In this document: one piece after another, positions 1 to 64,000 of the stretch
How the letters are laid out: each line of letters begins with the position of its first letter
Position numbering within the stretch: position 1 is the first letter of the stretch
Origin: Hippea sp. KM1
GTDB taxonomy: Bacteria > Campylobacterota_A > Desulfurellia > Desulfurellales > Hippeaceae
Direction of reading: 5' to 3'
Assembly (NCBI RefSeq): GCF_000526195.1
Contig: NZ_JAFP01000001.1
Coordinates: forward strand, 718,001-782,000
Length of the DNA stretch: 64,000 nucleotides
The notes under the pieces: model-generated
What the model was told of the DNA's origin: nothing
Database searches by the model: none
Seen by the model: the letters and a program-made list of their open reading frames with translations, nothing else
Program-made: the position numbers and the translations under genes

Positions 1-537
1 GAGGCCAAAAATGGTATTCACATATGGGAGGATCACTATATAGTTGAGATAATAGACCCAAAAACCGGAGAGGTTTTACCCGACGGGGAAGAGGGTGAAA
101 TGGTAATAACAACCCTGACAAGGGAGGGTTTGCCGCTTTTAAGATACAGAACCAGAGATATAACCAGGATCATCTCAAGGGATGTTTGTGACTGCGGCAG
201 GACGCATCTAAGGGTGGATAGGCTCAAGGGCAGAACGGACGATATGCTCAAGGTAAAGGGTGTTAACTTCTATCCTTCCCAGATTGAGAGCATTTTGATG
301 AAGTATGAGCAGCTTTCACCTTATTACAACATAGTGATAGAGAAGGTTAAGGGCAAGGGGAGTATGACGATTGTGGCAGAAAGGAGAAACGGCTTCAGCT
401 CAGAGCAGCTTGAAAAACTCTCCAACGAGCTTTACGACTTTTTGGGTTTCCACTGCCATATACAGATAGTCCCTGAAGGCACGCTGGAAAGGCCGCAGGG
501 TAAAGCTGTGAGGGTCATCGATAAAAGGGCTAAATAG
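1..537 (+). CDS. Phenylacetate-CoA ligase family protein, C-terminal part (5' truncated)
   Basis: The frame is already open at base 1, so the gene begins outside the window and only the last ~178 residues are visible. They form the C-terminal lid of an acyl-adenylate-forming ligase of the phenylacetate-CoA ligase (PaaK) family: an RYRTRD segment, a DCGR segment typical of the PaaK lid, a GRTDDMLKVKGVNFYPSQIE hinge and a short ACT-like tail ending before the stop. Family enzymes activate aryl or other carboxylic acids to CoA thioesters with ATP. The substrate cannot be read from this fragment; in anaerobes such genes often sit beside 2-oxoacid oxidoreductases. A hairpin follows the stop. Confidence 0.88.
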   Translation, partial: EAKNGIHIWEDHYIVEIIDPKTGEVLPDGEEGEMVITTLTREGLPLLRYRTRDITRIISRDVCDCGRTHLRVDRLKGRTDDMLKVKGVNFYPSQIESILMKYEQLSPYYNIVIEKVKGKGSMTIVAERRNGFSSEQLEKLSNELYDFLGFHCHIQIVPEGTLERPQGKAVRVIDKRAK

Positions 538-541
538 ATTT

Positions 542-578
542 AAAAAGCAGCCGAATATGTAATATGAGACTGCTTTTT
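542..578 (+). terminator. Probable intrinsic terminator after the ligase gene
   Basis: A 9-bp perfect inverted repeat (AAAAAGCAG / CTGCTTTTT) encloses a 19-nt loop directly after the ligase stop, and its 3' arm ends in a T run. It lies just upstream of the motA ribosome binding site AGGAGG (583-588), so it would separate the two transcripts. The large loop makes it less certain than a classical terminator. Confidence 0.5.
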
Positions 579-592
579 GGGCAGGAGGTTAA

Positions 593-1438
593 ATGAACGC
601 TGGTGGTATAGTTCTAACGCTGTTGGCAGTTGTCGGAGCATTTGTCTATGAGGGTGGTAATCCTGCTGTTCTAATCCAGATCGGTGAGTATATAGTCTTG
701 TTCGGTGCTTTTTTTGGCATGTTGCTCTCCAACGCCTCACCCAGCGCATTGAAGGGCTCATTTGGTGTTATCTTGGGTATTGCAAAGCCCGATCCATACA
801 ACAAGAAGAACTATTTAGAGTTGTTGAAGATCGTCTATGATCTATCCACAAAGGTCAGAAAAGACGGTATTCTATCGTTAGAGGCCGTTGTCGATGATCC
901 GGAATCATCCCCGATTTTGCAGGATGCAACCTTCTTTTTAAAGAACAAGGAGGCAAGAAGCCTCTTGATCGACGCCTTAAGGAATATCGTTACCGGTATT
1001 GAGGTGGAAAAATTAGAGGAGATGCTGGATACCAACATAGAGAGTATAGAGAAGGAGGCCATGGCGCCTGCAAAGATGGTGGGAGTATTGGCTGAGTCGA
1101 TGCCTGGTATGGGTATCGTTGCAGCTGTTATGGGTGTTATCCTGACGATGGGCGCCTTGGGTGGTTCTATTCTTGTAATTGGTGAGCATATCGCAGCAGC
1201 CCTTACAGGAACATTCCTGGGTTTGCTTATGTGTTATGGAATATTCGGTCCTATGGCCAAGTATGCCGAATTCAAAACAGAAGATATGGTTGCCTATCTC
1301 AACGCCTTAAAGACAGGCATAATATACATAGCCAAGGGTGATGCACCGATTATAGCCATGGAGGCTGTAAGGGAGAGTATTCCACCACTTGCAAGGCCTG
1401 AGTTTGATGAGGCCGAATCCTTTGTAAAGGGTAAGTGA
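593..1438 (+). CDS. motA: Flagellar motor stator protein MotA
   Basis: 281 residues, four predicted membrane segments with a large cytoplasmic loop between the second and third, as in the proton-channel stator subunit MotA/PomA. The conserved prolines of the channel and of the fourth segment are present at about residues 171 (PGMGIVAAVMG) and 220 (GIFGPMA). The loop carries R89 and E97 at the positions of the rotor-contacting charges of E. coli MotA. The start is set by AGGAGG five bases upstream. motB starts two bases after the stop, so the two are cotranscribed and should form the 5:2 stator complex driving flagellar rotation. Confidence 0.95.
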   Translation: MNAGGIVLTLLAVVGAFVYEGGNPAVLIQIGEYIVLFGAFFGMLLSNASPSALKGSFGVILGIAKPDPYNKKNYLELLKIVYDLSTKVRKDGILSLEAVVDDPESSPILQDATFFLKNKEARSLLIDALRNIVTGIEVEKLEEMLDTNIESIEKEAMAPAKMVGVLAESMPGMGIVAAVMGVILTMGALGGSILVIGEHIAAALTGTFLGLLMCYGIFGPMAKYAEFKTEDMVAYLNALKTGIIYIAKGDAPIIAMEAVRESIPPLARPEFDEAESFVKGK

Positions 1439-1439
1439 T

Positions 1440-2303
1440 ATGGCTGAAGAGAACCAAGAGGGTGGAATAGTCAAAAAATGCAAGAAATGTAAGTGTGAAG
1501 AGGGTGGAGGCAGCGCCTGGGAGGTTGCATACGGGGACTTCATGACCTCCATGATGGCCTTCTTTTTGGTCATGTGGCTGATTGCCGCCACCAATGTTAA
1601 GCAGAGAAAGGTGCTATCCACCTATTTTACCCAGCCAGGTGCCACATCGCTGACAGAGGGCTCCTCAATGCTCCCATCCAAGGGCGTGTTCGATATAGGC
1701 TCAAGAAGCCTGACCGTTTCTCAACGAATACCCGAGATGCCGCTTCCGTCCATTCAGCCCCAAAAGACGCTGAAGGGCAGGGGGCTTATACCTAAGGTTT
1801 TGAGAAAGAGCGGTGGCGGAATTGGCCAGAGCAAGCAGACGATGAACCTCTATAACATAATGAAGAAGATCCAGCAGGTTATAGCAAGCAGAAAAGAGCT
1901 GTTGCAATACAGAAACCAGATCAAGATGGAGATAACAGAAGAGGGGCTGCGTATAGTGATATTTGACAAAAACAAAAGGCCTATGTTTTATCCTGGATCG
2001 GATAAGCTTGAGCCGTGGGCTAAAGAGGTGTTGGACATAGTGGCTCAGCAGCTTGCCGATATATCGAATAAGATCACTATCGAGGGGCATACGGATGCCC
2101 ATCCCTATGTGGTTGGTGGTTTGAGCAATTGGGATCTTTCCACGATGAGGGCCAATGCAGCAAGGAGGGAGATAGAGGCTGTAGGTGTTTCGGCCGATAG
2201 GTTCGATAGTATTGTGGGATATGGTGATACCAGACCGGTGCCTGGAACCAACCCTGAAGACCCCATAAACAGGCGTATCGTGATCCTTGTGAAGAAGCTT
2301 TAG
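1440..2303 (+). CDS. motB: Flagellar motor stator protein MotB
   Basis: 287 residues: a cytoplasmic N-terminal tail with a Cys-rich KCKKCKC stretch, one membrane segment at about residues 30-52 preceded by the proton-carrying aspartate D33 (AYGDFM), a plug/linker, and a C-terminal OmpA-like peptidoglycan-binding domain from about 180 (IEGHTDAHPY, then NWDLSTMRANAARR). It partners MotA, encoded immediately upstream, and anchors the stator to the cell wall. The N-terminal cysteines also occur in MotB proteins of other deep-branching Proteobacteria; their role is not evident here. Confidence 0.95.
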   Translation: MAEENQEGGIVKKCKKCKCEEGGGSAWEVAYGDFMTSMMAFFLVMWLIAATNVKQRKVLSTYFTQPGATSLTEGSSMLPSKGVFDIGSRSLTVSQRIPEMPLPSIQPQKTLKGRGLIPKVLRKSGGGIGQSKQTMNLYNIMKKIQQVIASRKELLQYRNQIKMEITEEGLRIVIFDKNKRPMFYPGSDKLEPWAKEVLDIVAQQLADISNKITIEGHTDAHPYVVGGLSNWDLSTMRANAARREIEAVGVSADRFDSIVGYGDTRPVPGTNPEDPINRRIVILVKKL

Positions 2304-2372
2304 ATAAATACAACTTATATATTAACAATGCCTTAATACATTTTCCGTCAATTAGTTAAAGCCATATAATTC

Positions 2373-2401
2373 TTGACACTATTGTCCATTTCTTGTATAA
2401 A
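2373..2401 (+). promoter_or_regulatory. Sigma-70 promoter of acs
   Basis: TTGACA (2373-2378), 17-bp spacer, TATAAA (2396-2401): a near-consensus housekeeping promoter about 44 bases upstream of the acs start codon, in an AT-rich gap after motB. The TTG of the -35 box could be misread as a start codon of a longer acs frame. Confidence 0.8.
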
Positions 2402-2444
2402 ATTAAAAAAGGGTTTAATAAATTTTTTCATAAAGGGGGAGATT

Positions 2445-4472
2445 ATGGGCAAGCAAAAGGGTGTTATCGAATCCAAGCTCAAGGAGAACAGGGTTTTTTA
2501 TCCTTCCATTGATTTTGCTCAAAAGGCGAACATAGACTCAGATGAATATGAAAGGCTCAAAAAATGGGCAGAGAGTGATTGGGAGGGCTTCTGGAGATAT
2601 TTTGCAATAAAAAAGATAGATTGGTTTAAGAGGTTTGATGAGGTATTGGATGATTCCAATCCGCCGTTTTATAAGTTTTTCATTGGTGGTAAGCTCAATG
2701 TCTCTTATAACTGCCTGGATAGACATATAAAGAGCTGGAGAAAGAACAAGGCGGCAATCATCTGGGAGAGTGAAAACGGCGATACGAGGGTTATGACCTA
2801 TCAGGAGCTTTACATAGAGGTCAACAAATTTGCAAGCGTTCTGAAAACCCTCGGTGTAAAGAAGGGTGATAGGGTTTTGATCTATATGCCCATGATACCC
2901 GAGGCTGCCGTTGCAATGCTTGCAAGCGCCAGGATCGGTGCAATACACAGCGTTGTCTTTGGTGGTTTTTCATCGGAAGCCTTGAGGGATAGAATAGAGG
3001 ATGCAAAGCCTAAGGTTGTAATCACGGCCGATGGTGGTTTTAGAAACGGCAAGGCCATTCCGCTGAAGAGCAAGGTTGATGAGGCCATGGTAGGGCTTGA
3101 GCATAAGGTCGATTATGTCGTTGTTGTAAGGCATATAGACAGGGATATACACATGAAGCCGCTGAGGGATTTCTGGTATCAGGATTTAATGGGCGATCCG
3201 GACTATGCGCAGATTTACTGCCAACCCGAGACGATGGATTCTGAGGATCCACTGTTCATACTTTACACATCCGGCTCAACAGGCAAACCCAAGGGCGTTG
3301 TCCATTCGACAGCCGGCTATCTGTTGTGGACTATGCTCACGATGAAGTGGGTATTCGACATAAAGGATGAGGATACTTTCTGGTGCACGGCCGATATTGG
3401 CTGGATTACAGGGCACTCTTACGGAGTTTATGGGCCTTTGGCTATGGGTGCCACGACCGTTATGTATGAGGGTGTCCCAACATATCCGACACCTGCAAAG
3501 TGGTGGGAGCTTGTGGAGAAGCACTCAATAAACATACTCTATACAGCACCGACGGCCATCAGGGCATTGATGAGGTTGGGCAACGAGTGGGTGTTGAAGC
3601 ACGATCTATCGTCGTTGAGACTGCTCGGCACTGTGGGTGAGCCGATAAACCCCGAGGCATGGGTGTGGTATTATCAAACCGTTGGCAACGAAAGGGCCCC
3701 CATCGTGGATACATGGTGGCAGACAGAGACCGGCGGCCACATGATTACAACTGTGCCAGGGGCTCAGCCTGCAAAGCCCGGTTCAGCCGGTATGCCTCTG
3801 CCCGGTATATTTGCAGAGGTTGTTGATATGGAGGGTAATCCTATAAGGGATGCGGATAAAGGAGGCCTGTTGGTTATCACAAAGCCGTGGCCCTCTATGT
3901 TGAGAACAGTATGGGGCGATGATAATAGGTTTATAGAGACATATTGGAAGAAGTTTAAGGATAAGGGTTATTACTTTGCAGGCGATGGAGCAAGGAAGGA
4001 TAGCGATGGCTATTTCTGGATCATGGGAAGGGTCGATGATGTCTTGAATGTCTCAGGCCACAGGATCGGAACGATGGAGGTTGAGAGTGCCCTTGTATCG
4101 CACAGGTATGTGGCCGAGGCCGCTGTTGTTGGAAGGCCGGATGAGATTACCGGCGAGGCCATTGTGGCGTTCGTGGTGCTTAAGGACGGTGTCGACAGGA
4201 CGCATCACGACGAGCTTGTGAGGGAATTGAGGGAGCATGTCCAGAAGGAGATTGGCCCTATCGCAAAACCGCAGGAGATAATCTTTACAGATACATTACC
4301 AAAGACACGCTCCGGGAAGATCATGAGGAGGCTGCTTAAGGATATAGCAGCTGGCAAGAAGATCAATCAAGATATATCCACTTTAGAGGATGCCTCTGTC
4401 TTGGATAAGCTTACCGAGCTTAGGGAGAAGCTTGAAGAGGAGATGAATAAGAACGGGGATTCAAAGAAGTAA
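2445..4472 (+). CDS. acs: Acetyl-CoA synthetase (acetate-CoA ligase)
   Basis: 675 residues, full length for Acs. It has the AMP-binding signature [11 protein letters not shown] near residue 275, the TWWQTETGG motif near 425 and the C-terminal [11 protein letters not shown] with the lysine that is reversibly acetylated in studied homologues. The enzyme makes acetyl-CoA from acetate, ATP and CoA and would feed acetate into central metabolism together with the pyruvate:ferredoxin oxidoreductase at 14.6-17.7 kb. The ATG at 2445 is chosen because it follows AAAGGGGGAG and lies downstream of the promoter; the longer open frame starts inside the -35 box. Monocistronic: own promoter and terminator. 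Confidence 0.95.
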
Positions 4473-4483
4473 ACACCCAAAAA

Positions 4484-4508
4484 GCCGGCTGCCCAAGCCG
4501 GCCCTTTT
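4484..4508 (+). terminator. Intrinsic terminator of acs
   Basis: GCCGGCT, 5-nt loop, AGCCGGC, then CCTTTTCTT: a compact GC-rich hairpin with a T run 11 bases after the acs stop. Confidence 0.85.
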
Positions 4509-4509
4509 C

Positions 4510-4538
4510 TTGACTTTATCCTTAAAATTTAATAAAAA
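4510..4538 (+). promoter_or_regulatory. Candidate promoter of the riboswitch-DUF364-ABC operon
   Basis: TTGACT (4510-4515), 17-bp spacer, TAAAAA (4533-4538). It starts in the tail of the acs terminator and would begin transcription at about 4545, exactly where the riboswitch begins. The -10 is weak; the placement is the main support. Confidence 0.5.
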
Positions 4539-4544
4539 ATAGCC

Positions 4545-4650
4545 ATCTCCGAGCGGTTAAACCTAAGGGCATTGTTTGGCCGCCTATGGTTTTTCCGCCG
4601 ATAGGGTGTAAGTGGAAACGCTTGCGCCTCCCGTATTTGGAAAGGAGGTA
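4545..4650 (+). promoter_or_regulatory. Moco/tungsten-cofactor riboswitch (Moco RNA motif)
   Basis: The leader has the hallmarks I recall for the Moco motif: CTCCGAGC near the 5' end (from 4547), an internal CCGCCTAT...ATAGG helix, a GGAAAC segment, and a 3' GCCTCCCG (4626-4633) followed by GGAAAGGAGG (4639-4648). The genes behind it, DUF364 and a molybdate/tungstate-type ABC transporter, are classical members of this regulon. Known Moco RNAs sense molybdenum or tungsten cofactor and repress or activate the downstream operon; which metal form applies cannot be told by eye. The operon's own ribosome binding site (AAAGGGGG, ~4687) lies ~40 bases further on. Confidence 0.75.
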
Positions 4651-4699
4651 TTTTGTTCACTTTTCTATTTTTCCTTAGAGACATAAAAGGGGGCTTATA

Positions 4700-5458
4700 A
4701 TGGGTGTATTGCAGACGGCTGTGGAGAGGTTTGTGCAGATTGTCAAGGATAAGGGTTTGCTCGATGAATATGTGAAGATAAAGATGAGGCCATTGAAGCC
4801 AGAAGAGGCTATAGGTAAACCCTCCAGGGATGATTATCCCCTGCTTAAGGGCAAGGAGGTGTTGGTTGAGGCGACATTCCTCAACTCAAAGGGGCAGGCC
4901 TTTACCGATGAACCCAGCGATTTTGAAGGCACTATAGAGGATGTCATATCGCTTCCGTTGGATAGAAGCAGGAATAGGGCTGTGGTTGTTGCAAGTATCA
5001 ACGCCGTCTTGAGACACTTGGATATGACATGGGGGACGGTTCATTGCAAGGATACCGAGCCTGAGGAGTGCGCAGAGGAGATGATGGAGCGCTTTTTTAG
5101 AAGGTGGGGTGAAAACACCACATTGGGTCTTGTGGGGCTGCAGCCTGCGCTTGCAGAGGCCGCCATACGGGTCTTTGGCAAGGATAATGTGCTCATATCC
5201 GATATGGATGAGGATAATATCGGTAAGAAATTCGAGGGTGTTGAGATATTGGACGGCAGGATACATTCCATTGAGGTTGTTGAGAGGAGCTTTTTGGGCT
5301 TGATTACAGGCTCTTCTGTTGTAAACGGAACGATAGATGGGCTTTTGGAGGCATCAAAGAGGAACAATAAAAATAGAATCGTTATATTTTACGGGACGAC
5401 CATTGCAGGAGTGGCTTCCCTTCTAAACCTAAACAGACTCTGCTTCAAAGCCCATTGA
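4700..5458 (+). CDS. DUF4213/DUF364 putative heavy-metal chelation protein
   Basis: 252 residues, with the DUF4213-like N-terminal half and the DUF364 C-terminal half (TLGLVGLQPALAEA near 140, SDMDEDNIGKKFEGVEI near 170, LITGSSVVNGTIDGLL near 205). DUF364 proteins are thought to bind metal or metal chelates; no reaction is established. It is the first gene behind a Moco-type riboswitch and overlaps the transporter ATPase by one base (TGATG), so a role in molybdate/tungstate handling is a fair inference. Start ATG follows AAAGGGGG. Confidence 0.85.
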   Translation: MGVLQTAVERFVQIVKDKGLLDEYVKIKMRPLKPEEAIGKPSRDDYPLLKGKEVLVEATFLNSKGQAFTDEPSDFEGTIEDVISLPLDRSRNRAVVVASINAVLRHLDMTWGTVHCKDTEPEECAEEMMERFFRRWGENTTLGLVGLQPALAEAAIRVFGKDNVLISDMDEDNIGKKFEGVEILDGRIHSIEVVERSFLGLITGSSVVNGTIDGLLEASKRNNKNRIVIFYGTTIAGVASLLNLNRLCFKAH

Positions 5459-6516
5459 TGATAAAGATAGAGATAAAAAAGCGCTTTGAGAAGCTCCATA
5501 TAGATGTTTGCATGGAGTTTAAGGGGCTGAAGAATGTAATCTTTGGCCCATCTGGAAGCGGTAAATCCTCTATTCTGAAGATGATAGCCGGCTTTTACGA
5601 TCCGGATGATGGCGTTATTGCATTGAAAGGGGAGAAGCTTTTTGATAAGAGGGAGGGTTTATCTATTCCTGTGCATAAAAGGGGCATCGGTTATGTGCCG
5701 CAGGAATATACGCTCTTTCCCCATCTAAATGTTATGGAAAACCTATTGTATCCTGCAAGGGTTAAGGGTATTGAGGTTGATAGGGGGCTTTTTGATGCCC
5801 TTATTGAAAAATCCAACATAAAAGAGCATCTGTATTCGTATCCTCATCAGCTAAGCGGTGGTCAGAAGCAGAGGGTTGCCATAATCAGGGCTATCCTGTC
5901 TAAGCCGAAGCTGCTTCTGCTTGATGAGCCCTTTAGCGCCCTGGATAGGCCTGTTGCTGAGGAGTTGGGCTATTTCCTTATAAGGATTATAGACGAGATA
6001 GGTTTGCCATCCATATTCGTTAGCCATAATCTGGAGGAGGCCTTTATGTTTGCCCAACAGATGGCCTTCATTAAGGATGGCAGGGTTTTAGAGTTATCCG
6101 ATAAGCTTGATGTGTTTTTAAGACCCAGATGTGTTGAGACGGCTATAGCTGTGGGTTTTAGAAACATCTTTAAGGCCGATGAGTGCACAAGTGGCAGGGT
6201 TAGGATAGGTGAATTCTGGTTTGATATAGAGGATGGATGCTCGGAGTTTTTCTGCATTAGGCCAGATGAGATAATAATTTTGAGGGACGATGTGGATACA
6301 TCGGATAAGGAGAATAGGATAGAGGCAGAGATACTATCCATCACCTGCATGGGTGGGTTCAGTGTGGTTAGATTGAAAAGCAAGGGTCTTTTTTTTATTG
6401 TCCATTTACCGAACCATGCTGCCGGTAAGATGGACCTAAAAAGCAAAAAGAGGGTTTTTGTATCGCTAAAAAAGGATAGCTTAATTGGGTGTTCATCCTG
6501 CGAGGGGGACAGATGA
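5458..6516 (+). CDS. Molybdate/tungstate-type ABC transporter, ATP-binding subunit
   Basis: 352 residues. ATPase domain with Walker A GPSGSGKSS (~31-39), Q-loop VPQEYTLFPH, signature LSGGQKQRVA (~132), Walker B LLLLDEP (~155) and switch His in VSHN (~182). A C-terminal extension of about 120 residues fits a TOBE-like ligand-sensing domain as in ModC/WtpC-type ATPases. ATG at 5458 overlaps the previous stop; a TTG one codon earlier is less likely. It energises the permease that follows with ATGA overlap. Molybdate, tungstate or sulfate could be the substrate; the riboswitch favours Mo or W. Confidence 0.88.
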   Translation: MIKIEIKKRFEKLHIDVCMEFKGLKNVIFGPSGSGKSSILKMIAGFYDPDDGVIALKGEKLFDKREGLSIPVHKRGIGYVPQEYTLFPHLNVMENLLYPARVKGIEVDRGLFDALIEKSNIKEHLYSYPHQLSGGQKQRVAIIRAILSKPKLLLLDEPFSALDRPVAEELGYFLIRIIDEIGLPSIFVSHNLEEAFMFAQQMAFIKDGRVLELSDKLDVFLRPRCVETAIAVGFRNIFKADECTSGRVRIGEFWFDIEDGCSEFFCIRPDEIIILRDDVDTSDKENRIEAEILSITCMGGFSVVRLKSKGLFFIVHLPNHAAGKMDLKSKKRVFVSLKKDSLIGCSSCEGDR

Positions 6517-7280
6517 AGCTAACCAGAATTGCCCTTATACCGCTTGGTTTGCTTGTTCTGTTTTTGACCGTTCTTCTTGTGTATGGATTCTGGGATGTGT
6601 CTGTGGATGAATTGTTCGGGCTTTTTAGGGATGGTGAGTTTATCTCTGCCGTTGTTTTTGGGCTTGAGACTTCGCTTTTTTCTGTGTTTCTCTCTGCCGT
6701 TTTGGGTATACCCACCGGGTTTTTCCTTGCCAGGAATATTGGATGGGTGTCCAAGCTGGCCGATGTGATTTTTGATGTGCCTTTGGTTATCCCGCCTTTG
6801 GTTGTCGGCGCCCTCCTGCTAAATCTATTCAATAGTCCCTTGATAGGGAAGGTCTATTCGTTTGTCTTTACCTTCTGGGGTGCTGCTATTGCACAGTTTT
6901 TCATCTCTTTTCCCTTTACGGTTAAGGCCTCTAAATCGGCTTTTGAGCTTATACCGCCTGTATATGAGAGGATAGCCATGACGCTTGGGGCATCGCCTTT
7001 TAGGTCTTTTTTTGATACCACATTCAGGCTGTCGTTTTATGGCATATTCAGCGGCTTGATTTTAAGCTGGCTCAGGAGTCTTGGTGAGTTTGGTGCCACG
7101 CTGCTTGTTGGCGGCGGGATAGCATACAAGACTGAAAACATACCCATCAATATCTATTTGAAGATTGCAGAAGGCAACTTCAAGAGTGGTTTTGCAGCCA
7201 GCCTGCTTGTTGTGGTCTTTGCGATGGTGTGTGTTTTGATAATCAGGTTTATTTTTTCAAGCAAGAGGCCTAAGATATAG
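6513..7280 (+). CDS. Molybdate/tungstate-type ABC transporter permease
   Basis: 255 residues, six predicted membrane helices of the binding-protein-dependent permease fold. The EAA-like cytoplasmic loop reads AMTLGASPFRSFFDTTFRLS around residue 157, followed by LRSLGEFGATLLVGG, which is typical of ModB/CysT permeases. The ATG at 6513 overlaps the ATPase stop (ATGA) and follows GAGGGGG; the open frame extends upstream but without support. No periplasmic binding-protein gene accompanies the pair. The 3' end overlaps the convergent K+ channel gene by 11 bases. Confidence 0.88.
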   Translation: MKLTRIALIPLGLLVLFLTVLLVYGFWDVSVDELFGLFRDGEFISAVVFGLETSLFSVFLSAVLGIPTGFFLARNIGWVSKLADVIFDVPLVIPPLVVGALLLNLFNSPLIGKVYSFVFTFWGAAIAQFFISFPFTVKASKSAFELIPPVYERIAMTLGASPFRSFFDTTFRLSFYGIFSGLILSWLRSLGEFGATLLVGGGIAYKTENIPINIYLKIAEGNFKSGFAASLLVVVFAMVCVLIIRFIFSSKRPKI

Positions 7281-8766
7281 CCTTCTCAAACCTTTCCATA
7301 TCCTCCTTTGTTCCAACGCATATAAGGGTTGAACCGACATCGATTATATCCTCTGCTTTCGGGTTGAAGCGGGTAGATTTGTCCTTACCAACCATGGCGA
7401 TGATTATGAGGTTGTATCTGCTTCTGATATCCGTTTCTTTTATCTTCTTGCCGGCATAGGGTGAGTCCTTTGTTATGTAAAACTCACCCATCTCTATGGT
7501 TTTGTCGGATTGCATGACGATGGATACCAGCTCTGCGGTTTTTGGTGATATGAGCATTCTGGAGATGTCGTATCCGCTGGATTGGTATGGCGAGATGGTT
7601 TTTGCACCCAATTTTACAAACTTCTTTACCGAATCCTCAGAGTTGGCTCTGGCAACGGCCAGGATGTCTTTGTTTTCATCCTTTGCTGTAATCAGTGTGT
7701 ATATGTTATCTGCATCTGAATCCATAACAAGGGCTATACCCTGAGCCTGTTTTACCCTCGCTTTTTTTAGGATCTCCTCATCCGTTGCGCTGCCTGTTAT
7801 GACCAGATAGCCGTTTTCTATCGCCTCCCTTGCCGCCTCCTGGTTTTCCTCGATTACGACAAACGGCTTCTTGAAACGCTCCATCTCCTTGGCCACAACC
7901 TTGCCAACCCTGCCGTATCCGCAGATGATAAAGTGGTTTGAGAGTTTTTCTATCTTCCTTTCCATGATCTCCTCCGTATTGAGCTTGAGTTTTAGTATTC
8001 TATCGGTAAAGGCGCTTGAGATTATACCTGTTAGGAGTGCGATGCCAGAAATGCCCATTACCATCAAGAATGAGGCAATCGTTCTTCCTATTGGGGTGAT
8101 GGGTGTGATATCTCCATAGCCCACCGTTGTAAATGTTACTATACTCCACCAAATGGCGTCGAATAGGTTTTGTATGTGGGGGTTTTTATGCCCCTCTGCT
8201 ATCAACATAACTATGGATGAGCCGGTGATTACAAAGAAGAATATGACGAAAACTATGGATATCTCAAAGGTCTTCTCCTTTAGGCCTTCGGCCAACTCCT
8301 GCACGCTCTTGCTGAAGCTTGCACCCTTAAATATCCTTGCTATCAGGACGGCGATTCTATATGGGTATGGGAGGTATCCGTAAGGAACCATCGATAGGAG
8401 GTTTATCAGGGTGCCCGGTGATACGGCATAGGCTATTATGCATCTGATCCTTGATGCGGCTGTGTTTTTGGGTGTTAATATCTTAGGGAAGCCCAGACCG
8501 GTTGGTTCGTTTTTTGTGTTTAGCCGTTCAAGGAAGAGGATCGTTCTTATGATGAAGTCGAACCCAAAGGCAAATATGGTTGTTAACTCTATCACCTTGT
8601 AAACCTTCGGTGAGCCTATGTATATGGGTATGGCGTTGTCGTATCCCACGATAGCAACAAGGGATAACGCCGTTATGATCTGCATCGAGAATCTGTAGAT
8701 TTTGGCCGATAGCGATGTGCCGTAAAAGGTTTTGTATATGTCTATCTTTTTGTTCCTATCCACCAC
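7270..8766 (-). CDS. Voltage-gated-type K+ channel with RCK (TrkA-N/TrkA-C) domains
   Basis: About 498 residues from the chosen start. The N-terminal half has several membrane helices with an S4-like arginine pattern (IAVLIARIF) and a pore loop with selectivity filter TVGYGD. The C-terminal half has a Rossmann RCK domain (IICGYGRVGKVVAKEM) and a TrkA-C domain. Such proteins are ligand-gated potassium channels of the inner membrane. The start is uncertain: the open frame reaches an ATG at 8859 that would run into the divergent gene; I prefer tandem GTG codons at 8766/8763. A TATAAT on this strand lies just upstream. Confidence 0.85.
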   Translation of the reverse strand: MVDRNKKIDIYKTFYGTSLSAKIYRFSMQIITALSLVAIVGYDNAIPIYIGSPKVYKVIELTTIFAFGFDFIIRTILFLERLNTKNEPTGLGFPKILTPKNTAASRIRCIIAYAVSPGTLINLLSMVPYGYLPYPYRIAVLIARIFKGASFSKSVQELAEGLKEKTFEISIVFVIFFFVITGSSIVMLIAEGHKNPHIQNLFDAIWWSIVTFTTVGYGDITPITPIGRTIASFLMVMGISGIALLTGIISSAFTDRILKLKLNTEEIMERKIEKLSNHFIICGYGRVGKVVAKEMERFKKPFVVIEENQEAAREAIENGYLVITGSATDEEILKKARVKQAQGIALVMDSDADNIYTLITAKDENKDILAVARANSEDSVKKFVKLGAKTISPYQSSGYDISRMLISPKTAELVSIVMQSDKTIEMGEFYITKDSPYAGKKIKETDIRSRYNLIIIAMVGKDKSTRFNPKAEDIIDVGSTLICVGTKEDMERFEKAIS

Positions 8767-8795
8767 ATTCCAATTATACACAAACCCATTTTTAA

Positions 8796-8823
8796 TTGAA
8801 AGTTTTAGACAAAATAATATAAT
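8796..8823 (+). promoter_or_regulatory. Promoter of the ARMT1-like gene and its operon
   Basis: TTGAAA (8796-8801), 16-bp spacer, TATAAT (8818-8823). The -10 box ends only 9 bases before the ATG at 8833 and no Shine-Dalgarno sequence is visible, so the transcript may be leaderless. Confidence 0.65.
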
Positions 8824-8832
8824 CAACCTGTC

Positions 8833-9720
8833 ATGAGGGTGCATGCTGAATGTTATCAATGTTTTATATCTCAGGCCATACGCTCAAGCAGACTGTTTTA
8901 TTCGGATAGAGACCATCTGCTAAAGCCTGCTCAAGAGGTGGTAAGGGTTTTGCAGGATATAGATGTTGAACTCCCCCCTCCTTTGATTAGCGAGGAGGTC
9001 TATGGCACAATTAGAAGGAGCCTGGGCATAGATGACCCTTACAAGCAGATAAAGAAGAAATACAACGACATAGCATTGAAGTATGAAGAATTTGCCAAAA
9101 AACAGATAGAACAGGCAGACGATCCCCTTCTTTATGCTGTAAGACTCGCCCTGGCCGGCAATATAATCGATTTTGGTTCCCAAATCGGGAGTTTTAGCCT
9201 TGAAAATACCATAGATGAGGTTGTAAGAAACCCGCTTGATTTGACCGATTTTGAGCTATTCAAGGGGGATTTGGAAAAATCCAAAAGGATAGTTCTGCTT
9301 GCAGACAACGCCGGTGAGATAGTGTTTGATAAGATCCTGCTTGAAACGATAAGGGGTCTGTATCCCGAAAAAGAACTGTTTGTTATTGTCAGGGGCGGTC
9401 CTATAATAAACGATGTCGGCTTAGAGGATGCTATCTATGTGGGAATGGATAAAATCGCAAGGGTGATAGATTCTGGCCAGCTCATTCCGGGATTCTGGCC
9501 TGATTTTGCAAAAGGCGAGTGCAAGGCCGTTTATGAGAGTGCCGATATTATCATATCGAAGGGGCAGGGCAACTTCGAGACCTTAAGCGAGTTTGAGGAT
9601 AGGCGAATCTATTTCCTCTTTTTGATAAAATGCGGTGTCGTTGCCCAATACTTGGGTCTTAAGAAGCTCTCCAAGATATTCATAAGAAACGACGAGCGAT
9701 GGGCAAGACTGCGGGCGTAG
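8833..9720 (+). CDS. DUF89/ARMT1-like domain protein
   Basis: 295 residues. It opens with ECYQCFISQA, the N-terminal Cys-x2-Cys helix of the DUF89 (damage-control phosphatase/ARMT1-like) family of archaea and bacteria, and carries LLADNAGEIVFDKIL near residue 157, whose Asp-Asn-Ala-Gly is the metal-binding DNAG core, plus KGQGNFETLSE near 240, also family-typical. Relatives hydrolyse phosphate from damaged or reactive sugar phosphates and nucleotides; the substrate here is unknown. It overlaps the next gene by 22 bases and heads a six-gene overlapping run that ends with folC. Confidence 0.85.
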   Translation: MRVHAECYQCFISQAIRSSRLFYSDRDHLLKPAQEVVRVLQDIDVELPPPLISEEVYGTIRRSLGIDDPYKQIKKKYNDIALKYEEFAKKQIEQADDPLLYAVRLALAGNIIDFGSQIGSFSLENTIDEVVRNPLDLTDFELFKGDLEKSKRIVLLADNAGEIVFDKILLETIRGLYPEKELFVIVRGGPIINDVGLEDAIYVGMDKIARVIDSGQLIPGFWPDFAKGECKAVYESADIIISKGQGNFETLSEFEDRRIYFLFLIKCGVVAQYLGLKKLSKIFIRNDERWARLRA

Positions 9721-10847
9721 ATGAGGCTGGAAGGGGGCCGTGGGCTGGCCCGGTTGTTGCGGCCTGCGTAATACTGAAAAAAGACATTCCCCATCTGGAC
9801 GATATAGACGATTCCAAGAAGCTTTCGGCCAAAAAGAGGGAAGAGCTTTACAAAATCATAAAGGAAAACTCCATCTACGGCATAGGCGTTGCCTCAAATA
9901 AGGAGATCGATAGATTGGGCATAGTAAAAGCCGTTGAGCTTGCCATAAAGAGGGCGATAGAGGTGATGGATGAGAAGCCATCGTTTTTGCTTATCGATGG
10001 CAAGGATAGATTCGATTTGCCCATAAAGTACAAAACCATAGTCGATGGTGATGAGAAGGTAAAATCGATAGCAGCGGCAAGCATATTGGCCAAGGTTTGG
10101 CGTGATAGGTATATGGAGCTTGCAGCCGACATATACCCGAGGTATGGCTTTGAGAAACATAAGGGTTATGGCACAAAGGCGCATAGCGTTGCACTTGAAA
10201 AATACGGGCCGTGTCCGATTCACAGGTTTAGCTTTAAGCCGATTCAGAGGATTTTAAAAGAAAGGAGCAAAAAGCCGAGATTGCTTCTGCATGCCTGCTG
10301 CGCCCCTTGTGCGACAAGTGTAATAGAGAGGCTAAAGGGTGATTACGATGTTGAGGTCTTTTTTTACAACCCCAACATACACCCCAAAAGGGAGTATGAG
10401 ATAAGGTTGGAGGAGATCAAGAGGCTCTGTCAGCACCATGACATAAAACTCCATGTGGGCGAATACAACCCAAAAAGATGGGTTGATATGGTTAAGGTGT
10501 ACAAGAATGAGCCTGAGGGTGGCAAGCGATGCGTTTTGTGCTATGCGGATAGGATGAAACAGACGGTTAAGTTGGCAGAAGAGCTTGGCTTTGATTACTT
10601 TACCACAACGCTATCGGTTAGCCCTCTTAAGGATTATAGGAAGATAAAGTCGATAGGTGATGTGCTTGCTGCAAGATACGGCATAGATTTTGAGGATACG
10701 GATTTTAAAAAGAAGGACGGGTTCAAGCGTTCCGTGGAGTTGTCCAAGGAGTTTGGTTTTTACAGGCAGACTTACTGCGGATGCGTCTATTCCAACATCG
10801 AGCAGAAGAGAAAGAGGGGTGTTTTACATGGAAAAGGTTCAGATTGA
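9699..10847 (+). CDS. Fusion: ribonuclease HII + epoxyqueuosine reductase QueH
   Basis: 382 residues in one uninterrupted frame. Residues 1-190 are RNase HII: DEAGRG (D8, E9), LLIDG (D100), KVWRD (D136) form the four-acid metal site, and the length is complete. Residues 193-382 are QueH (DUF208): HACCAPC (C200, C201, C204), RCVLC (C278, C281) and YCGC (C360, C362) supply iron-sulfur and metal ligands, with YNPNIHPKREYEIR between. RNase HII removes ribonucleotides from DNA; QueH reduces epoxyqueuosine in tRNA to queuosine. The join falls at RILKERSKKPRLLLHA. Both domains look intact. The start ATG overlaps the preceding gene. Confidence 0.92.
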   Translation: MGKTAGVDEAGRGPWAGPVVAACVILKKDIPHLDDIDDSKKLSAKKREELYKIIKENSIYGIGVASNKEIDRLGIVKAVELAIKRAIEVMDEKPSFLLIDGKDRFDLPIKYKTIVDGDEKVKSIAAASILAKVWRDRYMELAADIYPRYGFEKHKGYGTKAHSVALEKYGPCPIHRFSFKPIQRILKERSKKPRLLLHACCAPCATSVIERLKGDYDVEVFFYNPNIHPKREYEIRLEEIKRLCQHHDIKLHVGEYNPKRWVDMVKVYKNEPEGGKRCVLCYADRMKQTVKLAEELGFDYFTTTLSVSPLKDYRKIKSIGDVLAARYGIDFEDTDFKKKDGFKRSVELSKEFGFYRQTYCGCVYSNIEQKRKRGVLHGKGSD

Positions 10848-12315
10848 TGCATTGATAGATAGGTATGGGTTTGAGATGATTGAGACCCACATATCGTGGG
10901 TTTTGCTTGGGGGTGGGTTTGTCTATAAGATAAAAAAACCTGTGGATTTTGGTTTTTTAGATTATACGACAATTGAAAAGAGGCTGAATTTTTGCCAGAA
11001 GGAGGTTGAGCTAAATAAAAGGCTTGCTGAGGAGATATACTTAGGTGTTAGCAAGATTACAATCAAAAACGGCGATATATCGATAGACGGTGATGGTGAT
11101 GTTATCGATTATGCGGTAAGGATGAGAAGAATGCCGCAGGATAGGATGATGGATGTTTTGCTTGATGAGGATAGGATAACACCCAAACAGATTGATGCTT
11201 TGGCAAAAAAGGTGGCGGATTTCCACAAAACCGCAGCAACCAACGATTACATATCCTCCTTCGGCAGCCTAAAGACAAATAGATTCAATACGGATGAGAA
11301 TTTCGAGCAGACAAAAAACGGCATAGGAACGTTTATAACCCAGTTTCAGTATGACGCCATTAAGGACTATACGGATAGGTTTTATCTCCAAAACGGTGGA
11401 GTATTCCAAAAGCGTATAGATGAGGGCAAGGTCAGGGATTGCCACGGCGATATGTATTCCAAGAATGTCTGTATAGTTGATGAGGATCACATCTATATAT
11501 ACGATTGCATTGAGTTTAATGAGCGCTTCAGGTATTCCGATGTTGCAAGCGATGTCGCCTTTATGTTGATGGATCTTGAGAATAAGAATAGATGGGATTT
11601 GTCTGAGCTGTTTTTGAAGAGCTATCTTGACTATTCCTCGGATGCCACCATGATGGAGGTGCTTGATTTCTATAAGATCTATAGGGCCTATGTTAGGGGT
11701 AAGATAGCCTTCTTTCAGAACAACACCGAGGAGGCCAACGGCTATTTCGATCTGGCATTTGGTTATCTGCCGGCTTATTACAAGCCTAAGGTGCTCATCT
11801 TTTGCGGCTTAAGTGGCTCTGGAAAGACCACGCTGGCACTTGAGCTGTCCAGAAGATACGGCTTTGTGGTTCTCTCAAGCGATGTAATCAGGAAGAGATT
11901 GGCAGGTATGGATATAAGCAAGAAGGATCTTGCAGATTTCGGTGGCGGCATCTATTCGGCTCAGATGACAGAGAGGGTCTATGAAAAGATGATAGAGGAT
12001 GCCTATCAGCTTGCAAGGTTGGGCAAAAGCGTTATTCTGGATGCCACCTTTTTGAAAAAAAGCCAGAGAGATGCTGTTTTTGAAAGGTTTATAAGGCTCG
12101 GCATAAAGCCTAAGGTTGTTTTTGTTGATATAGACGATAAAACGGCAATGGAGCATTTCAAAAAGAGGCAGAGCGAAAGGAGTGCATCGGATGGAAGGTA
12201 TGAGATTTACCTGAAACAGAAGGAGTTGCTTGAAAAACCCGATGATGCGATTATCTTATCTGGCAAGGCCGATATTGAGGATAATTTAAGGGTTTTAGGA
12301 GGGTTTTTAAGATGA
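10828..12315 (+). CDS. Bifunctional aminoglycoside-phosphotransferase-like / P-loop kinase protein
   Basis: 495 residues. The N-terminal ~320 residues resemble the APH/choline-kinase fold ([28 protein letters not shown] catalytic-loop equivalent near 210; [26 protein letters not shown] as the metal-binding segment). The C-terminal ~170 residues are a P-loop kinase ([16 protein letters not shown] near 330). This two-domain architecture is widespread (COG2187 plus COG0645) but its substrate is not known, and I do not infer antibiotic resistance. ATG 10828 follows AAAGAGGGGT and overlaps the fusion gene by 20 bases; the longer open frame is out-of-frame read-through of the upstream gene. Confidence 0.85.
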
Positions 12316-13043
12316 GGCTTGGTGTTAATATAGACCATGTGGCCACCATAAGGGAAGCCAGAAAGACCAACGAGCCAGAGCCGATATATGCAGCCCTGCT
12401 TGTTCAGGAGGCCTTAGCCGACGGTATAACAATGCATTTAAGGGAGGATAGGCGCCACATTCAAGATAGGGATGTTTATCAGGTAAAGGAGATTGTAAAG
12501 ATCCCGTTGAATCTTGAGATGAGTCTGAATGAAGAGATAGTTAAGATAGCCCTGGATGTAAAACCACACCAGGCGACGCTTGTGCCGGAGAATAGGCAGG
12601 AGATTACAACAGAGGGCGGCTTAGATGTTGTGGCAAATAGCGATAGGGTATCTGAGGTTATAAAGAGGCTACAAGATAAGGGTATCCTCGTAAGCCTGTT
12701 TATAGATCCGCAGGAGTGGCAAATCGAGCAGGCAAAGAGCCTGGGTGCGGATGCGATAGAGCTCCACACGGGCAATTATGCAAATGCAAAACACGATGTG
12801 GAAAGGCGCATGGAGCTTGAAAAACTAATCGATGCTGCCAAGTATGCCAAATCTCTGGGTTTGCATGTCCATGCAGGGCACGGCCTTACCTATGAGAATG
12901 TAAAACCGGTTGCTGCGATTGAGGAGATAGAGGAGTTAAACATAGGCCACAGCATAATAGCAAAGAGCGTCTTTGTCGGTATAAAGGAGGCCGTAAGGCT
13001 GATGAGGCAGTTGATACAAGAGGCGCGATGGAAGTCGGCATAG
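12312..13043 (+). CDS. pdxJ: Pyridoxine 5'-phosphate synthase
   Basis: 243 residues, full length. [15 protein letters not shown] at the N-terminus, [11 protein letters not shown] near 42 and ELHTGNYA near 153, [11 protein letters not shown] near 193 and [10 protein letters not shown] near 212 are diagnostic of the PdxJ TIM barrel. It condenses 1-deoxyxylulose 5-phosphate with 3-amino-2-oxopropyl phosphate to form pyridoxine 5'-phosphate. The start overlaps the preceding stop by four bases (ATGA), and the end overlaps acpS, an arrangement (pdxJ-acpS) also common in other Proteobacteria. Confidence 0.97.
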
Positions 13044-13357
13044 ATATAGAGGAAATCGAAAGGATAGAGAGGGCCCATAAGCGGTTTGGTGATAGGTTTT
13101 TAAGGAAGATTTTTTGTAAGGAAGAGATAGATTACTGTTTTTCTAAGAAGAACCCCTATCCGTCGCTGTGTGGGAGGTTTTGCGCAAAAGAGGCCGTTGT
13201 GAAGGTGTATGGTGGCGCTATTGGAATCTCGGATGTAAAGATAATCACTAAAGAGAGTGGTAAGCCTGTGGTTTTTATCCACGATGCACCATCCGATATA
13301 GCCATCTCTATAAGCCATTCGAGGCTTTATGCCACAGCCATTGCCGTTAAGCCATGA
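13028..13357 (+). CDS. acpS: Holo-[acyl-carrier-protein] synthase
   Basis: 109 residues. [14 protein letters not shown] carries the metal-binding Asp near residue 6, and [11 protein letters not shown] near 46 the second signature with its Glu; [14 protein letters not shown] closes the protein. AcpS transfers 4'-phosphopantetheine from CoA to acyl carrier protein. It overlaps pdxJ by 16 bases and folC by 4, so it is translationally coupled within the operon. Confidence 0.95.
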
Positions 13358-14568
13358 ACGAGATTGAGGCGTTTTTAGAGCTAAACCGCATACTCAACAG
13401 TCTAAACCCATATGCAATGGATCTATCGCTTGATAGAATCAAATCGTTTTTAAACAAGATAGGCAATCCGCAGGATAGCTTTAAATCCATCTTAGTGGGT
13501 GGGACAAATGGCAAGGGCAGCGTGGTCAGTATGCTTTCTTTGGCCTTTGAACAAGCCGATTACAATGTTGGCACATACACATCACCCCATCTTATTCAGT
13601 TAAACGAGCGTTTCAGGATTAACGGTAAGGTTGTCCCTTTTTATGTGCTGCTTGATTATGCCCGCTTCATCCAGAGTATAAATTTTGAGCGTCTGACCTA
13701 TTTTGAGTTCTTAACGGTGATGGCCTTTCTGCTGTTTAAGGATTTCGGTGTGGATGTGGCCGTTTTAGAGGTTGGCATGGGCGGTGAATTTGATGCCACG
13801 AATGTGGTTAATCCCATCTTGAGTATTATAACCTCCATATCGTTTGATCATACACAGCATTTGGGCGATACGCTTGAGAAGATAACCCTAACCAAAAGCA
13901 AGATCATCAAAAATTTAGGGGTTGTTTGCAAAAACCCCGATGTTGTTATAAAGACCATCAAGGATAGCGTTGATGCTGAGGTGTTCTTTGTCGATGATAG
14001 TTATGTGAAAAGGGCAGAAGGGTTGGGTTTTTTTAATGTTAGCTTAGACAATGTTGCAGTTGCCCTGCTTGCCATAGACATCCTGAACCAGAGGTATGGT
14101 TTTGGACTGGATCCCTTTAGCATAAAGAGGGTCTTCTGGCCTGGAAGGTTTGAGGTTATAGAATCGAAGGGTAGGCTGTTTATACTCGATGGTGCGCATA
14201 ATGCATCGGCCGTTGAAAACCTGATCGGGCTTATTAAGAGGTTTGGTTTTTGTGTTGATGCCTTGGTCTTTGCAACACTAAAGACAAAGGACTGGCAGGG
14301 AAATTTAGCTAAATTATGCACTGTTTCGGATAATATAAAAATACCAAGGCTTAAATCATCTCTTGCCGTTGAGCCGCACCAGATAGAGTCGTTCTTGCTT
14401 AAAAACAGAGGATGCACGGTTGAGGTGTTCAACTCTGTAAATGCATGTATCAATAGCCTTTTGGATTCAGATTACAAAACAATACTCCTGTGCGGTTCGC
14501 TCTATCTGGTTGGTGAGGCTTTGGCGTGCAGTTTGATAGAAGAAGGGGAGGGCGGCTTTATGCCATAA
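13354..14568 (+). CDS. folC: Bifunctional dihydrofolate / folylpolyglutamate synthase
   Basis: 404 residues, Mur-ligase superfamily. P-loop VGGTNGKGSVVSML near 50, SPHLIQLNERF near 82, VLEVGMGGEFDATNVV near 138, SFDHTQHLG near 167 and LDGAHNASAVE near 272 mark FolC. It adds glutamate to dihydropteroate or tetrahydrofolate with ATP. Last gene of the overlapping operon starting at 8833; a probable terminator overlaps its end. Confidence 0.95.
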   Translation: MNEIEAFLELNRILNSLNPYAMDLSLDRIKSFLNKIGNPQDSFKSILVGGTNGKGSVVSMLSLAFEQADYNVGTYTSPHLIQLNERFRINGKVVPFYVLLDYARFIQSINFERLTYFEFLTVMAFLLFKDFGVDVAVLEVGMGGEFDATNVVNPILSIITSISFDHTQHLGDTLEKITLTKSKIIKNLGVVCKNPDVVIKTIKDSVDAEVFFVDDSYVKRAEGLGFFNVSLDNVAVALLAIDILNQRYGFGLDPFSIKRVFWPGRFEVIESKGRLFILDGAHNASAVENLIGLIKRFGFCVDALVFATLKTKDWQGNLAKLCTVSDNIKIPRLKSSLAVEPHQIESFLLKNRGCTVEVFNSVNACINSLLDSDYKTILLCGSLYLVGEALACSLIEEGEGGFMP

Positions 14569-14586
14569 CCTCCCCGATGGTTTTTT
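14545..14586 (+). terminator. Probable terminator of the folC operon
   Basis: GGGGAGG (14545-14551) pairs with CCTCCCC (14569-14575), with an inner GGC/GCC helix, followed five bases later by a run of six T. The 5' arm lies inside the end of folC and the T run reaches the convergent porB stop. Confidence 0.5.
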
Positions 14587-15535
14587 AGTCTTCGAAATAG
14601 GAGATGCCGCACTCCTCTCTTTTAAGCAGCCACTCCCAATGGGCATCAACCTGTTTTTGGAACTCTTCAATTAGGTATTCGTTGCCCTTCTTGAACAGGT
14701 GGGCGAATCTCCTTTGCGGTTTTAGGTATTCCACAACGGGTAATTTCTTCTGAGGCTTGTAATTTATTACAACCTTTCCTTTGATTACCTCATATAGCGG
14801 CCATACGCATGTATCAACGGCCAGTTGTGCTATCTCGATGGCCTTGTTTGGCGGGAAACCCCATCCGGTTGTGCAGGGCTCAATGACATTTATGTATGTC
14901 GGGCCGTTGACATCTAAGGCCTTTTTGACCTTGTTCATCAAATCCCTCCAGTTGGAGGGTGAGGCCTGTGCTATGTATTCCATATGATGCCCTTCCAAAA
15001 CGCTTACAATATCCTTCCTTGGCTGTTCTTTTCCGAATTTCACCTTACCGTTTGGCGATGTCGTTGTTGTTCCGCCAAACGGCGTTGCGCTTGAGCGCTG
15101 GTTTCCCGTGTTCTGGTATGCATTGTTGTCGTTGCAGATATAGAGGAATTGATGTCCCCTCTCAATGGCACCAGAGAGCGCCTGCAATCCTATGTCGTAT
15201 GTGCCTCCGTCGCTTGCGAACGCTATAAACCTTATGTCTTTGTTGATTTTACCCTTTTTCTTTAGCGCCCTGTATGCAGTCTCAACACCGGCTATTGTGC
15301 TTGCGGCGTTCTCAAAAGCCGTATGTATCCACGGCACATTCCAGCTTGTGTATGGGTAAAGACCCGTGGAGACCTCAAAACAACCGGTGGCTGCTGCAAT
15401 GACTATGTCGTATTTATCGGTTTCGGCTGCAGCAAACACCTGTCTTGCTATAACCGAGTGTGTACAGCCCGGACACAATCTATGGCCACTTACAAGGCCC
15501 TCTTTTTTCTTTGCTAAATCATTTAACAGAGCCAT
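14585..15535 (-). CDS. porB: Pyruvate/2-oxoacid:ferredoxin oxidoreductase, beta subunit
   Basis: 316 residues, the thiamine-diphosphate-binding subunit. HRLCPGCTHS near residue 18 supplies cluster-binding cysteines, ATGCFEVSTGLYPYTSWNVPW near 50 and FASDGGTYDIGLQALSGAIERG near 108 give the GDG-like ThDP/Mg site, and CNDNNAYQNTGNQRS near 133 completes it. With PorA, PorC and PorD, encoded just upstream, it oxidises pyruvate (or another 2-oxoacid) to acetyl-CoA, CO2 and reduced ferredoxin, or runs in reverse for CO2 fixation. Start follows GGGGGTAAG. Confidence 0.93.
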   Translation of the reverse strand: MALLNDLAKKKEGLVSGHRLCPGCTHSVIARQVFAAAETDKYDIVIAAATGCFEVSTGLYPYTSWNVPWIHTAFENAASTIAGVETAYRALKKKGKINKDIRFIAFASDGGTYDIGLQALSGAIERGHQFLYICNDNNAYQNTGNQRSSATPFGGTTTTSPNGKVKFGKEQPRKDIVSVLEGHHMEYIAQASPSNWRDLMNKVKKALDVNGPTYINVIEPCTTGWGFPPNKAIEIAQLAVDTCVWPLYEVIKGKVVINYKPQKKLPVVEYLKPQRRFAHLFKKGNEYLIEEFQKQVDAHWEWLLKREECGISYFED

Positions 15536-15538
15536 ATC

Positions 15539-16729
15539 TTACCCCCATGCTCCTCTTAGGTTTAGACAATCAAACTGTTTTTCAACCTTACCCGTCTCAA
15601 CGATTTTCTTTAGCGTCTCATATACGGAGTTTATATGTTTGGGTTGGGTATCCCTTCCACCGAGTCCGTATGTATAGTTGATTATCGGAGCCCTTGTGGG
15701 TGTATCATACAAAGCACTCCTTATCTCGCTAAATAGAGGTCCACCCTGAGCGCCGGCTGGTGATACCCTATCCAGAATAGCTATGGCTTTGGCAGACTGC
15801 AGGGCGTCTGCAATCTCCTTGAACGGGAATGGCCTGAATAGCCTTATCTTCAACAGGCCGGCCTTTATGCCGTTATCCCTTAGGCTATCCACGACATCCT
15901 TTGTTGTGCCGCAAACAGAACCTGCAGCAACGATGACAAAGTCTGCATCGTCCAACTTGTATGCCTCATACAGACCGTATTCCCTTCCAAATGCCTCACC
16001 AAACTCCTTTCCTACCTTTTCCACGACATCCTTTGCATTTAGAAGTCCCTTAAGCTGGCTCATCTTATGCTCAAAATACCAATCCGGTGGAGCCCAGGCG
16101 CCGTGCGTTATCGGTTCGTCTGTGTTGAGCAATGGGAATAGTGGCTCATAATCGCCTATGAACTCCTTAACAGCTGCATCGTCTTCCATCTCCCAAATCT
16201 CAATGGCGTGCGATATGTTGAAGCCGTCAAATGCAGCCAGCGCAGGCGTCATTACATCCTTATTTTCGGCTATCTTTATGGCCTGAATCAAATTATCGTA
16301 TGCCTCCTGGGAGTTTTCAGAGATTAGCTGAATCCAGCCTGTATCCCTTCCGCCCATTATGTCTGAATGGTCTCCGTGGATATTCAACGGAGCAGAGAGC
16401 GCCCTTGCTGCAACGGCCATAACAATGGGAAGCCTCATGCCGCTTGCTATATAGAGCATCTCCCACATGAGTGCATATCCGTTTGCGCTTGTTGCCGTCA
16501 TAACCCTTGCACCTGCTGCAGCAGCGCCGATGCAGGCACTCATTGCGGAGTGTTCGCTCTCAACGGTGACCAATTCTGTATCCATCTCGCCGTCGGCTAT
16601 AAACTGGGCCACGGCCTGAGGAATTGGTGTTGAAGGCGTTATTGGAAAGGCTGCTATAACATCGGGATTGATCTGCCTCATTGCATGGGCGGCAGCCTCG
16701 TTTCCCGTCAATGCTACTTTTTTACCCAT
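15539..16729 (-). CDS. porA: Pyruvate/2-oxoacid:ferredoxin oxidoreductase, alpha subunit
   Basis: 396 residues. ALTGNEAAAHAMRQINPDVIAAFPITPST at the N-terminus and VTVESEHSAMSACIGAAAAGARVMTATSANG near 55 are the pyrimidine-binding domain of PorA; DRVSPAGAQGGPLFSEIRSALY near 318 is family-typical. Only three bases separate it from porB. RBS TAGGAGG precedes the ATG. Pyruvate is the likely substrate by sequence flavour, but related 2-oxoacid enzymes share all these motifs. Confidence 0.93.
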   Translation of the reverse strand: MGKKVALTGNEAAAHAMRQINPDVIAAFPITPSTPIPQAVAQFIADGEMDTELVTVESEHSAMSACIGAAAAGARVMTATSANGYALMWEMLYIASGMRLPIVMAVAARALSAPLNIHGDHSDIMGGRDTGWIQLISENSQEAYDNLIQAIKIAENKDVMTPALAAFDGFNISHAIEIWEMEDDAAVKEFIGDYEPLFPLLNTDEPITHGAWAPPDWYFEHKMSQLKGLLNAKDVVEKVGKEFGEAFGREYGLYEAYKLDDADFVIVAAGSVCGTTKDVVDSLRDNGIKAGLLKIRLFRPFPFKEIADALQSAKAIAILDRVSPAGAQGGPLFSEIRSALYDTPTRAPIINYTYGLGGRDTQPKHINSVYETLKKIVETGKVEKQFDCLNLRGAWG

Positions 16730-16746
16730 TTATTTCCTCCTAAGCT

Positions 16747-17091
16747 TTACTTGGAAAAGACTTCTTTTCTTAACTCTTCCTCTGTTTTACCCTTTGCCTG
16801 AGCCTCTAAGATCATCTGCAGCGATTTTGGCTTGCTTGGACACTGCTCAACGCAGATTCCGCAACCCTTGCAGTGGTCGTAATCTATACCAACCATCTTT
16901 CCGTTTTCATCCACAAGAATGGAGCTGTCCGGGCAGTAAACCCAGCAGAACATACATTGAATACATGTGTCTGGATTCCAGACCGGGCGCTCAACCCTCC
17001 AGGAACCGGTTTCATAGCTTTTGGAGTTGCCTGGATCCTTTATAGCTGCACCAATCAGCACCTCATCCCACTTTAACAACTTTTCAGCCAT
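16747..17091 (-). CDS. porD: Pyruvate/2-oxoacid:ferredoxin oxidoreductase, delta (ferredoxin-like) subunit
   Basis: 114 residues with two 4Fe-4S motifs: CIQCMFCWVYCPD near residue 42 and CKGCGICVEQCPSKP near 74. It carries electrons from the ThDP subunit to external ferredoxin. The C-terminal tail (EAQAKGKTEEELRKE) is an extra charged helix. RBS GAGGAGG lies inside the end of porC, and the start is one base after the porC stop, so the two are coupled. Confidence 0.92.
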   Translation of the reverse strand: MAEKLLKWDEVLIGAAIKDPGNSKSYETGSWRVERPVWNPDTCIQCMFCWVYCPDSSILVDENGKMVGIDYDHCKGCGICVEQCPSKPKSLQMILEAQAKGKTEEELRKEVFSK

Positions 17092-17667
17092 TTACTTTAC
17101 CTCCTCGTAGGCTATCTCTATAGCCTTTCTATTGCCTTCCATTATCTTCTCTGGGAATTTACCCGCCTCTTCCAATAGCTCGACAACACCCTTTGATACA
17201 TCCTCTTTGCTGAAAAGACCGGTCACCTTTGCTAAAGCACCGATCATGGGTGTGTTTGGAATGGCCCTGCCCAAGGTGTCTATGCTTATCTTGTTTGCAT
17301 CGACCACATAGACCTCGTAATCCTCAAGTCCTAACTCCTTTACGACCTCTTCCTTGTCGAATGCCGTGTTTACTATTACCTTACCGTCTTTCTTTAATCC
17401 CTCTTTTACATCGATTAAGCCCATCAATGTCGGATCCAGGATCAGGACAATGTCCGGCTCCATATACTCCGAATGATCCCTGATCGGTTTGTCATTAACC
17501 CTTGTGAAAGCTACAACAGGAGCTCCTCTTTTCTCTGCACCGTATACGGCAAAACCCTGAGCGTAAATTCCCTCCTCTTGAGAGATTAGCTCTGCCAGTG
17601 TTTTGGCTGCCGTAACGGCTCCCTGTCCGGCCCTTCCGTGCCATCTGATATCCATCTTCTTAGACAT
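17092..17667 (-). CDS. porC: Pyruvate/2-oxoacid:ferredoxin oxidoreductase, gamma subunit
   Basis: 191 residues. DIRWHGRAGQGAVTAAKTLAEL at the N-terminus and AEKRGAPVVAFTRV near 44 identify the gamma domain, which stabilises the complex and contributes to CoA binding in relatives. ATG 17667 is chosen because GGTGGGGGT lies just upstream; a longer frame starts at 17700 inside recR. The order here is C-D-A-B. Only 25 bases separate it from recR, so either there is a promoter inside recR or the por genes read through from the dnaX-recR unit. Confidence 0.92.
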   Translation of the reverse strand: MSKKMDIRWHGRAGQGAVTAAKTLAELISQEEGIYAQGFAVYGAEKRGAPVVAFTRVNDKPIRDHSEYMEPDIVLILDPTLMGLIDVKEGLKKDGKVIVNTAFDKEEVVKELGLEDYEVYVVDANKISIDTLGRAIPNTPMIGALAKVTGLFSKEDVSKGVVELLEEAGKFPEKIMEGNRKAIEIAYEEVK

Positions 17668-17692
17668 CTTTAGACCCCCACCAAAATTTGTT

Positions 17693-18298
17693 TTATGCAA
17701 CAGTCCTCATTTTGAAGGCTTCGATTAATGTTTTCCTGTTTATATAGTTTATGTCTGCCCCTGCAGGCACGCCTATTGCGACCTTTGTTATCTTTATGCT
17801 GGATTGTTTTAGTTTTTCTTTTATATACTGAATCGTCAACTCCCCCTCCGTCGTAGGGCTTATTAGTAAAATTACCTCTTCGATGTGCTCTTCTATTATC
17901 CTTTGTGCTAAATGGTCGATGCGCTTTATTATGCTATCTATCCCGTATATAGGTGAAATTACTCCCCCCAGTATAAAGTAGAGCCCATTATACACATTTG
18001 CCAACTCGATTTCAAGTATATTTTCTATGGATTCAACGACGCATACTAAACCCCGATTACGGGAGCTGTCTGCGCATATATCGCATATGCCGTCTTCGTT
18101 GATTGTTAGGTTATAACACAATTTGCACGGTTTGACGCTTGTGGATATTTCATTAAGAAGCGTTGAGATGGCCCTGGCTTTATCCTTGTGTTCTGCAAGC
18201 CAGAAGGCATACTTTAATGCGTTTTTCTCTCCTATGCCGGGTATATTTTTTAGGTATGATACCAGCTCATCCAACAACTTCAAACGAACATTAGCCAT
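17693..18298 (-). CDS. recR: Recombination mediator protein RecR
   Basis: 201 residues. Helix-hairpin-helix KNIPGIGEKNALKYAF near 15, a four-cysteine zinc finger (CKLCYNLTINEDGICDIC, residues ~56-73) and a Toprim domain (LVCVVES near 80) followed by the Walker-B-like tail. It acts with RecF/RecO in loading RecA at gaps. The ATG overlaps the YbaB stop (TGATG). The order dnaX-ybaB-recR is conserved across many bacteria. Confidence 0.96.
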   Translation of the reverse strand: MANVRLKLLDELVSYLKNIPGIGEKNALKYAFWLAEHKDKARAISTLLNEISTSVKPCKLCYNLTINEDGICDICADSSRNRGLVCVVESIENILEIELANVYNGLYFILGGVISPIYGIDSIIKRIDHLAQRIIEEHIEEVILLISPTTEGELTIQYIKEKLKQSSIKITKVAIGVPAGADINYINRKTLIEAFKMRTVA

Positions 18299-18627
18299 CA
18301 AAACATGCCTGGAATATTAAGCCCGCCCGTTAAGGCCGAGATCTTTTCCTCCATATTCTGTTTTGCCTTCCTTATAGCCTCATTTACGCCTGATAGGATT
18401 AAATCCTCCAGTGTTTCTATATCGTCTGGATCCACGATCTCTTTGGATATCTTTATGTTGACTATCTCGCCCAAACCGTTGGCCGAAACCGAAACCATAC
18501 CACCACCGACGCTTACCTCAACCGTCTCCTTTGCAGCCTCTTCCTGAGCTTTAGCTATCTGTTTCTGGATCTTCTTTGCCTGTGCCATTAATGAATTTAG
18601 GTCCATTCCGCCAAAACCCTTTGCCAT
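18298..18627 (-). CDS. YbaB/EbfC family nucleoid-associated protein
   Basis: 109 residues with the family pattern: N-terminal MNSLMAQAKKIQKQIAKAQEE-like amphipathic helix, then VSVGGGMVSVSANGLGEIVNIKIS and IETLEDLILSGVNEAIRKAK. Family members bind DNA as dimers. Encoded between dnaX and recR as usual and coupled to recR by a one-base overlap. Confidence 0.94.
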   Translation of the reverse strand: MAKGFGGMDLNSLMAQAKKIQKQIAKAQEEAAKETVEVSVGGGMVSVSANGLGEIVNIKISKEIVDPDDIETLEDLILSGVNEAIRKAKQNMEEKISALTGGLNIPGMF

Positions 18628-18663
18628 TGTATCACCCCTTTCTAAAGCTTAATTAATTATATA

Positions 18664-19923
18664 TTATTTTTTTAATTTTTCAATATTTACTATTTTGCCG
18701 CCAAAGGTTTTCAAAATTATATCTATTTTTGACGGCTTTTCTTCATCAATTGGTTGATTATCTATTACTAACTCATTTGCTTGGGGTTTGGAATCCGTTT
18801 TTTGCAGCTTCATAGAGATGTTCTCTTCTGTTGAGGATGTGTTTTTGTTGGATGGCGTTAAAGATGCGGCCTGCGGGATATTTGAGAGTTTATTTATTAT
18901 GTTTTCAATGCTTTCTAAATCATTTACGGCAACTGCCTTGTGCGTTGCAACGATTACGGCATCGAGGGGCTCAATCTTCTGTTTTATATCCTTCAATGCG
19001 TTGTAAAATATGTTTATAAGGGCTGTTTTGTGTGTTTTTGATAGGTTCTTTTGCAATAGGCTATCTATGATCTGTCTTACAAACACCTGAAGGTTGGACG
19101 ATTTTGCGCTCAAATCATCAACAACACCCAGCGCTTTGTCTATTTCGTTTTTCAAGACAGCCTCAAGGTAATTGTCCGCCATATCCCTTGTGGGTATGCC
19201 GACAACCATTGAGGCGTCTTCCTTTGTGATGGTCTCTTTGGGCTTGAACGCCATGCATCTGTCTAAGAAGCCCTCTGCAACCCTTAGGCTTCCTGCACTT
19301 GCATAGGCTATGAGTTCAACTGCCTCATCGTCTATCTCTATCTTTTCCTTTTCTGCTATGAACCTCAGTTTTTTCTCAATATCCCTTTGGGGGATTCTGT
19401 TGAGTGTTAGTATCTGGCATCGTGATAGTATGGTTTCTGGAATCTTCTCTATGGCTGTTGTTGCGAATATGAATTTTACATACTCAGGAGGCTCTTCGAT
19501 GGTTTTTAGCATGGCGTTGAACGCCTCAAGCGTAAACATGTGAACCTCATCTATTATGTAAACCTTAAATCTTCTCTTCAGGGGAGGGTATTTAACGCTT
19601 TCTATTATGTTGCGCGCATTCTCTATCTTTCTGTTTGATGCCCCATCTATCTCTATTACATCCACATCCTTGCCCAAGGCTATTGCCCTGCAGGCTTCGC
19701 ATTCACCGCACGGTTCTGTTGTTGGGCCGTTTTGGCAGTTTAGGGATTTGGCTATGATCCTTGCTAAGGATGTTTTACCCGTCCCCATGGGGCCTGCTAA
19801 GAGTATAGCGTGGTGAAGCTTGCCTGTCTCTATGGCGTTTTTCAGGATTGTTGTGGCTATTGGCTGGCCTATTACCTCTGAAAGCTTGGAGGGCCTGTAT
19901 TTCCTTGCTAAAACCTTATACAT
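18664..19923 (-). CDS. dnaX: DNA polymerase III subunit gamma/tau
   Basis: 419 residues. RKYRPSKLSEVIGQ at the N-terminus, Walker A GPMGTGKTSLARIIAKSLNC near 44, zinc-binding cysteines in CGECEACRAI near 71, DEVHMFTLEAFNAMLKTIEEPP near 112 and sensor TTAIEKIPETILSRCQ. It is the clamp-loader ATPase. The C-terminal region is short, closer to a gamma form than to a long tau. ATG 19923 follows AAGGGAG; the open frame continues upstream into the SRP RNA gene, which is not coding. SRP RNA ends about 12 bases before this start. Confidence 0.95.
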   Translation of the reverse strand: MYKVLARKYRPSKLSEVIGQPIATTILKNAIETGKLHHAILLAGPMGTGKTSLARIIAKSLNCQNGPTTEPCGECEACRAIALGKDVDVIEIDGASNRKIENARNIIESVKYPPLKRRFKVYIIDEVHMFTLEAFNAMLKTIEEPPEYVKFIFATTAIEKIPETILSRCQILTLNRIPQRDIEKKLRFIAEKEKIEIDDEAVELIAYASAGSLRVAEGFLDRCMAFKPKETITKEDASMVVGIPTRDMADNYLEAVLKNEIDKALGVVDDLSAKSSNLQVFVRQIIDSLLQKNLSKTHKTALINIFYNALKDIKQKIEPLDAVIVATHKAVAVNDLESIENIINKLSNIPQAASLTPSNKNTSSTEENISMKLQKTDSKPQANELVIDNQPIDEEKPSKIDIILKTFGGKIVNIEKLKK

Positions 19924-19935
19924 CGCATCTCCCTT

Positions 19936-20058
19936 AGCGATGCCCAACCTGGCAGGACATTGCACGCTCACACAACCCTACCTACCGTTGCTCCCTTCCG
20001 GGCCTGGCGGGGTTCAGCAGGGCGTGTGTCGCACAAGCCCACCGGGCTGGACATCGCT
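19936..20058 (-). ncRNA. ffs: Signal recognition particle RNA, small bacterial type
   Basis: A ~123-nt hairpin RNA: 5' AGCGATG pairs with 3' CATCGCT, GC-rich helices run inward, and the apex carries GGCCCGGAAGGGAGCAACGG, the conserved Ffh-binding symmetric loop and GGAA tetraloop. It lies between tRNA-Arg and dnaX, mirroring the tRNA-Ser/scr/dnaX order of Bacillus. No terminator is seen before dnaX, so it is probably cut from a longer transcript. Confidence 0.92.
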
Positions 20059-20068
20059 AAAAGAAACA

Positions 20069-20145
20069 TGGCGCGCCCAAGAGGATTCGAACCTCTGACC
20101 CCAAGAACCGCAATCTTGTGCTCTATCCAACTGAGCTATGGGCGC
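20069..20145 (-). tRNA. tRNA-Arg (anticodon GCG)
   Basis: Complete cloverleaf of 77 nt including an encoded CCA. Acceptor GCGCCCA/TGGGCGC, discriminator G, anticodon stem CAAGA/TCTTG around loop TTGCGGT (anticodon GCG, reading CGC), T loop TTCGAAT. The GCG anticodon is less usual than ACG for this box. Located between tRNA-Ser and SRP RNA on one transcript. Confidence 0.95.
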
Positions 20146-20166
20146 CCGTTTGCGTTTAAATTAAAA

Positions 20167-20261
<95 letters not shown>

Positions 20262-20274
20262 GCTTGCGGGATTG

Positions 20275-20303
20275 ATACTAACAGTATTTTTCTAAAATGT
20301 CAA
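20275..20303 (-). promoter_or_regulatory. Promoter of the tRNA-Ser/tRNA-Arg/ffs/dnaX unit
   Basis: On the minus strand TTGACA (20303-20298), 17-bp spacer, TAGTAT (20280-20275). Transcription would begin near 20268, about seven bases before tRNA-Ser. Confidence 0.75.
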
Positions 20304-20362
20304 GAGAGCGATTCTGCTCATGTTGAGGGGGATTTTTTAGAATAAGAGGGTTTTAAGCCCCC

Positions 20363-20962
20363 TTATTGATCGTAAGAATAGCACTTAATCGAGGATATCT
20401 TGTTGTCGTATCCGTATTCGCTTAGCCTTTCGTAAGATCTGCCAGGAGTAAGCTGAAATAATTGGTGCTTGAAGTCCTTGTCTTTGTAAAAATCACATGC
20501 AAACTCCGCATCGCTCTTAATCCTGACGGAGGATATCTTATCATTGAACGCACTGGATAGCTTCTTTATATAGGTTTTGTGGGTTAGTGTTAAGCTTTTG
20601 CCGGCATAATGTGCATGTTCATAGGCGGCACTCTCATATGCTGTTGTAAAATAGCCCTCTTTGGCGCATTTTATAGAGGAGAACTTGTCATTCCACCCGG
20701 ACGGCATCTCTTCTGCCGATGTGCCAGCCTCAAGTATCATCGAGCCACCGCCAAACTTTGAATTCTTTGTAACGACACATTCTGTATCGGGATCGATGAT
20801 GTATGAGGAGATCTTGTCGTTCCACCCTTTGGGCATGTGGGCATACTCTTTATCTTGAGCAACCCTTAATTTTTTTCCTTTGAAATGTGAATGGTAATAA
20901 AACCACCCACTGCCCGCCATAGCAACACCGTTAAACACAAAGATAAAAGCTGCCAACAACAA
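20363..20962 (-). CDS. Secreted beta/gamma-crystallin-type calcium-binding protein
   Basis: About 199 residues from a TTG start. After a hydrophobic signal peptide (to ~VAMA, residue 16) come four repeats, each ending in the calcium-binding signature of beta/gamma-crystallins, [ND][ND]xxS[ST]: NDKISS (48-53), NDKFSS (91-96), NDKISS (140-145), DNKISS (186-191), with Y/F-x-G-type strands such as HFKGKKL and HYAGKSL before them. Four motifs fit two crystallin domains. Role unknown; microbial relatives are exported calcium-binding proteins. The start is odd: AAGGAGG (~20988-20982) is best spaced for an ATA codon at 20974, while the TTG at 20962 has its own weaker AAGGG. Confidence 0.85.
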   Translation of the reverse strand: MLLAAFIFVFNGVAMAGSGWFYYHSHFKGKKLRVAQDKEYAHMPKGWNDKISSYIIDPDTECVVTKNSKFGGGSMILEAGTSAEEMPSGWNDKFSSIKCAKEGYFTTAYESAAYEHAHYAGKSLTLTHKTYIKKLSSAFNDKISSVRIKSDAEFACDFYKDKDFKHQLFQLTPGRSYERLSEYGYDNKISSIKCYSYDQ

Positions 20963-21037
20963 GAGAGCCCTTATCCTAAATACGCCTCCTTGGGTTTAAT
21001 TTTGTTTGGTTAACAATAGTTCCCCCTGCCTTTTGGT

Positions 21038-21067
21038 TTATTATTATCCTATGTGGTGTTTTGTCAA
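21038..21067 (-). promoter_or_regulatory. Promoter of the crystallin-like gene
   Basis: Minus-strand TTGACA (21067-21062), 18-bp spacer, TAATAA (21043-21038). Gives a leader of about 55-65 nt before the AAGGAGG-preceded start, consistent with a monocistronic gene. Confidence 0.6.
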
Positions 21068-21068
21068 G

Positions 21069-22283
21069 TTATATTAGATAGATGCTGTCTGAGAACTCTA
21101 TGGCTTCGAAATAGTATTGATTGATGTTTTCGTTTATCAGGTTGGTTTTTTCTGCAATACCCTGTGCGGTTTCAAAATCCCCGTTTTCGTATGCCCTTAT
21201 GAAGTCCAAGAGCTTTTTGTATGTGTTGTTTTTTCCAAGGAGTGCGCCTTTTATCTGGCTGTCGATGTAATCGAATTCCTTTAGAATATTCTCCATGGGT
21301 TTGTCCAATATGGAATCAATTAAGGAGAACATGCCCATTATGTAGGCTTTGTCCTTGTTTAGGTTGAAGTGCTCAGCAAGCAGAGAGGCAAATTTACCCC
21401 TAACGGTGGAAAGCACTATAAGCTCTTGTGGTTTACTCTCTGCCAATTTTGAGACATACAATAGGTTGAGCCATTCCTTGGTCTTCTTCTCACCCAGTAT
21501 GGATACGGCCTTTTTTATTGAGTTTACCTTTGTCTTTAGGCCAAAAAACGGGGAGTTTACAAGGGATAGGAGCTTTGTGTGCATATACATATCCCCGCTT
21601 ATCAACTCAACCAAATCGTCCATTGTGCTGTTGGGGTCGTTTATTGTTCTTAGGGCCTTTATCAAGGTCGCCTGATAGGGGGATATATCCCTTTTGGCCT
21701 CTATGGTGGGTTTCTGGAAGAAGAAGCCCTGGAAGTAATGGAATCCCAGGTTTAAGGCAAACTCAAAATCCTCCCTGGTTTCGACCTTTTCTGCCAAAAG
21801 TTTAAGGTTGTAAGGTCTGTATAGTTTTAACTGCTCTTCAATCTCTTTTTTTGATAGCTCAAGGAAGTCTATCTTTATGATGTCTGCAAGTTCAACGAGC
21901 TGTTTTTGATGCTCCAAAAACACAAAATCGTCCAGAGCGATTGTGTATCCCAGTTTCTTTGCATCCTTTAAAGACTCTATTATGTTTTCTTCGGCTATTA
22001 CATCCTCAAGCACCTCTATTACGATCTTTTCTTTCGGCAAGGCCTCGTATATGCGATCCAGGATGAGGTCTTTTGTGAAGTTTATGAATATCCTTCCCTG
22101 CTTTGCTATCTTGTCCAATCCCATATTTATGAATGCATTTATGATTACCCTGCTTGTGGCCGTATTGCCGTCTATGTTTGATCTGGATGTCAGTGATGAG
22201 AACTCCTCCCTGTAAAGCAACTCATATCCAAATGTATTGCCGTTTCTGTCCAATATAGCCTGCCTGCCGATAAGGAAATCCAT
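21069..22283 (-). CDS. EAL/HDOD domain signalling protein (YuxH-like)
   Basis: 404 residues. The N-terminal ~200 residues are an EAL-type domain opening with LIGRQAILDRNGNTFGYELLYR and containing IALDDFVF near 112, as in the YuxH subfamily. The EAL motif itself is ELL, so phosphodiesterase activity against c-di-GMP is doubtful. The remainder is an HDOD domain (LISGDMYMHTKLLSLVNSPFFGLKTKVNSIKKAVSILG). Such proteins are regulators in motility and stress pathways. It precedes the lipoprotein gene's reverse neighbours without an obvious promoter of its own, with a 9-base gap to the upstream gene. Confidence 0.88.
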   Translation of the reverse strand: MDFLIGRQAILDRNGNTFGYELLYREEFSSLTSRSNIDGNTATSRVIINAFINMGLDKIAKQGRIFINFTKDLILDRIYEALPKEKIVIEVLEDVIAEENIIESLKDAKKLGYTIALDDFVFLEHQKQLVELADIIKIDFLELSKKEIEEQLKLYRPYNLKLLAEKVETREDFEFALNLGFHYFQGFFFQKPTIEAKRDISPYQATLIKALRTINDPNSTMDDLVELISGDMYMHTKLLSLVNSPFFGLKTKVNSIKKAVSILGEKKTKEWLNLLYVSKLAESKPQELIVLSTVRGKFASLLAEHFNLNKDKAYIMGMFSLIDSILDKPMENILKEFDYIDSQIKGALLGKNNTYKKLLDFIRAYENGDFETAQGIAEKTNLINENINQYYFEAIEFSDSIYLI

Positions 22284-22292
22284 CCTTACACC

Positions 22293-22766
22293 TCAAGGCG
22301 TCGATAGATATTCGTTTATCGACATGGTTTGATATGCCCTTGTTGTTATGTATTTTAAAACCCTCACCATGGTTTTGGGTTTTATGTATCCCGGTATGGT
22401 TAGAATCACTTTTCCGTCTTTGTCTGTCAATACTATAAACGGCGTTGAACCCCTGAATCCGAACAGCCTTGCCAGGCTTGCCGTATCGAGCTTAAGCCTT
22501 CCTTTGGCTGTCTGTATCGTATAGTAATTATCCTCGTTTATGTGCACAAAGTATAACTCAAACCCCTTTAGCTGTTCTTTTATATCGGGGTTGTTTTCAA
22601 GATCCTTTTTTAGCTTTATGCAGTAAGGGCAGGTTGTTGAGTCAAAGACGATAACCATCGGTTTGTTGTTGCTTTCTATATTGATGGTTTTGCCGGGTTT
22701 TTTTGAGCAAGCGTATGTGAGAATCAAAATCGTAAAAGCCAGAAAGACAAAAAATCTCTTTAGCAA
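22293..22766 (-). CDS. Thioredoxin-fold lipoprotein (SoxW-like)
   Basis: About 157 residues from the chosen TTG (AAGGGGGA lies six bases upstream); the frame stays open to 22814. An N-terminal hydrophobic segment ends in LTYACSKK, a weak lipobox. A thioredoxin fold follows with the redox motif FDSTTCPYCIKLKK (Cys-Pro-Tyr-Cys), the cis-Pro region RGSTPFIVLTDKDGK, and a helical end. It resembles periplasmic SoxW/thioredoxin-like reductases that maintain thiols of exported proteins and could take electrons from the CcdA encoded at 26.1 kb. That link is inferred. Confidence 0.82.
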   Translation of the reverse strand: MLKRFFVFLAFTILILTYACSKKPGKTINIESNNKPMVIVFDSTTCPYCIKLKKDLENNPDIKEQLKGFELYFVHINEDNYYTIQTAKGRLKLDTASLARLFGFRGSTPFIVLTDKDGKVILTIPGYIKPKTMVRVLKYITTRAYQTMSINEYLSTP

Positions 22767-22817
22767 TTCATTCCCCCTTAAGAACATTTTTACACAATCA
22801 AGCGCCAAAGTCAAATG

Positions 22818-23135
22818 TTAGAAGAAATAGTGAAAAATCCAATCGAGCCTCCCCCTCTTTAGGAAATACATGCCGCTAAACTTCATTACCTCCTTGATCT
22901 TCTGTCTCATCTGGGGTTTATAGCAGTGTATCTTGCAATGTTTACACTGCGGTTTCTTCTCAAGTGGGCAGTTGTAAAGCCTCTCTAAGGAGTATTGAAG
23001 CAGCTCATAACACTCCTTGCAATACCCGTCTTTGTATTCTTCAACCCCCTTCTTTAGGTGGTTTTGTTTGCAATACACCTCTATGAATTTTCTTAGTATC
23101 CTTTCGTCCTTCTTTATCCGTTTCTCTTTTTTCAC
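22818..23135 (-). CDS. YgbA-type nitrous-oxide-stimulated-promoter family protein
   Basis: 105 residues, basic, with conserved cysteines: VYCKQNH, YCKECYELLQYS, CPLEKKPQCKHCKIHCYKP. This pattern matches the YgbA_NO family (E. coli YgbA, induced by nitrosative stress), a possible zinc- or iron-binding protein of unknown mechanism. It overlaps purD by four bases, which is a chance-looking but coupled arrangement. Confidence 0.8.
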   Translation of the reverse strand: MKKEKRIKKDERILRKFIEVYCKQNHLKKGVEEYKDGYCKECYELLQYSLERLYNCPLEKKPQCKHCKIHCYKPQMRQKIKEVMKFSGMYFLKRGRLDWIFHYFF

Positions 23136-24406
23136 AGATGTCTATAAGCCTTGTTTCCAATATCGGTTCTGTAATGCATCTTATCGAAGTGTATGTATTT
23201 TATTGCGTTATAGGCTTTCTCTTGTGCCGTTTTGAACTCCTTATCCATACCTACGATATTCAACACCCTGCCGCCGTTTGTTATAACCTCTCCATCCTTT
23301 AGCTTTGTGCCTGCATGGAATACTATGACATCCTCTAAATCTTTTACCTTGTCCAGACCTTTTATCGGCTTGCCTTTTTCGTATTTTGCAGGATACCCGC
23401 CACTTGCTAAAACAACACCAACCGCATAGCCTTCCTTCCACTTTAGCGAGTATTGGTTTAGATTGCCCTCAATTGTTGCTAACATGATCTGGACTATATC
23501 GGTTTGCAAAAGGGGCAGTATGGCCTGGGTTTCAGGATCCCCGAAGCGGCAGTTGAACTCAAGCACATAGGGCTTTTTGTCTTTTATCATTAATCCAGCA
23601 TAGAGCACGCCTTTATAGGGAGCCCATTCCTTTTTCATACCATCAATGGTCCTCTTCATTATGTTGTCTATTATGTATTGCTTAAGCGCCTCATCCACTA
23701 TGGGTGCTGGGGCGTATGAGCCCATACCGCCTGTGTTTGGCCCTTCGTCGTTGTTGTATACCGGTTTGTGGTCCTGAGCTGCTATCATCGGCAGTATATT
23801 CTCACCGTCGCTGAATACTAAAAACGATGCCTCTTCCCCCTCTAAAAATTCCTCTATAACAACCCTATTGCCCGCCTCGCCGAATCTCTTTTCTATAAAA
23901 ATAGCCTCCAATGCTCCTATTGCCTCTTCCTTGGTTTTGGCAACAGTGACACCCTTGCCGGCTGCAAGCCCATCTGCCTTTACGACAATAGGCGCTCCCT
24001 TTCTTTCTATGTATGCCTTGGCTTCATTGAAGTCTGTGAATGTTTCATATTCTGCTGTGGGTATGTTGTATTTCTTTAGGAAGTTCTTTGTAAAGGACTT
24101 GCTTGCTTCAAGCTGGGCTGCCTTCTTAGATGGGCCAAACGCCTTTATACCTGCCTCAGATAGCCTATCCACTATACCGTCGGCCAGTGGGTTTTCAGGC
24201 CCCACAGCCACAAGATCTATGGAATTTTCCCTGCAGAACTTAACCACACCGTCTAAGTCCTCTGCGGATATGTCTATATTTGTTGCGATCTCTGCCGTTC
24301 CTGCGTTGCCGGGTAAGCAGAACAACTCATCGCACAAAGGGGATTGCTTTATCTTCCATGCTATTGCATGCTCTCTTCCACCACCACCTATTACGGCTAT
24401 CCTCAT
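23132..24406 (-). CDS. purD: Phosphoribosylamine-glycine ligase
   Basis: 424 residues, complete. GGGGREHAIAWKI near the N-terminus, VAVGPENPLADGIVDRL near 65, PIVVKADGLAAGKGVTVAKT near 137, NNDEGPNTGGMGSYAPAP near 216 and LEFNCRFGDPETQAILPLL near 284 are PurD signatures. ATP-grasp enzyme of purine synthesis joining glycine to 5-phosphoribosylamine. Confidence 0.97.
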   Translation of the reverse strand: MRIAVIGGGGREHAIAWKIKQSPLCDELFCLPGNAGTAEIATNIDISAEDLDGVVKFCRENSIDLVAVGPENPLADGIVDRLSEAGIKAFGPSKKAAQLEASKSFTKNFLKKYNIPTAEYETFTDFNEAKAYIERKGAPIVVKADGLAAGKGVTVAKTKEEAIGALEAIFIEKRFGEAGNRVVIEEFLEGEEASFLVFSDGENILPMIAAQDHKPVYNNDEGPNTGGMGSYAPAPIVDEALKQYIIDNIMKRTIDGMKKEWAPYKGVLYAGLMIKDKKPYVLEFNCRFGDPETQAILPLLQTDIVQIMLATIEGNLNQYSLKWKEGYAVGVVLASGGYPAKYEKGKPIKGLDKVKDLEDVIVFHAGTKLKDGEVITNGGRVLNIVGMDKEFKTAQEKAYNAIKYIHFDKMHYRTDIGNKAYRHL

Positions 24407-24414
24407 CTTTCCTC

Positions 24415-26025
24415 CTATACCTCAAACTTATTTACGGCTTCTGATACCCTCTGGGCTATCTCCTTTAGCTCAACAGAGGCCCTTGATACATCCTCTGCCG
24501 CCTTTGCATTCTCTTTGGCTGCGTTGGTTACCTCTTGAACCTGTGAATCTATCTCGGCAACCGTTGCAGATATCTCCTCTATGGCGGCGCTTGTTGAGTT
24601 TATCTCCTCTATGGTTTGGTTTGTCCTTTCGACAACCTCGTTTATGTGATCCTTGTTCTTCTGTATGGCCTCAGCCTCGGCCAGTATGCTGTCTTGGGTG
24701 TTCTTTGTTTTCTCTATGGCCTTTTCGACATCAGCCTGCATCTGAACAATCATATTCCTGATCTCTTCTGTTGAGGATTGGGTCTTCTCAGCAAGCTTTC
24801 TAACCTCATCGGCAACAACGGCAAAGCCCCGTCCTGCCTCTCCAGCCCGCGCCGCCTCTATGGCAGCATTTAGCGCAAGCAGGTTGGTCTGGTCTGCTAT
24901 ATCGCTAATTACATCGACGATCTTGCCGATGTTTTTGGAGGATTCACCCACGACATTTATCTGATGCATGGTCTCTTCGGCCAATTTGGCGTTTATATCC
25001 ATGTTTCTTACGCGCTCTTCTATGTCGTCTATCATCTTGTGGTTGACCTCACCTATTGTGTTTGCCAGGTGTGCGACATTCTCAGCAGACTTGGCTATAT
25101 CGTCTATGGCTTTTGTTGTGTCGTTAATGGCATGCACAATCTCCTCCATGCTCCTTGTCGTCTGTTCATTTGTTGCAGACATCTCAACGGCAGCCGAGGA
25201 TAGGCTTGCAGAATGGCTAACCATAACATCGCTGGCCTCTTTTATGTTCTTCACCATAGCCTCAAGCTCTTTTGCCATATCGTTTAGGTCTTGCTTTAGC
25301 TTGCCTATCTCGTTGTTTGAGTCTATCTTGAATCTGACATTGAGTTTACCCTGCCTGAACTGGTCTATGATTACAGAGACATCCAGAAGCGGCACAAGCA
25401 GGTAATTGTTTATGGCTATGTATCCAAACAGCAATAGGCCTGCCAGGATTATGTATATGATCAAAAGCACCGTATTTGTTGTGTTTAGGCTGGATTTTAA
25501 GTTGCTCATCGTATTCCTCATGGTGCTTATCCTTGTGTTTGTCAACTGCGTTATCTGTGAGTCAATAGACATGGTCATCTTATCCACCCTGTGTATCTCA
25601 TCGGCTATTATCTGACCGCTTGCTATCGATTTTTCTATCTGCTCAATGGCTATGGATAGCTGTTTTTGTATGGCCTCTTTGAGGTTTCTTAGTCTTGATT
25701 TTTCCTCTTCAGACAGAATGGCCGAGTATTTGCTTGTGTCGGTATCGATTAAGCGGTTTATGTTGTTGAAATAGACCTTGGCCTCTTTAAGGAGGTTCCT
25801 GTCATGGAGCGTATAGGCCTTAAGCAGGAGTTTTTCCCCCTTTGAGAAGTTCTGCTCTATCTGGTGGTATAGTTGAATCTGTGTAAGATCCCTGTAATAG
25901 ATACCGTCTATCTGGTTTTTGTTTTTGTTTATCACGGAGAATGTGTATATAGTGGCAAAAATAAACCCTATCAGTATCAATCCGAAGCTGCCACGCGTTA
26001 GATTCTTAACCGAAATATTCTTCAT
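24415..26025 (-). CDS. Methyl-accepting chemotaxis protein
   Basis: 536 residues. Membrane helix at ~12-32, a ~150-residue periplasmic four-helix sensor (HBM/4HB-like, with a [19 protein letters not shown] segment), second helix at ~185-207, HAMP domain to ~260, then a long coiled-coil signalling domain whose hairpin tip reads [39 protein letters not shown]. No C-terminal CheR-tether pentapeptide is seen. The ligand cannot be inferred. Has its own promoter within the gap after ccdA. It lies downstream of the flhAFG cluster. Confidence 0.93.
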
Positions 26026-26055
26026 AACCCACCCCCCGCATCGTTTTTGATTCTA

Positions 26056-26083
26056 AATTTAAGTTAAATCATCTTCTTTTCAA
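26056..26083 (-). promoter_or_regulatory. Promoter of the chemoreceptor gene
   Basis: Minus-strand TTGAAA (26083-26078), 16-bp spacer, TAAATT (26061-26056), between the ccdA stop and the chemoreceptor start. Confidence 0.5.
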
Positions 26084-26085
26084 GA

Positions 26086-26760
26086 CTAAAAACCACCGTT
26101 ATAGATTAGGTATACACCCGCCAGTATCAACATTATTCCGCTTGCCTTCTGGAGCAGATCCAGCCTCTTTAGCGCCTTTGATACCTTGAAGAAGTAATTT
26201 ATTGAGAGTGAGAAGATAAGAAACGGCAAACCTATGCCCAATGAGTAAAGCGACAGGAGTATGATACCCTCCCTTACGCTGTTTGAATCGGCAGCGAGGA
26301 TCAGGATGGATGAAAGCATCGGCCCGACGCATGGACTCCACCCGAATGCAAATATTATGCCGAACACAAAGGATGATACAAAGCCGTGTGAGGGCATGCA
26401 GGCTGTGAACCGTTTGGTTTGTGTTAAGAGCTTGATGTTTATTATGCCCGATAGTTGCAGGCCGAAGAATATCAGTATGGCTCCGGATATCTTGGCAAAC
26501 AACACCTTATTTGTTAGAAGAAAAGCCCCTATACTGCTTGAGGCTGCCCCCATCGTTATGAATATGAGTGCAAAACCGAAAATGAATGCCGTTGTCTTTG
26601 CAAATATGAGCAGCGGGTTTGTTTGATTTTTGCTTTTTAGCTCCTCAAGGCTGTGGCCTGTGACAAACGAGATGTAAACCGGTATCAAGGGAAAGATGCA
26701 TGGAGAGAAGAAGCTCAAGATTCCAGCAAAGAACGACCCCCAGATAAGATTTAAACTCAT
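26086..26760 (-). CDS. ccdA: CcdA-type cytochrome c biogenesis / thiol electron transporter
   Basis: 224 residues, six predicted membrane helices. The first helix carries FFSPCIFPLIPVY and the fourth GWSPCVGPMLSS, the paired Pro-Cys motifs that relay reducing equivalents from cytoplasmic thioredoxin across the membrane. It serves cytochrome c maturation or periplasmic thioredoxin-like proteins such as the one at 22.3 kb. It follows flhG by five bases, so it is cotranscribed with flagellar genes without an obvious functional link. Confidence 0.92.
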   Translation of the reverse strand: MSLNLIWGSFFAGILSFFSPCIFPLIPVYISFVTGHSLEELKSKNQTNPLLIFAKTTAFIFGFALIFITMGAASSSIGAFLLTNKVLFAKISGAILIFFGLQLSGIINIKLLTQTKRFTACMPSHGFVSSFVFGIIFAFGWSPCVGPMLSSILILAADSNSVREGIILLSLYSLGIGLPFLIFSLSINYFFKVSKALKRLDLLQKASGIMLILAGVYLIYNGGF

Positions 26761-26765
26761 CTATT

Positions 26766-27623
26766 TCAACCTCCTCCAAACAGCGACGCAAAGAAGCGTG
26801 CAATGGGATTTTCCTTTACCTTGATGTTCTCCTTGAACATCTTGTTTATAAACTTTTTCATCGATATTGTAAAGGTGGAGTTGGGGTGAAGCTGTGCGAT
26901 GGGCTTTTGCTGCTTAACGGCATTGGGCAGATTTTTATCGATTAGCGCAAAGCCGGCATTCTTAAACTCCTTTTTTAGGAAGTTTTTGCATATCTTGTTT
27001 AAGTTGTTGAGCGTGTTTTCTGCCTCCTGGGGTGTTTTTGCCATGTTTACGAATATACTTAGGTTTTCCTTTTTGTAATTGGTGTATGCTATCTTTAATA
27101 TGGCATAGGCATCCGCTATCGATGTGGGTTCTGGTGTGGCTATGACCACGATCTCCTCGGCGCTTTTTAGAAAAAATGTCACCTTTCTTGAGATGCCGGC
27201 CCCTGTGTCTATAAGCAGGATGTCTGTGTCCTTTGTGATCTCTAACATCTCATCCTTTATCTTCGAAAAGACCGGCTCGTTTATGTTGGCGATTTCCTCA
27301 ACCCCGCTGCCTGCCGGTATGACTTGAAAGTTGTCGTTGACCTTTATCATGATGTCTTTCATCTTTTTGCCGTTCTTTATGACATCGATTAGGGAATATT
27401 TGCTCTTTAGGCCAAGCAGTATGTCTATGTTTGCCAAGCCTAAATCGGCGTCAAAGACTATTACCTTCTTTCCTATGCTGCTCAACAGATAGGCTACATT
27501 GGCCACTATGTTTGTCTTGCCAACCCCACCTTTGCCGCTGGTAAATGCTATAACCCTGCTTTTCTTTTTGTCTTTGTTCTTTTCACTAACCATCTTTCTC
27601 AACTTCTCAGCCTGATCAGCCAT
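26766..27623 (-). CDS. flhG: Flagellum number/placement ATPase FlhG (MinD/ParA family)
   Basis: 285 residues. FTSGKGGVGKTNIVANVAYLL near 28 is the deviant Walker A, FDADLGLANIDILLGL near 58 the switch, LLIDTGAGIS near 135 the Walker B. The N-terminal ADQAEKLRKMV matches the FlhG helix that stimulates FlhF GTPase in relatives. It restricts flagellar number. It overlaps flhF by eight bases. Confidence 0.93.
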   Translation of the reverse strand: MADQAEKLRKMVSEKNKDKKKSRVIAFTSGKGGVGKTNIVANVAYLLSSIGKKVIVFDADLGLANIDILLGLKSKYSLIDVIKNGKKMKDIMIKVNDNFQVIPAGSGVEEIANINEPVFSKIKDEMLEITKDTDILLIDTGAGISRKVTFFLKSAEEIVVIATPEPTSIADAYAILKIAYTNYKKENLSIFVNMAKTPQEAENTLNNLNKICKNFLKKEFKNAGFALIDKNLPNAVKQQKPIAQLHPNSTFTISMKKFINKMFKENIKVKENPIARFFASLFGGG

Positions 27624-28815
27624 TTTTTACCTCTCCTTTTACTATTAAAGAGGAGATTTTCAAAGGTTGGGCTTCCATTATGTCGTCTGGGACATCCTGA
27701 CCGAAGGAGACATACGATACGGGTTTTTTTAGCTTCACCACCAGATTCAACATGCTTCCGGGTGTTTTTGTCTCGTCCACCTTGGTAAATATGAGATCGT
27801 CTATAGGCAGGACGCTGAATCTTTTATAGATATTCAGGCAATCCTCCTCCTTTGTGTTGATGGCCATTACAAGCGATAGGTGAAGCCTGTTTTCGCCTTT
27901 GAATATGCCGAAGATCTCATTAAGCCTTTTGATGTCCTGAGGACTCCTTCCCACCGTGTCCACTAAAACCACATCCATGTCTTTTAACTCACCCAAGGCG
28001 TTTTTGAAGTCCTCCTTTGTGATGCTGACAATGGCCGGTATGTCCATTATCTTTGCATAATTCAGGAGTTGATCAACGGCCCCTATACGGTATGTGTCTG
28101 TGGTTATTATGCCCACCTTCTTATCCTGTTTTAGCTTGTATATGGCGGCTAATTTGGCCAATGTTGTGGTCTTGCCGACGCCTGTTGGTCCAAGCAATAC
28201 GATGTTCTTTTTGGTGGGTTTGCTCTGTTTGAAGAACTGCGATATTACCACCGATAGGTATTCCTTTACATACTCCTCATCGTTGAGCTTTGACTTGTTT
28301 ATGTTTCTGTATAGGCCTATGGCGATCTTGTATGCGTATTTTTTCTTTATGCCTATGTCGCACATGTATGTGAAGTATTTGTTCATGCCCAGTGGTATCT
28401 TTGAGATGTCTATCTCTTCGGTCTTTTTGACATAGTTGATTGCCGTTTTTAAGTCGTTTATGTCGTTTTTTATGTCGCTTACAAGCCTCTCTATGCTCTC
28501 TTTGCCTGCCGATAGTATTAGCTGCTCAAGCTTTTTTATTCTTTCTTCTAATTTTTCCGTCTCATTACTTGTTTTGTTTGTGGATATCTTATTGCCTGTG
28601 TATTTCTCAACCACATTCTTGAATTTCTTGTCTGGCTGCGGGGGTTTGTCGTCTATTGCTGCTGTAACCTCATACACCTCTTTCTTGAAAAACGAGAAGA
28701 ACGAACCCTGCTTGACCTTCTTGTATGAGAGTATTACAGCCTCCTCACCTAAGTCCTCCTTTATCTTCTTTATGGCCTCTGGCATGGTTGGCGCTCTGTA
28801 TGTTTTTACGATCAT
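27616..28815 (-). CDS. flhF: Flagellar biosynthesis SRP-like GTPase FlhF
   Basis: 399 residues: N-terminal B domain (KTYRAPTMPEAIKKIKEDLGEEAVILS), N domain, and C-terminal G domain with G1 LLGPTGVGKTTTLAKLA near 207, DTYRIGAVDQL near 242 and DTVGRSPQD near 286, which is DTAGR-like with Val. It positions the flagellum pole and basal body with FlhG. Overlaps flhA by four bases (ATGA). Confidence 0.93.
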   Translation of the reverse strand: MIVKTYRAPTMPEAIKKIKEDLGEEAVILSYKKVKQGSFFSFFKKEVYEVTAAIDDKPPQPDKKFKNVVEKYTGNKISTNKTSNETEKLEERIKKLEQLILSAGKESIERLVSDIKNDINDLKTAINYVKKTEEIDISKIPLGMNKYFTYMCDIGIKKKYAYKIAIGLYRNINKSKLNDEEYVKEYLSVVISQFFKQSKPTKKNIVLLGPTGVGKTTTLAKLAAIYKLKQDKKVGIITTDTYRIGAVDQLLNYAKIMDIPAIVSITKEDFKNALGELKDMDVVLVDTVGRSPQDIKRLNEIFGIFKGENRLHLSLVMAINTKEEDCLNIYKRFSVLPIDDLIFTKVDETKTPGSMLNLVVKLKKPVSYVSFGQDVPDDIMEAQPLKISSLIVKGEVKNG

Positions 28816-30884
28816 AGCTCTATACTACCTATGCTTTTTATCTGAACCCCCTCGGCTATTTCAGCATAAGAGATTACAGGCACCTTGGGGAAGAACCTCT
28901 CAATGAATCCCCTAAAGTATCTTCTTATCTTTGGAGATGTCAAGATAATTGGCTCTATTCCGTTTTCTATGGCATTGCTGATGGCTTCCTGCACCTTTTC
29001 AAGGAGCTTTTCCGATATATTGGGCGGCAGATCCAGGTATGTCATGCCTCCCTGCTCCTTTAGGTTTGCATTGAGTATGCCATCGACATTGTTGCCCAGT
29101 GTTATTACATGAATGGTGTTGTTTTCGTCTTTGTATTTGTTTGTTATGTGTTTGGCCAATGCTGCCCTTACATATTCGGTTAAAATGTCTGGGTCTTTTG
29201 TGTATGAGCCGTAATCGGACAGGGTTTCTGCAATGGTTATCATATCCCTTACGGGTATCCCCTCGCTTAAAAGGTTTTTCAGTATCTTGTGTATTACGCC
29301 TAATGAGAGCTGGTTGTTTAGCTCCTCTATGATCTTTGGGTAATCGCCCTTTATGGAATCCAACAGTTTGCTTGCATCCTGCCTTGTAAAGATCTCCGAG
29401 ATGTGGGTTTTTATCAGCTCTGTAAGGTGGGTTATGATTACCGTTATCGGGTCAACCACCGTATAGCCCTTAACTATGGCGTTGCTTTTGTCTTTTGCGT
29501 CAATCCAGATGGCATCCAGGCCGAATGCCGGCTCCTTTGTTGGTATGCCCTCTATGTCCTTACCGCCCCCTGGTTTCATAGCCAAAAACTTATCCGGATA
29601 GACGGTGTATCTTGCCACCTCAACGCCCTTTATCAAGAATACATATTCATTCCTGTCTAAGTTTAAATCGTCCCTGATCCTGATAGAGGGTATTATAACG
29701 CCTAATTCTGTGGCTATCTGCTTTCTCATTAGCTTTATGCGCTTTATAAGCCCTCCGCCGTTTTTCTCCTCAACAAAACTTATCAGGCCGTATCCGATTT
29801 TAAGCTCCAATAGATCAACCTTTATGGCTTCCTCTATGTCCTCTATGGTTATCTCCTCTTGTGGCTCTTCTGCTGCCTCCTCCTCAAGCTGCTTTTCCTC
29901 CTCCTCTTTCTTCTTGCTTGATGAGATGGAGTATGCTATGGCCGCAAGTATGGCCGCAAGCAGGATTAAATGGAGTGTCGGCATGCCAGGCACAAACGAC
30001 ATAATAACCAAAACAACAGAGGCTATATAGAGCGTCTGGTATTGGTTTATCAGTTGGTTTACGATATTTGTTGAAAGGTTGGCCTCCTCTGAGCTTCTTG
30101 TGATTATGATACCTGCTGCCGTTGATACGGTTAAGGCGGGAAGCTGGCTTACAAGGCCATCGCCGATGGTTAAAACGGTGTATCTGCTTGCTGCGGCCGA
30201 TAGGCTCATGTGGTGTTGCAAAACACCTATGATGATGCCGCCGATTATGTTGATTGCCGTAATTAGAAGGCCTGCGATGGCGTCTCCACGAACGAACTTA
30301 CTGGCACCGTCCATAGCTCCATAGAAATCGGCCTGCTTTGAAATCTCTTCCCTTCTCCGTCTTGCCTCTTTCTCGTCTATCAGTCCTGCATTGAGATCTG
30401 CATCTATACTCATCTGTTTACCCGGCATTGCATCGAGTGTGAACCTTGCTGCGACCTCGGCAACCCTGCCAGCACCCTTGGTGATGACAACGAAGTTTAT
30501 AATTACCAGTATTATGAATACGATCAAGCCCACGACATAGTTTCCACCGACAACGAAGTATCCAAATGTCTCTATCATTTTACCGGCAGCCTCTGGCGAT
30601 TGACTCCCGTGCAAAAGTATTGCCCGTGTGGTTGCCACATTCAAGGAGAGCCTAAACAGGGTGATGGCAAGCAGAATAGATGGAAATGTTGAAAAGTCTA
30701 AAGGCCTTGGAACATACACGCTTATGAAGAATATAAGAAGCGCCAAGGCAAAAGATGTGGAAACAAGGAAGTCTATTATAAAACCCGGCAGGGGTATGAC
30801 CAAAACGGCAAATATGATGATGACGGTTAGAACTACACTGAAGTCGCTAAGCTTTATGCCCCTTAAATTCAACTCCTTCTCCAT
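28812..30884 (-). CDS. flhA: Flagellar type III export apparatus protein FlhA
   Basis: 690 residues. N-terminal half with about eight membrane helices and the FHIPEP-type loop (RVAEVAARFTLDAMPGKQMSIDADLNAGLIDEKEARRRREEI); C-terminal cytoplasmic half includes FGLDAIWID and VDPITVIITHLTELI, forming the export-gate ring. An acidic linker with runs of Glu (EEEEKQLEEEAAEEPQEE) sits near residue 335. It heads flhA-flhF-flhG-ccdA. Confidence 0.96.
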   Translation of the reverse strand: MEKELNLRGIKLSDFSVVLTVIIIFAVLVIPLPGFIIDFLVSTSFALALLIFFISVYVPRPLDFSTFPSILLAITLFRLSLNVATTRAILLHGSQSPEAAGKMIETFGYFVVGGNYVVGLIVFIILVIINFVVITKGAGRVAEVAARFTLDAMPGKQMSIDADLNAGLIDEKEARRRREEISKQADFYGAMDGASKFVRGDAIAGLLITAINIIGGIIIGVLQHHMSLSAAASRYTVLTIGDGLVSQLPALTVSTAAGIIITRSSEEANLSTNIVNQLINQYQTLYIASVVLVIMSFVPGMPTLHLILLAAILAAIAYSISSSKKKEEEEKQLEEEAAEEPQEEITIEDIEEAIKVDLLELKIGYGLISFVEEKNGGGLIKRIKLMRKQIATELGVIIPSIRIRDDLNLDRNEYVFLIKGVEVARYTVYPDKFLAMKPGGGKDIEGIPTKEPAFGLDAIWIDAKDKSNAIVKGYTVVDPITVIITHLTELIKTHISEIFTRQDASKLLDSIKGDYPKIIEELNNQLSLGVIHKILKNLLSEGIPVRDMITIAETLSDYGSYTKDPDILTEYVRAALAKHITNKYKDENNTIHVITLGNNVDGILNANLKEQGGMTYLDLPPNISEKLLEKVQEAISNAIENGIEPIILTSPKIRRYFRGFIERFFPKVPVISYAEIAEGVQIKSIGSIEL

Positions 30885-30893
30885 ATCCTATCC

Positions 30894-30923
30894 ATTATAA
30901 CTAACTTAGATAGTTTTTTCCAA
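30894..30923 (-). promoter_or_regulatory. Candidate promoter of flhA
   Basis: Minus-strand TTGGAA (30923-30918), 18-bp spacer, TATAAT (30899-30894). The -10 box ends only nine bases before the flhA ATG, leaving little or no leader. Confidence 0.5.
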
Positions 30924-30931
30924 TACCTATT

Positions 30932-32233
30932 TTAGTTTAGCTTGCACTGCTTTTGGGATGTATAGGCGTTTAGTCCGTATGAGAAGACATAGCTGGCTAT
31001 AACGGAGGCGGTTAGTGGTATGATGAGGTCTGTCTGGCTGATCTCCAAAACCAATACAATGGCCGCCAGGGGTGTTTTTGCCGTTGCTGCAAGGAACGCT
31101 GCCATACCGCTTAAGGTAAAAAGGACGGCGTTTTCTGAAAACATACCCCCCACTATGTTGCCAAGGATTGCCCCCATCAACAGACTTGGCAGTATCAGAC
31201 CGCCCGATATGCCAAAGCCGATGGTTAGGGGTATGATGATAAGAAGGAGCAATAGGTATTTGATAGCGTCGAAGGGTGGCATCTGGATGGTGGCTATATT
31301 TGTCAGGGCCTGATAGTTTACGCTGGCATTCAACAGGTTTAAATAGTCGTTGCTCAGTAGGCTTATAAGAAACGGCATTGCCAGCACAACCCCAACAATT
31401 GGCCTTGCAATAGGGTTTATGGTTAGCGATATGCACCTTGCAAAGTGGAATGATGTTAAGAATATGTATATCAGAAGGGCTGTTGCTATACCAAGAAGCA
31501 TCAGAAGCGGTATGCTGTGTATAGACCATGGTATGTTCTGCGTGGGTATGTCCATAAGGCTGTGTTTACCCCTCAGAAACGAAAAGACTATATAGCTGAA
31601 CACCGATGCGATTAATACCTGCGGGAATGAGTCGTATTCCATATCCGATATGTATGAGATCTCCAATGCGAAGATAGCACCGCCTAACGGGGCCTTCAGA
31701 AGGGCCGAGGTAAAGGCAGCAGCGCCAATCAGGGCTATCTTCCTTTTGTCTGTTTTGTTAAGCCTTAAGGTTTTGGATAGATAGAGCGATATGGATGAAC
31801 CCATAAAGAACGACGGGCCCTCCCTTCCTGCTGTAAAGACCCCCGAAAGTGCCAATACGCTGATTGTAAACTTCTTGATTAGAGCCCTTGCAGGCTGGGG
31901 TTTTTCCATGTTGTTTAAGACATAGTTTATGCCCGGGCCTGCTATGGATGGGTCTTTTCTTATAAATAGGCCGGTTATTGCTGCAACAAATAGGCTAAAG
32001 AGTATTATATAAGGCGTTCTGTTTGGCAGGTGTGCGTTGACCTGAACAACCAGATAATCAAAAACGCTTGCTATAACGCCTATAATAATACCACATATCG
32101 CAGAAAATGGAATCCACTTGAGTGCATAGGTTGCTATCTCGACCCAGTTGAAGTGTGTGCATTTTATCGCCTGTTTGCAGTTTTTAAGCGTGTTTTTTAG
32201 ACTTGTTGGAAACATATGTTTTAACCAGCACAT
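30932..32233 (-). CDS. ClC-family chloride channel / transporter
   Basis: 433 residues, about ten membrane helices. GREGPSFFMGSSISL near 140 carries the gating glutamate and GSGIP-equivalent region precedes it; ALLKAPLGGAIFALEISY near 178 and GFGISGGLILPSLLMGAILG near 350 are ClC signatures. Bacterial ClC proteins exchange chloride or fluoride for protons. The start is uncertain between 32233 and 32215; either way it overlaps the upstream AI-2E-family gene by 30-50 bases. Confidence 0.9.
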   Translation of the reverse strand: MCWLKHMFPTSLKNTLKNCKQAIKCTHFNWVEIATYALKWIPFSAICGIIIGVIASVFDYLVVQVNAHLPNRTPYIILFSLFVAAITGLFIRKDPSIAGPGINYVLNNMEKPQPARALIKKFTISVLALSGVFTAGREGPSFFMGSSISLYLSKTLRLNKTDKRKIALIGAAAFTSALLKAPLGGAIFALEISYISDMEYDSFPQVLIASVFSYIVFSFLRGKHSLMDIPTQNIPWSIHSIPLLMLLGIATALLIYIFLTSFHFARCISLTINPIARPIVGVVLAMPFLISLLSNDYLNLLNASVNYQALTNIATIQMPPFDAIKYLLLLLIIIPLTIGFGISGGLILPSLLMGAILGNIVGGMFSENAVLFTLSGMAAFLAATAKTPLAAIVLVLEISQTDLIIPLTASVIASYVFSYGLNAYTSQKQCKLN

Positions 32234-33200
32234 CGCCCACCGATATAATCACAGGGCCCAATATTATACCGATGGGGCCAAATACGATTATGGAGCCGAG
32301 TATGCCGAAGAATAGAATCATCGAGTGGATGTTGATCTTGCTGCTGATGATGATGGGCCTTATGTAGTTGTCCACTGTGCCTATGGCTAAGCTCCCCCAC
32401 ACAAAGATGAATATGCCCTTGAAATATAGCCCGTTGATGAGAAGGTAAATCGATACGGGCACCCATATGATCGCTGTGCCGACAAGCGGTACAAAGGAGA
32501 ACATGGCAATCAAAAACATCCACAGAAAAAATGCATTCAGGCCAACTATTAAAAAGCCGATAGCGCCAATGACGCCCTGAATGAATGCTGTTAATACGCC
32601 GCCCAAAACCGTGGCGTTTATGCTATCCCTTATGGATTTTAGGATCTTATAAAAGCTCTCCTTATCGTCTATCATGGATGATATGTATCTTAAGAAGTCC
32701 TCAGAATCCCTGATGAGATAGAAGGCTATTATGAATGAAAACAGAAACTCTGCCACGATCGTGTAGGTCTGGGAGAATATTGCGCCCACATTCTTTGTTA
32801 TTATTATGCCTGTGTTCTTCAATAGGCTGAATATGGCATCGTCCAATTTGTCTATATAGGGTGCAAAGACCTTGAGCTTTGAGAATGTCTGGAGCTTTGC
32901 GATGATGGTGTTGAATGAGCCCTTTATGTTTTCTATGTTGCCTATGAACTTTTCCGATTCGTCCACCATGATGTATATACCCAGTGTTATGGGTAGGGCT
33001 ATAATTATCAAAACGACGATTATGGTAAGAAGCGATGCTAAGTTTTTGCTTTTGAGCCTTTGTTTGAACCTCTCAAATAGCGGATAGAAGACGATTGCTA
33101 TGGTTATGCCCCAGACAAACGCCTTCCAGAACGGAAGCATTATGGCAAAGAACGCTATGGCCACTATTATCAAAAAGAAGCCTATAAACGCAGATCTCAT
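32184..33200 (-). CDS. AI-2E family (TqsA/YdiK-like) membrane transporter
   Basis: 338 residues with eight predicted helices. The conserved C-terminal block (FVPLVGTAIIWVPVSIYLLINGLYFKGIFIFVWG and VDNYIRPIIISSKINIHSMILFFGILGSIIVFGPIGIILGP) is diagnostic for the family. Members are efflux or Na+/H+ exchange proteins; the substrate is unknown. It overlaps the deacetylase gene upstream by four bases. Confidence 0.9.
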   Translation of the reverse strand: MRSAFIGFFLIIVAIAFFAIMLPFWKAFVWGITIAIVFYPLFERFKQRLKSKNLASLLTIIVVLIIIALPITLGIYIMVDESEKFIGNIENIKGSFNTIIAKLQTFSKLKVFAPYIDKLDDAIFSLLKNTGIIITKNVGAIFSQTYTIVAEFLFSFIIAFYLIRDSEDFLRYISSMIDDKESFYKILKSIRDSINATVLGGVLTAFIQGVIGAIGFLIVGLNAFFLWMFLIAMFSFVPLVGTAIIWVPVSIYLLINGLYFKGIFIFVWGSLAIGTVDNYIRPIIISSKINIHSMILFFGILGSIIVFGPIGIILGPVIISVGDVLVKTYVSNKSKKHA

Positions 33201-34243
33201 ACTAAATGATACACCTTAGAATAGATTTTTGCTATCGTTGGGTTTGAGTATATCCTTAACCTCTTTCTAAGCCAGGCGGGGTTCTTTCTGACCTCCACCC
33301 TGGGCAATAGATAGGGATAGGTGTTTTTCTCCACAAGACCGACATTTAGGGTGAGGGCGGCCTTATAGCCGGCCTTTTGCAGGTGGTATATGACATCCTC
33401 GTCGTAATGTCCCCAGGGATAGCAGAAGAAATCTATCTTGCGGTTTAATCTTTCCTCTATTATTCTCTTTGATTGGTAAATCTCACGCTCTATGCGCTCC
33501 TCTTTCTCCTTCTGTGTGTCAAAAAGCACCTTAAGGCCGTTTTTTCTTATAAATGTCCTGGCCTTTTTCCTTAAAACGGATAGGGCGTCCTTCCTTTTGA
33601 AGAACAGAACGCCCCCTTCGTTTTTTACAAACTCGGCAAGGTAATCCCTTAATCTTGGATCATCCCTCATGCAGAGGGTGGTGCATTCCCATTTTTTGTG
33701 ATAAATGGGCAGCCCCAGCCTCCTGTCGTTGGTTAGCTCTAAAAACCAATCGTATGAATTGTCCTTGTTGAATGTGTGTATCTTTGGACAGCAAAAACAC
33801 GCCCTGTGGTTTAGGGAGTGGCTGCCCACCTCAAATACTCCGCTGTCGAGCATCAAGACAAGCTCGCTCCAACTTACATAGGTTGATCTCTCTATTAGCT
33901 CCTTAGCCTTGTTGGCTATGTTCATGCCTGCAAGCTCCTCATAGGTGGCCCTCTTTATGCCGTCTGAGACCTTGTTTGCTATGATGAATATGGTTGCAAA
34001 AAATCCGTGTTTTTTGAGTATCGGGTATGCATAGATGTAATTGTCTGCATATCCATCATCGAATGTTATGTGAACGGTCTTGTTGGGCAGCGGTTTGTTG
34101 TTTTCTATATAGCTGTAAATCTCACTCAACCTTATGGGTTTGAAGCCGTTTTCCTTAAGTGTTATAAGGTTTTTTTCGAATGTATCCGGGTCTATCCTTT
34201 TGCCGTAGTCTATGTTGTGATAGCACAAAATCAGGCTTCCCAT
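33197..34243 (-). CDS. Polysaccharide deacetylase (NodB homology) family protein
   Basis: 348 residues. TFDDGYADNYIYAYPILKKHGFFATIFI near 60 holds the catalytic and metal Asp pair, EVGSHSLNHRACF near 138 the two metal His residues, and the YPWGHYDEDVI motif near 272 is the family's arginine/Trp barrel segment. An insertion of about 110 residues between the second and last motif is longer than usual. No signal peptide is seen, suggesting a cytoplasmic or loosely membrane-associated enzyme acting on a lipid-linked or polysaccharide substrate. Confidence 0.9.
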   Translation of the reverse strand: MGSLILCYHNIDYGKRIDPDTFEKNLITLKENGFKPIRLSEIYSYIENNKPLPNKTVHITFDDGYADNYIYAYPILKKHGFFATIFIIANKVSDGIKRATYEELAGMNIANKAKELIERSTYVSWSELVLMLDSGVFEVGSHSLNHRACFCCPKIHTFNKDNSYDWFLELTNDRRLGLPIYHKKWECTTLCMRDDPRLRDYLAEFVKNEGGVLFFKRKDALSVLRKKARTFIRKNGLKVLFDTQKEKEERIEREIYQSKRIIEERLNRKIDFFCYPWGHYDEDVIYHLQKAGYKAALTLNVGLVEKNTYPYLLPRVEVRKNPAWLRKRLRIYSNPTIAKIYSKVYHLV

Positions 34244-35038
34244 TTAGTCGTTATCCCCATCAAGCAGCCTTCCCAGTCCGCCTAAGATCGAGCCTTCGCC
34301 CTTTTGTGAACCACCTGCTGTCGGTGCGTTTTCTATTATCCTGTCTGCCAGCCTTGAGAACGGCAAGCTCTGCAGGTATACGGTGCCGTGGCCTTGAAGC
34401 GTTGCCAAGAACAACCCTTCGCCCCCAAAGAACATCGATTTTAGCCCCTTTACCATCTCTATTGAATAGTCGATCGATTCGTCAAACGCCACGATGCAAC
34501 CTGTATCAACCCTTAGCCTCTCTCCGTTTAGCTGTTTCTTTATAACCGTTCCTCCTGCATGGATGAATACCATGCCATCACCGGATAACCTTTCCAAAAT
34601 AAACCCCTCTCCGCCAAACAGGCCTGTTCCGAAGCGTTTTGTAAAGGCTATATCTATGCTTGTGCCGTATGCTGCACATAGAAATGCATCTTTTTGACAA
34701 ATAAGATCCCCTTGGAGTTTGCTCATGTCAACGGGGATTATCTTTCCCGGATATGGAGCCGAAAATGCAACCCTGCGCTTTTGCGTATCCCTGTTTGTGA
34801 AGTGCGTAATGAAGAGGGATTCCTGTGCTAACATCCTTTTTCCGGCCTTGAATAGCTTGCCCAAAAGGCCGCTGTCTGCATCCGAGCCGTCTCCCAACTT
34901 TGCCTCGAAGGTTATGCCGTCTTCCATATAGTTCATTGCGCCTGCTTCTGCAATTACCGTCTCGTTCGGGTCTAATTCAACCTCGACTATCTGCATATCA
35001 TCGCCGTAGATCTGATAGTCAACCTCATGGCACCTCAT
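34244..35038 (-). CDS. TIGR00266/AIM24 family protein
   Basis: 264 residues of beta-rich sequence: [29 protein letters not shown] near 25, then [25 protein letters not shown] and [31 protein letters not shown], the double repeat typical of AIM24-like proteins. Function unknown. The ATG at 35038 follows AAAAGGAGG. It abuts the deacetylase stop. Divergent from the tat genes. Confidence 0.88.
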
Positions 35039-35122
35039 AAACACCTCCTTTTTGAAAAAGGTTATTATTTTTTGACAAAGAGGTCAACTTTTAATAGGCT
35101 TTTTAGCGTTTGGGAGGTTGAC

Positions 35123-35374
35123 TTGATCGGAACACCGGAGCTTATAGTAATTGCCGTTATTGCGCTGTTTATAGTGGGCCCAAAGAGATTGCCAGAGATC
35201 CTAAGGGGTGTGGCTTACCTGTATAAGAGCATATCCAAGGCGATGGATGAGCTAAAGAGGGAGCTTGAGGAGGATTTGGAGGAGATTGAAGAGGTTAATC
35301 CGAAAAAGCAGATAGAGAAGAAGTGGGAAGAGTTTTTGAAGGATGGGCAAGAGGATAAGAAAAGATCCAAATAA
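35123..35374 (+). CDS. tatA: Twin-arginine translocase subunit TatA/TatB
   Basis: 83 residues from a TTG start preceded by GGGAGG (35112-35117). One membrane helix (ELIVIAVIALFIV), the GPKRLPEI hinge and a charged amphipathic helix identify the TatA/B family; the length fits either, so the TatA assignment is tentative. A possible promoter (TTGACA at 35072-35077 with a weak -10) lies upstream. tatC follows directly. Confidence 0.88.
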   Translation: MIGTPELIVIAVIALFIVGPKRLPEILRGVAYLYKSISKAMDELKRELEEDLEEIEEVNPKKQIEKKWEEFLKDGQEDKKRSK

Positions 35375-35375
35375 C

Positions 35376-36086
35376 ATGACGATCCTTGAGCATATCGAGG
35401 AGTTAAGAGTAAGGCTATTGTGGATTATAGGTGGAATTTTAGTGGCTATGGCGGGGACGCTGTCCTATTCGGAGAGGGTTATAGAGATAGCTGTGAAGCC
35501 CCTAAAGGAGGCCCTACCAGAGGGCAGTAAGATCATTTTTACAGGCGTCACCGAGGCTTTTTGGGTAAGGATAGAGGCTGCCCTGGCTGCTGCGATAGTC
35601 ATCAGTATTCCTTTCACCTTCTATCAGATATGGTTGTTTGTCAAACCGGGTTTAAAGGAGAACGAGAAGCGTTTTGCCATACCATTTGTTGTTGTGTTTA
35701 GCATCCTCTTCATAGGCGGTGTTTTGTTTGCCTATTATGTGGTTTTGCCACTTGGTTTTAAGTTTCTGCTTAAATACGGCGGCAAGGATCTGTCTGCCAT
35801 GCCCAGCATAAAGCAGTATATGTCTTTGTTTTTGAAGATGGTTACATCGTTTGGCCTTGTCTTTGAATTGCCTATTATATCGTTTATTTTAGCCCGCATG
35901 GGCATCATAAACGGCAGGGATCTGCTAAAGCGATTTGACTATGCATTGCTTGTTATATTTTTTGTTGCGGCTATCCTGACGCCCCCCGATGTGTTTACCC
36001 AATTTTTGATGGCTGCACCTTTGACACTGCTCTATGTTTTGAGTATTATCATAGCGTATGTATTTTCAACAAAAGATAGTTCTTGA
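35376..36086 (+). CDS. tatC: Sec-independent protein translocase subunit TatC
   Basis: 236 residues, six membrane helices. MTILEHIEELRVRLLW at the start, FYQIWLFVKPGLKENEKRF near 95 and FGLVFELPIISFILARMGII near 160 are TatC signatures, including the conserved Glu of the signal-peptide site. The start may instead be an upstream ATG at 35343 that overlaps tatA. The pair would export folded cofactor proteins. Confidence 0.94.
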   Translation: MTILEHIEELRVRLLWIIGGILVAMAGTLSYSERVIEIAVKPLKEALPEGSKIIFTGVTEAFWVRIEAALAAAIVISIPFTFYQIWLFVKPGLKENEKRFAIPFVVVFSILFIGGVLFAYYVVLPLGFKFLLKYGGKDLSAMPSIKQYMSLFLKMVTSFGLVFELPIISFILARMGIINGRDLLKRFDYALLVIFFVAAILTPPDVFTQFLMAAPLTLLYVLSIIIAYVFSTKDSS

Positions 36087-36825
36087 TTTAATAGCCTTTC
36101 TGTTTGGCTTGATTATAGGCAGTTTTTTGAATGTTTGTATATACAGGATGCCTTTGGGCAAATCCATCGTCTGGCCTGCCTCGTTTTGCCCAAACTGCAA
36201 GCACAGGATCAGATGGTTTGATAATATCCCGATTGTAAGCTATATACTTTTGAAGGGGAGATGCAGGTATTGCGGCGAAAGGATATCCTTGATATACCCA
36301 ACCGTTGAGCTGTTGAGCGGGGTTTTGAGCCTTCTTTTGGTGGATAGATTTGGCCTTTCTGTGGATACGGTTTTTCTTGCCGTGTTGGTTTACGGTTTGA
36401 TTGTGGCAAGCTTTGTCGATTTTAAGCACATGATAATACCCGATACGATAAGCTTGGGCTTAATACCAATAGGGCTTGTCTATGGCTATATCAAAGGGGA
36501 GTTTCTGTTTTCACTCTATGGAGCTATAGCGGGTTTTGTAATCCTGTATGCTGTGGCTTTCTTGGGCAGGATTGCATTCAAGAAGGAGGCGATGGGCGGT
36601 GGTGATATAAAGCTTCTATCTGCCATAGGCTCTTTTGTTGGCGTTAAGGGGGTGTTGTTTAGTCTGTTTTCTGCATCCTTCTTCGGCAGTGTTGTCGGTT
36701 TGGGTTTGATTGCTTTGAAGAGGCGCTCTTATGCTGACAAACTCCCATTTGGGCCCTATCTGTCCTTAGGCGCTATAGTCTTTATCTTTGTGGGTAATCA
36801 GATCATTCATTACATTTACGGGTAA
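36058..36825 (+). CDS. pilD: Prepilin peptidase / N-methyltransferase (A24)
   Basis: 255 residues. IIGSFLNVCIYRMP, then two cysteine pairs (CPNCKHRIRW and CRYCGE) of the cytoplasmic zinc-binding loop, and the aspartyl-protease residues in VDFKHMIIPD near 120 and GGGDIKLLSAIG near 180. It cleaves and methylates type IV pilins and pseudopilins. It overlaps tatC by 29 bases. No pilin gene lies nearby. Confidence 0.94.
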   Translation: MYFQQKIVLDLIAFLFGLIIGSFLNVCIYRMPLGKSIVWPASFCPNCKHRIRWFDNIPIVSYILLKGRCRYCGERISLIYPTVELLSGVLSLLLVDRFGLSVDTVFLAVLVYGLIVASFVDFKHMIIPDTISLGLIPIGLVYGYIKGEFLFSLYGAIAGFVILYAVAFLGRIAFKKEAMGGGDIKLLSAIGSFVGVKGVLFSLFSASFFGSVVGLGLIALKRRSYADKLPFGPYLSLGAIVFIFVGNQIIHYIYG

Positions 36826-36829
36826 TGGC

Positions 36830-37876
36830 ATGTTTAAAAAGATAGATGTTTACATATTCAAGGGTTTGATTACATCGTTTGTTATCTCTTTCTTTGTTAT
36901 AACCATAGTTATGCTCATAGGCGATTTGATAAAGCTTTACGATCTGTTGTTCGGCAAGGGTTCAAGCTTGATGGTGTTGATTAAGGTTTTGGGCTATACG
37001 GTCGTTTTTCTTTTGGTCTTTATCGTGCCTATGGCGCTTACCGTGGCGATCAATTATGTCTATTCTGAGCTTTCCAATAACTCTGAGATAACCGCTATGC
37101 GCAGTTGCGGTATCTCACTGTTTAGGGTCTATCTGCCGGCGTTTATTTTTAGCCTGATTGTCTTTGTCTTGTTGTTCTATTCTACTGCTTTCCTTGCACC
37201 CCAGGCTAAGCTTTCCTATAGGGTTGAGCTTGCAAAGACCTTTAGAAACAAGGTCTATGCGGCGCTAAAGCCCAAGATGTTCTATGATAAGATAGGTGGT
37301 GTGTTGTGGATAGAGAACATATCACCCGACAAAAAACACCTCGCAAATGTCTTCTTTGCCCAGAAGGATAAGGTGTTTTTGGCAAAGAAGGGGCAGTTTA
37401 AGGACATACCCTCAGGCATACTTGCCGAGTTTAATTCTGTGAATATGTATAGTTCAACAAAGGATGGTTGGGAATACGGCAGGTTCAACAAATACGAGGT
37501 GGCGTTTTTGACCGGAAAGGGTTATTTTAAACCCGACAAGAACGATACGCGGTTTATGGATTTTAGGCAATTGTTTAAGTATTATCTAAAATCCCACGAT
37601 AAGGAGGCGCTTTACAGGATAAACAAGACCATCTCCATGTCTGTTAGCGTATTTGTTTTGTCCCTTATAGCCTTTAGCTTTGGTATAACATTCTCTCGAA
37701 GTGGCAAAAGCGCCGGTATCGTTGCAAGCCTTTTTCTCTTTTTTATGTTCTATGTTGTTTTGATGCTGGGTGAGTCTTTGTGTGAGACGACATCCAATCC
37801 TTATTTTATCTATTTGCCCAATGTGGTCATGTTCGCCTTCGGAGCGTATATCTTCTATAAAAAGGTAAAAATGTAA
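36830..37876 (+). CDS. lptG: LPS export permease LptG/LptF (YjgP/YjgQ family)
   Basis: 348 residues: three N-terminal membrane helices, a periplasmic beta-jellyroll (~120-255), three C-terminal helices. YIFKGLITSFVISFFVITIVMLIGDL and VAINYVYSELSNNSEITAMRSCGISLFRVYLP are typical. F versus G cannot be settled by eye. ATG 36830 is supported by family N-terminus; the frame extends into pilD. It overlaps the convergent lnt gene by 50 bases. Confidence 0.88.
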   Translation: MFKKIDVYIFKGLITSFVISFFVITIVMLIGDLIKLYDLLFGKGSSLMVLIKVLGYTVVFLLVFIVPMALTVAINYVYSELSNNSEITAMRSCGISLFRVYLPAFIFSLIVFVLLFYSTAFLAPQAKLSYRVELAKTFRNKVYAALKPKMFYDKIGGVLWIENISPDKKHLANVFFAQKDKVFLAKKGQFKDIPSGILAEFNSVNMYSSTKDGWEYGRFNKYEVAFLTGKGYFKPDKNDTRFMDFRQLFKYYLKSHDKEALYRINKTISMSVSVFVLSLIAFSFGITFSRSGKSAGIVASLFLFFMFYVVLMLGESLCETTSNPYFIYLPNVVMFAFGAYIFYKKVKM

Positions 37877-39236
37877 TAAATAGCACTATTAAATAATCGA
37901 AAATCCATCCGAACCTATCGTATATGGTTTTTTCATAGATGGGTATGTTTAGCTCGGCCGTTAAGATGCCCCTTTTGTCTGGCATCAATCTTCGAATGAT
38001 CTTTCCAGATGGACTTACGATGAAGCTTAGGCCTGTGTTTGCGACCCTTATAAGGGTTGTTTTGTTCTCTATCGCCCTGTAGATATCGCTTCGTGGGAAT
38101 AGATAGAATGTGGGTGTTTTGTCAAACCACGCATCGTTTGTAAACACCGCCAGCATCTCTGCGTTGAGCTTTTTGTAAGACTTAGAAATGGAGGGGAAGT
38201 TTTCCTCATAGCATACCATGGGCCCTATGCTGATGCCCTTTGTTTTGAAGATAACATTCCTTTTTCCTTCTGTTAGGCTGTAATCATCTCCCATGTTGAG
38301 CATGCCCAAGAGTGGTATGAACTCTGCAAAGGGGACGAGTTTTTGTTTGTTGTAATAGGCTATCTTGTCTTTGGAATACATCACCACTGAGTTGTAATAG
38401 TTGTTCTGTTTCTTTCTTACAGCGCCAAAGATGAGCGTAAAGTCGTTTGAATACAAAAGCTCTTTCACCCTTTTTGAGTATTGTTTGCTAAACAGGTATG
38501 GATATGCAGATTCGGGCCAGAATACGATGTCGCTTTTTAGTTGATCGGACATCGACAGGTATATGTCTAAATTCCTGCTTAGAAGATCAACCTCCCACTT
38601 CTCATTTTGAGGTATGTTGCCCTGAATTAGCGATATGCTTATGTGTTTGGAGGTTTTGGGTTTACCGATTGGTATAAAAAGCGTCAGTGCGATTATGGAT
38701 GCTATGATGAGCGATGGTTTGAGGTTCTTCTTTAGGGCATACAGTATGGCCATGTTGATGTAGAGTATCTTTAGGTCTATGAACATGCAGCCGAAGATCG
38801 ATGCGTCTTTTAAGAAGATGGGCATGTTGTATGTTAAGATGTTGAGGTTTCCAAGCGGCAACCCATAGAGTGCCTTGTTTTTTAAGACCTCAAATGCAAC
38901 AAAGATGGGTGGAAAGAGCCATAAGCTTACCTTGAGTTTTTTGAATGTATAGGCGCTGGCTATCAGATAGAGTAAATGGTATATCGACAGGCCCAAAACC
39001 AACAAGACGGCAATGGCCGAATTTAGGCCGTAATAGACATGGGTGCTTTTGTATATGCCGCTATATATGAACACAACAAACGGTAAGAACGCCGCTATTG
39101 TTGATTTTATCGGGTTTTTCTTAAAAAAATACAGATACGGAACAAGCCCTATGAAGCTCAACCAGGAAAAGAAGAACGCCGCAATGAGCGGCAGGGATAT
39201 GAAATAGATAAGCCTATTGTATAACCTGTCCGACAT
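37827..39236 (-). CDS. lnt: Apolipoprotein N-acyltransferase
   Basis: 469 residues. N-terminal half with several membrane helices, C-terminal carbon-nitrogen hydrolase domain with the Glu-Lys-Cys triad in FWPESAYPYLF, YNKQKLVPFAEFIPL and MVCYEENFPS, and RVANTGLSFIVSPSGKI near the end. It N-acylates lipoproteins at the membrane, fitting the lipoprotein at 22.3 kb. It overlaps fmt upstream by 23 bases and lptG downstream by 50 (convergent). Confidence 0.93.
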   Translation of the reverse strand: MSDRLYNRLIYFISLPLIAAFFFSWLSFIGLVPYLYFFKKNPIKSTIAAFLPFVVFIYSGIYKSTHVYYGLNSAIAVLLVLGLSIYHLLYLIASAYTFKKLKVSLWLFPPIFVAFEVLKNKALYGLPLGNLNILTYNMPIFLKDASIFGCMFIDLKILYINMAILYALKKNLKPSLIIASIIALTLFIPIGKPKTSKHISISLIQGNIPQNEKWEVDLLSRNLDIYLSMSDQLKSDIVFWPESAYPYLFSKQYSKRVKELLYSNDFTLIFGAVRKKQNNYYNSVVMYSKDKIAYYNKQKLVPFAEFIPLLGMLNMGDDYSLTEGKRNVIFKTKGISIGPMVCYEENFPSISKSYKKLNAEMLAVFTNDAWFDKTPTFYLFPRSDIYRAIENKTTLIRVANTGLSFIVSPSGKIIRRLMPDKRGILTAELNIPIYEKTIYDRFGWIFDYLIVLFITFLPFYRRYTLRRRT

Positions 39237-40137
39237 TCAGTTTATATCCGGCCAAGAAGGCCTCAATGGGCATGGCTTTTTTTGACTGCGGTTGGATGGT
39301 TTTTATGGATATGGCGTTTTCCCTGCAGCCGATTATGAGTTCTTTTTTCGATACCTTTATGACCTGAGCCGGTTTTTTTATATCGGTTTTTACCTCTTCT
39401 GCCTCAAATATCTTAAACAGCTTGCCGTCAAGGTAAAAATAGGCCGTTGGCCAGACATAGAATGCCCTTATTTTGTTTACAATTTCTCTGGCCGTTTCGT
39501 TTTCGAAGTCTATTTTACCGTCTTCCTTTTTTATGATTTTTGTGTATGTTGCAAGGCTTTCGTCCTGCGGTCTGGGTTTTAGACTGTCAATGTTTTCTAA
39601 GGCACACAGGATCATCCTTGCGCCTATCTCTGATAGCCTATTATGTAGCGTTTCATAATTGTCGTTTGGGTCTATCCTTTCTATCCATTGCATATAGACA
39701 TCGCCTGCATCCATCCTATCTATAACATCGATCAAAGATACGCCTGTGTATTCATCCCCGTTTAGTAAGGCGTAATTTATTGGTGAAGGTCCCCTGTATT
39801 TGGGTAAAATAGACGGATGGATGTTTATGGACATTTTTGGCAGCTTGAGCATCTCGTTGGGTATGAATTTGCCGTATGATACAACGACAAACAGATCGGC
39901 GCCAAACGCCTTTATCTTATTCAGGGTTTCTTCCGTTTTTAGCTTTTCAGGCTGAAAAACCTCCAATCCGTATTTTAGGGCTAATTCCTTGGTCGGTGGT
40001 TGAATAAGCTTTTTGCCCCTTTTACCCTTTGCATCGGGGGTGCTTACAAGCCCAACGACCTCGAATTGATTGGATTTTATGAGTGCCTCTAACGGTTTCT
40101 TTGCAAAGTCGCTTGTGCCGAAGAACAGTATTCTCAT
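39214..40137 (-). CDS. fmt: Methionyl-tRNA formyltransferase
   Basis: 307 residues. MRILFFGTSDFAKKPLEAL at the N-terminus; SYGKFIPNEMLKLPKMSINIHPSILPKYRGPSPI holds the formyl-transfer His and the SLLPxxRG motif; LIDVIDRMDAGDVYMQ carries the catalytic Asp. ATG 40137 overlaps the def stop by four bases; a longer frame reaches 40167. def-fmt-lnt is a coherent initiator-tRNA and peptide-processing group. Confidence 0.96.
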   Translation of the reverse strand: MRILFFGTSDFAKKPLEALIKSNQFEVVGLVSTPDAKGKRGKKLIQPPTKELALKYGLEVFQPEKLKTEETLNKIKAFGADLFVVVSYGKFIPNEMLKLPKMSINIHPSILPKYRGPSPINYALLNGDEYTGVSLIDVIDRMDAGDVYMQWIERIDPNDNYETLHNRLSEIGARMILCALENIDSLKPRPQDESLATYTKIIKKEDGKIDFENETAREIVNKIRAFYVWPTAYFYLDGKLFKIFEAEEVKTDIKKPAQVIKVSKKELIIGCRENAISIKTIQPQSKKAMPIEAFLAGYKLNVGQVIQ

Positions 40138-40640
40138 TGCCTTTCTTCCCTCTGTCTTTTTTTCCATTGTTTTTTAAATAGCTCCCTTCTTGTTGGTGAT
40201 AGGTGGTCTATGAAGAGCTTTCCGTTTAGGTGGTCTATTTCGTGCTGTATTACCACGCTTAAGAACTCGTCGGTTTCCAAGATCTGTTCGTTTTCGTTTC
40301 TGTCTAAGTATTTCACCTTTATCCACTTCTTTCTGTCCTTAACGACATCGTAATAGCCCGGGACACTTAAACACCCCTCTTCATGCTCCTCAAAGACACC
40401 CTCCGATGCTATGATAACGGGGTTTATAAGCTCTATGGGCTGGTTTTTGCCATCAGGCCTTAGGTCGATTACCACCAGTTTTTCTTCCAATCCAACCTGT
40501 TCGGCTGCAAGACCTATGCCGTTGAATTTATACATAACCTCTCTCATCTGCTCAAGCAGGCTTATGATCCTATCGTCGATCTTCTCCACATCCCTGGCCT
40601 TTTTTCTCAGTATTTTATCTGGATAAACCCTTATCTCCAT
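40134..40640 (-). CDS. def: Peptide deformylase
   Basis: 168 residues. The three motifs are intact: GIGLAAEQVG, EGCLSVPG (metal Cys) and IQHEIDHLNG (HExxH). It removes the formyl group from nascent peptides. ATG 40640 follows GGGAGGTTGAA; the open frame extends to 40685 without a second RBS. Confidence 0.97.
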   Translation of the reverse strand: MEIRVYPDKILRKKARDVEKIDDRIISLLEQMREVMYKFNGIGLAAEQVGLEEKLVVIDLRPDGKNQPIELINPVIIASEGVFEEHEEGCLSVPGYYDVVKDRKKWIKVKYLDRNENEQILETDEFLSVVIQHEIDHLNGKLFIDHLSPTRRELFKKQWKKRQREERQ

Positions 40641-40681
40641 TTCAACCTCCCGCTGAATGATAAAATTTATCTGTTTAAAAA

Positions 40682-41770
40682 TCAAGAACTCTTAAGCATC
40701 TCATAGATAAACCCGAGCGTTCTCTTTGATACGGACTTCCTCATAAAGTTTATATTGCCCATATATCTAAGCGTGTGGGTTGTGGTGTGTGAATTTATGC
40801 GCAGCTTAAGGTCGAATTCATTACCCACTAAGTTGCACGGGCAGGCCACTATGTCGGCCTTCTCAAAGGCATTGTCTATATTTGTGTTTGAATCGCTTAC
40901 AAAACTGCCCACAAACGGCGCCTTATCGAACATCAAAAGGGCTAAATATCCGGCCGTTATGCTCTCTAAAAACGCTATTGTTAAATCCTCCTTCTCAAGC
41001 TCTTCTGCAAGCACATCCTCTATGGTTTGGTTTTTTGTTGAATATAACCTATATCCAAATTCGTTGGTCAATATCTCTTTTAGGTTTTGGAGTGAGTTTA
41101 GATCCTCAGATAACGCCCTTATAGCGAGTTCCCCCTCCATGGCGTTTAGTATGATCCTGACATCTTTGGGGTTGAGTTTTTTTATGAATTCATCGGCGTC
41201 TGATTCAGGCACGCCGGTTAATTTAAAATCGTATCGATACAGCTTTGTTGGGTTTACTATCTCCTTTATGCTCTTCAGAGCGTAATTTTCAAACATGGGT
41301 TTCATTTCGCTTGGCACCCCGGGCATGCAGATGAAATGGGAGTGTTCGCAGCTAAGCAGGATACCCGCTGCTGTGCCGTTATGGTTGGGCAAGGGCTTGG
41401 CCCCTTCTGGCAGATAGGCCTGCCTTGTATGACTTATCTTTAGTTTAACGCCTTTGACCTTTACCTTGCTTATTATATCAAAATAGGCTTTTTTGTTGAG
41501 TTTTAGCCGTCTTCTGCAGTGTCTGGATAGGGCTTCTGTGGTTTTATCGTCGAATGTTGGCCCTAAGCCGCCGGTTGTAATGACGATAGACGGGTCTTTT
41601 GTTAGGTATTTAAACAGCGATACGATCTTTTCTGTATCATCACCTACAGAGAATATGCCATCAACCCTCAAACCCTCCTGATTTAGCCTTGTGGCTATGA
41701 AGTTTGAGTTTGTATCGACTATTGAGCCCTCTAATATCTCATTACCAATGGAAACAATAAATATCCTCAT
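40682..41770 (-). CDS. CinA family protein (MoCF-like domain)
   Basis: 362 residues. The N-terminal ~165 residues are a clear CinA/MoaB-like domain (VSIGNEILEGSIVDTNSNFIATRL, ITTGGLGPTFDDKTTEALS, CMPGVPSEMKPMF). The C-terminal domain aligns only weakly with the pyridine-nucleotide deamidase domain: TIAFLESITAGYLALLMFDKAPFVGSFVSDS keeps the ESxTxG pattern but the rest has diverged and the protein is about 50 residues shorter than usual. ATG 41770 follows GGGTGAAG. Confidence 0.85.
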   Translation of the reverse strand: MRIFIVSIGNEILEGSIVDTNSNFIATRLNQEGLRVDGIFSVGDDTEKIVSLFKYLTKDPSIVITTGGLGPTFDDKTTEALSRHCRRRLKLNKKAYFDIISKVKVKGVKLKISHTRQAYLPEGAKPLPNHNGTAAGILLSCEHSHFICMPGVPSEMKPMFENYALKSIKEIVNPTKLYRYDFKLTGVPESDADEFIKKLNPKDVRIILNAMEGELAIRALSEDLNSLQNLKEILTNEFGYRLYSTKNQTIEDVLAEELEKEDLTIAFLESITAGYLALLMFDKAPFVGSFVSDSNTNIDNAFEKADIVACPCNLVGNEFDLKLRINSHTTTHTLRYMGNINFMRKSVSKRTLGFIYEMLKSS

Positions 41771-41775
41771 CTTCT

Positions 41776-42519
41776 TCACCCTATAATCAACAGTTTTAAT
41801 GCAAATACAACAAGCAGTGCAAGCACCGCATACCTGATGAACCTATCGCCTTTCTTTATGGACAAGGCTATTGCAAGCCTTGCTCCCAACATGCTGCCCA
41901 ATCCAAGGAGTATGCCTATTGTGAAGTTTACCTGATGGGAGAGTATGAATATGGGCAGAACCGTCAGCGTATAAAGTGTTATGATGAAGACCTTTATGGC
42001 GTTTGCCTCCACCATGCTAAAGCCACCCCACAGAGAGGCTGCAATAATGAAGAAACCGACGCCTGCCTGTATGAATCCGCCGTATACGCCTATTAGAAAG
42101 AAGGCGATAATCAAAAAAAGCCACTTTTTTGATGAGTATTGTTTGGCTTTTGAAAACTTATCGGGATTGTAAACGGTTATGAGGCTTATTAGAACCATCA
42201 ATATGGCTATTATCTTTTTTAATAGGCTATTTGGTGTATGAACAGCTATATAGCTGCCTGAGAGTGCACCTAAGACCGCAGGCAGAGAAACGATAAGGGC
42301 AAATTTGGTTTTGAGTATTTTTAGCCTGTAAAATTTAGCCGAAGCGAATGTGTTTTGAAGCAGAAGACCAACCCTGTTGGTTCCGTTTGCGATGTTGGGT
42401 GGCAACCCTATGGCCATTAAAAAGGCAAGCGTAAGGAAGGAGCCCCCGGCTGCTAATACATTGATAAAGCCGACAATGCAGCCTATAAGCAGAACAAGTG
42501 CGCCTTGAGCAATGTCCAT
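41776..42519 (-). CDS. TSUP family (TauE/SafE-like) sulfite/anion exporter
   Basis: 247 residues, seven to eight membrane helices. GFINVLAAGGSFLTLAFLMAIGLPPNIANGTNRVG near the N-terminus and GLGSMLGARLA near 215 are family signatures. Members move sulfite, sulfonates or other anions; the substrate is not predictable. Divergent from the thioredoxin gene. Confidence 0.88.
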   Translation of the reverse strand: MDIAQGALVLLIGCIVGFINVLAAGGSFLTLAFLMAIGLPPNIANGTNRVGLLLQNTFASAKFYRLKILKTKFALIVSLPAVLGALSGSYIAVHTPNSLLKKIIAILMVLISLITVYNPDKFSKAKQYSSKKWLFLIIAFFLIGVYGGFIQAGVGFFIIAASLWGGFSMVEANAIKVFIITLYTLTVLPIFILSHQVNFTIGILLGLGSMLGARLAIALSIKKGDRFIRYAVLALLVVFALKLLIIG

Positions 42520-42624
42520 ATATCCATTTTACTTCTTAAAGGGGCACATGCAACAAAAATTGACAATCCGAGAGTCTTTATGTTAGGCTTTGGGCGTATA
42601 ATTTTTTGTTATGGAGGAGTTTTG

Positions 42625-42984
42625 ATGGTTGAAAATTTAACCACGCAGGATTTTAAGGAGAAGATCTTTAACTATGAAGTCAACAAGGACTGGAAGTATG
42701 AAGGGGATCTCCCGTGCATCATCGATTTCTATGCCGACTGGTGCGGTCCTTGTAAGATGGTTGAGCCTATTCTTGAGGAATTATCAAAGGAATACGAGGG
42801 TAAGGTTAAGTTTTACAGGGTTAATACCGATAACGAACAGGAGCTTGCAGGCGTATTTGGTATAAGGAGCATTCCTTCTTTGCTGTTTATACCCAAAGAC
42901 GATCAGCCTCAGATGGCCGTTGGGGCTATACCGAAGGAGGCCTTCAAGCAGGCTATTAAGGAAGTTTTGAAGGTTGAAGATTAA
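42625..42984 (+). CDS. Thioredoxin
   Basis: 119 residues. DFYADWCGPCKMVEPILEELSKEY has the canonical Trp-Cys-Gly-Pro-Cys; IRSIPSLLFI has the cis-Pro. Cytoplasmic (no signal). ATG 42625 follows GGAGG. A TATAAT at 42597-42602 is the likely -10 although its -35 is poor. Followed by a strong terminator, so monocistronic. Confidence 0.95.
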   Translation: MVENLTTQDFKEKIFNYEVNKDWKYEGDLPCIIDFYADWCGPCKMVEPILEELSKEYEGKVKFYRVNTDNEQELAGVFGIRSIPSLLFIPKDDQPQMAVGAIPKEAFKQAIKEVLKVED

Positions 42985-42985
42985 C

Positions 42986-43017
42986 AGGAGGGCTTAAGCT
43001 CTCCTTTTTTATTTTTT
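42986..43017 (+). terminator. Intrinsic terminator of the thioredoxin gene
   Basis: AGGAGGGCTTAAGCTCTCCT forms a 20-nt near-perfect hairpin two bases after the stop, followed by TTTTTTATTTTTT. Confidence 0.88.
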
Positions 43018-43098
43018 AAACTTTAACGAATAATAACTATTCGAGCTTTCATAACCCAGATAGTATAAAAATATAAAAAAACAATGAAAAATGTATAG

Positions 43099-43125
43099 AA
43101 AGGGCAGGCCAGCTGCCCTTCTTTT
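43099..43125. terminator. Probable terminator shared by convergent transcripts
   Basis: AAGGGCAG (43100-43107), 5-nt loop, CTGCCCTT (43113-43120), then CTTTTA on the plus strand and TTCTATA on the minus strand. It sits just after the RRM gene's stop and would end that leftward transcript. Confidence 0.6.
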
Positions 43126-43139
43126 AGGTTAGGATTGTT

Positions 43140-43400
43140 TTAGAATCTGCGGGGTTTTCTTTCCCTTGCCTCGTTTACCTTCAGGTTTCTTCCTCCAAAG
43201 TTAACACCGTTCAGAGAATCGATGGCTTTCTGAGCATCATCACTGTTCATCTCAACAAAACCAAAACCCCTGGACCTGCCGGTCTCTCTGTCTGTAATGA
43301 TCTTTGTGGAGCTTACCTCTCCATACTCCCCAAACAGTTCCTTCAGCTCATCCTCCGTAGTGGAGTAGGGCAGATTACCCACATAAAGCGTCTTAACCAT
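43140..43400 (-). CDS. RRM-type RNA-binding protein
   Basis: 86 residues: a single RNA-recognition motif with RNP2 LYVGNL and RNP1 RGFGFVEM, and a basic tail (EARERKPRRF). Such small proteins (cyanobacterial Rbp-like) bind RNA, often under cold or stress control. ATG 43400 follows GAGGTG; the open frame extends to 43418. The transcript has a leader of about 85 nt. Confidence 0.95.
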   Translation of the reverse strand: MVKTLYVGNLPYSTTEDELKELFGEYGEVSSTKIITDRETGRSRGFGFVEMNSDDAQKAIDSLNGVNFGGRNLKVNEARERKPRRF

Positions 43401-43491
43401 AAAAACACACCTCAACAAAAAATCTATTGCTAAACACCTGTGGCATTTAGCTCTCCATTAACCTATGGTTGTAAGCCAACGGAGTTGAAGC

Positions 43492-43520
43492 TTTATACCA
43501 CAATGCACCACCTTTGTCAA
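43492..43520 (-). promoter_or_regulatory. Promoter of the RRM gene
   Basis: Minus-strand TTGACA (43520-43515), 17-bp spacer, TATAAA (43497-43492): nearly consensus. Start of transcription near 43485, giving a leader of about 85 nt. Confidence 0.82.
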
Positions 43521-43525
43521 ATTGT

Positions 43526-43554
43526 TTGGACAGTTTTGTTTATTTTCGTATAAT
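43526..43554 (+). promoter_or_regulatory. Promoter of the mqnD-like gene
   Basis: TTGGAC (43526-43531), 17-bp spacer, TATAAT (43549-43554). It lies back to back with the RRM promoter. Confidence 0.75.
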
Positions 43555-43587
43555 GGGGGCAGAAATTTGAATCTGAGGGGTGAAGTA

Positions 43588-44424
43588 ATGGAGAAGAAGT
43601 TGTTGACGCTTGGCCACAGTCCTGACCCGGACGACGCTTTTATGTTTTATGGTTTGAATATAGAAAACGGGGTGGATACAAACGGTTTTGAGTTTGAGCA
43701 AATTCTAAAGGATATACAAACATTAAACGAGATGGCCATTGATGAAAAGCTGGATATAACGGCCATATCCTTGGCTGCCTATCCGACAATCTCCGATAAA
43801 TACGCCATCCTTTCAAGTGGTGCAAGTATGGGCTATAAATACGGCCCGCTTGTTGTTGCAAAAGAGCAGTTTGACCTGGATGAGCTTAAAAAGAAGCTTA
43901 TCGCTATCCCCGGCAGGCTAACCAGCGCCTATCTTGAATTGAGGCTGCTTTTGGGTAAGGATATAGCCGTTGAGGTTATGCCATTTGATAAGATATTCGA
44001 TGCTGTGGTTAGGGGCGATGTGGATGCAGGATTGATTATCCATGAAGGCCAGCTGACATATTCCAATTACGATTTGAAAAAGATTATCGATTTGGGCGAG
44101 TGGTGGTTTGATAAAACCCATCTGCCCTTACCCTTGGGGGTTAACGCTATCCATAGAAAGCACGGAGAGGATATGAAGAAGATCTCCCAAATCCTTAAAA
44201 ACAGTATTCTATTTTCCTTGAACAACAGGGATGAGGCTGTTGAATATGCATTGAACTTCGCAAGGGGGATGGATAAGGGCTTGGCGGATAGATTTGTCGG
44301 TATGTATGTAAACGACCTTACGGTTGATATGGGTGAGGACGGTCTTAAGGCTTGCAGGCTTTTGCTCAGTGAGGCCTACGACAAAGGCTTGATTGATAGG
44401 CTGCCAGAAATAGACCTTGTTTAG
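43588..44424 (+). CDS. mqnD: 1,4-dihydroxy-6-naphthoate synthase-like protein (futalosine menaquinone pathway)
   Basis: 278 residues. LGHSPDPDDAFMFYGL at the start, KLDITAISLAAYPTISDKYAILSSGASMGYKYGPLVVAK near 50, AGLIIHEGQLTYSNYDLKKIIDLGEWW near 150 and LPLPLGVNAIHRK near 180 closely parallel characterised MqnD of Thermus. MqnD converts cyclic de-hypoxanthine futalosine to 1,4-dihydroxy-6-naphthoate. The related MqnA has the same fold, so the exact step is less certain than the family. ATG 43588 is preceded by GAGGGGTGAAG. Confidence 0.85.
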   Translation: MEKKLLTLGHSPDPDDAFMFYGLNIENGVDTNGFEFEQILKDIQTLNEMAIDEKLDITAISLAAYPTISDKYAILSSGASMGYKYGPLVVAKEQFDLDELKKKLIAIPGRLTSAYLELRLLLGKDIAVEVMPFDKIFDAVVRGDVDAGLIIHEGQLTYSNYDLKKIIDLGEWWFDKTHLPLPLGVNAIHRKHGEDMKKISQILKNSILFSLNNRDEAVEYALNFARGMDKGLADRFVGMYVNDLTVDMGEDGLKACRLLLSEAYDKGLIDRLPEIDLV

Positions 44425-45592
44425 AAGAATCTTTGATGTTGCTATAGTGGGCGCAGGCGCTTGCGGTCTTGCTTGCGCCCTAAACCTCAAAACAGACAAT
44501 ATAATCATTTTCGATAAAAAGTCGGGCGCTAAGAAGCTCTCGATTACGGGGAATAACAGGTGCAATATAACAAACACGCTTCCGTTTGACGAATTTCTAT
44601 CCTCGTATGGCAGGAATGGTAAATTTTTAAGGGATGTGTTTGGGTGCTGTTTTAGGGATGAGCTGATTGTGTGGCTTAATGGGCTTGGGGTTTTCACAAA
44701 ACAGGAAGAGGGCAGGGTTTATCTTGATGGTATAACATCGAGGGAGCTTGCAGGGATATTGGTTAACAGGTTGGCTAAAAATGTTGTTTTTAAGAGATTT
44801 GAGCCTGTTGAGTTATTAAAGAAGACAGATGGAATATTCAGGATAACAACCAATAGAGGCAGCTATTATTCTAAATTTGTGGTTCTATCGTGCGGCGGAA
44901 AGAGCTTTCCTCATACAGGTTCTGACGGTTCGTGTTTTAGGCTTGCCCAATCTTTAGGGCATGATATTGTTCCTCCTAAACCATATGAGACGCCGTTTTG
45001 CTGTAAGGGTTATGGGCATTTGAAGGGCATATCTTTCAAGGATAGACAGCTCAGGCTGAATATTGGCAAAAAGAGGTTTAAGGTCAGGGGCGATTTTATC
45101 TTTACCCACTTTGGCCTTAGCGGGCCTGCTATTTTTGAATTATCCGCTCACGATTTTGATGAAGGGGAGCTTGGAATATCGTTCATAGATGGGGATAGGC
45201 ATAGATTGAAGGAAAGGATACATCTTTTTAAGGGCAAGCTGGTGAACTTTTTGGATGGTTTTTTGCCTAAAAGGATTGCGCAGATGGCGCCGTTTTCAAA
45301 CAAACGGTGTTCGGATTTAAAAAAGGAGGAACTTGAGGAGGTTTTGGATTTTCTATTTGATTTTAGGGTAAAGGTTAAAAAGTGTGGTTTTAATAGGGCT
45401 TTCCTGACATCCGGTGGTGTAAACCTTAAACATGTTGACCCCAAAACCCTGAAGTCTAAGATTGTTGATGGGGTGTTCTTTTGCGGTGAGGTTTTGGATA
45501 TTCAAGGCCCCATAGGCGGCTTTAACCTGCAATTTGCCTTCTCCAGTGGCCTTTTTGTTGCCCGCATCTTGAATAGGCTCTTATTGCAATAG
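44417..45592 (+). CDS. BaiN/HI0933-family FAD-dependent oxidoreductase
   Basis: 391 residues from a TTG start inside the end of mqnD. FDVAIVGAGACGLACAL is the FAD-binding GxGxxG, KLSITGNNRCNITNT the family motif, LSCGGKSFPHTGSDGSCFRLAQSLGH near 155, and FLTSGGVNLKHVDPKTL plus GEVLDIQGPIGGFNLQFAFSSG at the end. Substrate unknown. No ATG lies in frame near the N-terminus, so the TTG is accepted. Overlaps the convergent bioB by 12 bases. Confidence 0.9.
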   Translation: MFRRIFDVAIVGAGACGLACALNLKTDNIIIFDKKSGAKKLSITGNNRCNITNTLPFDEFLSSYGRNGKFLRDVFGCCFRDELIVWLNGLGVFTKQEEGRVYLDGITSRELAGILVNRLAKNVVFKRFEPVELLKKTDGIFRITTNRGSYYSKFVVLSCGGKSFPHTGSDGSCFRLAQSLGHDIVPPKPYETPFCCKGYGHLKGISFKDRQLRLNIGKKRFKVRGDFIFTHFGLSGPAIFELSAHDFDEGELGISFIDGDRHRLKERIHLFKGKLVNFLDGFLPKRIAQMAPFSNKRCSDLKKEELEEVLDFLFDFRVKVKKCGFNRAFLTSGGVNLKHVDPKTLKSKIVDGVFFCGEVLDIQGPIGGFNLQFAFSSGLFVARILNRLLLQ

Positions 45593-46540
45593 TTGCATGT
45601 TTAGCTCTTTTAAGTCCTTTAGATCCGATGTAATATCAAAGCCCTTTGTTGTAAGATAATTCCCAACCATTAGGCCAGAGGCACCGCATAGTAATACCCT
45701 TCTTTTTGTTTTTGGGCTGAATACGGTGTTTCTGCCGCCACAGACCCTTATCTGCTTATCCGCAAGCAAGAACCTATAAACGGCTATAATCCTTAAGGCT
45801 TCTTCTTCCTTTAAGATTGGCATGTTCTCAAGTGGAGTCCCTTTGATGGGTGTTAAGAAGTTCAGTGGTATTGAATGAACTTTGAGTTTCTTTAGTGTTA
45901 AGGCAAGCTCGATTCTATCCTTCCAGCCTTCTCCCACCCCAAATATGCCTCCACTGCATACATAAAAGCCCAACTGCATAGCGGTTTTTACCGTTTCTAT
46001 ATCTTCTTTGTATTTGTGCGTTGTGCAGATGTTCCTAAAGAAGCCTTCCGAGACCTCTAAATTGCGGTGAAAACCATTAAGGGAAGCTTTTTTGAGCCTT
46101 AAAAGGTCGTCTTTGTTTAGGATTCCGACTGAGGCGTCGCCGATTAAGCCTGATTTTTCTATTATTTTTAGGCTGCTTTCTATCTTTAGCAGGTCGCTTT
46201 TTGTTGGGCTTTTTCCGCTTATTACTATTGATAATCTCTTTACGCCGTTTGATTTTAGCTTTTTGGCCTGCTGTTCTATTCCTTTAATGTCTATAAACGG
46301 ATACTCCTTGATGTTTGTTTTGTAATGTGCCGATTGGGCGCAGAATTTGCAATCTTCTGGGCATAAGCCACTTTTGGCGTTGATTATTGAGCAGAACTCG
46401 ATCTTGTTGCCGAAGAAATTTTCCTTTATTTTGAGTGCGGCCTTGCATAGCTCATCTATGGGGCAGCTTATTAGAAAATCTATCTCACTGCGGCTTAATG
46501 GGGCTTTCTTTATTGCCTTATTTACCAAATTGTTAAGCAT
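45581..46540 (-). CDS. bioB: Biotin synthase
   Basis: 319 residues. Radical-SAM Cys triad in GLCPEDCKFCAQSAHY near 55, VSEGFFRNICTTHKYKED near 142, CSGGIFGVGEGWKDRIELA near 188, and the [2Fe-2S]-site arginine region KQIRVCGGRN near 258. It inserts sulfur into dethiobiotin. Other bio genes are not in the window. Promoter just upstream. Confidence 0.95.
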   Translation of the reverse strand: MLNNLVNKAIKKAPLSRSEIDFLISCPIDELCKAALKIKENFFGNKIEFCSIINAKSGLCPEDCKFCAQSAHYKTNIKEYPFIDIKGIEQQAKKLKSNGVKRLSIVISGKSPTKSDLLKIESSLKIIEKSGLIGDASVGILNKDDLLRLKKASLNGFHRNLEVSEGFFRNICTTHKYKEDIETVKTAMQLGFYVCSGGIFGVGEGWKDRIELALTLKKLKVHSIPLNFLTPIKGTPLENMPILKEEEALRIIAVYRFLLADKQIRVCGGRNTVFSPKTKRRVLLCGASGLMVGNYLTTKGFDITSDLKDLKELNMQLLQ

Positions 46541-46570
46541 CTAAAACTTCATAATTAACAATTAACCGGG

Positions 46571-46599
46571 ATTTTACAAAAAATCTGCAGGGGTTGCAA
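46571..46599 (-). promoter_or_regulatory. Promoter of bioB
   Basis: Minus-strand TTGCAA (46599-46594), 17-bp spacer, TAAAAT (46576-46571); start of transcription near 46564, 24 bases before the ATG. Confidence 0.6.
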
Positions 46600-46620
46600 T
46601 GTTTTGCTGCTCAGTAAGGA

Positions 46621-47757
46621 TTATATCCCGTATTTGTCGTTTAGGATGTTTGCCGCCAACGAGAGCAGGTCGATGTCTTTTTCTTCTAATATAATTGCAA
46701 ATCTTGCCCCGAAATCTTCATTCTTGTAGCGGTAAGTTCCAATGAGAAGGTGGCTTTCTTTTTCTTGAACAACAAAGAACTTTATGCCCTTTCTTATCGA
46801 TTTTTGCTTGTTGTAATGTGTGTCTTTGCATGTTATTATCCATCTGTTTTCTGCCCAAACCTTATCAACAAACTCCTTAAAACCCCTTGGATAGTGGTGT
46901 TGGCTTAAAGAGGGCGCCTTTCTCTTGCTTTCAGGCAAATCTTTTAATGTTTTCTTCTCTTTTAAAGACAGATAGAATGTTTCAAGGTATAGCGTCCCCA
47001 TTGCGTTTAATTCATACAGCGATTCGCCGTTTTCTTCTATCGAGTCTAAGAATATAAGGATTTTTTCTCTATCGTAGCTTTCTATTTCTTCAATCTCTTT
47101 AGAATCGAGTGTTTCGCCTTTGTTTAGTTTGTGGAATAGATGGGAATAATTCCCTATCAAGGTGTAATCCAACGAAACGGGCATTGGAGGGAAGTCTATT
47201 ATCTCTCCAAAGCTTTCGTGTTTGTAAAATACCGGTATTCCCAGGGATTGTCCGAACAGAACCGCCAATGCAATCTGTGCCTTATACCCCCCTGTCGCAT
47301 CAATCGCTATATTTTTTGAACCGTAAAGGCGTGTTATGTTTCCTATTTTCCTTATTAGGTTCCTTAATCCGTGTTTTTTAAAATCCTTTGGGTTGTTGGG
47401 CTTGAGTTTCTCTATTTTTTCGACCTTGACATTGATTTTTCTTTTGCTGAAGTATTTTTTAAGTATATTGCCTGTTTTTTCACCTTCTTTTGTGTCCGAT
47501 ACAAGGAAAACGATATTCTCGATGTCCAACCACTTTTTCTTTTGTGCTTCTTCTATTGTATTTATTTCAGCGCCGCAGATTCTCTCTGTTGGATTTAGGC
47601 TCAGCAATAGGTCGGTTAGTTTCTCGTAATTTTCCGATTGGTAAGCCTTATAGATTTCTGCTTTGGTTTCTGTGTTGTTTTCCGATTTCTTTAGTCCTTC
47701 GATATTTGTTATAAGGCTTGTGCCGACGGTGCAGATAAGCGTGTTTCTTTTGTTCAT
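46621..47757 (-). CDS. CRISPR-associated CARF-domain effector with unassigned C-terminal domain
   Basis: 378 residues. The N-terminal ~210 residues match the TIGR02619-type CARF domain that senses cyclic oligoadenylate: LICTVGTSLITNI at 7-19, FLVSDTKEGEKTGNIL near 84, and the second-half motif IAIDATGGYKAQIALAVLFGQSLGIPVFYKHE near 150. A helical, winged-helix-like region (~230-265) follows, then ~110 basic residues including WIITCKDTHYNK and LLIGTYRYKNEDFGARFAIILE. That tail has no PD-(D/E)xK or HEPN signature I can recognise; a RelE-like mRNA interferase, as in CARF-RelE proteins, is one possibility. RBS AGAGGAAAG. Near the array and Calp operon. Confidence 0.85.
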   Translation of the reverse strand: MNKRNTLICTVGTSLITNIEGLKKSENNTETKAEIYKAYQSENYEKLTDLLLSLNPTERICGAEINTIEEAQKKKWLDIENIVFLVSDTKEGEKTGNILKKYFSKRKINVKVEKIEKLKPNNPKDFKKHGLRNLIRKIGNITRLYGSKNIAIDATGGYKAQIALAVLFGQSLGIPVFYKHESFGEIIDFPPMPVSLDYTLIGNYSHLFHKLNKGETLDSKEIEEIESYDREKILIFLDSIEENGESLYELNAMGTLYLETFYLSLKEKKTLKDLPESKRKAPSLSQHHYPRGFKEFVDKVWAENRWIITCKDTHYNKQKSIRKGIKFFVVQEKESHLLIGTYRYKNEDFGARFAIILEEKDIDLLSLAANILNDKYGI

Positions 47758-47869
47758 TTAACTTTCCTCTTTTTGAATGCATTTTATGCAATCCCCGTTT
47801 GTTGGGTCAAGTTTTTATAAGCAGTTGCTCACAAAAAGTGTTGGATTTTAAATTTAGTCGTTAGTCATT

Positions 47870-47970
47870 GGCTCTTGGTTTCTTGTGTAAGCGCCGATTT
47901 TAAATTTAGCAATTAGCCGCTGGTCGTTGGCTATCGTTCTCAAGTAATCCAAAATTCATAATCCAAAATT
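47870..47970 (+). repeat. Direct repeat A flanking the vapBC-ATPase cassette
   Basis: About 100 bp (beginning GGCTCTTGGTTTCTTGTG) recurs at 50061-50168 with roughly 90% identity. The 317-bp gene-free stretch 47758-48074 holds this repeat, a shorter related segment just before it (from ~47843) and the vapB promoter. Confidence 0.85.
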
Positions 47971-48014
47971 CAAAATCTATAAAGCTTTCCTATGGTTTTG
48001 GTGGTCTAAACCTT

Positions 48015-48053
48015 TTGACTTATGCATACAAAGGTTATACAATTTAGTATAAC
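48015..48053 (+). promoter_or_regulatory. Promoter and overlapping palindromic operator of vapBC
   Basis: TTGACT (48015-48020), 17-bp spacer, TACAAT (48038-48043). The perfect inverted repeat GTTATAC-N6-GTATAAC (48034-48053) covers the -10 box and start site, as expected for autorepression by a VapBC complex. Confidence 0.72.
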
Positions 48054-48074
48054 TTTAGCAAAAGGGAGGTTTTC

Positions 48075-48338
48075 ATGCTTGCAAAGGTGTTTAATAAAGG
48101 GCAGGTGGTGATACCTGCAAGATTGAGAAGGAAATACAAAATAAACATAGGCGATAAGGTGAATATAATCGAGGAAGATGATGGTATAAAGATAGTTCCT
48201 GTTGAATCCTTTGATAATGTGGCGGAAGAACTTGCTGGTGTTTTTAGCGACTATGCAGACAGAGAGATTGATAAAAAAGGTATAAACGAAGCCACAGAGG
48301 AATATCTGGTGGAGTCTGTAAAAGATGAGGTATATTGA
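48075..48338 (+). CDS. vapB: AbrB/MazE-type antitoxin (VapB family)
   Basis: 87 residues. The N-terminal swapped-hairpin AbrB DNA-binding domain reads AKVFNKGQVVIPARLRRKYKINIGDKV; the C-terminal acidic helix would neutralise the toxin. RBS AAAGGGAGG. It overlaps the PIN toxin by 14 bases and lies behind an operator-like palindrome that it probably binds with its toxin. Confidence 0.92.
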   Translation: MLAKVFNKGQVVIPARLRRKYKINIGDKVNIIEEDDGIKIVPVESFDNVAEELAGVFSDYADREIDKKGINEATEEYLVESVKDEVY

Positions 48339-48717
48339 TACGAATGTAATATTGAGATTTCTCACTGATAAAAATCCAAATAAAAGGCTTGTTGATTTAT
48401 TTGCAAGGATAGAAAGGGGCGAAGAAGAGGTCAGATGCATTGATATGGTGTTTTTTCAGGTGGTTTTTGTGTTGAAGAGTTTTTACAAAATAGAAAAGGG
48501 CAAGATAATTGATGTAATGAGAAAGTTGCTCTGTTTTAAGGGATTAAAAATGAAAGACAAACAAACAATAGAAAGAACCCTTGATCTTTGGGAGAAACAC
48601 CAGGATGATATTGTTGACTGCTACATAGTGGCCAGAATGGAGGAAGAAGGGGCAAGTGAAATTTATAGTTTTGATAGAAAAATAGAAAGGTTGGGAGTGA
48701 GAAGGATAGATCCGTGA
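48325..48717 (+). CDS. vapC: PIN-domain ribonuclease toxin (VapC family)
   Basis: 130 residues. Acidic metal-site residues: D5 (YIDTNVILRFL), the Glu/Asp of the middle helices, D107-region (DIVDCYIVARMEE) and D121-region (SFDRKIERLG). VapC toxins cut tRNA or rRNA. It overlaps vapB. The pair sits within a cassette bracketed by direct repeats. Confidence 0.92.
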   Translation: MRYIDTNVILRFLTDKNPNKRLVDLFARIERGEEEVRCIDMVFFQVVFVLKSFYKIEKGKIIDVMRKLLCFKGLKMKDKQTIERTLDLWEKHQDDIVDCYIVARMEEEGASEIYSFDRKIERLGVRRIDP

Positions 48718-48759
48718 GTTTTTTGGCAAACAATTACCAATAAGCAATTACCAATAAAA

Positions 48760-48848
48760 GTTCTACTATAGAACTAAATACTTAGCTTTTCGTTCTGATA
48801 TAGAACTTTTTTATTGACTTTTTGTAAAAATGGTTTTAGTATAGAACC
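48760..48848 (+). promoter_or_regulatory. Three palindromic operators with embedded promoter upstream of the ATPase gene
   Basis: Three 15-bp sites share GTTCTA-N3-TAGAAC: GTTCTACTATAGAAC (48760-48774), GTTCTGATATAGAAC (48792-48806), GTTTTAGTATAGAAC (48833-48847). A promoter TTGACT (48814-48819), 17-bp spacer, TAGTAT (48837-48842) lies between the last two, with its -10 inside the third site. This is a classical repressor layout. Confidence 0.7.
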
Positions 48849-48871
48849 ATAATTTTTTGTGGTGCGGGAAA

Positions 48872-50032
48872 ATGATGGATAAAGTTATCGAACAGTTTGA
48901 ACTAACTTTAGAAAGGCTAAAGACCTATCTTCCAGAGAAGAAACGCCCGTTTTATAAGAGCATTCAAATAGACGAGATTAGGGGAGCGCTTGTTTACGGT
49001 TTAAGGGGTGTAGGCAAAACGACTTTTTTAATTGATAAAATCACAAGCTCTAAGAAAAACTTTTTATATTTTAGCGCCGATCATCCATTAATCTCATCAC
49101 TGCCGCTTTACGACATTGTGAGTGCGATTTTTAAAAAAGGATATGACGGTGTAGTTATTGACGAAATTCACCATGCAAACAAATGGAGCGAGCATGTAAA
49201 GGCTATTTATGATGACTATCCCAATAAAACAGTCTGGATTAGTGATAGCAGTAATTTGATATTGAAGAAATCTGTGGCAGACCTATCCAGAAGATTTGTG
49301 CAATTCCGCATACCCCTTATGTCTTTCAGGGAATATATTTTTCTTACACAGGATATACTTATCGATCCAACAGATCCATTTGATATGGATAGGAGTGTGC
49401 TTATAAAGCTAAAAGACATGAACATCTTAAAACTGTTTGCCGATTACATTAACGGTGGCATTAGGCCTATTTTTACAGAGGGTGAGTATTGTTCCAGATT
49501 GAAAGGGCTTTTAGAGAAGTCCATCTACTACGATATACCGTTCTATGTTTCATCCATACAGGATAATCATTTAAGGGTAATGAGCGCAATTATAGGACAC
49601 CTGATAAACGCACCCATTCCAACGATAAGTGTTTCTAATATGTGTAATGAATGGGATTTAGGGAAAGAGAAGCTTTACAGTCTGCTCTATGTTATGGAGC
49701 GCTCCGAACTGATAAATATCGTCAGAAAACCGGGTAAATTTACTTATACAAAGGGAGCGAAGATCTTTCTTTCGGACCCTTCTATATACAGCTGTTTTAA
49801 AGGCAATTTGGGGAGCGCAAGAGAGGCATTTGTGGTTATGTGTTTAAAAGAGAAATACGAAGTTTTTGCATGTAAGTATGAGAAAGAGTGCGATTTTGTT
49901 GTGAATGGTATAAAGATAGAAGTTGGCGGCAGAAGCAAAAAAAGTAAAGATGCGGATTTTGTGGTCAGTGATGAGATTGATTTTCCTGTGAGAAACAAAA
50001 TCCCTCTTTGGATGTTGGGTCTGCTGTATTAA
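48872..50032 (+). CDS. AAA-family ATPase (COG1373-like, DUF4143-type)
   Basis: 386 residues. Walker A LVYGLRGVGKTTF near 43, Walker B GVVIDEIHHANKWSEHVKAIYDDYP near 93, sensor WISDSSNLIL near 123, arginine stretch DLSRRFVQFRIPLMSFREYI. The C-terminal half has a winged-helix segment (VSNMCNEWDLGKEKLYSLLYVMERSELI) and a restriction-like end (EKYEVFACKYEKECDFVVNGIKIEVGGRSKKSKDADFVV) resembling the C-terminal nuclease-fold of DUF4143 ATPases. Role unknown; such genes are frequent in mobile and defence loci. ATG 48872 follows GCGGGAAA. Inside the repeat-bounded cassette. Confidence 0.85.
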   Translation: MMDKVIEQFELTLERLKTYLPEKKRPFYKSIQIDEIRGALVYGLRGVGKTTFLIDKITSSKKNFLYFSADHPLISSLPLYDIVSAIFKKGYDGVVIDEIHHANKWSEHVKAIYDDYPNKTVWISDSSNLILKKSVADLSRRFVQFRIPLMSFREYIFLTQDILIDPTDPFDMDRSVLIKLKDMNILKLFADYINGGIRPIFTEGEYCSRLKGLLEKSIYYDIPFYVSSIQDNHLRVMSAIIGHLINAPIPTISVSNMCNEWDLGKEKLYSLLYVMERSELINIVRKPGKFTYTKGAKIFLSDPSIYSCFKGNLGSAREAFVVMCLKEKYEVFACKYEKECDFVVNGIKIEVGGRSKKSKDADFVVSDEIDFPVRNKIPLWMLGLLY

Positions 50033-50060
50033 TGATGCTGTGAAATTTTGATTGGTAATC

Positions 50061-50168
50061 GGCTCTTGGTTTCTTGTGTAAGCGTCGATTTTGAATTTAG
50101 CAATTAGCCGCCAGTCGTTGGCTATCCTCCTCAAGTAATCCAAAATTCATAATTCATAATCCAAAATT
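50061..50168 (+). repeat. Direct repeat B flanking the vapBC-ATPase cassette
   Basis: Second copy of the element at 47870-47970, with a small AATTCAT duplication near its right end. It passes without a gap into the first CRISPR-derived tandem unit. Confidence 0.85.
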
Positions 50169-50434
50169 TGAAGAAATTTTCCCTTCAAAAGCGGGAGCGA
50201 CATAAGAATTTTGAATTCTAAATTATAGATTTTAGATTGGTCGTTTGTGCAAGGATAAAACTAATTTAACCGTAAATCCAAAATCCAAAATTTATAATCC
50301 AAAATTTAAAGAAATTTTCCCTTCAAAAGCGGGAGCGACATAAGAATTTTGAATTCTAAATTATAGATTTTAGATTGGTCGTTTGTACAAGATAAAACTA
50401 ATTTAACCGTAAATTCAAAATCCAAAATTTATAA
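50169..50434 (+). repeat. Two tandem ~138-bp units with eroded CRISPR-repeat cores
   Basis: Two nearly identical units, each with CCCTTCAAAAGCGGGAGCGACAT at its start (cores at 50181 and 50319, 138 bp apart) and a shared AT-rich filler containing GATTGGTCGTTTGT and runs of CCAAAAT. The core equals the middle of the CRISPR repeat with five bases deleted. A third unit lies beyond the IS element. No gene in this stretch. Confidence 0.8.
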
Positions 50435-52241
50435 CCCTCATTCCGCACCTCTCCCTCCATTTATACCATAAAACCCCATATAAGTTCCACCCAACAGCTC
50501 CAGTATTAGCCTATGCTTATCTTCCAACCCAACAATTTGTTCTTGGTTGTTTAGAATAAGTAGGTGTATGGCAAAGAAGTTCTCAAACACCCACCTTGCT
50601 GTTGGGTTCTGAATGGGTTTCCCAAGCTGATTGGGAAAGGTCTTGTTTTTATTCTTAAGCTCACTTCTTATTCTGTATTCCAAGGCAGCATATACAAGTA
50701 AGGATATAGTCATTATCATAAGCATTGCTTCAATGCGTTTTGGATTTTTCAAAAACATGGCATCACTTAGAAACTCCGGTGATTTTAGAAACCTAAAGCC
50801 CCTTTCTATCCTCTGTTGTGATTTGTACTCATCAAGCAGTTCTTTTTCTGATAGTTTCATGTCATTGGTTGCAAGGATAAAAAGACCACTCTTTTGGTTC
50901 TGCTTCTGTTCTATGTACCCTTTGTTTGGTTTGGTATCTATAACCCAGTAGTATTCATAGTAATCCGGTTTGGCATCCGATTTTGGTCTTCCTTTTGTCT
51001 TGTATTTGGGCTTTGATATGAGTTTAGCTTCTGTTATGGTTAGGCACTCTAACTTACTTGTTTTTTCTTTAAGTACCTCTTTTGCGTCAGCTTCGCAGAA
51101 AAATCTTCTCCTCTGCAGTTTCTCAATGAGTTTCATTTCCTGTTTTTCTTTTTCTTGATACTCTCTCTTTATCGTTTTATCCATTTTTGATTTAGCATAG
51201 CTGCTTTTATACAGAACCCATTTCTGTCTCATTCCCTCATAATCTACTATATATGGGATAGCTTGATAGTTCTCATCAAGCTGGATAAATTCCCCTTCAT
51301 TGTGGTTTCTGAGTATCTCTTTTGCCTTCTTTAGTTTAGATGGAACCCTTGAGATAAAAAGCATACCGTTCTTTTTAAACTCCTCCATTGTTTTAGAGCT
51401 AAAGAGAGCAGCATCGGCTATTACCTTTGTTTTTGTATCGTTTGCACTTCTTAAAGAGTTGATATGCTCCTTTACTATATTGGCAAATGTCTCTGCATCT
51501 ATTTGATTGCCATCTGCTGGTTTCATCCACACAGGAATGCCTGCTTTGTGTTCCACTATTAGGTTAAGCACCACCTGGTTGAGCTCTGGGTGGTGGTCTC
51601 TGCTGTAACCCTGGGTGATAAAGACTGGGGTTGGTTCATAGTCTTTTTCTTCTCTTCCCTTCATCTTTTGGTTAGGATATTTGCCATCAAGATGAAAGCT
51701 TGTGCTGTCTAAGTGTATGGTTGACGGTTTAAGGTTCAGTATCTTAACTGCTTTGGCTGCTATTTTCTCATATAGCTCACTTACACCGTATTCAAAGAGT
51801 TTATCTAATGTTCTGCCCAGTGCATCATCGTTGAACCACGAAGAATCAACATCCCTTCCGAATAACCTCTTTAGCGGTTTATCCTTGAAAAAGAGTGGTG
51901 TTAGATAGAGCTGTTTGTTGACATAACCAAGACCGTTAAGGATCATTGCCTTTGTTGCTTCACCGTAGCTTGGGTTCTTTGATTTACTTGATGATGGTAT
52001 TGCTTCATCTATGGTTTCTTTAATCTTCAGTTCATCTATCATACCGGCTATCAGTCCTAAGTGATCCATGTTCTTGATAACTGCCTTTTGCTGTGTCATT
52101 TGAATACCCCCTCTTTTTAGGGGTAGGTGAAAGCATTTTCTGTTCCATTTGTTTTACAACCCTTTTCATTATTTTTCGCTCTGTGCGTTTACTGTGCATT
52201 TGGGTTTGGTTAAAATGGAGGTTTGGGTGCGGAAGGGGGGA
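50435..52241 (-). mobile_element. IS1634-type insertion sequence
   Basis: About 1.8 kb with imperfect terminal inverted repeats: left CCCTCATTCCGCACC, right end complementary as CCCCCCTTCCGCACC, each followed inward by a CCTCCATTT block. Flanked by a 5-bp duplication TATAA (50430-50434 and 52242-52246). Joining the flanks restores an uninterrupted 137-bp tandem unit, which confirms the insertion point. One transposase gene, apparently intact. Confidence 0.85.
50438..52099 (-). CDS. IS1634-family transposase
   Basis: 553 residues. N-terminal DUF4277-like region (DHLGLIAGMIDELKIKETIDEAIP), then a DDE nuclease domain of the IS4 superfamily: HLDSTSFHLDG near 147 (first Asp), VIADAALFSSKTMEEFKKNGMLFISRVPSKL near 240 (second Asp), and YKSQQRIERGFRFLKSPEFL near 455 with the catalytic Glu of the YREK-like motif. 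RBS AGAGGGGG. Full length, no frameshift; the stop lies in the left inverted repeat. Confidence 0.93.
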   Translation of the reverse strand: MTQQKAVIKNMDHLGLIAGMIDELKIKETIDEAIPSSSKSKNPSYGEATKAMILNGLGYVNKQLYLTPLFFKDKPLKRLFGRDVDSSWFNDDALGRTLDKLFEYGVSELYEKIAAKAVKILNLKPSTIHLDSTSFHLDGKYPNQKMKGREEKDYEPTPVFITQGYSRDHHPELNQVVLNLIVEHKAGIPVWMKPADGNQIDAETFANIVKEHINSLRSANDTKTKVIADAALFSSKTMEEFKKNGMLFISRVPSKLKKAKEILRNHNEGEFIQLDENYQAIPYIVDYEGMRQKWVLYKSSYAKSKMDKTIKREYQEKEKQEMKLIEKLQRRRFFCEADAKEVLKEKTSKLECLTITEAKLISKPKYKTKGRPKSDAKPDYYEYYWVIDTKPNKGYIEQKQNQKSGLFILATNDMKLSEKELLDEYKSQQRIERGFRFLKSPEFLSDAMFLKNPKRIEAMLMIMTISLLVYAALEYRIRSELKNKNKTFPNQLGKPIQNPTARWVFENFFAIHLLILNNQEQIVGLEDKHRLILELLGGTYMGFYGINGGRGAE

Positions 52242-52395
52242 TATAATCCAAAATTTAAAGAAATTTTCCCTTCAAAAGCGGGAGCAACTAAAAATTTTGA
52301 ATTCTAAATTGTAGATTTTAGATTGGTCGTTTGTGCAAGGATAAAACTAATTTAACCGTAAATCCAAAATCCAAAATTTATAATCCAAAATTTAA
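52242..52395 (+). repeat. Third tandem CRISPR-derived unit, adjoining the array
   Basis: Same ~137-bp unit as at 50169-50434, core at 52268; its core reads GGGAGCAAC, i.e. the CRISPR repeat with five bases deleted. It runs straight into the degenerate terminal repeat of the CRISPR array, whose core is again 137 bp further on. Confidence 0.8.
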
Positions 52396-52886
52396 AGAAA
52401 TTTTCCCTTCAAAAGCGGGAGTAGTGCAACTGATTACCATTCTTGGGGTTCTTGAGTTAATTTTGTTTTGTCGTAATTCCCTTCAGAAGCGGGAGTAGTG
52501 CAACCTTGTCAGGAAATGGCTTAGAGAGGCAAAAGAGACAATCCCGGGTGTGAAGTCGTAATTCCCTTCAGAAGCGGGAGTAGTGCAACCTGTTGGTAAA
52601 GCCATACACAAGGTTTACAAAGGCGTAAAACATGGTCGTAATTCCCTTCAGAAGCGGGAGTAGTGCAACTTCCTTATATCTTGATTAGGTTAAAGGAGGT
52701 AAAAATGAGAGTCGTAATTCCCTTCAGAAGCGGGAGTAGTGCAACAAAATATAAAAGGAGGATAAGAAATGGTTAAACTAGTCGTAATTCCCTTCAGAAG
52801 CGGGAGTAGTGCAACGGCTGCACGGATGAGAATGAATGATGAGGACTCAGAGTCGTAATTCCCTTCAGAAGCGGGAGTAGTGCAAC
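52396..52886 (-). CRISPR. CRISPR array, 7 repeats and 6 spacers
   Basis: 35-bp repeats, plus strand beginning GTCGTAATTCCCTTCAG and ending GGGAGTAGTGCAAC, at 52470, 52555, 52635, 52711, 52781 and 52852, identical to each other. The copy at 52396-52430 has lost its first seven bases and has one internal change, marking the distal end. Spacers measure 39, 50, 45, 41, 35 and 36 nt. Read on the minus strand, the repeat begins GTTGCA and ends ATTACGAC, like Thermus type III repeats, so transcription runs leftward. No cas1, cas2, cas6 or cas10 lies in the window. Confidence 0.97.
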
Positions 52887-52913
52887 AGGACTTCCAAGAA
52901 GCCTATTTGAATA

Positions 52914-52942
52914 AGGATAAGACTTTATAGTCATATTGTCAA
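52914..52942 (-). promoter_or_regulatory. Leader promoter of the CRISPR array
   Basis: Minus-strand TTGACA (52942-52937), 17-bp spacer, TATCCT (52919-52914), starting transcripts near 52907, about 20 bases before the leader-proximal repeat. The rest of the gap 52943-53261 is AT-rich with no gene I can support. Confidence 0.65.
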
Positions 52943-53261
52943 CTTTTTGTAAAGCCTTATAAAAACAGCCTTTCCCGCTGTATGAGAAAAAGCCATCATT
53001 TTATTGTAAAAGACCACTTTTTGACAGGCTTTTTAACAATATAAAAAACCTGCCTATTTGCGCTTATTCCCATCTTTATGCCATTTATGTTAGAAAGTCA
53101 AGGAAAAAATAATGAAAACCAAGCTATACAAAAATTTTTGTTAAACAATAAAACATGTCAAAGATATTGCACACTATCAATTTGCTATTTACCCCTATCT
53201 TTACCTTGCAAGCTTGCTCAATATCGGCACAAACGCTTCGATGGGTTTTGGTCAGGTTAGA

Positions 53262-54716
53262 CTAAACCTTCAGACTGGCTAAGTTAAAGACCTTGAAGTA
53301 AGAAGTCTCTAAAGGTTCGAAATTGTAAACCTCGATATCGTCGAAGGTTTCAACAGCAACACCCAATCCGAACGCCAACAGGACAGGGCAGGCGAAAAAC
53401 ATTAACCTCTTTTTAGTTGTTATTTCCTTTAGCTTGTTGTAATGCGAGTAGATCTCATTTACATAGATAGCCCAGTCGCTTTCCTCTAAATTGCCCCTAT
53501 CTTTGGCCTCGCACGATGCCAGGATGTAATTTTCAAAGTTATTTTTCAAGAATTTTCTTATGTCGCCCTTTGGATTGTGTGATGCAGCGTAAATGGAAAT
53601 GGCAAGGATGTCGGTTTCCTGGGTATCTGTGTCCTTTTCGCATTCTATATGTTCTGGGTTTTTATTAGGCGATTTCAAGAGTCTTAAGTTCCTTTTGGAG
53701 AAGTCTAAAACGACTTTGAACTCTCCTGATGTGTAATGGTAAACAACAAAAGGTTCTTTACAGCCAACCATTGCCCCAAGGCCAAAGGCGAATGTAGCAG
53801 GCCCAAGCAGGCATAAATGCAATATGCAGGTTTTGTCCTTTAGTTTTTCTTTTAGATGCACGATTTTTCCATAAGCCGTTCGTAATATGCCTTCCCAGTC
53901 TCTATTGGGTAAGAATTTACCATCTATATAAAAGGTGAAATCGTCGTCTTTTAAATCGTATAGCCGTTTGGCAAGCTCAAAATCCGTGTTTTGTGCGATT
54001 TGATAGAGGTTTGTCAAAGCCGCCTGTTTTGGTGTTGTATCCTTTTTCGATTGCTTTAAGGCAATGCTAAAGGGGATATTTATTGTGTCTGAGTTTAAGA
54101 GTATATCGAGCTCTTTTAGGTTTTTTATGATTTCTGGATGGATGAGCTTTTTTGGGTAAGCGGCTTTTATTTTTTCTTTTAAAAAATCCACCTCTATTAC
54201 CTTGCCCTCAAAATTTAAATCCCCCGTGAATGCGTAATCTTTTAGTTTTTCGTCATTTTTACAAATAAGCGCTGAAGATAAGGCAAGTAAGAAGGATTTT
54301 CCTGTAAAATCGCCGTAGAATCCGACAAAAAAGTGTTTTCCCGTTAATTTTTCGACCACTTTAAGCTCATTTTCAATGCCCTTTTTGAATGAGAGGGTCA
54401 AATTTTTTAGCTCTATGACGAATAGTTTTATCAATTCTTGTTTATCGTTGTTGTTTGGGCTTACAGCAGGAAAGAACGCCTCTTTAATGTCGTTATTCAA
54501 CAGTTCCTCTGCAGCTTGAGAGTCCATGCCTAAAGCCTCTGCCAAATCTTTAGGGTTTATTTGGTGCCTGTGTTCCCTTAAGAAAATCACTATCTTGCTT
54601 TTTAGTGTGTGTGGTGTGTTGTCATCCGATAGGGTGTTTAGTAGAAGTCTTTTGTGGTATTCATCAAGCGGCTGAGTGGTTGTTGAAATGTATTTTTCTA
54701 TTAAGCTTTGATTCAT
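53262..54716 (-). CDS. calpL: CalpL-like SAVED-domain Lon protease
   Basis: 484 residues. Residues ~100-222 form a Lon-type peptidase domain: GDFTGKSFLLALSSALI (135-151), YAFTGDLNFEGKVIEVDFLKEK (161-182) with the catalytic-Lys equivalent K180. Residues ~295-484 form a SAVED sensor: HLCLLGPATFAFGLGAMV (300-317) and FFACPVLLAFGLGVAVE (440-456), each like one CARF-derived half. The published CalpL is activated by cyclic tetra-adenylate and then cleaves CalpT. The usual Ser of the Lon GPSAG box is not at its expected place. ATGA overlap with calpT; the last gene of the operon. Confidence 0.88.
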   Translation of the reverse strand: MNQSLIEKYISTTTQPLDEYHKRLLLNTLSDDNTPHTLKSKIVIFLREHRHQINPKDLAEALGMDSQAAEELLNNDIKEAFFPAVSPNNNDKQELIKLFVIELKNLTLSFKKGIENELKVVEKLTGKHFFVGFYGDFTGKSFLLALSSALICKNDEKLKDYAFTGDLNFEGKVIEVDFLKEKIKAAYPKKLIHPEIIKNLKELDILLNSDTINIPFSIALKQSKKDTTPKQAALTNLYQIAQNTDFELAKRLYDLKDDDFTFYIDGKFLPNRDWEGILRTAYGKIVHLKEKLKDKTCILHLCLLGPATFAFGLGAMVGCKEPFVVYHYTSGEFKVVLDFSKRNLRLLKSPNKNPEHIECEKDTDTQETDILAISIYAASHNPKGDIRKFLKNNFENYILASCEAKDRGNLEESDWAIYVNEIYSHYNKLKEITTKKRLMFFACPVLLAFGLGVAVETFDDIEVYNFEPLETSYFKVFNLASLKV

Positions 54717-55555
54717 AAGGGTTCTATTTTTAGGATCTCTAACAGGGTTTGGGGGTGTTCTAATGTTGATTTTAGGATTAATTTTTTGGGCAGGAAGCCC
54801 TCAAATACAACTGCGTCTTTTGCATAGACCCTTGAAAGTGTCCCTGCATACTTCTCGTTGAAATAGATAACGAAGTTGTCATTCTCTTTTGTTATGTCGC
54901 CGTATTCTGAAACTATCAAGGCGTCAAATGATGCAGCGGCAAGCCTTTGGTTTAGGGTTTTTTCTAACCCCTCTATGTATTGGCTTAAATTAACGGTGGC
55001 CTCTTCTGCAATCTCTGGCTCATATCCCAGATCGGGCATGAGGAATAGGCTTCGCTTTCGTTCGTTTTCTTTGAAGAGTTCTTGATACGACCCGCTTCCT
55101 TTGATATACGAAAGCCCCGTTCTTTCTTTGGGCAGCCTATCTCCTTCGTTTATAAACCTCTGCATTATCCTTACATCATCTTCGCTTACCTGGTCTATTT
55201 TTATGGATCTGTCTAATACATCTTCTTCCACATATCTGATCAGGCTTTCGATAACCCATCTATGCTCCTTGCCGTCGACTATCAAGTCCTTATCCGAGGC
55301 AAGCTCCCAATAGGGTGAGGCTATAAAGACCTCATAGGGGCATTCTTCTGTGTCCGATATGACAAAATAGAGGCTTTCAAATTGATACACATCCCCGACC
55401 ATTGCCTCTTCCGATTCTTTGGATTTACCCTCTATTAGAGCCTGCGCTTTTTTTAAGTGTTGTATGTTGTTTTTGTTGATTTCTGTGTCTATGTTTTTTT
55501 GTCTGAATTCTAAGTCTTTTAGGTATTGCTCATATACGAATTTTAGCCATCTCAT
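54713..55555 (-). CDS. calpT: CalpT-like MazF-fold anti-sigma protein
   Basis: 280 residues. After a helical N-terminus (1-50), GDVYQFESLYFVISDTEECPYEVFIAS (54-80) starts a MazF/PemK-like barrel extending to about 165, then a separate C-terminal domain (~185-280). In the characterised Sulfurihydrogenibium system CalpT is a MazF homologue that holds the sigma factor CalpS until CalpL cuts it. Assignment rests on this fold, on the position between sigma factor and protease genes and on four-base overlaps on both sides. Sequence similarity to known CalpT could not be measured here. Confidence 0.8.
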   Translation of the reverse strand: MRWLKFVYEQYLKDLEFRQKNIDTEINKNNIQHLKKAQALIEGKSKESEEAMVGDVYQFESLYFVISDTEECPYEVFIASPYWELASDKDLIVDGKEHRWVIESLIRYVEEDVLDRSIKIDQVSEDDVRIMQRFINEGDRLPKERTGLSYIKGSGSYQELFKENERKRSLFLMPDLGYEPEIAEEATVNLSQYIEGLEKTLNQRLAAASFDALIVSEYGDITKENDNFVIYFNEKYAGTLSRVYAKDAVVFEGFLPKKLILKSTLEHPQTLLEILKIEPL

Positions 55556-56175
55556 CCTCTTCCCTCATAAAGATTAACGAATTCTGAGCATATTTCCGAC
55601 AAAAAGAAACTCTTTATTGCCGCATCGACTATGTCTATAGAAAACCTTTCTTTTTCAATAAACTCCTTTATTCTTTTGTGAGCCCTGCTTTTTGCCTTCT
55701 CAAACGAGGCAGCCGTTCTGTTTTCTGAGCCTTTTTGCAGAAGCTCCAGGCATAGGGCCTCTTTTTCTGTCTTTGTTAGCTCCTTTTTGCAGAGTTTTGC
55801 AAATTCTTCAGCTTCTATGCTGATTAATTCGTTCTTGGGGTGGGGCTTCTGTGTGTTTTCAAACTTCAATCTGTTTTTTATGAGCGTTTTTTTCCTTAAT
55901 TGGTCTATTAGGTGGTTTTTTGCTATTGATTTTATATAGGCTTCGATTCTTGCCCTGTTGTTTATGGCCTTTATGATTGTCTGCCTCTTTTTGATTATGG
56001 TCATTACCGTTTCATTTACCAGATCGTCTATATCCATAACATCTGCAAATGGACTGTCTTTTAGGTCTCTGATTGCGCAGGCTGCCTGGGTTTTTATTGT
56101 TTTTATAAGCATCTCTTCCTCGTTGGGTTTTAATGCTTCCCCTGTTAAATACCTTTTTAGTATCTCTTCCACCAC
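55552..56175 (-). CDS. calpS: CalpS-like ECF-type sigma factor
   Basis: 207 residues from a GTG start. Region 2 reads DIDDLVNETVMTIIKKRQTIIKAINNRARIEAYIKSIAKNHLIDQLRKK (core recognition and -10 contact), region 4 LTKTEKEALCLELLQKGSENRTAASFEKAKSRAHKRIKEFI (HTH). A ~35-residue C-terminal extension (DAAIKSFFLSEICSEFVNLYEGRG) is unusual and may contact CalpT. Freed by proteolysis of CalpT, it would redirect RNA polymerase during infection. It overlaps the upstream MazF-like gene by 19 bases and calpT by four. Confidence 0.85.
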   Translation of the reverse strand: MVEEILKRYLTGEALKPNEEEMLIKTIKTQAACAIRDLKDSPFADVMDIDDLVNETVMTIIKKRQTIIKAINNRARIEAYIKSIAKNHLIDQLRKKTLIKNRLKFENTQKPHPKNELISIEAEEFAKLCKKELTKTEKEALCLELLQKGSENRTAASFEKAKSRAHKRIKEFIEKERFSIDIVDAAIKSFFLSEICSEFVNLYEGRG

Positions 56176-56650
56176 TTCTTTTTCCTCAACAGCTTATCTC
56201 TGATGTTTTCCATATAAACGCATGAGCAGATACCGCAGAATGTCATCATCTCATGTAAGTCTTCCTCTTTTATGGTAAAGACCCTTCTTGATTTTTTGCC
56301 CTTTTTCTTATGGAGTGCTAAAACCTTTGATGTGCCGTTCCAATCAAAATACTTAGGACACGATTTGTAATTGCAGTATTCTATATCAAAAAGCAGATTG
56401 CCGCCCCACTGGGATGTCGTTAAGAATATAACCTTGTAATTCTCGCCGATCTTATCCAGGATTATGGCTGGCCTGTGCTTTCTGGCCGGTGCATTGTTTT
56501 TCCTCTGGTATCCCAGATTCAGGTTGTATCTCTCATAGAGCTTTTTACATCGGCAAGCCAGATGGTGTTGATGTATGAATTCTCCTCAGCCTTTCTCTTT
56601 TCCTCTTCGATTATCTGGAATTTGATTTGGTTGAGGGTTGACCATTCCAT
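56157..56650 (-). pseudogene. MazF/PemK-like gene with a frameshift, first gene of the Calp operon
   Basis: Minus strand. From ATG 56650 the frame reads MEWSTLNQIKFQIIEEEKRK... to a stop after ~44 codons. Shifting by one base at the A5 run (T5 at 56542-56546) restores a frame of ~125 residues to the stop at 56157: NNAPARKHRPAIILDKIGEN, VIFLTTSQWGG, then YCNYKSC and CGICSC. The RPAIIL...FLTTSQ pattern is that of MazF/PemK toxins, and the cysteines suggest a metal site. One missing A, a sequencing error, or -1 slippage on AAAAAG would each explain it. The stop overlaps the calpS start. Confidence 0.7.
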
Positions 56651-56712
56651 AGGCTAAATTTATCAAAAAATCCAGAAAATTCAACAATCTGTTGTTTTGC
56701 TAATGTGTGTGA

Positions 56713-59097
56713 TTACAGATTCTCCTCTATCAGGTATATCAACTCCTCCGCCGTTGAACCATCCTTCGGGTATTCGACGCAGTAAATCTTGAAGTCTATG
56801 TATTCGGTTATGCATTCGTTGTTTTTAGATGTAAATTTACACTTATTGTTTGGCGCCAACCTCTCCTTGATTGCGTTTTTTAGCTTTTCTTTTGAAAAAC
56901 GGTCCATGCAGTCTATTTTTTGGTTTTCCTTCAGGCTGCATGCCACATAGAATACATCGGCATATGCCCTTGAGGAGATGCATTTGTCTTTGGATAGTGT
57001 CTTTATAACCTCAGCCGTCTCTGTTATGAGTGTATTGCCTGCTTCTGTGGAGAATAGATAGTTGATTTTGCTTATGCCCTTGATGTTTATGCCGATTATT
57101 ACAAACGGCTCATTCTTGGATATAAACTCCCTGATCTTGTTTATAAATGCCGTTATATATAGCAGACCCGTCATGTAATCGGTTTTGAAGATCTCCGAAC
57201 GGATGTTGTCGATCTGCTCAGACATAAACTCAGCAATGGTTTTGTGTTTGGTTTTGAACGACTCTATTAAAACATCCTCAACCTTCTCTAACAACTCCTG
57301 ATCGATCTTTTCTTTTTTCAGGATCTCTATCGCCTCGTGGGGGCTGAATGCCTTTCTGTATGGTCTTGTTGTGGTTAGTGCATCGAATATGTCCGCTATA
57401 GCCAATATGCGAGCCTCAATGCATAGCTCTTTGCAGGTTAAGCCATCCGGATAACCACTGCCGTCGCATTTTTCGTGGTGGTGCTTCACGGGTTCTGCAA
57501 GATCCTTGAAGTGTTCAAGGCGTTTTAGTATTTCATAGGAGAGCAGGGAGTGGTATTTTATGATGTTGTATTCGTTTTGGGTGAGCCTCCCGGGTTTTAG
57601 GAGTATGTTGTCGGGTATGCCGATTTTGCCTATATCGTGAAGGAGGCCCGCTTTGTATATCTTCTCCTGCATCTTCTCATCAAGGCCTATGGCTTTTGCT
57701 ATCCTTTTTGCATAATATGCAACCCTCTGGGAATGCCCCTTTGTGTATATGTCTCTTGCCTCTAAAACGCTAACAAACGAAACCAGGAATCCCTTTTCGT
57801 ATTCCTTAAACCGCTTGATGGCCTTGTTGAGGTTTTTCGTAACCCATCTTAACTGTTTTATCTTAAGTTTGGACTCATCGAGGTATTCGGATCTATTTAG
57901 GGCCTGTTCGAAGCTTTTGAATACATGGGAGATCTTTCTCTCAACAAAGTTGGACAACAGCACATAGGCGAGCCCTAAAAGACCCAGCGTAAAGAGCATT
58001 ATGCCTGCTATTGTCCTTTTGATTGAGTTAAATTCCTCAAGCGCCTCCTGTCTTTTTGCCGCCAGTGTAAAGTTCATATCGCTTATATAAATTCCTGTGC
58101 CTATGAGCCAATTCCACTCCTTAAAGAGCTTTATATAGCTAATTTTCATAACCTTTTTGTCTGTCTGGGGGAGTTTGTAGTAATACTTAACAAAGGAGTA
58201 TCCCTTGTTCATTATGTCGTTTAGGTATTTTTTCCTGTAAAAGAAGCCAACATAATCCGATTTGTTTAGATTCAGGCATTTGTTAACATTGTTCGGCATA
58301 TTTGGATTTACAAGCTCAATGCCGAAGCAGTCGTTGGATGGTTCTTTGGATAGCTCTATTACAAATATGTATCCGTGGTTGTGTTTTCCGTATCTATATA
58401 ACGATAGCTGCCTGACCCATTTCTGTTTTAGTTGGTATATGACAGGCTCAAGCTCATACCTTCCTATTATCAACCAGTGCATGGGTCTGAATTTTACAAA
58501 ACAGGTTAAACCGTCCCTGCCCAGATCCTGTTTCGATAAAAAGTTCCAGTTGTATGGCCACTTTTGCCTGTACATGCCGAAGTCCTTGTCTTTTGAGGCC
58601 TCGATGAGTTTTAAGAAGGGCTTTTTATTATCCGTTGATGTCAGCTTTGTCAATTTTACATTTAGCGGTTTGTTATAAAAGGGGTTAAAGACCATCCTGC
58701 CGCTTTTGTCTATTACATAGAAACTAATGTTGTTGCTTTTGAAGGTCGCCTCTGATAGGTAAAAGAAGGCCAATTTCTCAAAAGCGCCCTTGTCGTTGCG
58801 GTATAGCTGATAAAGATAGTTGAAAGCCCTATTTACATTGTTTGCTAAGATGGTCTTTTTGTTTTCTATTGTGCCCTTTTCGTCCTCCTTTATCTGCTTT
58901 ATGAGGTTTTCTATTGTGTATTTTGAATAGTTTTCGGCGTTTGTTATGTAAATCTCCCTTATGGTTTTTAGGTTTTTGTTATAGGATTTCTCGGCATACC
59001 TATACCAGTATGCGCCTATGGTTATGATCAGCACAAACGCTATGAATAAGGGTATACCAAGAAGCAGCGATACCATCGAAAAATTGTGTTTCATCAT
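56713..59097 (-). CDS. Cache-sensor HD-GYP c-di-GMP phosphodiesterase with degenerate GGDEF
   Basis: 794 residues. Membrane helix ~12-32, periplasmic double-Cache sensor (KEWNWLIGTGIYISDMN near 330), second helix ~358-378, then HD-GYP: GHSQRVAYYAKRIAKAIGL, GLLHDIGKIGIPD, YHSLLSYEIL, HHEKCDGSGYPDGL, DIFDALTTTRPYRKA (~460-590). All metal-binding His/Asp of HD-GYP appear intact. The C-terminal GGDEF-like domain lacks the GG(D/E)EF loop (SSRAYADVFYVAC in its place), so only c-di-GMP hydrolysis is expected. The start is at 59097 or the next ATG. Confidence 0.92.
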   Translation of the reverse strand: MMKHNFSMVSLLLGIPLFIAFVLIITIGAYWYRYAEKSYNKNLKTIREIYITNAENYSKYTIENLIKQIKEDEKGTIENKKTILANNVNRAFNYLYQLYRNDKGAFEKLAFFYLSEATFKSNNISFYVIDKSGRMVFNPFYNKPLNVKLTKLTSTDNKKPFLKLIEASKDKDFGMYRQKWPYNWNFLSKQDLGRDGLTCFVKFRPMHWLIIGRYELEPVIYQLKQKWVRQLSLYRYGKHNHGYIFVIELSKEPSNDCFGIELVNPNMPNNVNKCLNLNKSDYVGFFYRKKYLNDIMNKGYSFVKYYYKLPQTDKKVMKISYIKLFKEWNWLIGTGIYISDMNFTLAAKRQEALEEFNSIKRTIAGIMLFTLGLLGLAYVLLSNFVERKISHVFKSFEQALNRSEYLDESKLKIKQLRWVTKNLNKAIKRFKEYEKGFLVSFVSVLEARDIYTKGHSQRVAYYAKRIAKAIGLDEKMQEKIYKAGLLHDIGKIGIPDNILLKPGRLTQNEYNIIKYHSLLSYEILKRLEHFKDLAEPVKHHHEKCDGSGYPDGLTCKELCIEARILAIADIFDALTTTRPYRKAFSPHEAIEILKKEKIDQELLEKVEDVLIESFKTKHKTIAEFMSEQIDNIRSEIFKTDYMTGLLYITAFINKIREFISKNEPFVIIGINIKGISKINYLFSTEAGNTLITETAEVIKTLSKDKCISSRAYADVFYVACSLKENQKIDCMDRFSKEKLKNAIKERLAPNNKCKFTSKNNECITEYIDFKIYCVEYPKDGSTAEELIYLIEENL

Positions 59098-59152
59098 CTC
59101 CGAATGGTTAAGTTATCCCTTTTTAGGTTATAGTCAATGCTTTTTATAAGCT

Positions 59153-59416
59153 TTACTTTTTGCTATTTTTTGTTTTCTCTAAATACTTAATTTTTAAATC
59201 GTAAAGCACCTCATCCAATAGGTCCTTCTCTTCCTTTGTCAGGTTGCCCCTCGTTTTTTCCTCTATCATATTAAGCATATCGATGGTGTATTTGGCCTGT
59301 TTTAGGTCAACTGCTTTCTTCTTTGTGAACGGGTCTTCTATTACCCCAAGATAGCTATAGGCCGCCTCGGCCATCGATACTATCAGGTGCACAAAACTGG
59401 CCTTTTCCTCTGTCAT
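59153..59416 (-). CDS. DUF1844 domain protein
   Basis: 87 residues. FVHLIVSMAEAAYSYLGVIEDPFTKKKAVDLKQAKYTIDMLNMIEEKTRGNLTKEEKDLLDEVLYDLKIKYLE follows the DUF1844 consensus throughout. Function unknown; soluble, helical. It overlaps the upstream EamA gene by four bases. Confidence 0.9.
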   Translation of the reverse strand: MTEEKASFVHLIVSMAEAAYSYLGVIEDPFTKKKAVDLKQAKYTIDMLNMIEEKTRGNLTKEEKDLLDEVLYDLKIKYLEKTKNSKK

Positions 59417-60297
59417 TTCTCCCCCTTTTTGCTGTTTTTTAAGGCAACGGCTATACTAACCAAAACCACAGCCATGCCCGTAAGTTTTAAAAAACCCACT
59501 GTCTGACCAAAAAAGATATAGGCCAGGATAGATGCGCCGATTGGCTCCCCCAGCGTGGATATGGCCACGGCGTTTGCCTTTAGGTGTTTTAGTGCCCAAT
59601 TAAACGATGTATGCCCCAAAAGCTGCGGTATTAAGGCCAAAAGCAGCATATAAAAATAGGATATAGGCCTGTATCCTGTAAATCGTTCTCCGCTCAATAT
59701 GGCAAATATCAGGGTGAATATAGCCGAAAAACCATAGACCAGTGTGATGTATTGGAATGTATTGATGTTTTTTCTCAAAAAAGAGCCTGCCAGGAAATAT
59801 ACAGCCACAGCAATGGCGCCTATGGTTGCAAATAGATCCCCAAGCAGGGATGTCTTATCCAGCTTGCCCATAGCAAAGCCGCTGTCTGAGAAGGCTATAA
59901 TGGCGCTGCCTGCCACAGCCCCGACAGTTGCCAGAACGGTTTTTGCATCCTGCTTTTCTTTAAAAATAAAGAAGGATATGAGCAAAACAAAGATGGGGCT
60001 TGTGGATACTAAGGTGACGGAACTTGCTATGGATGTAAGCTTTATGGATGCTATCCAGCTTATGAAGTGTATGCTTAGAAACAGTCCGCTGATCGAGGCG
60101 ATAAACAGTTCCGATTTTGTTTTTGGGAGTATCTTTGCCGATTTTGCAAACGATAAGCCAAGCAGGATGAGGGAGGATATGCCAAGCCTGTATGCGCTCA
60201 TTATGACGCTTGGCACATCGCTTGTTAGTTTTATTATGACGCTGGCTAAAGAAACCGAGAGTATGCCCACAAGCAGAACCAAATAAACCCTCATCAT
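59413..60297 (-). CDS. EamA-family DMT transporter (copy 1)
   Basis: 294 residues, ten predicted membrane helices as two EamA repeats (helices near SLASVIIKLTSDVPSVIMSAYRLGISSLILLGL and LLALIPQLLGHTSFNWALKHLKANAVAISTLGEPIGASILAYIFFGQ). Members export amino acids, purines or other metabolites. Third of three successive EamA genes, overlapping its neighbours by 4 bases. Confidence 0.92.
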   Translation of the reverse strand: MMRVYLVLLVGILSVSLASVIIKLTSDVPSVIMSAYRLGISSLILLGLSFAKSAKILPKTKSELFIASISGLFLSIHFISWIASIKLTSIASSVTLVSTSPIFVLLISFFIFKEKQDAKTVLATVGAVAGSAIIAFSDSGFAMGKLDKTSLLGDLFATIGAIAVAVYFLAGSFLRKNINTFQYITLVYGFSAIFTLIFAILSGERFTGYRPISYFYMLLLALIPQLLGHTSFNWALKHLKANAVAISTLGEPIGASILAYIFFGQTVGFLKLTGMAVVLVSIAVALKNSKKGEK

Positions 60298-61169
60298 CTT
60301 TTTATCACCAGAGGCCCTAATTCACTGATAAACAGCCCTATAAACATGATGAAAGCGCCTGCATACGCTTTGGCTGTTAATACCTCATTGCCAAGCAGAT
60401 AGCCGAATATGGCCGCAAACACCGGCTCCATAATGAATATTATAGCCGTTTTTGTGGGTGTTGTGTATTTTTGGGCTGTATTTTGAACGACGAATGCATA
60501 CACCGTTGCAAATACAGCCGTTATGAGGAAGGAAAATATTAAATACCCGGATATTTTGTGCGGTATGATGTAAGGCTCTCTTAAGACTGATACGACGGTT
60601 GACAGCACGGCAAGCACGGCGATCTCTATTACCGTTAATAGATATGTATCGTTTCTCCGTGAGTATTTATCGGTCAGAACAATCTGTATGGCAACAAAAA
60701 TAGCGCAGATAATTGCCAGTATATCGCCAAACGAGGGTGTGAAGTTGTTAAACGACATCATGGCCATTCCAACAAAGGCCAAAACGGCACCGATTTGGGA
60801 GTATATGGTTGGTATCTTTCTGATGATGATGGCCGATAGAATAGGTGTAAAAATCACATTAAGACCCGTTAGGAAGCCAACAATGGTGGCCTTTGAATAC
60901 TCAAGCGCCACCGTTTGGAATGCATAGGCCAAAAACAGCACCACGCCCAATATGATGCCGTCTCTTAGTGTTTTTTTGTTTAGTAATTTGAGTTTTCTGT
61001 GGAATATGAGAACCAGAAGCAGGGTGGATATCCAGAACCTTATAGATAGAAAGGCAAATGTCGGCATGATCTCGATGGATCTTTTGACGACAATGAATGT
61101 GCTCCCCCAGAAGATCGTAACCGATAGAAGCAATAGGTCTGCAATGTATTCTTTGGGTATCTTAAACAT
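60294..61169 (-). CDS. EamA-family DMT transporter (copy 2)
   Basis: 291 residues, ten helices. LLLLSVTIFWGSTFIVVKRSIEIMPTFAFLSIRFWISTLLLVLIF opens the first EamA repeat and ALEYSKATIVGFLTGLNVIFTPILSAIIIRK is typical. Substrate unknown. Divergent enough from the adjacent copies that ancient rather than recent duplication is likely. Confidence 0.92.
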   Translation of the reverse strand: MFKIPKEYIADLLLLSVTIFWGSTFIVVKRSIEIMPTFAFLSIRFWISTLLLVLIFHRKLKLLNKKTLRDGIILGVVLFLAYAFQTVALEYSKATIVGFLTGLNVIFTPILSAIIIRKIPTIYSQIGAVLAFVGMAMMSFNNFTPSFGDILAIICAIFVAIQIVLTDKYSRRNDTYLLTVIEIAVLAVLSTVVSVLREPYIIPHKISGYLIFSFLITAVFATVYAFVVQNTAQKYTTPTKTAIIFIMEPVFAAIFGYLLGNEVLTAKAYAGAFIMFIGLFISELGPLVIKR

Positions 61170-62046
61170 CGCTGCTCCTTTTTAGGTGATAGGCGTTTGC
61201 AAGGAATACACCGATGATTATCAGCGCCCCACCAATGAGTTGGTTTTCTGTTAGTGTTATGCCTAAAGCTATATAGCTTAGGGCTATTGTAATTAGAGGC
61301 TCTATCGAAGAAAAAACGCTTGTCAAGGCTGAACCTATGTTTTCGATTGCCATAAATAAAAACATTATGGCCATGAATGTGGGTATGAGACCAAGCAGTG
61401 CACCTATAAAGAGCCTGTTTGCATTTAATTGTGGCAGGCCTGTGAATAGGTTTATAACAAAAAAGCTTAAGAAGGCGAACACAATCGTATAGAAGCTGAA
61501 GGTTATGGCGTTTTCGTCCCTAACAAAGAACTCTATGCTTATGAGGTAGAAGCTGTAGATAGACATGGCCAATACGGAGAATAGAATGCCCAAGAGGTTT
61601 AGCTTGCTGTAAAAGGCCTCTTGGAATATAAAACCGAAGCCAGACAGTATAACGGCTATGTAGAATAGCTTGAATAGGTTGAGTTTGTCTTTAAAGAAGA
61701 AGTGGGAGAGTATGGAGACGGCTGCCGGGTATAGGTATAGAACAAGCTCAACGACATTGGGTGATGTGTATTTTACACCACTAAAGAAGCTGAACGCCTG
61801 GGCTGTATAAAGGATGCTGCCGGTAAAGAAGGCCTTTTTCAGTGTGCTTTTTTCGGCTTTTAATAGATTTCTTTTGAATATGAAGAAAAAGCCACCCATT
61901 AACAACACGGCAAAGCCAAACCTTAAAAGCAGCATGTTTAGTGTGGACAGACCGCTATTGTAGCCAATTTTTACAAGCACCACCAGGCTTGCAAATGAAG
62001 CTGCCGATAGAACAGAAAAAAGACTCCCTTTTAGAATTTTTTCCAT
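61162..62046 (-). CDS. EamA-family DMT transporter (copy 3)
   Basis: 294 residues, ten helices. SAASFASLVVLVKIGYNSGLSTLNMLLLRFGFAVLLMGGFFF and TSPNVVELVLYLYPAAVSILSHFFFKDKL fit EamA repeats. First gene of the leftward unit and divergent from the GntR-type regulator, which probably controls it. Confidence 0.92.
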   Translation of the reverse strand: MEKILKGSLFSVLSAASFASLVVLVKIGYNSGLSTLNMLLLRFGFAVLLMGGFFFIFKRNLLKAEKSTLKKAFFTGSILYTAQAFSFFSGVKYTSPNVVELVLYLYPAAVSILSHFFFKDKLNLFKLFYIAVILSGFGFIFQEAFYSKLNLLGILFSVLAMSIYSFYLISIEFFVRDENAITFSFYTIVFAFLSFFVINLFTGLPQLNANRLFIGALLGLIPTFMAIMFLFMAIENIGSALTSVFSSIEPLITIALSYIALGITLTENQLIGGALIIIGVFLANAYHLKRSSDV

Positions 62047-62074
62047 AAAACCACTTCCATAATAGTCTAAGTTC

Positions 62075-62091
62075 TGATATACTAAATATCA
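62075..62091. promoter_or_regulatory. Palindromic operator between the exporter unit and its regulator gene
   Basis: TGATAT-N5-ATATCA, a perfect 17-bp inverted repeat in the 68-bp divergent gap. It overlaps a plus-strand -10-like TATACT (62078-62083). The size and symmetry suit a GntR/FadR-type dimer. Confidence 0.62.
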
Positions 62092-62114
62092 AAATACATT
62101 ACAAGGGTAAAAAA

Positions 62115-62774
62115 ATGTCAATTAACACAAAGTCTTTGAGAGAACAGGTTTATGAGTATTTGAAGGAGCAGATCAAGTCGGGTGCACTCAAAAGGGGCGA
62201 TTTTTTGGATCTTAACGCCATAAGCAGAAGCCTGGGTATAAGCAAGACCCCGCTGAGGGATGCCCTTTTGAAGCTTGAAAGCGATGGGTTTGTTGAGATT
62301 AAACCCAGGAAGGGGGTGAGGGTTTCCCCTTTGACGCTTGAGGACATCAGGAAGTGTTATCAGACCATTGGAACGCTGGAATTTGGTATAGCGGTCGATG
62401 TGGGCAGGTATTTGGATAAGGAAGATTTGGTTAGGATGAAGAGGTTGAACAAGGATATGAGGCTTGCCCTGGATAGGAAGAGCTTTGAGGATTATTACAG
62501 TCTGAATGTGGAGTTTCATAATATTTATCTGAATCTGTCTGATAACAACGAGATGTTGAGGATGATCTCCATTATAAGACAGAGATTGTATGATTTTCCG
62601 CCAAAGGATGAGTATTTGCCAGCATGGGAGTATAAATCGTTGAAGGAGCATGACATATTGATTGAGCTTTTTGAAAAGGGCGATTATGTTGCGGCGGGGT
62701 TGTTCTTGAAGAATGTCCATTGGTCGTTTGAGGTTCAGAAGAAATACATATTGCAGTATTACTCCTTAACCTAA
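62115..62774 (+). CDS. GntR-family (FCD/FadR subfamily) transcriptional regulator
   Basis: 219 residues. N-terminal winged helix (LREQVYEYLKEQIKSGALKRGDFLDLNAISRSLGISKTPLRDALLKLESDGFVEIKPRKGVRVSPL) and C-terminal FCD ligand domain with metal-type residues (DYYSLNVEFHNIYLNLSDNN; SLKEHDILIELFEKGDY). It lies divergent to three exporters with a palindrome between, so it probably represses itself and them and is released by a small carboxylic or amino acid. Confidence 0.94.
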   Translation: MSINTKSLREQVYEYLKEQIKSGALKRGDFLDLNAISRSLGISKTPLRDALLKLESDGFVEIKPRKGVRVSPLTLEDIRKCYQTIGTLEFGIAVDVGRYLDKEDLVRMKRLNKDMRLALDRKSFEDYYSLNVEFHNIYLNLSDNNEMLRMISIIRQRLYDFPPKDEYLPAWEYKSLKEHDILIELFEKGDYVAAGLFLKNVHWSFEVQKKYILQYYSLT

Positions 62775-62794
62775 GGAGGGGGGTAATTTTGAGC

Positions 62795-62823
62795 TTGACA
62801 AAAATGGCTAAATGTTATAAAAA
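62795..62823 (+). promoter_or_regulatory. Promoter of tRNA-Arg(CCT)
   Basis: TTGACA (62795-62800), then TATAAAAA at 62816-62823; spacer 15 to TATAAA or 17 to TAAAAA. The tRNA begins 24 bases later. Confidence 0.65.
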
Positions 62824-62847
62824 TCGTTGCCGTTTGCGGCTGGGCTT

Positions 62848-62924
62848 GCCCCGATAGCTCAGTAGGATAGAGCACAGGATTCCTAATCCTGGTGCCGCAG
62901 GTTCGAATCCTGCTCGGGGCACCA
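62848..62924 (+). tRNA. tRNA-Arg (anticodon CCT)
   Basis: 77 nt with encoded CCA. Acceptor GCCCCGA/TCGGGGC, discriminator A, anticodon stem CAGGA/TCCTG around loop TTCCTAA (anticodon CCT, reading AGG), T loop TTCGAAT. Own promoter and terminator. Confidence 0.96.
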
Positions 62925-62940
62925 TTTAAAGCCTGTAATG

Positions 62941-62978
62941 AAGCCAATCTTGAGAGTGACCTCAAGATTGGCTTTTTT
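62941..62978 (+). terminator. Intrinsic terminator of tRNA-Arg
   Basis: 14-bp perfect stem AAGCCAATCTTGAG / CTCAAGATTGGCTT with a 6-nt loop, followed by TTTT. Confidence 0.92.
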
Positions 62979-63073
62979 AGTTTCTCTCAATTAGTCCGCA
63001 AAAAATAGAACTGATAGCCTCTTAGACTCAGATAAAACATAACCATCAGATAAACGGAATATGCGTATTTTTT

Positions 63074-63144
63074 AGAATCAACTGCTCAGTTGCAGAGCAC
63101 TGCTTTGATTCTTATTTGACAAACCTATCTTTTGGTATTACCCT
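63074..63144 (+). promoter_or_regulatory. Inverted repeat and promoter upstream of the second vapBC
   Basis: AGAATCAA (63074-63081) and TTGATTCT (63105-63112) form an 8-bp inverted repeat with an inner GCTC/GAGC pair; TTGACA follows at 63116-63121 with a weak -10 TACCCT (63139-63144) overlapping the small palindrome GGTATTACC. Neither side of the hairpin has a T run, so an operator or leader structure fits better than a terminator. Rest of the gap after the tRNA terminator: nothing recognised. Confidence 0.45.
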
Positions 63145-63161
63145 TAAGTTGGAGGTGTGCA

Positions 63162-63410
63162 ATGCCTGTTGTTAAAAAAACCGTGTCCATACCAGAGGAT
63201 TTATACAAAGAGAGCAAAGAATTCTCCAACAACTTCAGCAAAATTATAAGCGAGGCTTTGGATGAATACATAAAGAGGAGAAAGAAAGAGAGGCTCTTAA
63301 GTCTCGCTGGAGTTTTGAATAATGGAGAAGATGGTAAAGAATTTGTCGATAAAATAAGAAACGAAGACTTGAAACTTGAGAAAGAAAAGGAAGCAAATTG
63401 GGATACATAA
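63162..63410 (+). CDS. Ribbon-helix-helix-type antitoxin (VapB-like)
   Basis: 82 residues. VVKKTVSIPEDLYKESKEFSNNFSKIISEALDEYIKRRKKE is a ribbon-helix-helix/CopG-like start; the acidic tail would bind the toxin. ATG 63162 follows TTGGAGGTG; the longer frame lacks an RBS. It overlaps the PIN gene by 13 bases. A different antitoxin class from that of the pair at 48 kb. Confidence 0.85.
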   Translation: MPVVKKTVSIPEDLYKESKEFSNNFSKIISEALDEYIKRRKKERLLSLAGVLNNGEDGKEFVDKIRNEDLKLEKEKEANWDT

Positions 63411-63790
63411 TAGACACCGATGTCTGTATTGATTTTCTAAATGGCAGAGATTTTGCTGTAAGGCTTTTTGAAGATATACTCAAAAGCGACAAGTGCTATA
63501 TTAGTATCCTAACCCACTTTGAACTACTCAAAGGAGCCCAGAATAGAAAGCAGGAAGAGATAATTCAAGAGTTTGTAAGTCTGATAGATGTAATAAACCT
63601 TGATGAACTCATAATAAAAACCGGTGCTAAGTTTTATAGAAACTACAGAAAGAAGGGTATAACGCTATCGACTGTTGACTGCCTCATAATGGCCACGGCA
63701 AAGGAAAAGAATCTAAAAATCATAACTCGAAATGTAAGGCACTATCCAGAAAAAGAGCTTTTGTCTGAGTTTTCTTTGGGGTTGGTTTAA
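63398..63790 (+). CDS. PIN-domain ribonuclease toxin (VapC family), second copy
   Basis: 130 residues from a TTG start within the antitoxin gene. D6 (YIIDTDVCIDFLNG), Glu in HFELLKGAQN, D in VDCLIMATAKEK and the TRNVRHYPE end form the PIN acidic site. Toxin of the second vapBC pair. TTG is accepted because the family N-terminus starts there. Confidence 0.92.
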   Translation: MGYIIDTDVCIDFLNGRDFAVRLFEDILKSDKCYISILTHFELLKGAQNRKQEEIIQEFVSLIDVINLDELIIKTGAKFYRNYRKKGITLSTVDCLIMATAKEKNLKIITRNVRHYPEKELLSEFSLGLV

Positions 63791-64000
63791 ATGATCTTGA
63801 GATACCATCGAACAACTCCTGTATAAATAGAACGCAGAAAGAATAAAAAAGCCAACCGCAAAAACTTGAGAAGCAACAGCATAAATGGTATAAGTTTAAA
63901 AAATAGAGAGGGGTTAATAAATCCGATAGATGGGTTTTTATTAGGAAGTTGTTGAATTTATTTGAAAAAAGCGAGTTGAAAATGTTTGAAGGAGGTAAAA
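63791..64000 (+). other. Gene-free end of window with ribosome binding site of the next gene
   Basis: AT-rich, no supported gene. The last bases, GGAGGTAAAA, are a strong Shine-Dalgarno sequence for a gene starting just beyond the window. Confidence 0.6.

Follow-up and report, generated by a model that had tools for sequence, protein, structure and literature searches.

Type III CRISPR arrays are known to show a strand bias among their spacers, as published by Vink 2021 (PMC8482600) and Artamonova 2020 (PMC7515739); in the latter, the bias in Thermus is ascribed to selection. Silas 2017 (PMC5576922) reports no strong orienting mechanism for RT-Cas1. In the bias studies of 2021 and 2020 protospacers were mapped, whereas here the target strand was read from a codon model and Shine-Dalgarno (SD) motifs, without protospacers. 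A further point of comparison is the Calp system, with its CalpL/CalpT/CalpS mechanism (PMC12751052).

The array studied here lies in a window of 64,000 nucleotides, by which we mean the whole stretch of DNA that was analyzed, from Hippea sp. KM1. This is a heat-loving bacterium, and its genome is complete at 1.74 Mb. The array resembles the III-A (Csm) arrays of related Hippea (loci L055, L077, L058, and L054) in its repeat family, leader, spacer length (34-50 nt in the relatives), and antisense coding bias. Those arrays, however, have a cas1-cas2-csm operon at the locus or close by, and there is none in the genome of the window array. The III-A arrays of Thermus thermophilus (NC_006462, L103) carry the repeat GTTGCA...GGATTGCGAC, compared with GTTGCA...GAATTACGAC in the window; their loci retain csm genes and a plain Cas1 in a GC-rich host, whereas the window array is without csm. 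As in the Calp system (PMC12751052), a SAVED-Lon gene follows T-like and sigma-like genes near a type III array, but no type III effector operon adjoins the Calp-like genes of the window and the T-like gene is only weakly matched.

Anatomy and direction of the array

The CRISPR array (52396-52886) consists of 6 intact, identical 35-nt repeats, a seventh, degenerate repeat at the left end, and 6 spacers of 35-50 nt. Repeats and spacers lie where the initial annotation had placed them, and up to 3 mismatches being allowed, no further copy of the repeat was found in the genome. The features, with spacers numbered from the leader, are as follows:

52396..52430, minus strand, degenerate leader-distal (last) repeat; 25/26 core identity, outer left part degenerate
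52431..52469, minus strand, spacer 6, the oldest; plus strand weakly coding (D=0.65, codon model)
52470..52886, minus strand, six identical 35-nt repeats, GTTGCACTACTCCCGCTTCTGAAGGGAATTACGAC when read leftward; predicted 5' handle AUUACGAC
52505..52554, minus strand, spacer 5; plus-strand open frame LVRKWLREAKETIPGV
52590..52634, minus strand, spacer 4; plus-strand open frame VGKAIHKVYKGVKH
52670..52710, minus strand, spacer 3; target strand with AAAGGAGG-N5-ATG; SLYLD-stop upstream, followed by ATG AGA
52746..52780, minus strand, spacer 2; target strand with a stop codon, AAAAGGAGG-N7-ATG, and M-V-K-L after it
52816..52851, minus strand, spacer 1, leader-proximal; plus-strand open frame AARMRMNDEDS
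52887..53140, minus strand, leader; its promoter slot, TTGACA-N17-TATCCT, lies 27 nt from the first repeat

Every spacer had been claimed to have a frame open on the plus strand. This is true for 5 of the 6, as 52746-52780 has no frame open throughout. Such frames carry little information, because at least 5/6 came out of 98% of trials with random window pieces and 58% with shuffled spacers. A 43-nt stretch at 52379-52421, which takes in part of the degenerate repeat, has an exact copy 137 nt upstream, at 52242-52284; AT-rich AATCCAAAAT repeats lie beside it and are present to the left of L053 too.

Going by repeat polarity, the degenerate repeat, and one promoter match, the initial annotation had the array read leftward, and several lines of comparison back this reading. 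Around 250 nt of the right flank can be aligned with the same side of the repeats in related Hippea loci, and no comparable likeness was found among the left flanks set beside the aligned leaders. Within this shared leader, TTGACA-N17-TATCCT does read to the left and ends 27 nt before the first repeat. In 8/8 leaders checked, the −35 slot has an unchanged position and holds TTGACA, TTGATA, or TTTATA; the −10 slot, whose end lies 27 nt from the repeat, is an exact TATCCT in 4 of these 8 and is not conserved in L049 and L058. These counts use 8 of the 11 aligned leader rows; L050-L052 were left out because an insertion sits in their leader. At the opposite end, the terminal repeat is degenerate on its left side, again as claimed. 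The leftward reading gives a repeat end of ATTACGAC, whose last 8 bases equal those of the Rhodothermus III-A repeat and are 1 base off the Thermus III-A repeat, the Thermus Csm handle being AUUGCGAC in PMC8157118.

Leftward transcription, as predicted from these comparisons, is well supported. Were the array transcribed rightward instead, its guides would be identical to mRNA and unable to sense it. Such an orientation is seen in spacer 1 of L055 relative to its only match, but the conserved leader and promoter at the right, the degenerate repeat at the left, and the repeat end, equal to that of Rhodothermus and 1 base from the Thermus handle, make rightward transcription extremely improbable.

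Two further observations concern the leader. In genome G003, loci L050, L051, and L052 are single or paired repeats with a leader, dispersed and away from cas genes, and in these the leader is split by an insertion whose ends are inverted (TCCAGCACTTACTT...AAGTAAGTGCTGGA). In L056, L058, and other relatives, the promoter slot shares bases with an inverted repeat, CTTGATAGTATTGCTATCAAG being one example, and in the window it does so at 52918-52945; the inverted repeat could be operator-like or reflect paired divergent promoters.

Type III-A descent and the CRISPR loci of the genome

In L055 and L077, arrays of the same repeat family adjoin, through the leader, cas1, cas2, and csm1-5, which make up complete III-A (Csm) operons; the cas2 gene of L055 is shorter than the ORF length used, and so was not listed. 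A gene for a CARF nuclease comes next after the csm set in L055. The same cas/csm gene set is present in L076, where the stretch examined contained no array. The window array has its repeat and leader in common with these csm-linked arrays, and the cas1 adjacent to the family in the relatives encodes a protein of about 305 aa without a reverse transcriptase (RT). Further type III loci (L094-L101) yielded no usable arrays.

In the genome of the window array, Csm1 found no match, the best match of the TIGR02578 profile was at the Cmr2 locus and fell below the cut-off, and no RAMP proteins were found outside the III-B Cmr locus. As there are no csm genes in the genome, what the window holds is an orphan array descended from III-A, not a III-A system. 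The CRISPR loci found besides it were this III-B locus and a I-B locus. The III-B locus, about 0.4 Mb from the window array, encodes a 704-aa RT-Cas1 fusion and has two arrays of a different repeat; the RT-Cas1 thus sits outside the window repeat family. The I-B locus encodes Cas6b and a cas1 whose frame is broken by TAG. The initial annotation had seen in the array what type III RNA sensing needs. The type III link stands through the relatives that carry the same repeat and leader at cas1-cas2-csm1-5, but the genome is without a III-A effector, so that RNA sensing through the array would depend on Cmr, the III-B complex, acting in trans.

Two genes in these loci appear incomplete. The TAG of the I-B cas1 lies inside the frame (L015:9580-10293) and a separate match to the C-terminal part lies about 1.2 kb off, so that I-B adaptation may be broken. 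For a 218-aa Cmr1-like frame (L013:19240-19896), the match to the Cmr1 profile is limited to the C-terminal part of the profile; the frame may be truncated.

A codon model shows spacers biased toward antisense of coding RNA

With 147 host genes as the training set, a codon model scored each spacer on both strands; in calibration it gave a positive score in 83% of sense pieces from host genes. The target-RNA strand was coding in 6/6 window spacers (flip P 0.016), with an estimated sense fraction of 1.00 (0.63-1.00). The same was found in 22 of the 29 spacers in other arrays of the family (P 0.0002; sense fraction 0.92, 0.71-1.00) and in 25/34 spacers of the genome's own RT-Cas1 III-B arrays (P 0.0003; 0.93, 0.70-1.00), against 22/53 in type I-B controls (0.34, 0.16-0.55). 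When spacers with SD motifs were removed, the counts became 4/4 for the window (P 0.06), 21/27 for Hippea III-A, 25/32 for RT III-B, and 21/52 for I-B; both Hippea sets, III-A and III-B, keep the bias without them. In the I-B sets, each group of identical spacers counts as one, and the counts leave out 8 spacers of the L079 RT arrays (5/8 with D>0, and absent from the SD+ATG count below) and the single spacer between two L050 repeats.

Among the type III sets from outside Hippea, Rhodothermus was the only one with a clear bias in the codon model (12/18, P 0.012). Thermus showed a trend (22/35, P 0.08), Fusobacterium (2/6) and Arcobacter (2/4) showed no clear bias, and Thermocaproicibacter showed none (13/26) with a model trained on 9 genes only. 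An independent sign of the bias comes from translation: when translated spacers were compared in all pairs, the 6 best-scoring pairs were RT-array pairs with both members on the target strand.

The strand bias of the spacers exceeds chance. The initial annotation had proposed that the crRNAs would be complementary to coding RNA and to translation starts; of this, the coding part is supported (6/6 and 22/29, against 22/53 for I-B), while starts as a special feature are not supported (8/152, below). Complementarity of the window guides to mRNA, as modeled from codon usage, is supported statistically. RT-Cas1 was considered as a source of the array's bias and rejected: the relatives use plain Cas1, and the III-A and III-B sets are equally biased.

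As a separate observation, several spacers in the genome's own RT-Cas1 III-B arrays (L013:1971-3102 and 9074-10608) encode variant peptides on the target strand, namely INFIKRSAPQY/VNFIKRTAPMY/FIRRTAPQF, LLLKDKPNEY/LLLKDKPDNY, WFKTGFYVG/WFKYGFCSG, and EDFLLSLRK/EDFLLGLQK, and two of the spacers share a 15-nt overlap. The peptide variants suggest that a very small target, roughly estimated at a few kb, was sampled repeatedly; it is possibly a small virus, perhaps a phage with an RNA genome, or else a small number of abundant transcripts.

Start codons are informative in orientation only

Two window spacers had been reported to contain an SD sequence and ATG, and both motifs are where they were claimed on the plus strand, AAAGGAGGTAAAAATG in 52670-52710 and AAAAGGAGGATAAGAAATG in 52746-52780. 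With a strict motif (5 nt of SD, 3-10 nt, ATG), 2/6 window spacers are positive, both on the target strand. At a background of 3-5% this gives P of about 0.012-0.033, the window being the discovery set. Other type III spacers carried the motif in 8 of 152 cases, all 8 on the target strand and 0 on the guide strand: 2/29 in Hippea III-A, 2/34 in RT III-B, 1/35 in Thermus, 2/26 in Thermocaproicibacter, 1/18 in Rhodothermus, 0/6 in Fusobacterium, and 0/4 in Arcobacter, with 1/53 in I-B. Identical spacers of the I-B and the five outside sets were counted once, and the guide strand of the outside sets was taken from the repeat end, which for all but Thermus is an assumption. Random pieces contained the motif at 4.6% in a stretch of Thermus phage P23-45, 3.2% in a stretch of Campylobacter phage F370, 3.4% in the window, and 2.1% in L050.

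A general enrichment of start sites in type III spacers is therefore not supported: 8/152 is close to the 2-5% chance rate, and the excess of the window set is not repeated elsewhere. The orientation of these spacers is informative; their frequency is not. That start regions are preferentially sampled, with RT-Cas1 taking up the 5' ends of transcripts or guides covering the ribosome-binding site protecting best, would agree with the nominal P value of the window set and with the RT-Cas1 fusion encoded in the genome. We nevertheless regard it as very unlikely, given the background frequencies, the 2/34 in the RT-Cas1 arrays themselves, and the plain Cas1 that accompanies the repeat family in relatives. 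The term “start codon” is absent from Vink 2021 (PMC8482600), and no published start-site preference for spacers was found in open-licence literature.

Searches for protospacers

The BLAST comparison of spacers with phage records that the initial annotation had put forward as a check gave no protospacer for any window spacer among the matches listed. The six joined spacers matched 120 of 50,697 phage records (blastn). The best 20 of these 120 (E≥0.8, 77-84% identity) fell inside the two SD spacers, and were set aside as chance matches of the SD type. Against the 25 genomes of the class (25 being also the total for the phylum), the best match of the joined spacers outside arrays was 85% over 39 nt, across an artificial spacer junction. 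In viral contigs, degenerate patterns for two window peptides and a pattern for the window repeat had 0 matches, as did patterns for two RT-array peptides and an L055 peptide. The RT-array spacers found only themselves among the 25 genomes and their source was not found, and the other III-A spacers found only themselves and a contig, G009:C79.

This last match makes spacer 1 of L055 the sole mapped spacer of the family. It matches G009:C79 in 36/45 nt and there encodes FTIFAFLSVES on the opposite strand, so that no pairing between its guide and that mRNA is expected. Translations from G009:C79 (L119, L123) include TraT-like and methyltransferase-like proteins beside the protospacer-like match, and the stretch is probably a conjugative element.

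Neighboring genes and a proposed role for the array

To the right of the array lie the Calp-like genes, all read leftward; to its left lie a transposase gene and, farther off, a gene for a CARF effector:

46621..47757, minus strand, CARF effector of the CARF7 group (CARF_DUF2103/CARF_RelE), by profile matches
50438-52099, transposase gene, adjoining the degenerate array end
53262..54716, minus strand, CalpL-like SAVED-Lon protease (CRISPR-Lon); PADLOC SAVED4-SAVED_LON_TM E=1.9e-142, Pfam SAVED
54713..55555, minus strand, CalpT-like protein, a weak match (PADLOC CRISPR-T E=3e-7), between the L and S genes
55552..56175, minus strand, CalpS-like sigma factor; Pfam Sigma70_r2 E=3.2e-5, 24.1 bits against a cut-off of 24; sigma models

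We consider it highly probable that the locus is an orphan Hippea III-A leader and array, read leftward, with guides antisense to invader coding RNA that are usable today only via the Cmr III-B complex. The conserved leader promoter would drive leftward transcription, and processing would yield guides with the 5' handle AUUACGAC, antisense to coding RNA of past invaders. Most likely, spacers would be acquired in both orientations and those complementary to RNA, being the only useful ones, would be retained, as in other type III systems. The two start-codon spacers would be ordinary matches to tightly packed operons of the phage type, and clear strand markers.

With the III-A cas genes absent from the genome, the guides can act today only if the Cmr III-B complex, encoded with RT-Cas1, uses them. 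The cyclic oligoadenylate from Cmr would then feed the CalpL/CalpT/CalpS-like genes and the CARF effector. The stronger proposal, that the orphan III-A array is kept for the other subtype, with Cmr III-B loading mRNA-antisense guides and its signal driving the adjoining sigma response, seems to us rather unlikely. The array may instead be dead, the inert remnant of a III-A locus since lost, with spacers that preserve the old strand bias. The missing csm genes, the I-B type of the only Cas6 in the stretches searched, the mere six spacers, and the transposase gene at the degenerate end argue for this, but the six repeats are identical, leader and promoter are intact, and so are the CalpL-like and CARF genes nearby; we give it somewhat less than an even chance. 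It overlaps with the orphan-array explanation preferred above, which leaves present-day use open.

The window array is an ordinary, well-supported case of known type III behavior. Added interest comes from the setting: the orphan array has Calp-like genes next to it, and the only type III complex found in its genome is a III-B with RT-Cas1. With a host codon model and SD+ATG strand markers, a type III array that has no known protospacer can be read for direction and target strand, and type I-B arrays serve as a built-in control. The strain is suited to a direct test of III-B cross-use of an orphan III-A array and of its coupling to the Calp-like sigma response. If such cross-use is true, the type III system would be a split one, with array, sensor complex, and transcriptional output drawn from different loci.

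What the first reader, a model, noticed from the sequence alone, without database searches (positions are those of the whole stretch)
53262..56175. A CalpL-CalpT-CalpS operon: cyclic-oligoadenylate-triggered protease that frees a sigma factor
Seen: a SAVED plus Lon-type protein, a MazF-fold protein and an ECF-type sigma factor encoded in one strand with four-base overlaps, 400 bp from a CRISPR array. Known: in Sulfurihydrogenibium the same trio forms a complex in which cA4-activated CalpL cuts CalpT and releases CalpS. Inferred: this organism couples CRISPR detection to a transcriptional programme. Few such loci are characterised and the regulon of CalpS is open.
Basis: partly seen in the sequence, partly recalled or inferred. 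Interest (0 to 1): 0.92.

Follow-up and report, generated by a model that had tools for sequence, protein, structure and literature searches.

The report
Orphaned CRISPR-triggered Calp protease–sigma operon
A heat-loving sulfur bacterium carries a complete copy of a known immune relay, in which a protease switched on by a CRISPR alarm molecule should cut a protein and free a gene-switching factor; next to it are the remains of the CRISPR machinery that once served it, and a damaged fourth gene that intact relatives keep in the same operon.

Summary
On the minus strand, calpS (56175–55552), calpT (55555–54713) and calpL (54716–53262) overlap through ATGA junctions, about 380 bp from a CRISPR array. 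CalpL matches solved CalpL (E=3e-43) and keeps the Lon dyad (S141/K182) and ring-nuclease residues. CalpT's C-terminal domain matches the CalpT10 crystal fragment by fold and by profile; its N-terminal domain resembles MazF. CalpS matches ECF sigma models; region 4 is divergent. So the CalpL–CalpT–CalpS reading is right.

(1) Relatives show a four-gene operon, calpM-S-T-L. calpM (conserved-cysteine protein, PADLOC C3a162, weakly PemK-like) lies upstream here too, broken by a 1-nt deletion. (2) The module is orphaned. Relatives have a type III-A cas locus beside it; here about 9.7 kb (cas1–cas2–cas10–csm2-5–card1–cas6) is gone, leaving the array leader next to the last 32 codons of cas6. The only Cas10 is a GGDD-bearing Cmr protein 394 kb away, so activation would have to occur in trans. 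(3) The promoter-like motif shared by the operons has no other intergenic match in this genome, so no wide regulon was found.

New member of a known kind. Protease activity and sigma release were not tested.

The parts
53262..54716 (-). calpL: Lon protease-SAVED protein, 484 aa; catalytic dyad S141/K182, ring-nuclease residues R345 and H380
   Evidence: phmmer to 7qda/8b0u CalpL E=3.1e-43; PADLOC CRISPR-Lon E=1.6e-91; residues read from alignments
54713..55555 (-). calpT: 280 aa, MazF-like N-terminal domain plus CalpT10-like C-terminal domain; predicted cut at the conserved LAAASF motif (residues 205-210)
   Evidence: PADLOC CRISPR-T E=3e-7; Foldseek top hit 8b0u_C CalpT10 TM(target) 0.81, MazF 5co7 prob 0.98; profile top hit CalpT10 E=0.11
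55552..56175 (-). calpS: ECF-like sigma factor, 207 aa, GTG start; region 2 recognisable, region 4 divergent; the only ECF-type hit in this genome
   Evidence: TIGR02937 E=3.5e-7 and 5 of 6 homologues; PF04542 in 4 of 6; no region-4 model, unlike control sigma factors; genome scan
56157..56650 (-). calpM remnant: homologue of the fourth operon gene of relatives (C3a162, conserved Cys motif, weakly PemK-like), broken by a 1-nt deletion in the A-run at 56542-56546; overlaps calpS by 19 nt
   Evidence: tblastn of relatives' M 61-78% identity in two frames; phylum-wide profile hit in two frames here; PADLOC C3a162 in 3 of 4 relatives, best E=5.6e-6
56657..56684 (-). promoter-like motif TTGAA-N14-TGATA[A/G]ATT shared upstream of calpM in four operons
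   Evidence: upstream alignment; in each relative the only exact match is the operon, and in this genome the only intergenic match with up to 1 mismatch
53184..53279 (+). cas6 stub: last 32 codons of the cas6 that in relatives faces calpL tail to tail
   Evidence: protein search with L009 cas6: 94% identity over residues 240-271, E=6e-13; PF10040 E=0.0017 at the same place
52887..53152 (+). CRISPR leader that in relatives runs into the cas1-cas2-cas10-csm operon
   Evidence: blastn 74-80% identity to array leaders of G008, G010, G011 and others; gene order of those contigs
52470..52886 (+). CRISPR array, six full repeats GTCGTAATTCCCTTCAGAAGCGGGAGTAGTGCAAC, the only array of this repeat in the genome; degenerate copies to the left
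   Evidence: the repeat finder; whole-genome pattern search; related repeats in relatives

Best explanation
This is a genuine CalpL-CalpT-CalpS module in a Hippea-like member of the Desulfurellaceae. The likely mechanism, by homology: CalpT holds the sigma factor CalpS inactive. When cA4 binds the SAVED domain, CalpL oligomerises and its Lon dyad (S141/K182) cuts CalpT at the conserved LAAASF motif, giving pieces of about 24 and 8 kDa. CalpS is then freed to direct RNA polymerase, while the SAVED ring nuclease (R345/H380) removes cA4. The module once sat beside its own type III-A cas locus and had a fourth gene, calpM. Here the cas locus has been deleted and calpM is frameshifted, so cA4 would have to come in trans from the Cmr (III-B) Cas10 elsewhere in the genome. 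Shown: the genes, domains, catalytic residues, operon structure, deletion scar and frameshift. Inferred: cA4 specificity, cleavage position, CalpS inhibition and release, and the trans supply.
For: CalpL: phmmer E=3.1e-43 to solved CalpL; S152/K193, R361, H392 and H345 of SsCalpL correspond to S141/K182, R345, H380 and H327 here (residues R361, H392, H345, H474 from PMC11417357; the dyad numbering is from my own knowledge). CalpT: PADLOC CRISPR-T, and CalpT10 (8b0u) as top PDB match by fold and by profile, with the CalpT10 N-terminus falling near the AAASF motif; predicted fragments 24.5 + 8.2 kDa against published 23 + 10. CalpS: ECF models. S-T-L order kept in relatives down to 30% CalpL identity. 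L, T and S are open, and pN is far below pS against all relatives. The own genome has a GGDD Cas10b with a Card1-like effector and a Cas6 in a type I-B locus. Deletion scar: leader and cas6 stub.
Against: No protein contact was modelled. The CalpT model is of moderate confidence (mean pLDDT 60) and the profile hit to CalpT10 alone is weak (E=0.11). CalpS region 4 is not recognised by Pfam. The partner Cas10 is gone and calpM is broken, so the module may be decaying. H474 of SsCalpL is N465 here.
Confidence: 0.7

Rival explanations
1. The locus is a recently orphaned, decaying remnant. With cas10-csm-card1-cas6 deleted and calpM frameshifted, L/T/S are still open only because the deletion is young, and the module is not triggered.
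For: Deletion of about 9.7 kb with a cas6 stub; frameshift in calpM; transposase and degenerate repeats next to the array.
Against: The 971 codons of L, T and S are intact with catalytic residues kept. A second type III system with a GGDD Cas10 and a Card1-like effector is present, so cA4 in trans is plausible. The calpM frame after the shift is still conserved, which fits a young event or a sequence error.
Confidence: 0.25
2. CalpT is a latent MazF-type toxin and CalpL releases a ribonuclease, with CalpS a bystander or the toxin's inhibitor.
For: The N-terminal domain matches MazF (5co7 prob 0.98); an early review described CRISPR-T23 as MazF-like and toxin-like (PMC9704534).
Against: Later papers state that CalpT is an anti-sigma factor releasing CalpS (PMC11417357, PMC12751052). 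calpS lies directly upstream of calpT in every operon where both could be seen. MazF catalytic residues were not tested.
Confidence: 0.07
3. calpM is not part of the system: it is an unrelated gene that happens to sit upstream in this clade.
For: It is broken in the window while L/T/S are intact; it has no model-based function; the published trio is described as working without it.
Against: It is directly upstream of and overlapping calpS in all five relatives with enough contig or close to it, including one at about 30% CalpL identity; absent from every genome of the phylum without calp; matches C3a162, a PADLOC defence-associated family.
Confidence: 0.2

Closest known systems
CalpL/CalpT/CalpS of Sulfurihydrogenibium sp. 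YO3AOP1 (PDB 7qda, 8b0u, 8b0r)
   Same: Lon-SAVED protease with the same dyad and ring-nuclease arginine and histidine, a CalpT with MazF-like plus T10 domains, and an ECF-like sigma factor
   Different: CalpL only distantly similar (phmmer 152 bits); the type III-A locus once beside it is deleted here; an extra upstream gene (calpM) in the operon, broken here. I could not check the Sulfurihydrogenibium locus for calpM or for gene order.
CalpL of Candidatus Cloacimonas acidaminovorans (PDB 9eyi, 9eyj, 9eyk)
   Same: Lon-SAVED architecture, near full-length match E=2.6e-27
   Different: more distant than SsCalpL; its partner genes were not available to me
calp operons of Desulfurellaceae/Desulfurellales MAGs (L009-L013, L029)
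   Same: same trio where the contig is complete, same gene order, 30-78% CalpL identity
   Different: these keep an intact calpM where the contig reaches it and, where seen, a type III-A cas locus next door
Type III-E Craspase sigma module (NF041236)
   Same: CRISPR-linked protease and sigma factor idea
   Different: sigma model only E=0.0023, far below its cut-off; no such protease or effector noted in the window

Membership tests
Calp (CalpL/T/S) system | CalpL: Lon protease domain fused to a C-terminal SAVED domain, homologous to CalpL | tested here: met
   phmmer E=3.1e-43 to 7qda; SAVED over cut-off; PADLOC CRISPR-Lon
Calp (CalpL/T/S) system | Ser-Lys Lon dyad and cA4-cleaving SAVED residues (R361, H392) | tested here: met
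   S141/K182, R345, H380 by alignment; a further position (H474) is N465
Calp (CalpL/T/S) system | CalpT with MazF-like domain and C-terminal T10 domain | tested here: met
   CRISPR-T E=3e-7; Foldseek 8b0u_C TM 0.81, rmsd 1.9 over 75 columns; MazF prob 0.98; model pLDDT 60
Calp (CalpL/T/S) system | CalpS: ECF-type sigma factor in the same operon | tested here: met
   TIGR02937 E=3.5e-7 spanning the protein (below its own cut-off); Sigma70_r2 just over cut-off; region 4 unrecognised by Pfam
[quoted passage not shown]
   Locally only array, leader and cas6 stub remain; the single clear Cas10 (GGDD) is 394 kb away in a Cmr locus. Relatives meet it. This is a loss in this lineage, so it bears on present function, not on homology of the trio.
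Calp (CalpL/T/S) system | cA4-triggered CalpT cleavage and CalpS release | not testable with these tools
MazF/PemK toxin | CalpT or CalpM matches the PemK/MazF family by sequence | tested here: inconclusive
   CalpT: no Pfam hit, fold match only. CalpM: PemK E=0.063 in one member; structure model too poor, pLDDT 41
Type III-E Craspase | CAS_III-E sigma model over cut-off | tested here: not met
   17.9 bits against a cut-off of 100
CBASS SAVED effector | adjacent CD-NTase gene | tested here: not met
   nearest neighbours scanned are a transposase, a Cache/HD-GYP protein, an AAA_14 ATPase and a CARF protein; no CD-NTase among them

The most novel reading that the evidence does not exclude
In this class of bacteria Calp is a four-part device, calpM-S-T-L. 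Freed CalpS mainly turns on its own operon through the TTGAA-N14-TGATA promoter, and the real output is CalpM, a cysteine-motif PemK-like protein. The regulon of CalpS would then be a self-amplifying switch delivering one effector, not a broad programme.
Probability: 0.15. Interest if true: 0.75.

Novelty: new member of a known kind. Interest (0 to 1): 0.52.

Why it matters
Calp is rare among surveyed type III effectors (17 of 1113 loci, PMC11229360), and as far as I know the targets of its sigma factor are undetermined. This locus and its relatives supply a set of operons for cleavage-site and promoter comparison, a conserved and uncharacterised fourth gene, and a natural test of whether an effector can outlive its own CRISPR locus and be served in trans by another one.

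Tried and rejected
Searches of phage, plasmid and viral-contig collections for CalpL found nothing. hhalign of CalpS against single sigma factors from the same genomes was uninformative, because single-sequence profiles are too weak; I relied on curated models and positive controls instead. The AlphaFold model of CalpM was too poor for fold search, so its MazF likeness stays weak. A CalpM profile against the PDB gave only chance-level hits to a retinoic-acid-binding protein. The promoter motif with up to one mismatch fell inside ORFs everywhere in this genome except at the calp operon, so no regulon was found. The viral fold library gave only weak hits, several of them PemK-like proteins. Most matches to the Cas10 palm model in this genome are weak and fit GGDEF-type domains, so only the one strong hit is counted as Cas10. 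Rfam gave nothing around the locus. The original SsCalpL and CCaCalpL papers are not in the library. Sulfurihydrogenibium partner genes could not be fetched.

Full report
OBSERVATION. The array lies 376 bp beyond the end of calpL. The window is bases 718001-782000 of a single-contig 1.742 Mb genome. Its close relatives are MAGs named Desulfurellaceae/Desulfurellales, so a Hippea-like organism is inferred; the host itself carries no name in these tools.

CALPL. Against the PDB the best matches are CalpL of Sulfurihydrogenibium (E=3.1e-43 over residues 38-467) and the CalpL homologue 9eyi (2.6e-27). PADLOC CRISPR-Lon matches at 1.6e-91. Reading the alignment, S141 and K182 fall on the Lon dyad, and R345, H380 and H327 on SsCalpL R361, H392 and H345, which were studied as ring-nuclease residues in PMC11417357. 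SsCalpL H474 corresponds to N465. The dyad positions are kept in every homologue that covers them.

CALPT. Pfam and NCBIfam are silent. PADLOC CRISPR-T matches at 3e-7 over residues 27-270, and four of seven homologues hit it. An AlphaFold2 model from six homologues has mean pLDDT 60, with residues 50-140 and 180-280 better than the rest. Its top PDB match is 8b0u chain C, the CalpT10 fragment in complex with CalpL (TM 0.81 by target, rmsd 1.9), followed by E. coli MazF (prob 0.98). Independently, a profile of the C-terminal 85 residues places CalpT10 first of 177,635 PDB sequences, weakly (E=0.11) but co-linearly, so that residue 1 of CalpT10 falls near residue 208. That is inside LAAASF, whose A207, A208, S209 and F210 are invariant among six homologues, though the last two differ in the most distant one. 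Cutting there gives about 24.5 and 8.2 kDa; published fragments are 23 and 10 kDa. The cleavage position is an inference.

CALPS. TIGR02937 (sigma70-ECF) matches at 3.5e-7, below its own cut-off, and Sigma70_r2 just passes. Five of six homologues hit the ECF model and four of six region 2. No member shows a region-4 Pfam match, whereas an ECF factor from a sister species and FliA do strongly (1.7e-12, 8e-14). Apart from this gene the genome yields only sigma-70, sigma-32-like and FliA-like hits, so CalpS is its only detected ECF-type factor.

A FOURTH GENE. In all five relatives whose contig reaches far enough, a 151-159 aa gene sits directly upstream of calpS; in four of the five its end overlaps the calpS start, and in L010 it ends 2 bp before it. 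I call it calpM. It has conserved cysteines, a C-x2-C and in most a C-x4-C pair, and a PemK-like KHRPAIIL...VIFLTT stretch, but the Pfam PemK match is only E=0.063. Three of four members match PADLOC C3a162, best 5.6e-6, and the only C3a162 hit in 25 genomes is the G013 copy. A calpM profile finds it in five genomes, all with calp, and in none of the 17 without. It misses the very diverged G003 copy, and the G016/G017 contigs end before it. In the window it is present at 56650-56157 in two frames, because one A is missing from a run that should hold six (56542-56546). The frame after the break is still well conserved (pN 0.13-0.16 against L009 and L011 with saturated pS), so the break is recent or a sequence error.

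AN ORPHANED MODULE. In relatives the array leader runs into cas1, cas2, cas10 (GGDD), csm2-csm5, a small 134-aa gene, card1 and cas6, and cas6 faces calpL tail to tail; in the more distant G003 the parts are in a different order but still together. In the window the sequence after the array (52887-53152) matches these leaders at 74-80%, and about 30 bp later come the last 32 codons of cas6 (53184-53279, 94% identity). By comparison with G010 (two contigs that overlap in cas6) about 9.7 kb is missing. The genome's only clear Cas10 is in a Cmr locus at 1.166 Mb with GGDD, RT-Cas1, Cas2 and a Card1-like effector, but a different repeat. A Cas6 exists in a type I-B-like locus at 488 kb. The trio may therefore be served in trans, which is inferred, or be on its way out.

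PROMOTER. Four operons share TTGAA-N14-TGATA[A/G]ATT just upstream of calpM, at identical spacing. The exact motif occurs once in each of three relatives, at the operon. In this genome there are seven matches with up to one mismatch, six of them inside ORFs and the seventh at calp. It could be a CalpS site or a plain sigma-70 promoter. Either way it gives no sign of a broad regulon.

VERDICT. A real CalpL/T/S set and a new member of a known kind. The extra interest lies in calpM and in the orphaned state. Sequence evidence cannot show that the switch still works.

Noticed in passing
window 46621-47757 (-): A CARF protein (PADLOC CARF7 CARF_DUF2103 E=2.8e-114, CARF_RelE 1e-56; Pfam Cas_APE2256) 5.5 kb from calpL: a further likely cyclic-oligoadenylate effector, so this genome has at least three (with CalpL and the Card1-like protein of the Cmr locus).
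   Followed up: partly
L009, L011 and window calp operons: Mosaic ancestry: L009 is closest to L011 in calpM/S/T but closest to the window in calpL (pS 0.54 against 0.81), suggesting recombination near the calpT/calpL boundary.
   Followed up: partly
G000 C1 1158900-1168500 (L027): Cmr type III-B locus with an RT-Cas1 fusion, Cas2, a Card1-like nuclease and a short Cas10 in which Pfam finds no HD domain, plus a 21-repeat array.
   Followed up: partly
G000 C1 480000-489110 (L107): Apparent type I-B cas locus whose cas1 region is next to or interrupted by a transposase-like gene.
   Followed up: no
window 50137-52431: Transposase (DUF4277/DDE, 50438-52099) flanked by 138-nt tandem repeats that carry degenerate CRISPR-repeat-like cores, at the leader-distal end of the array.
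   Followed up: no
window 55552-56175, CalpS region 4: The region-4 (HTH) part of CalpS is not recognised by Pfam sigma region-4 models in any of six homologues, which suggests unusual -35 recognition.
   Followed up: partly
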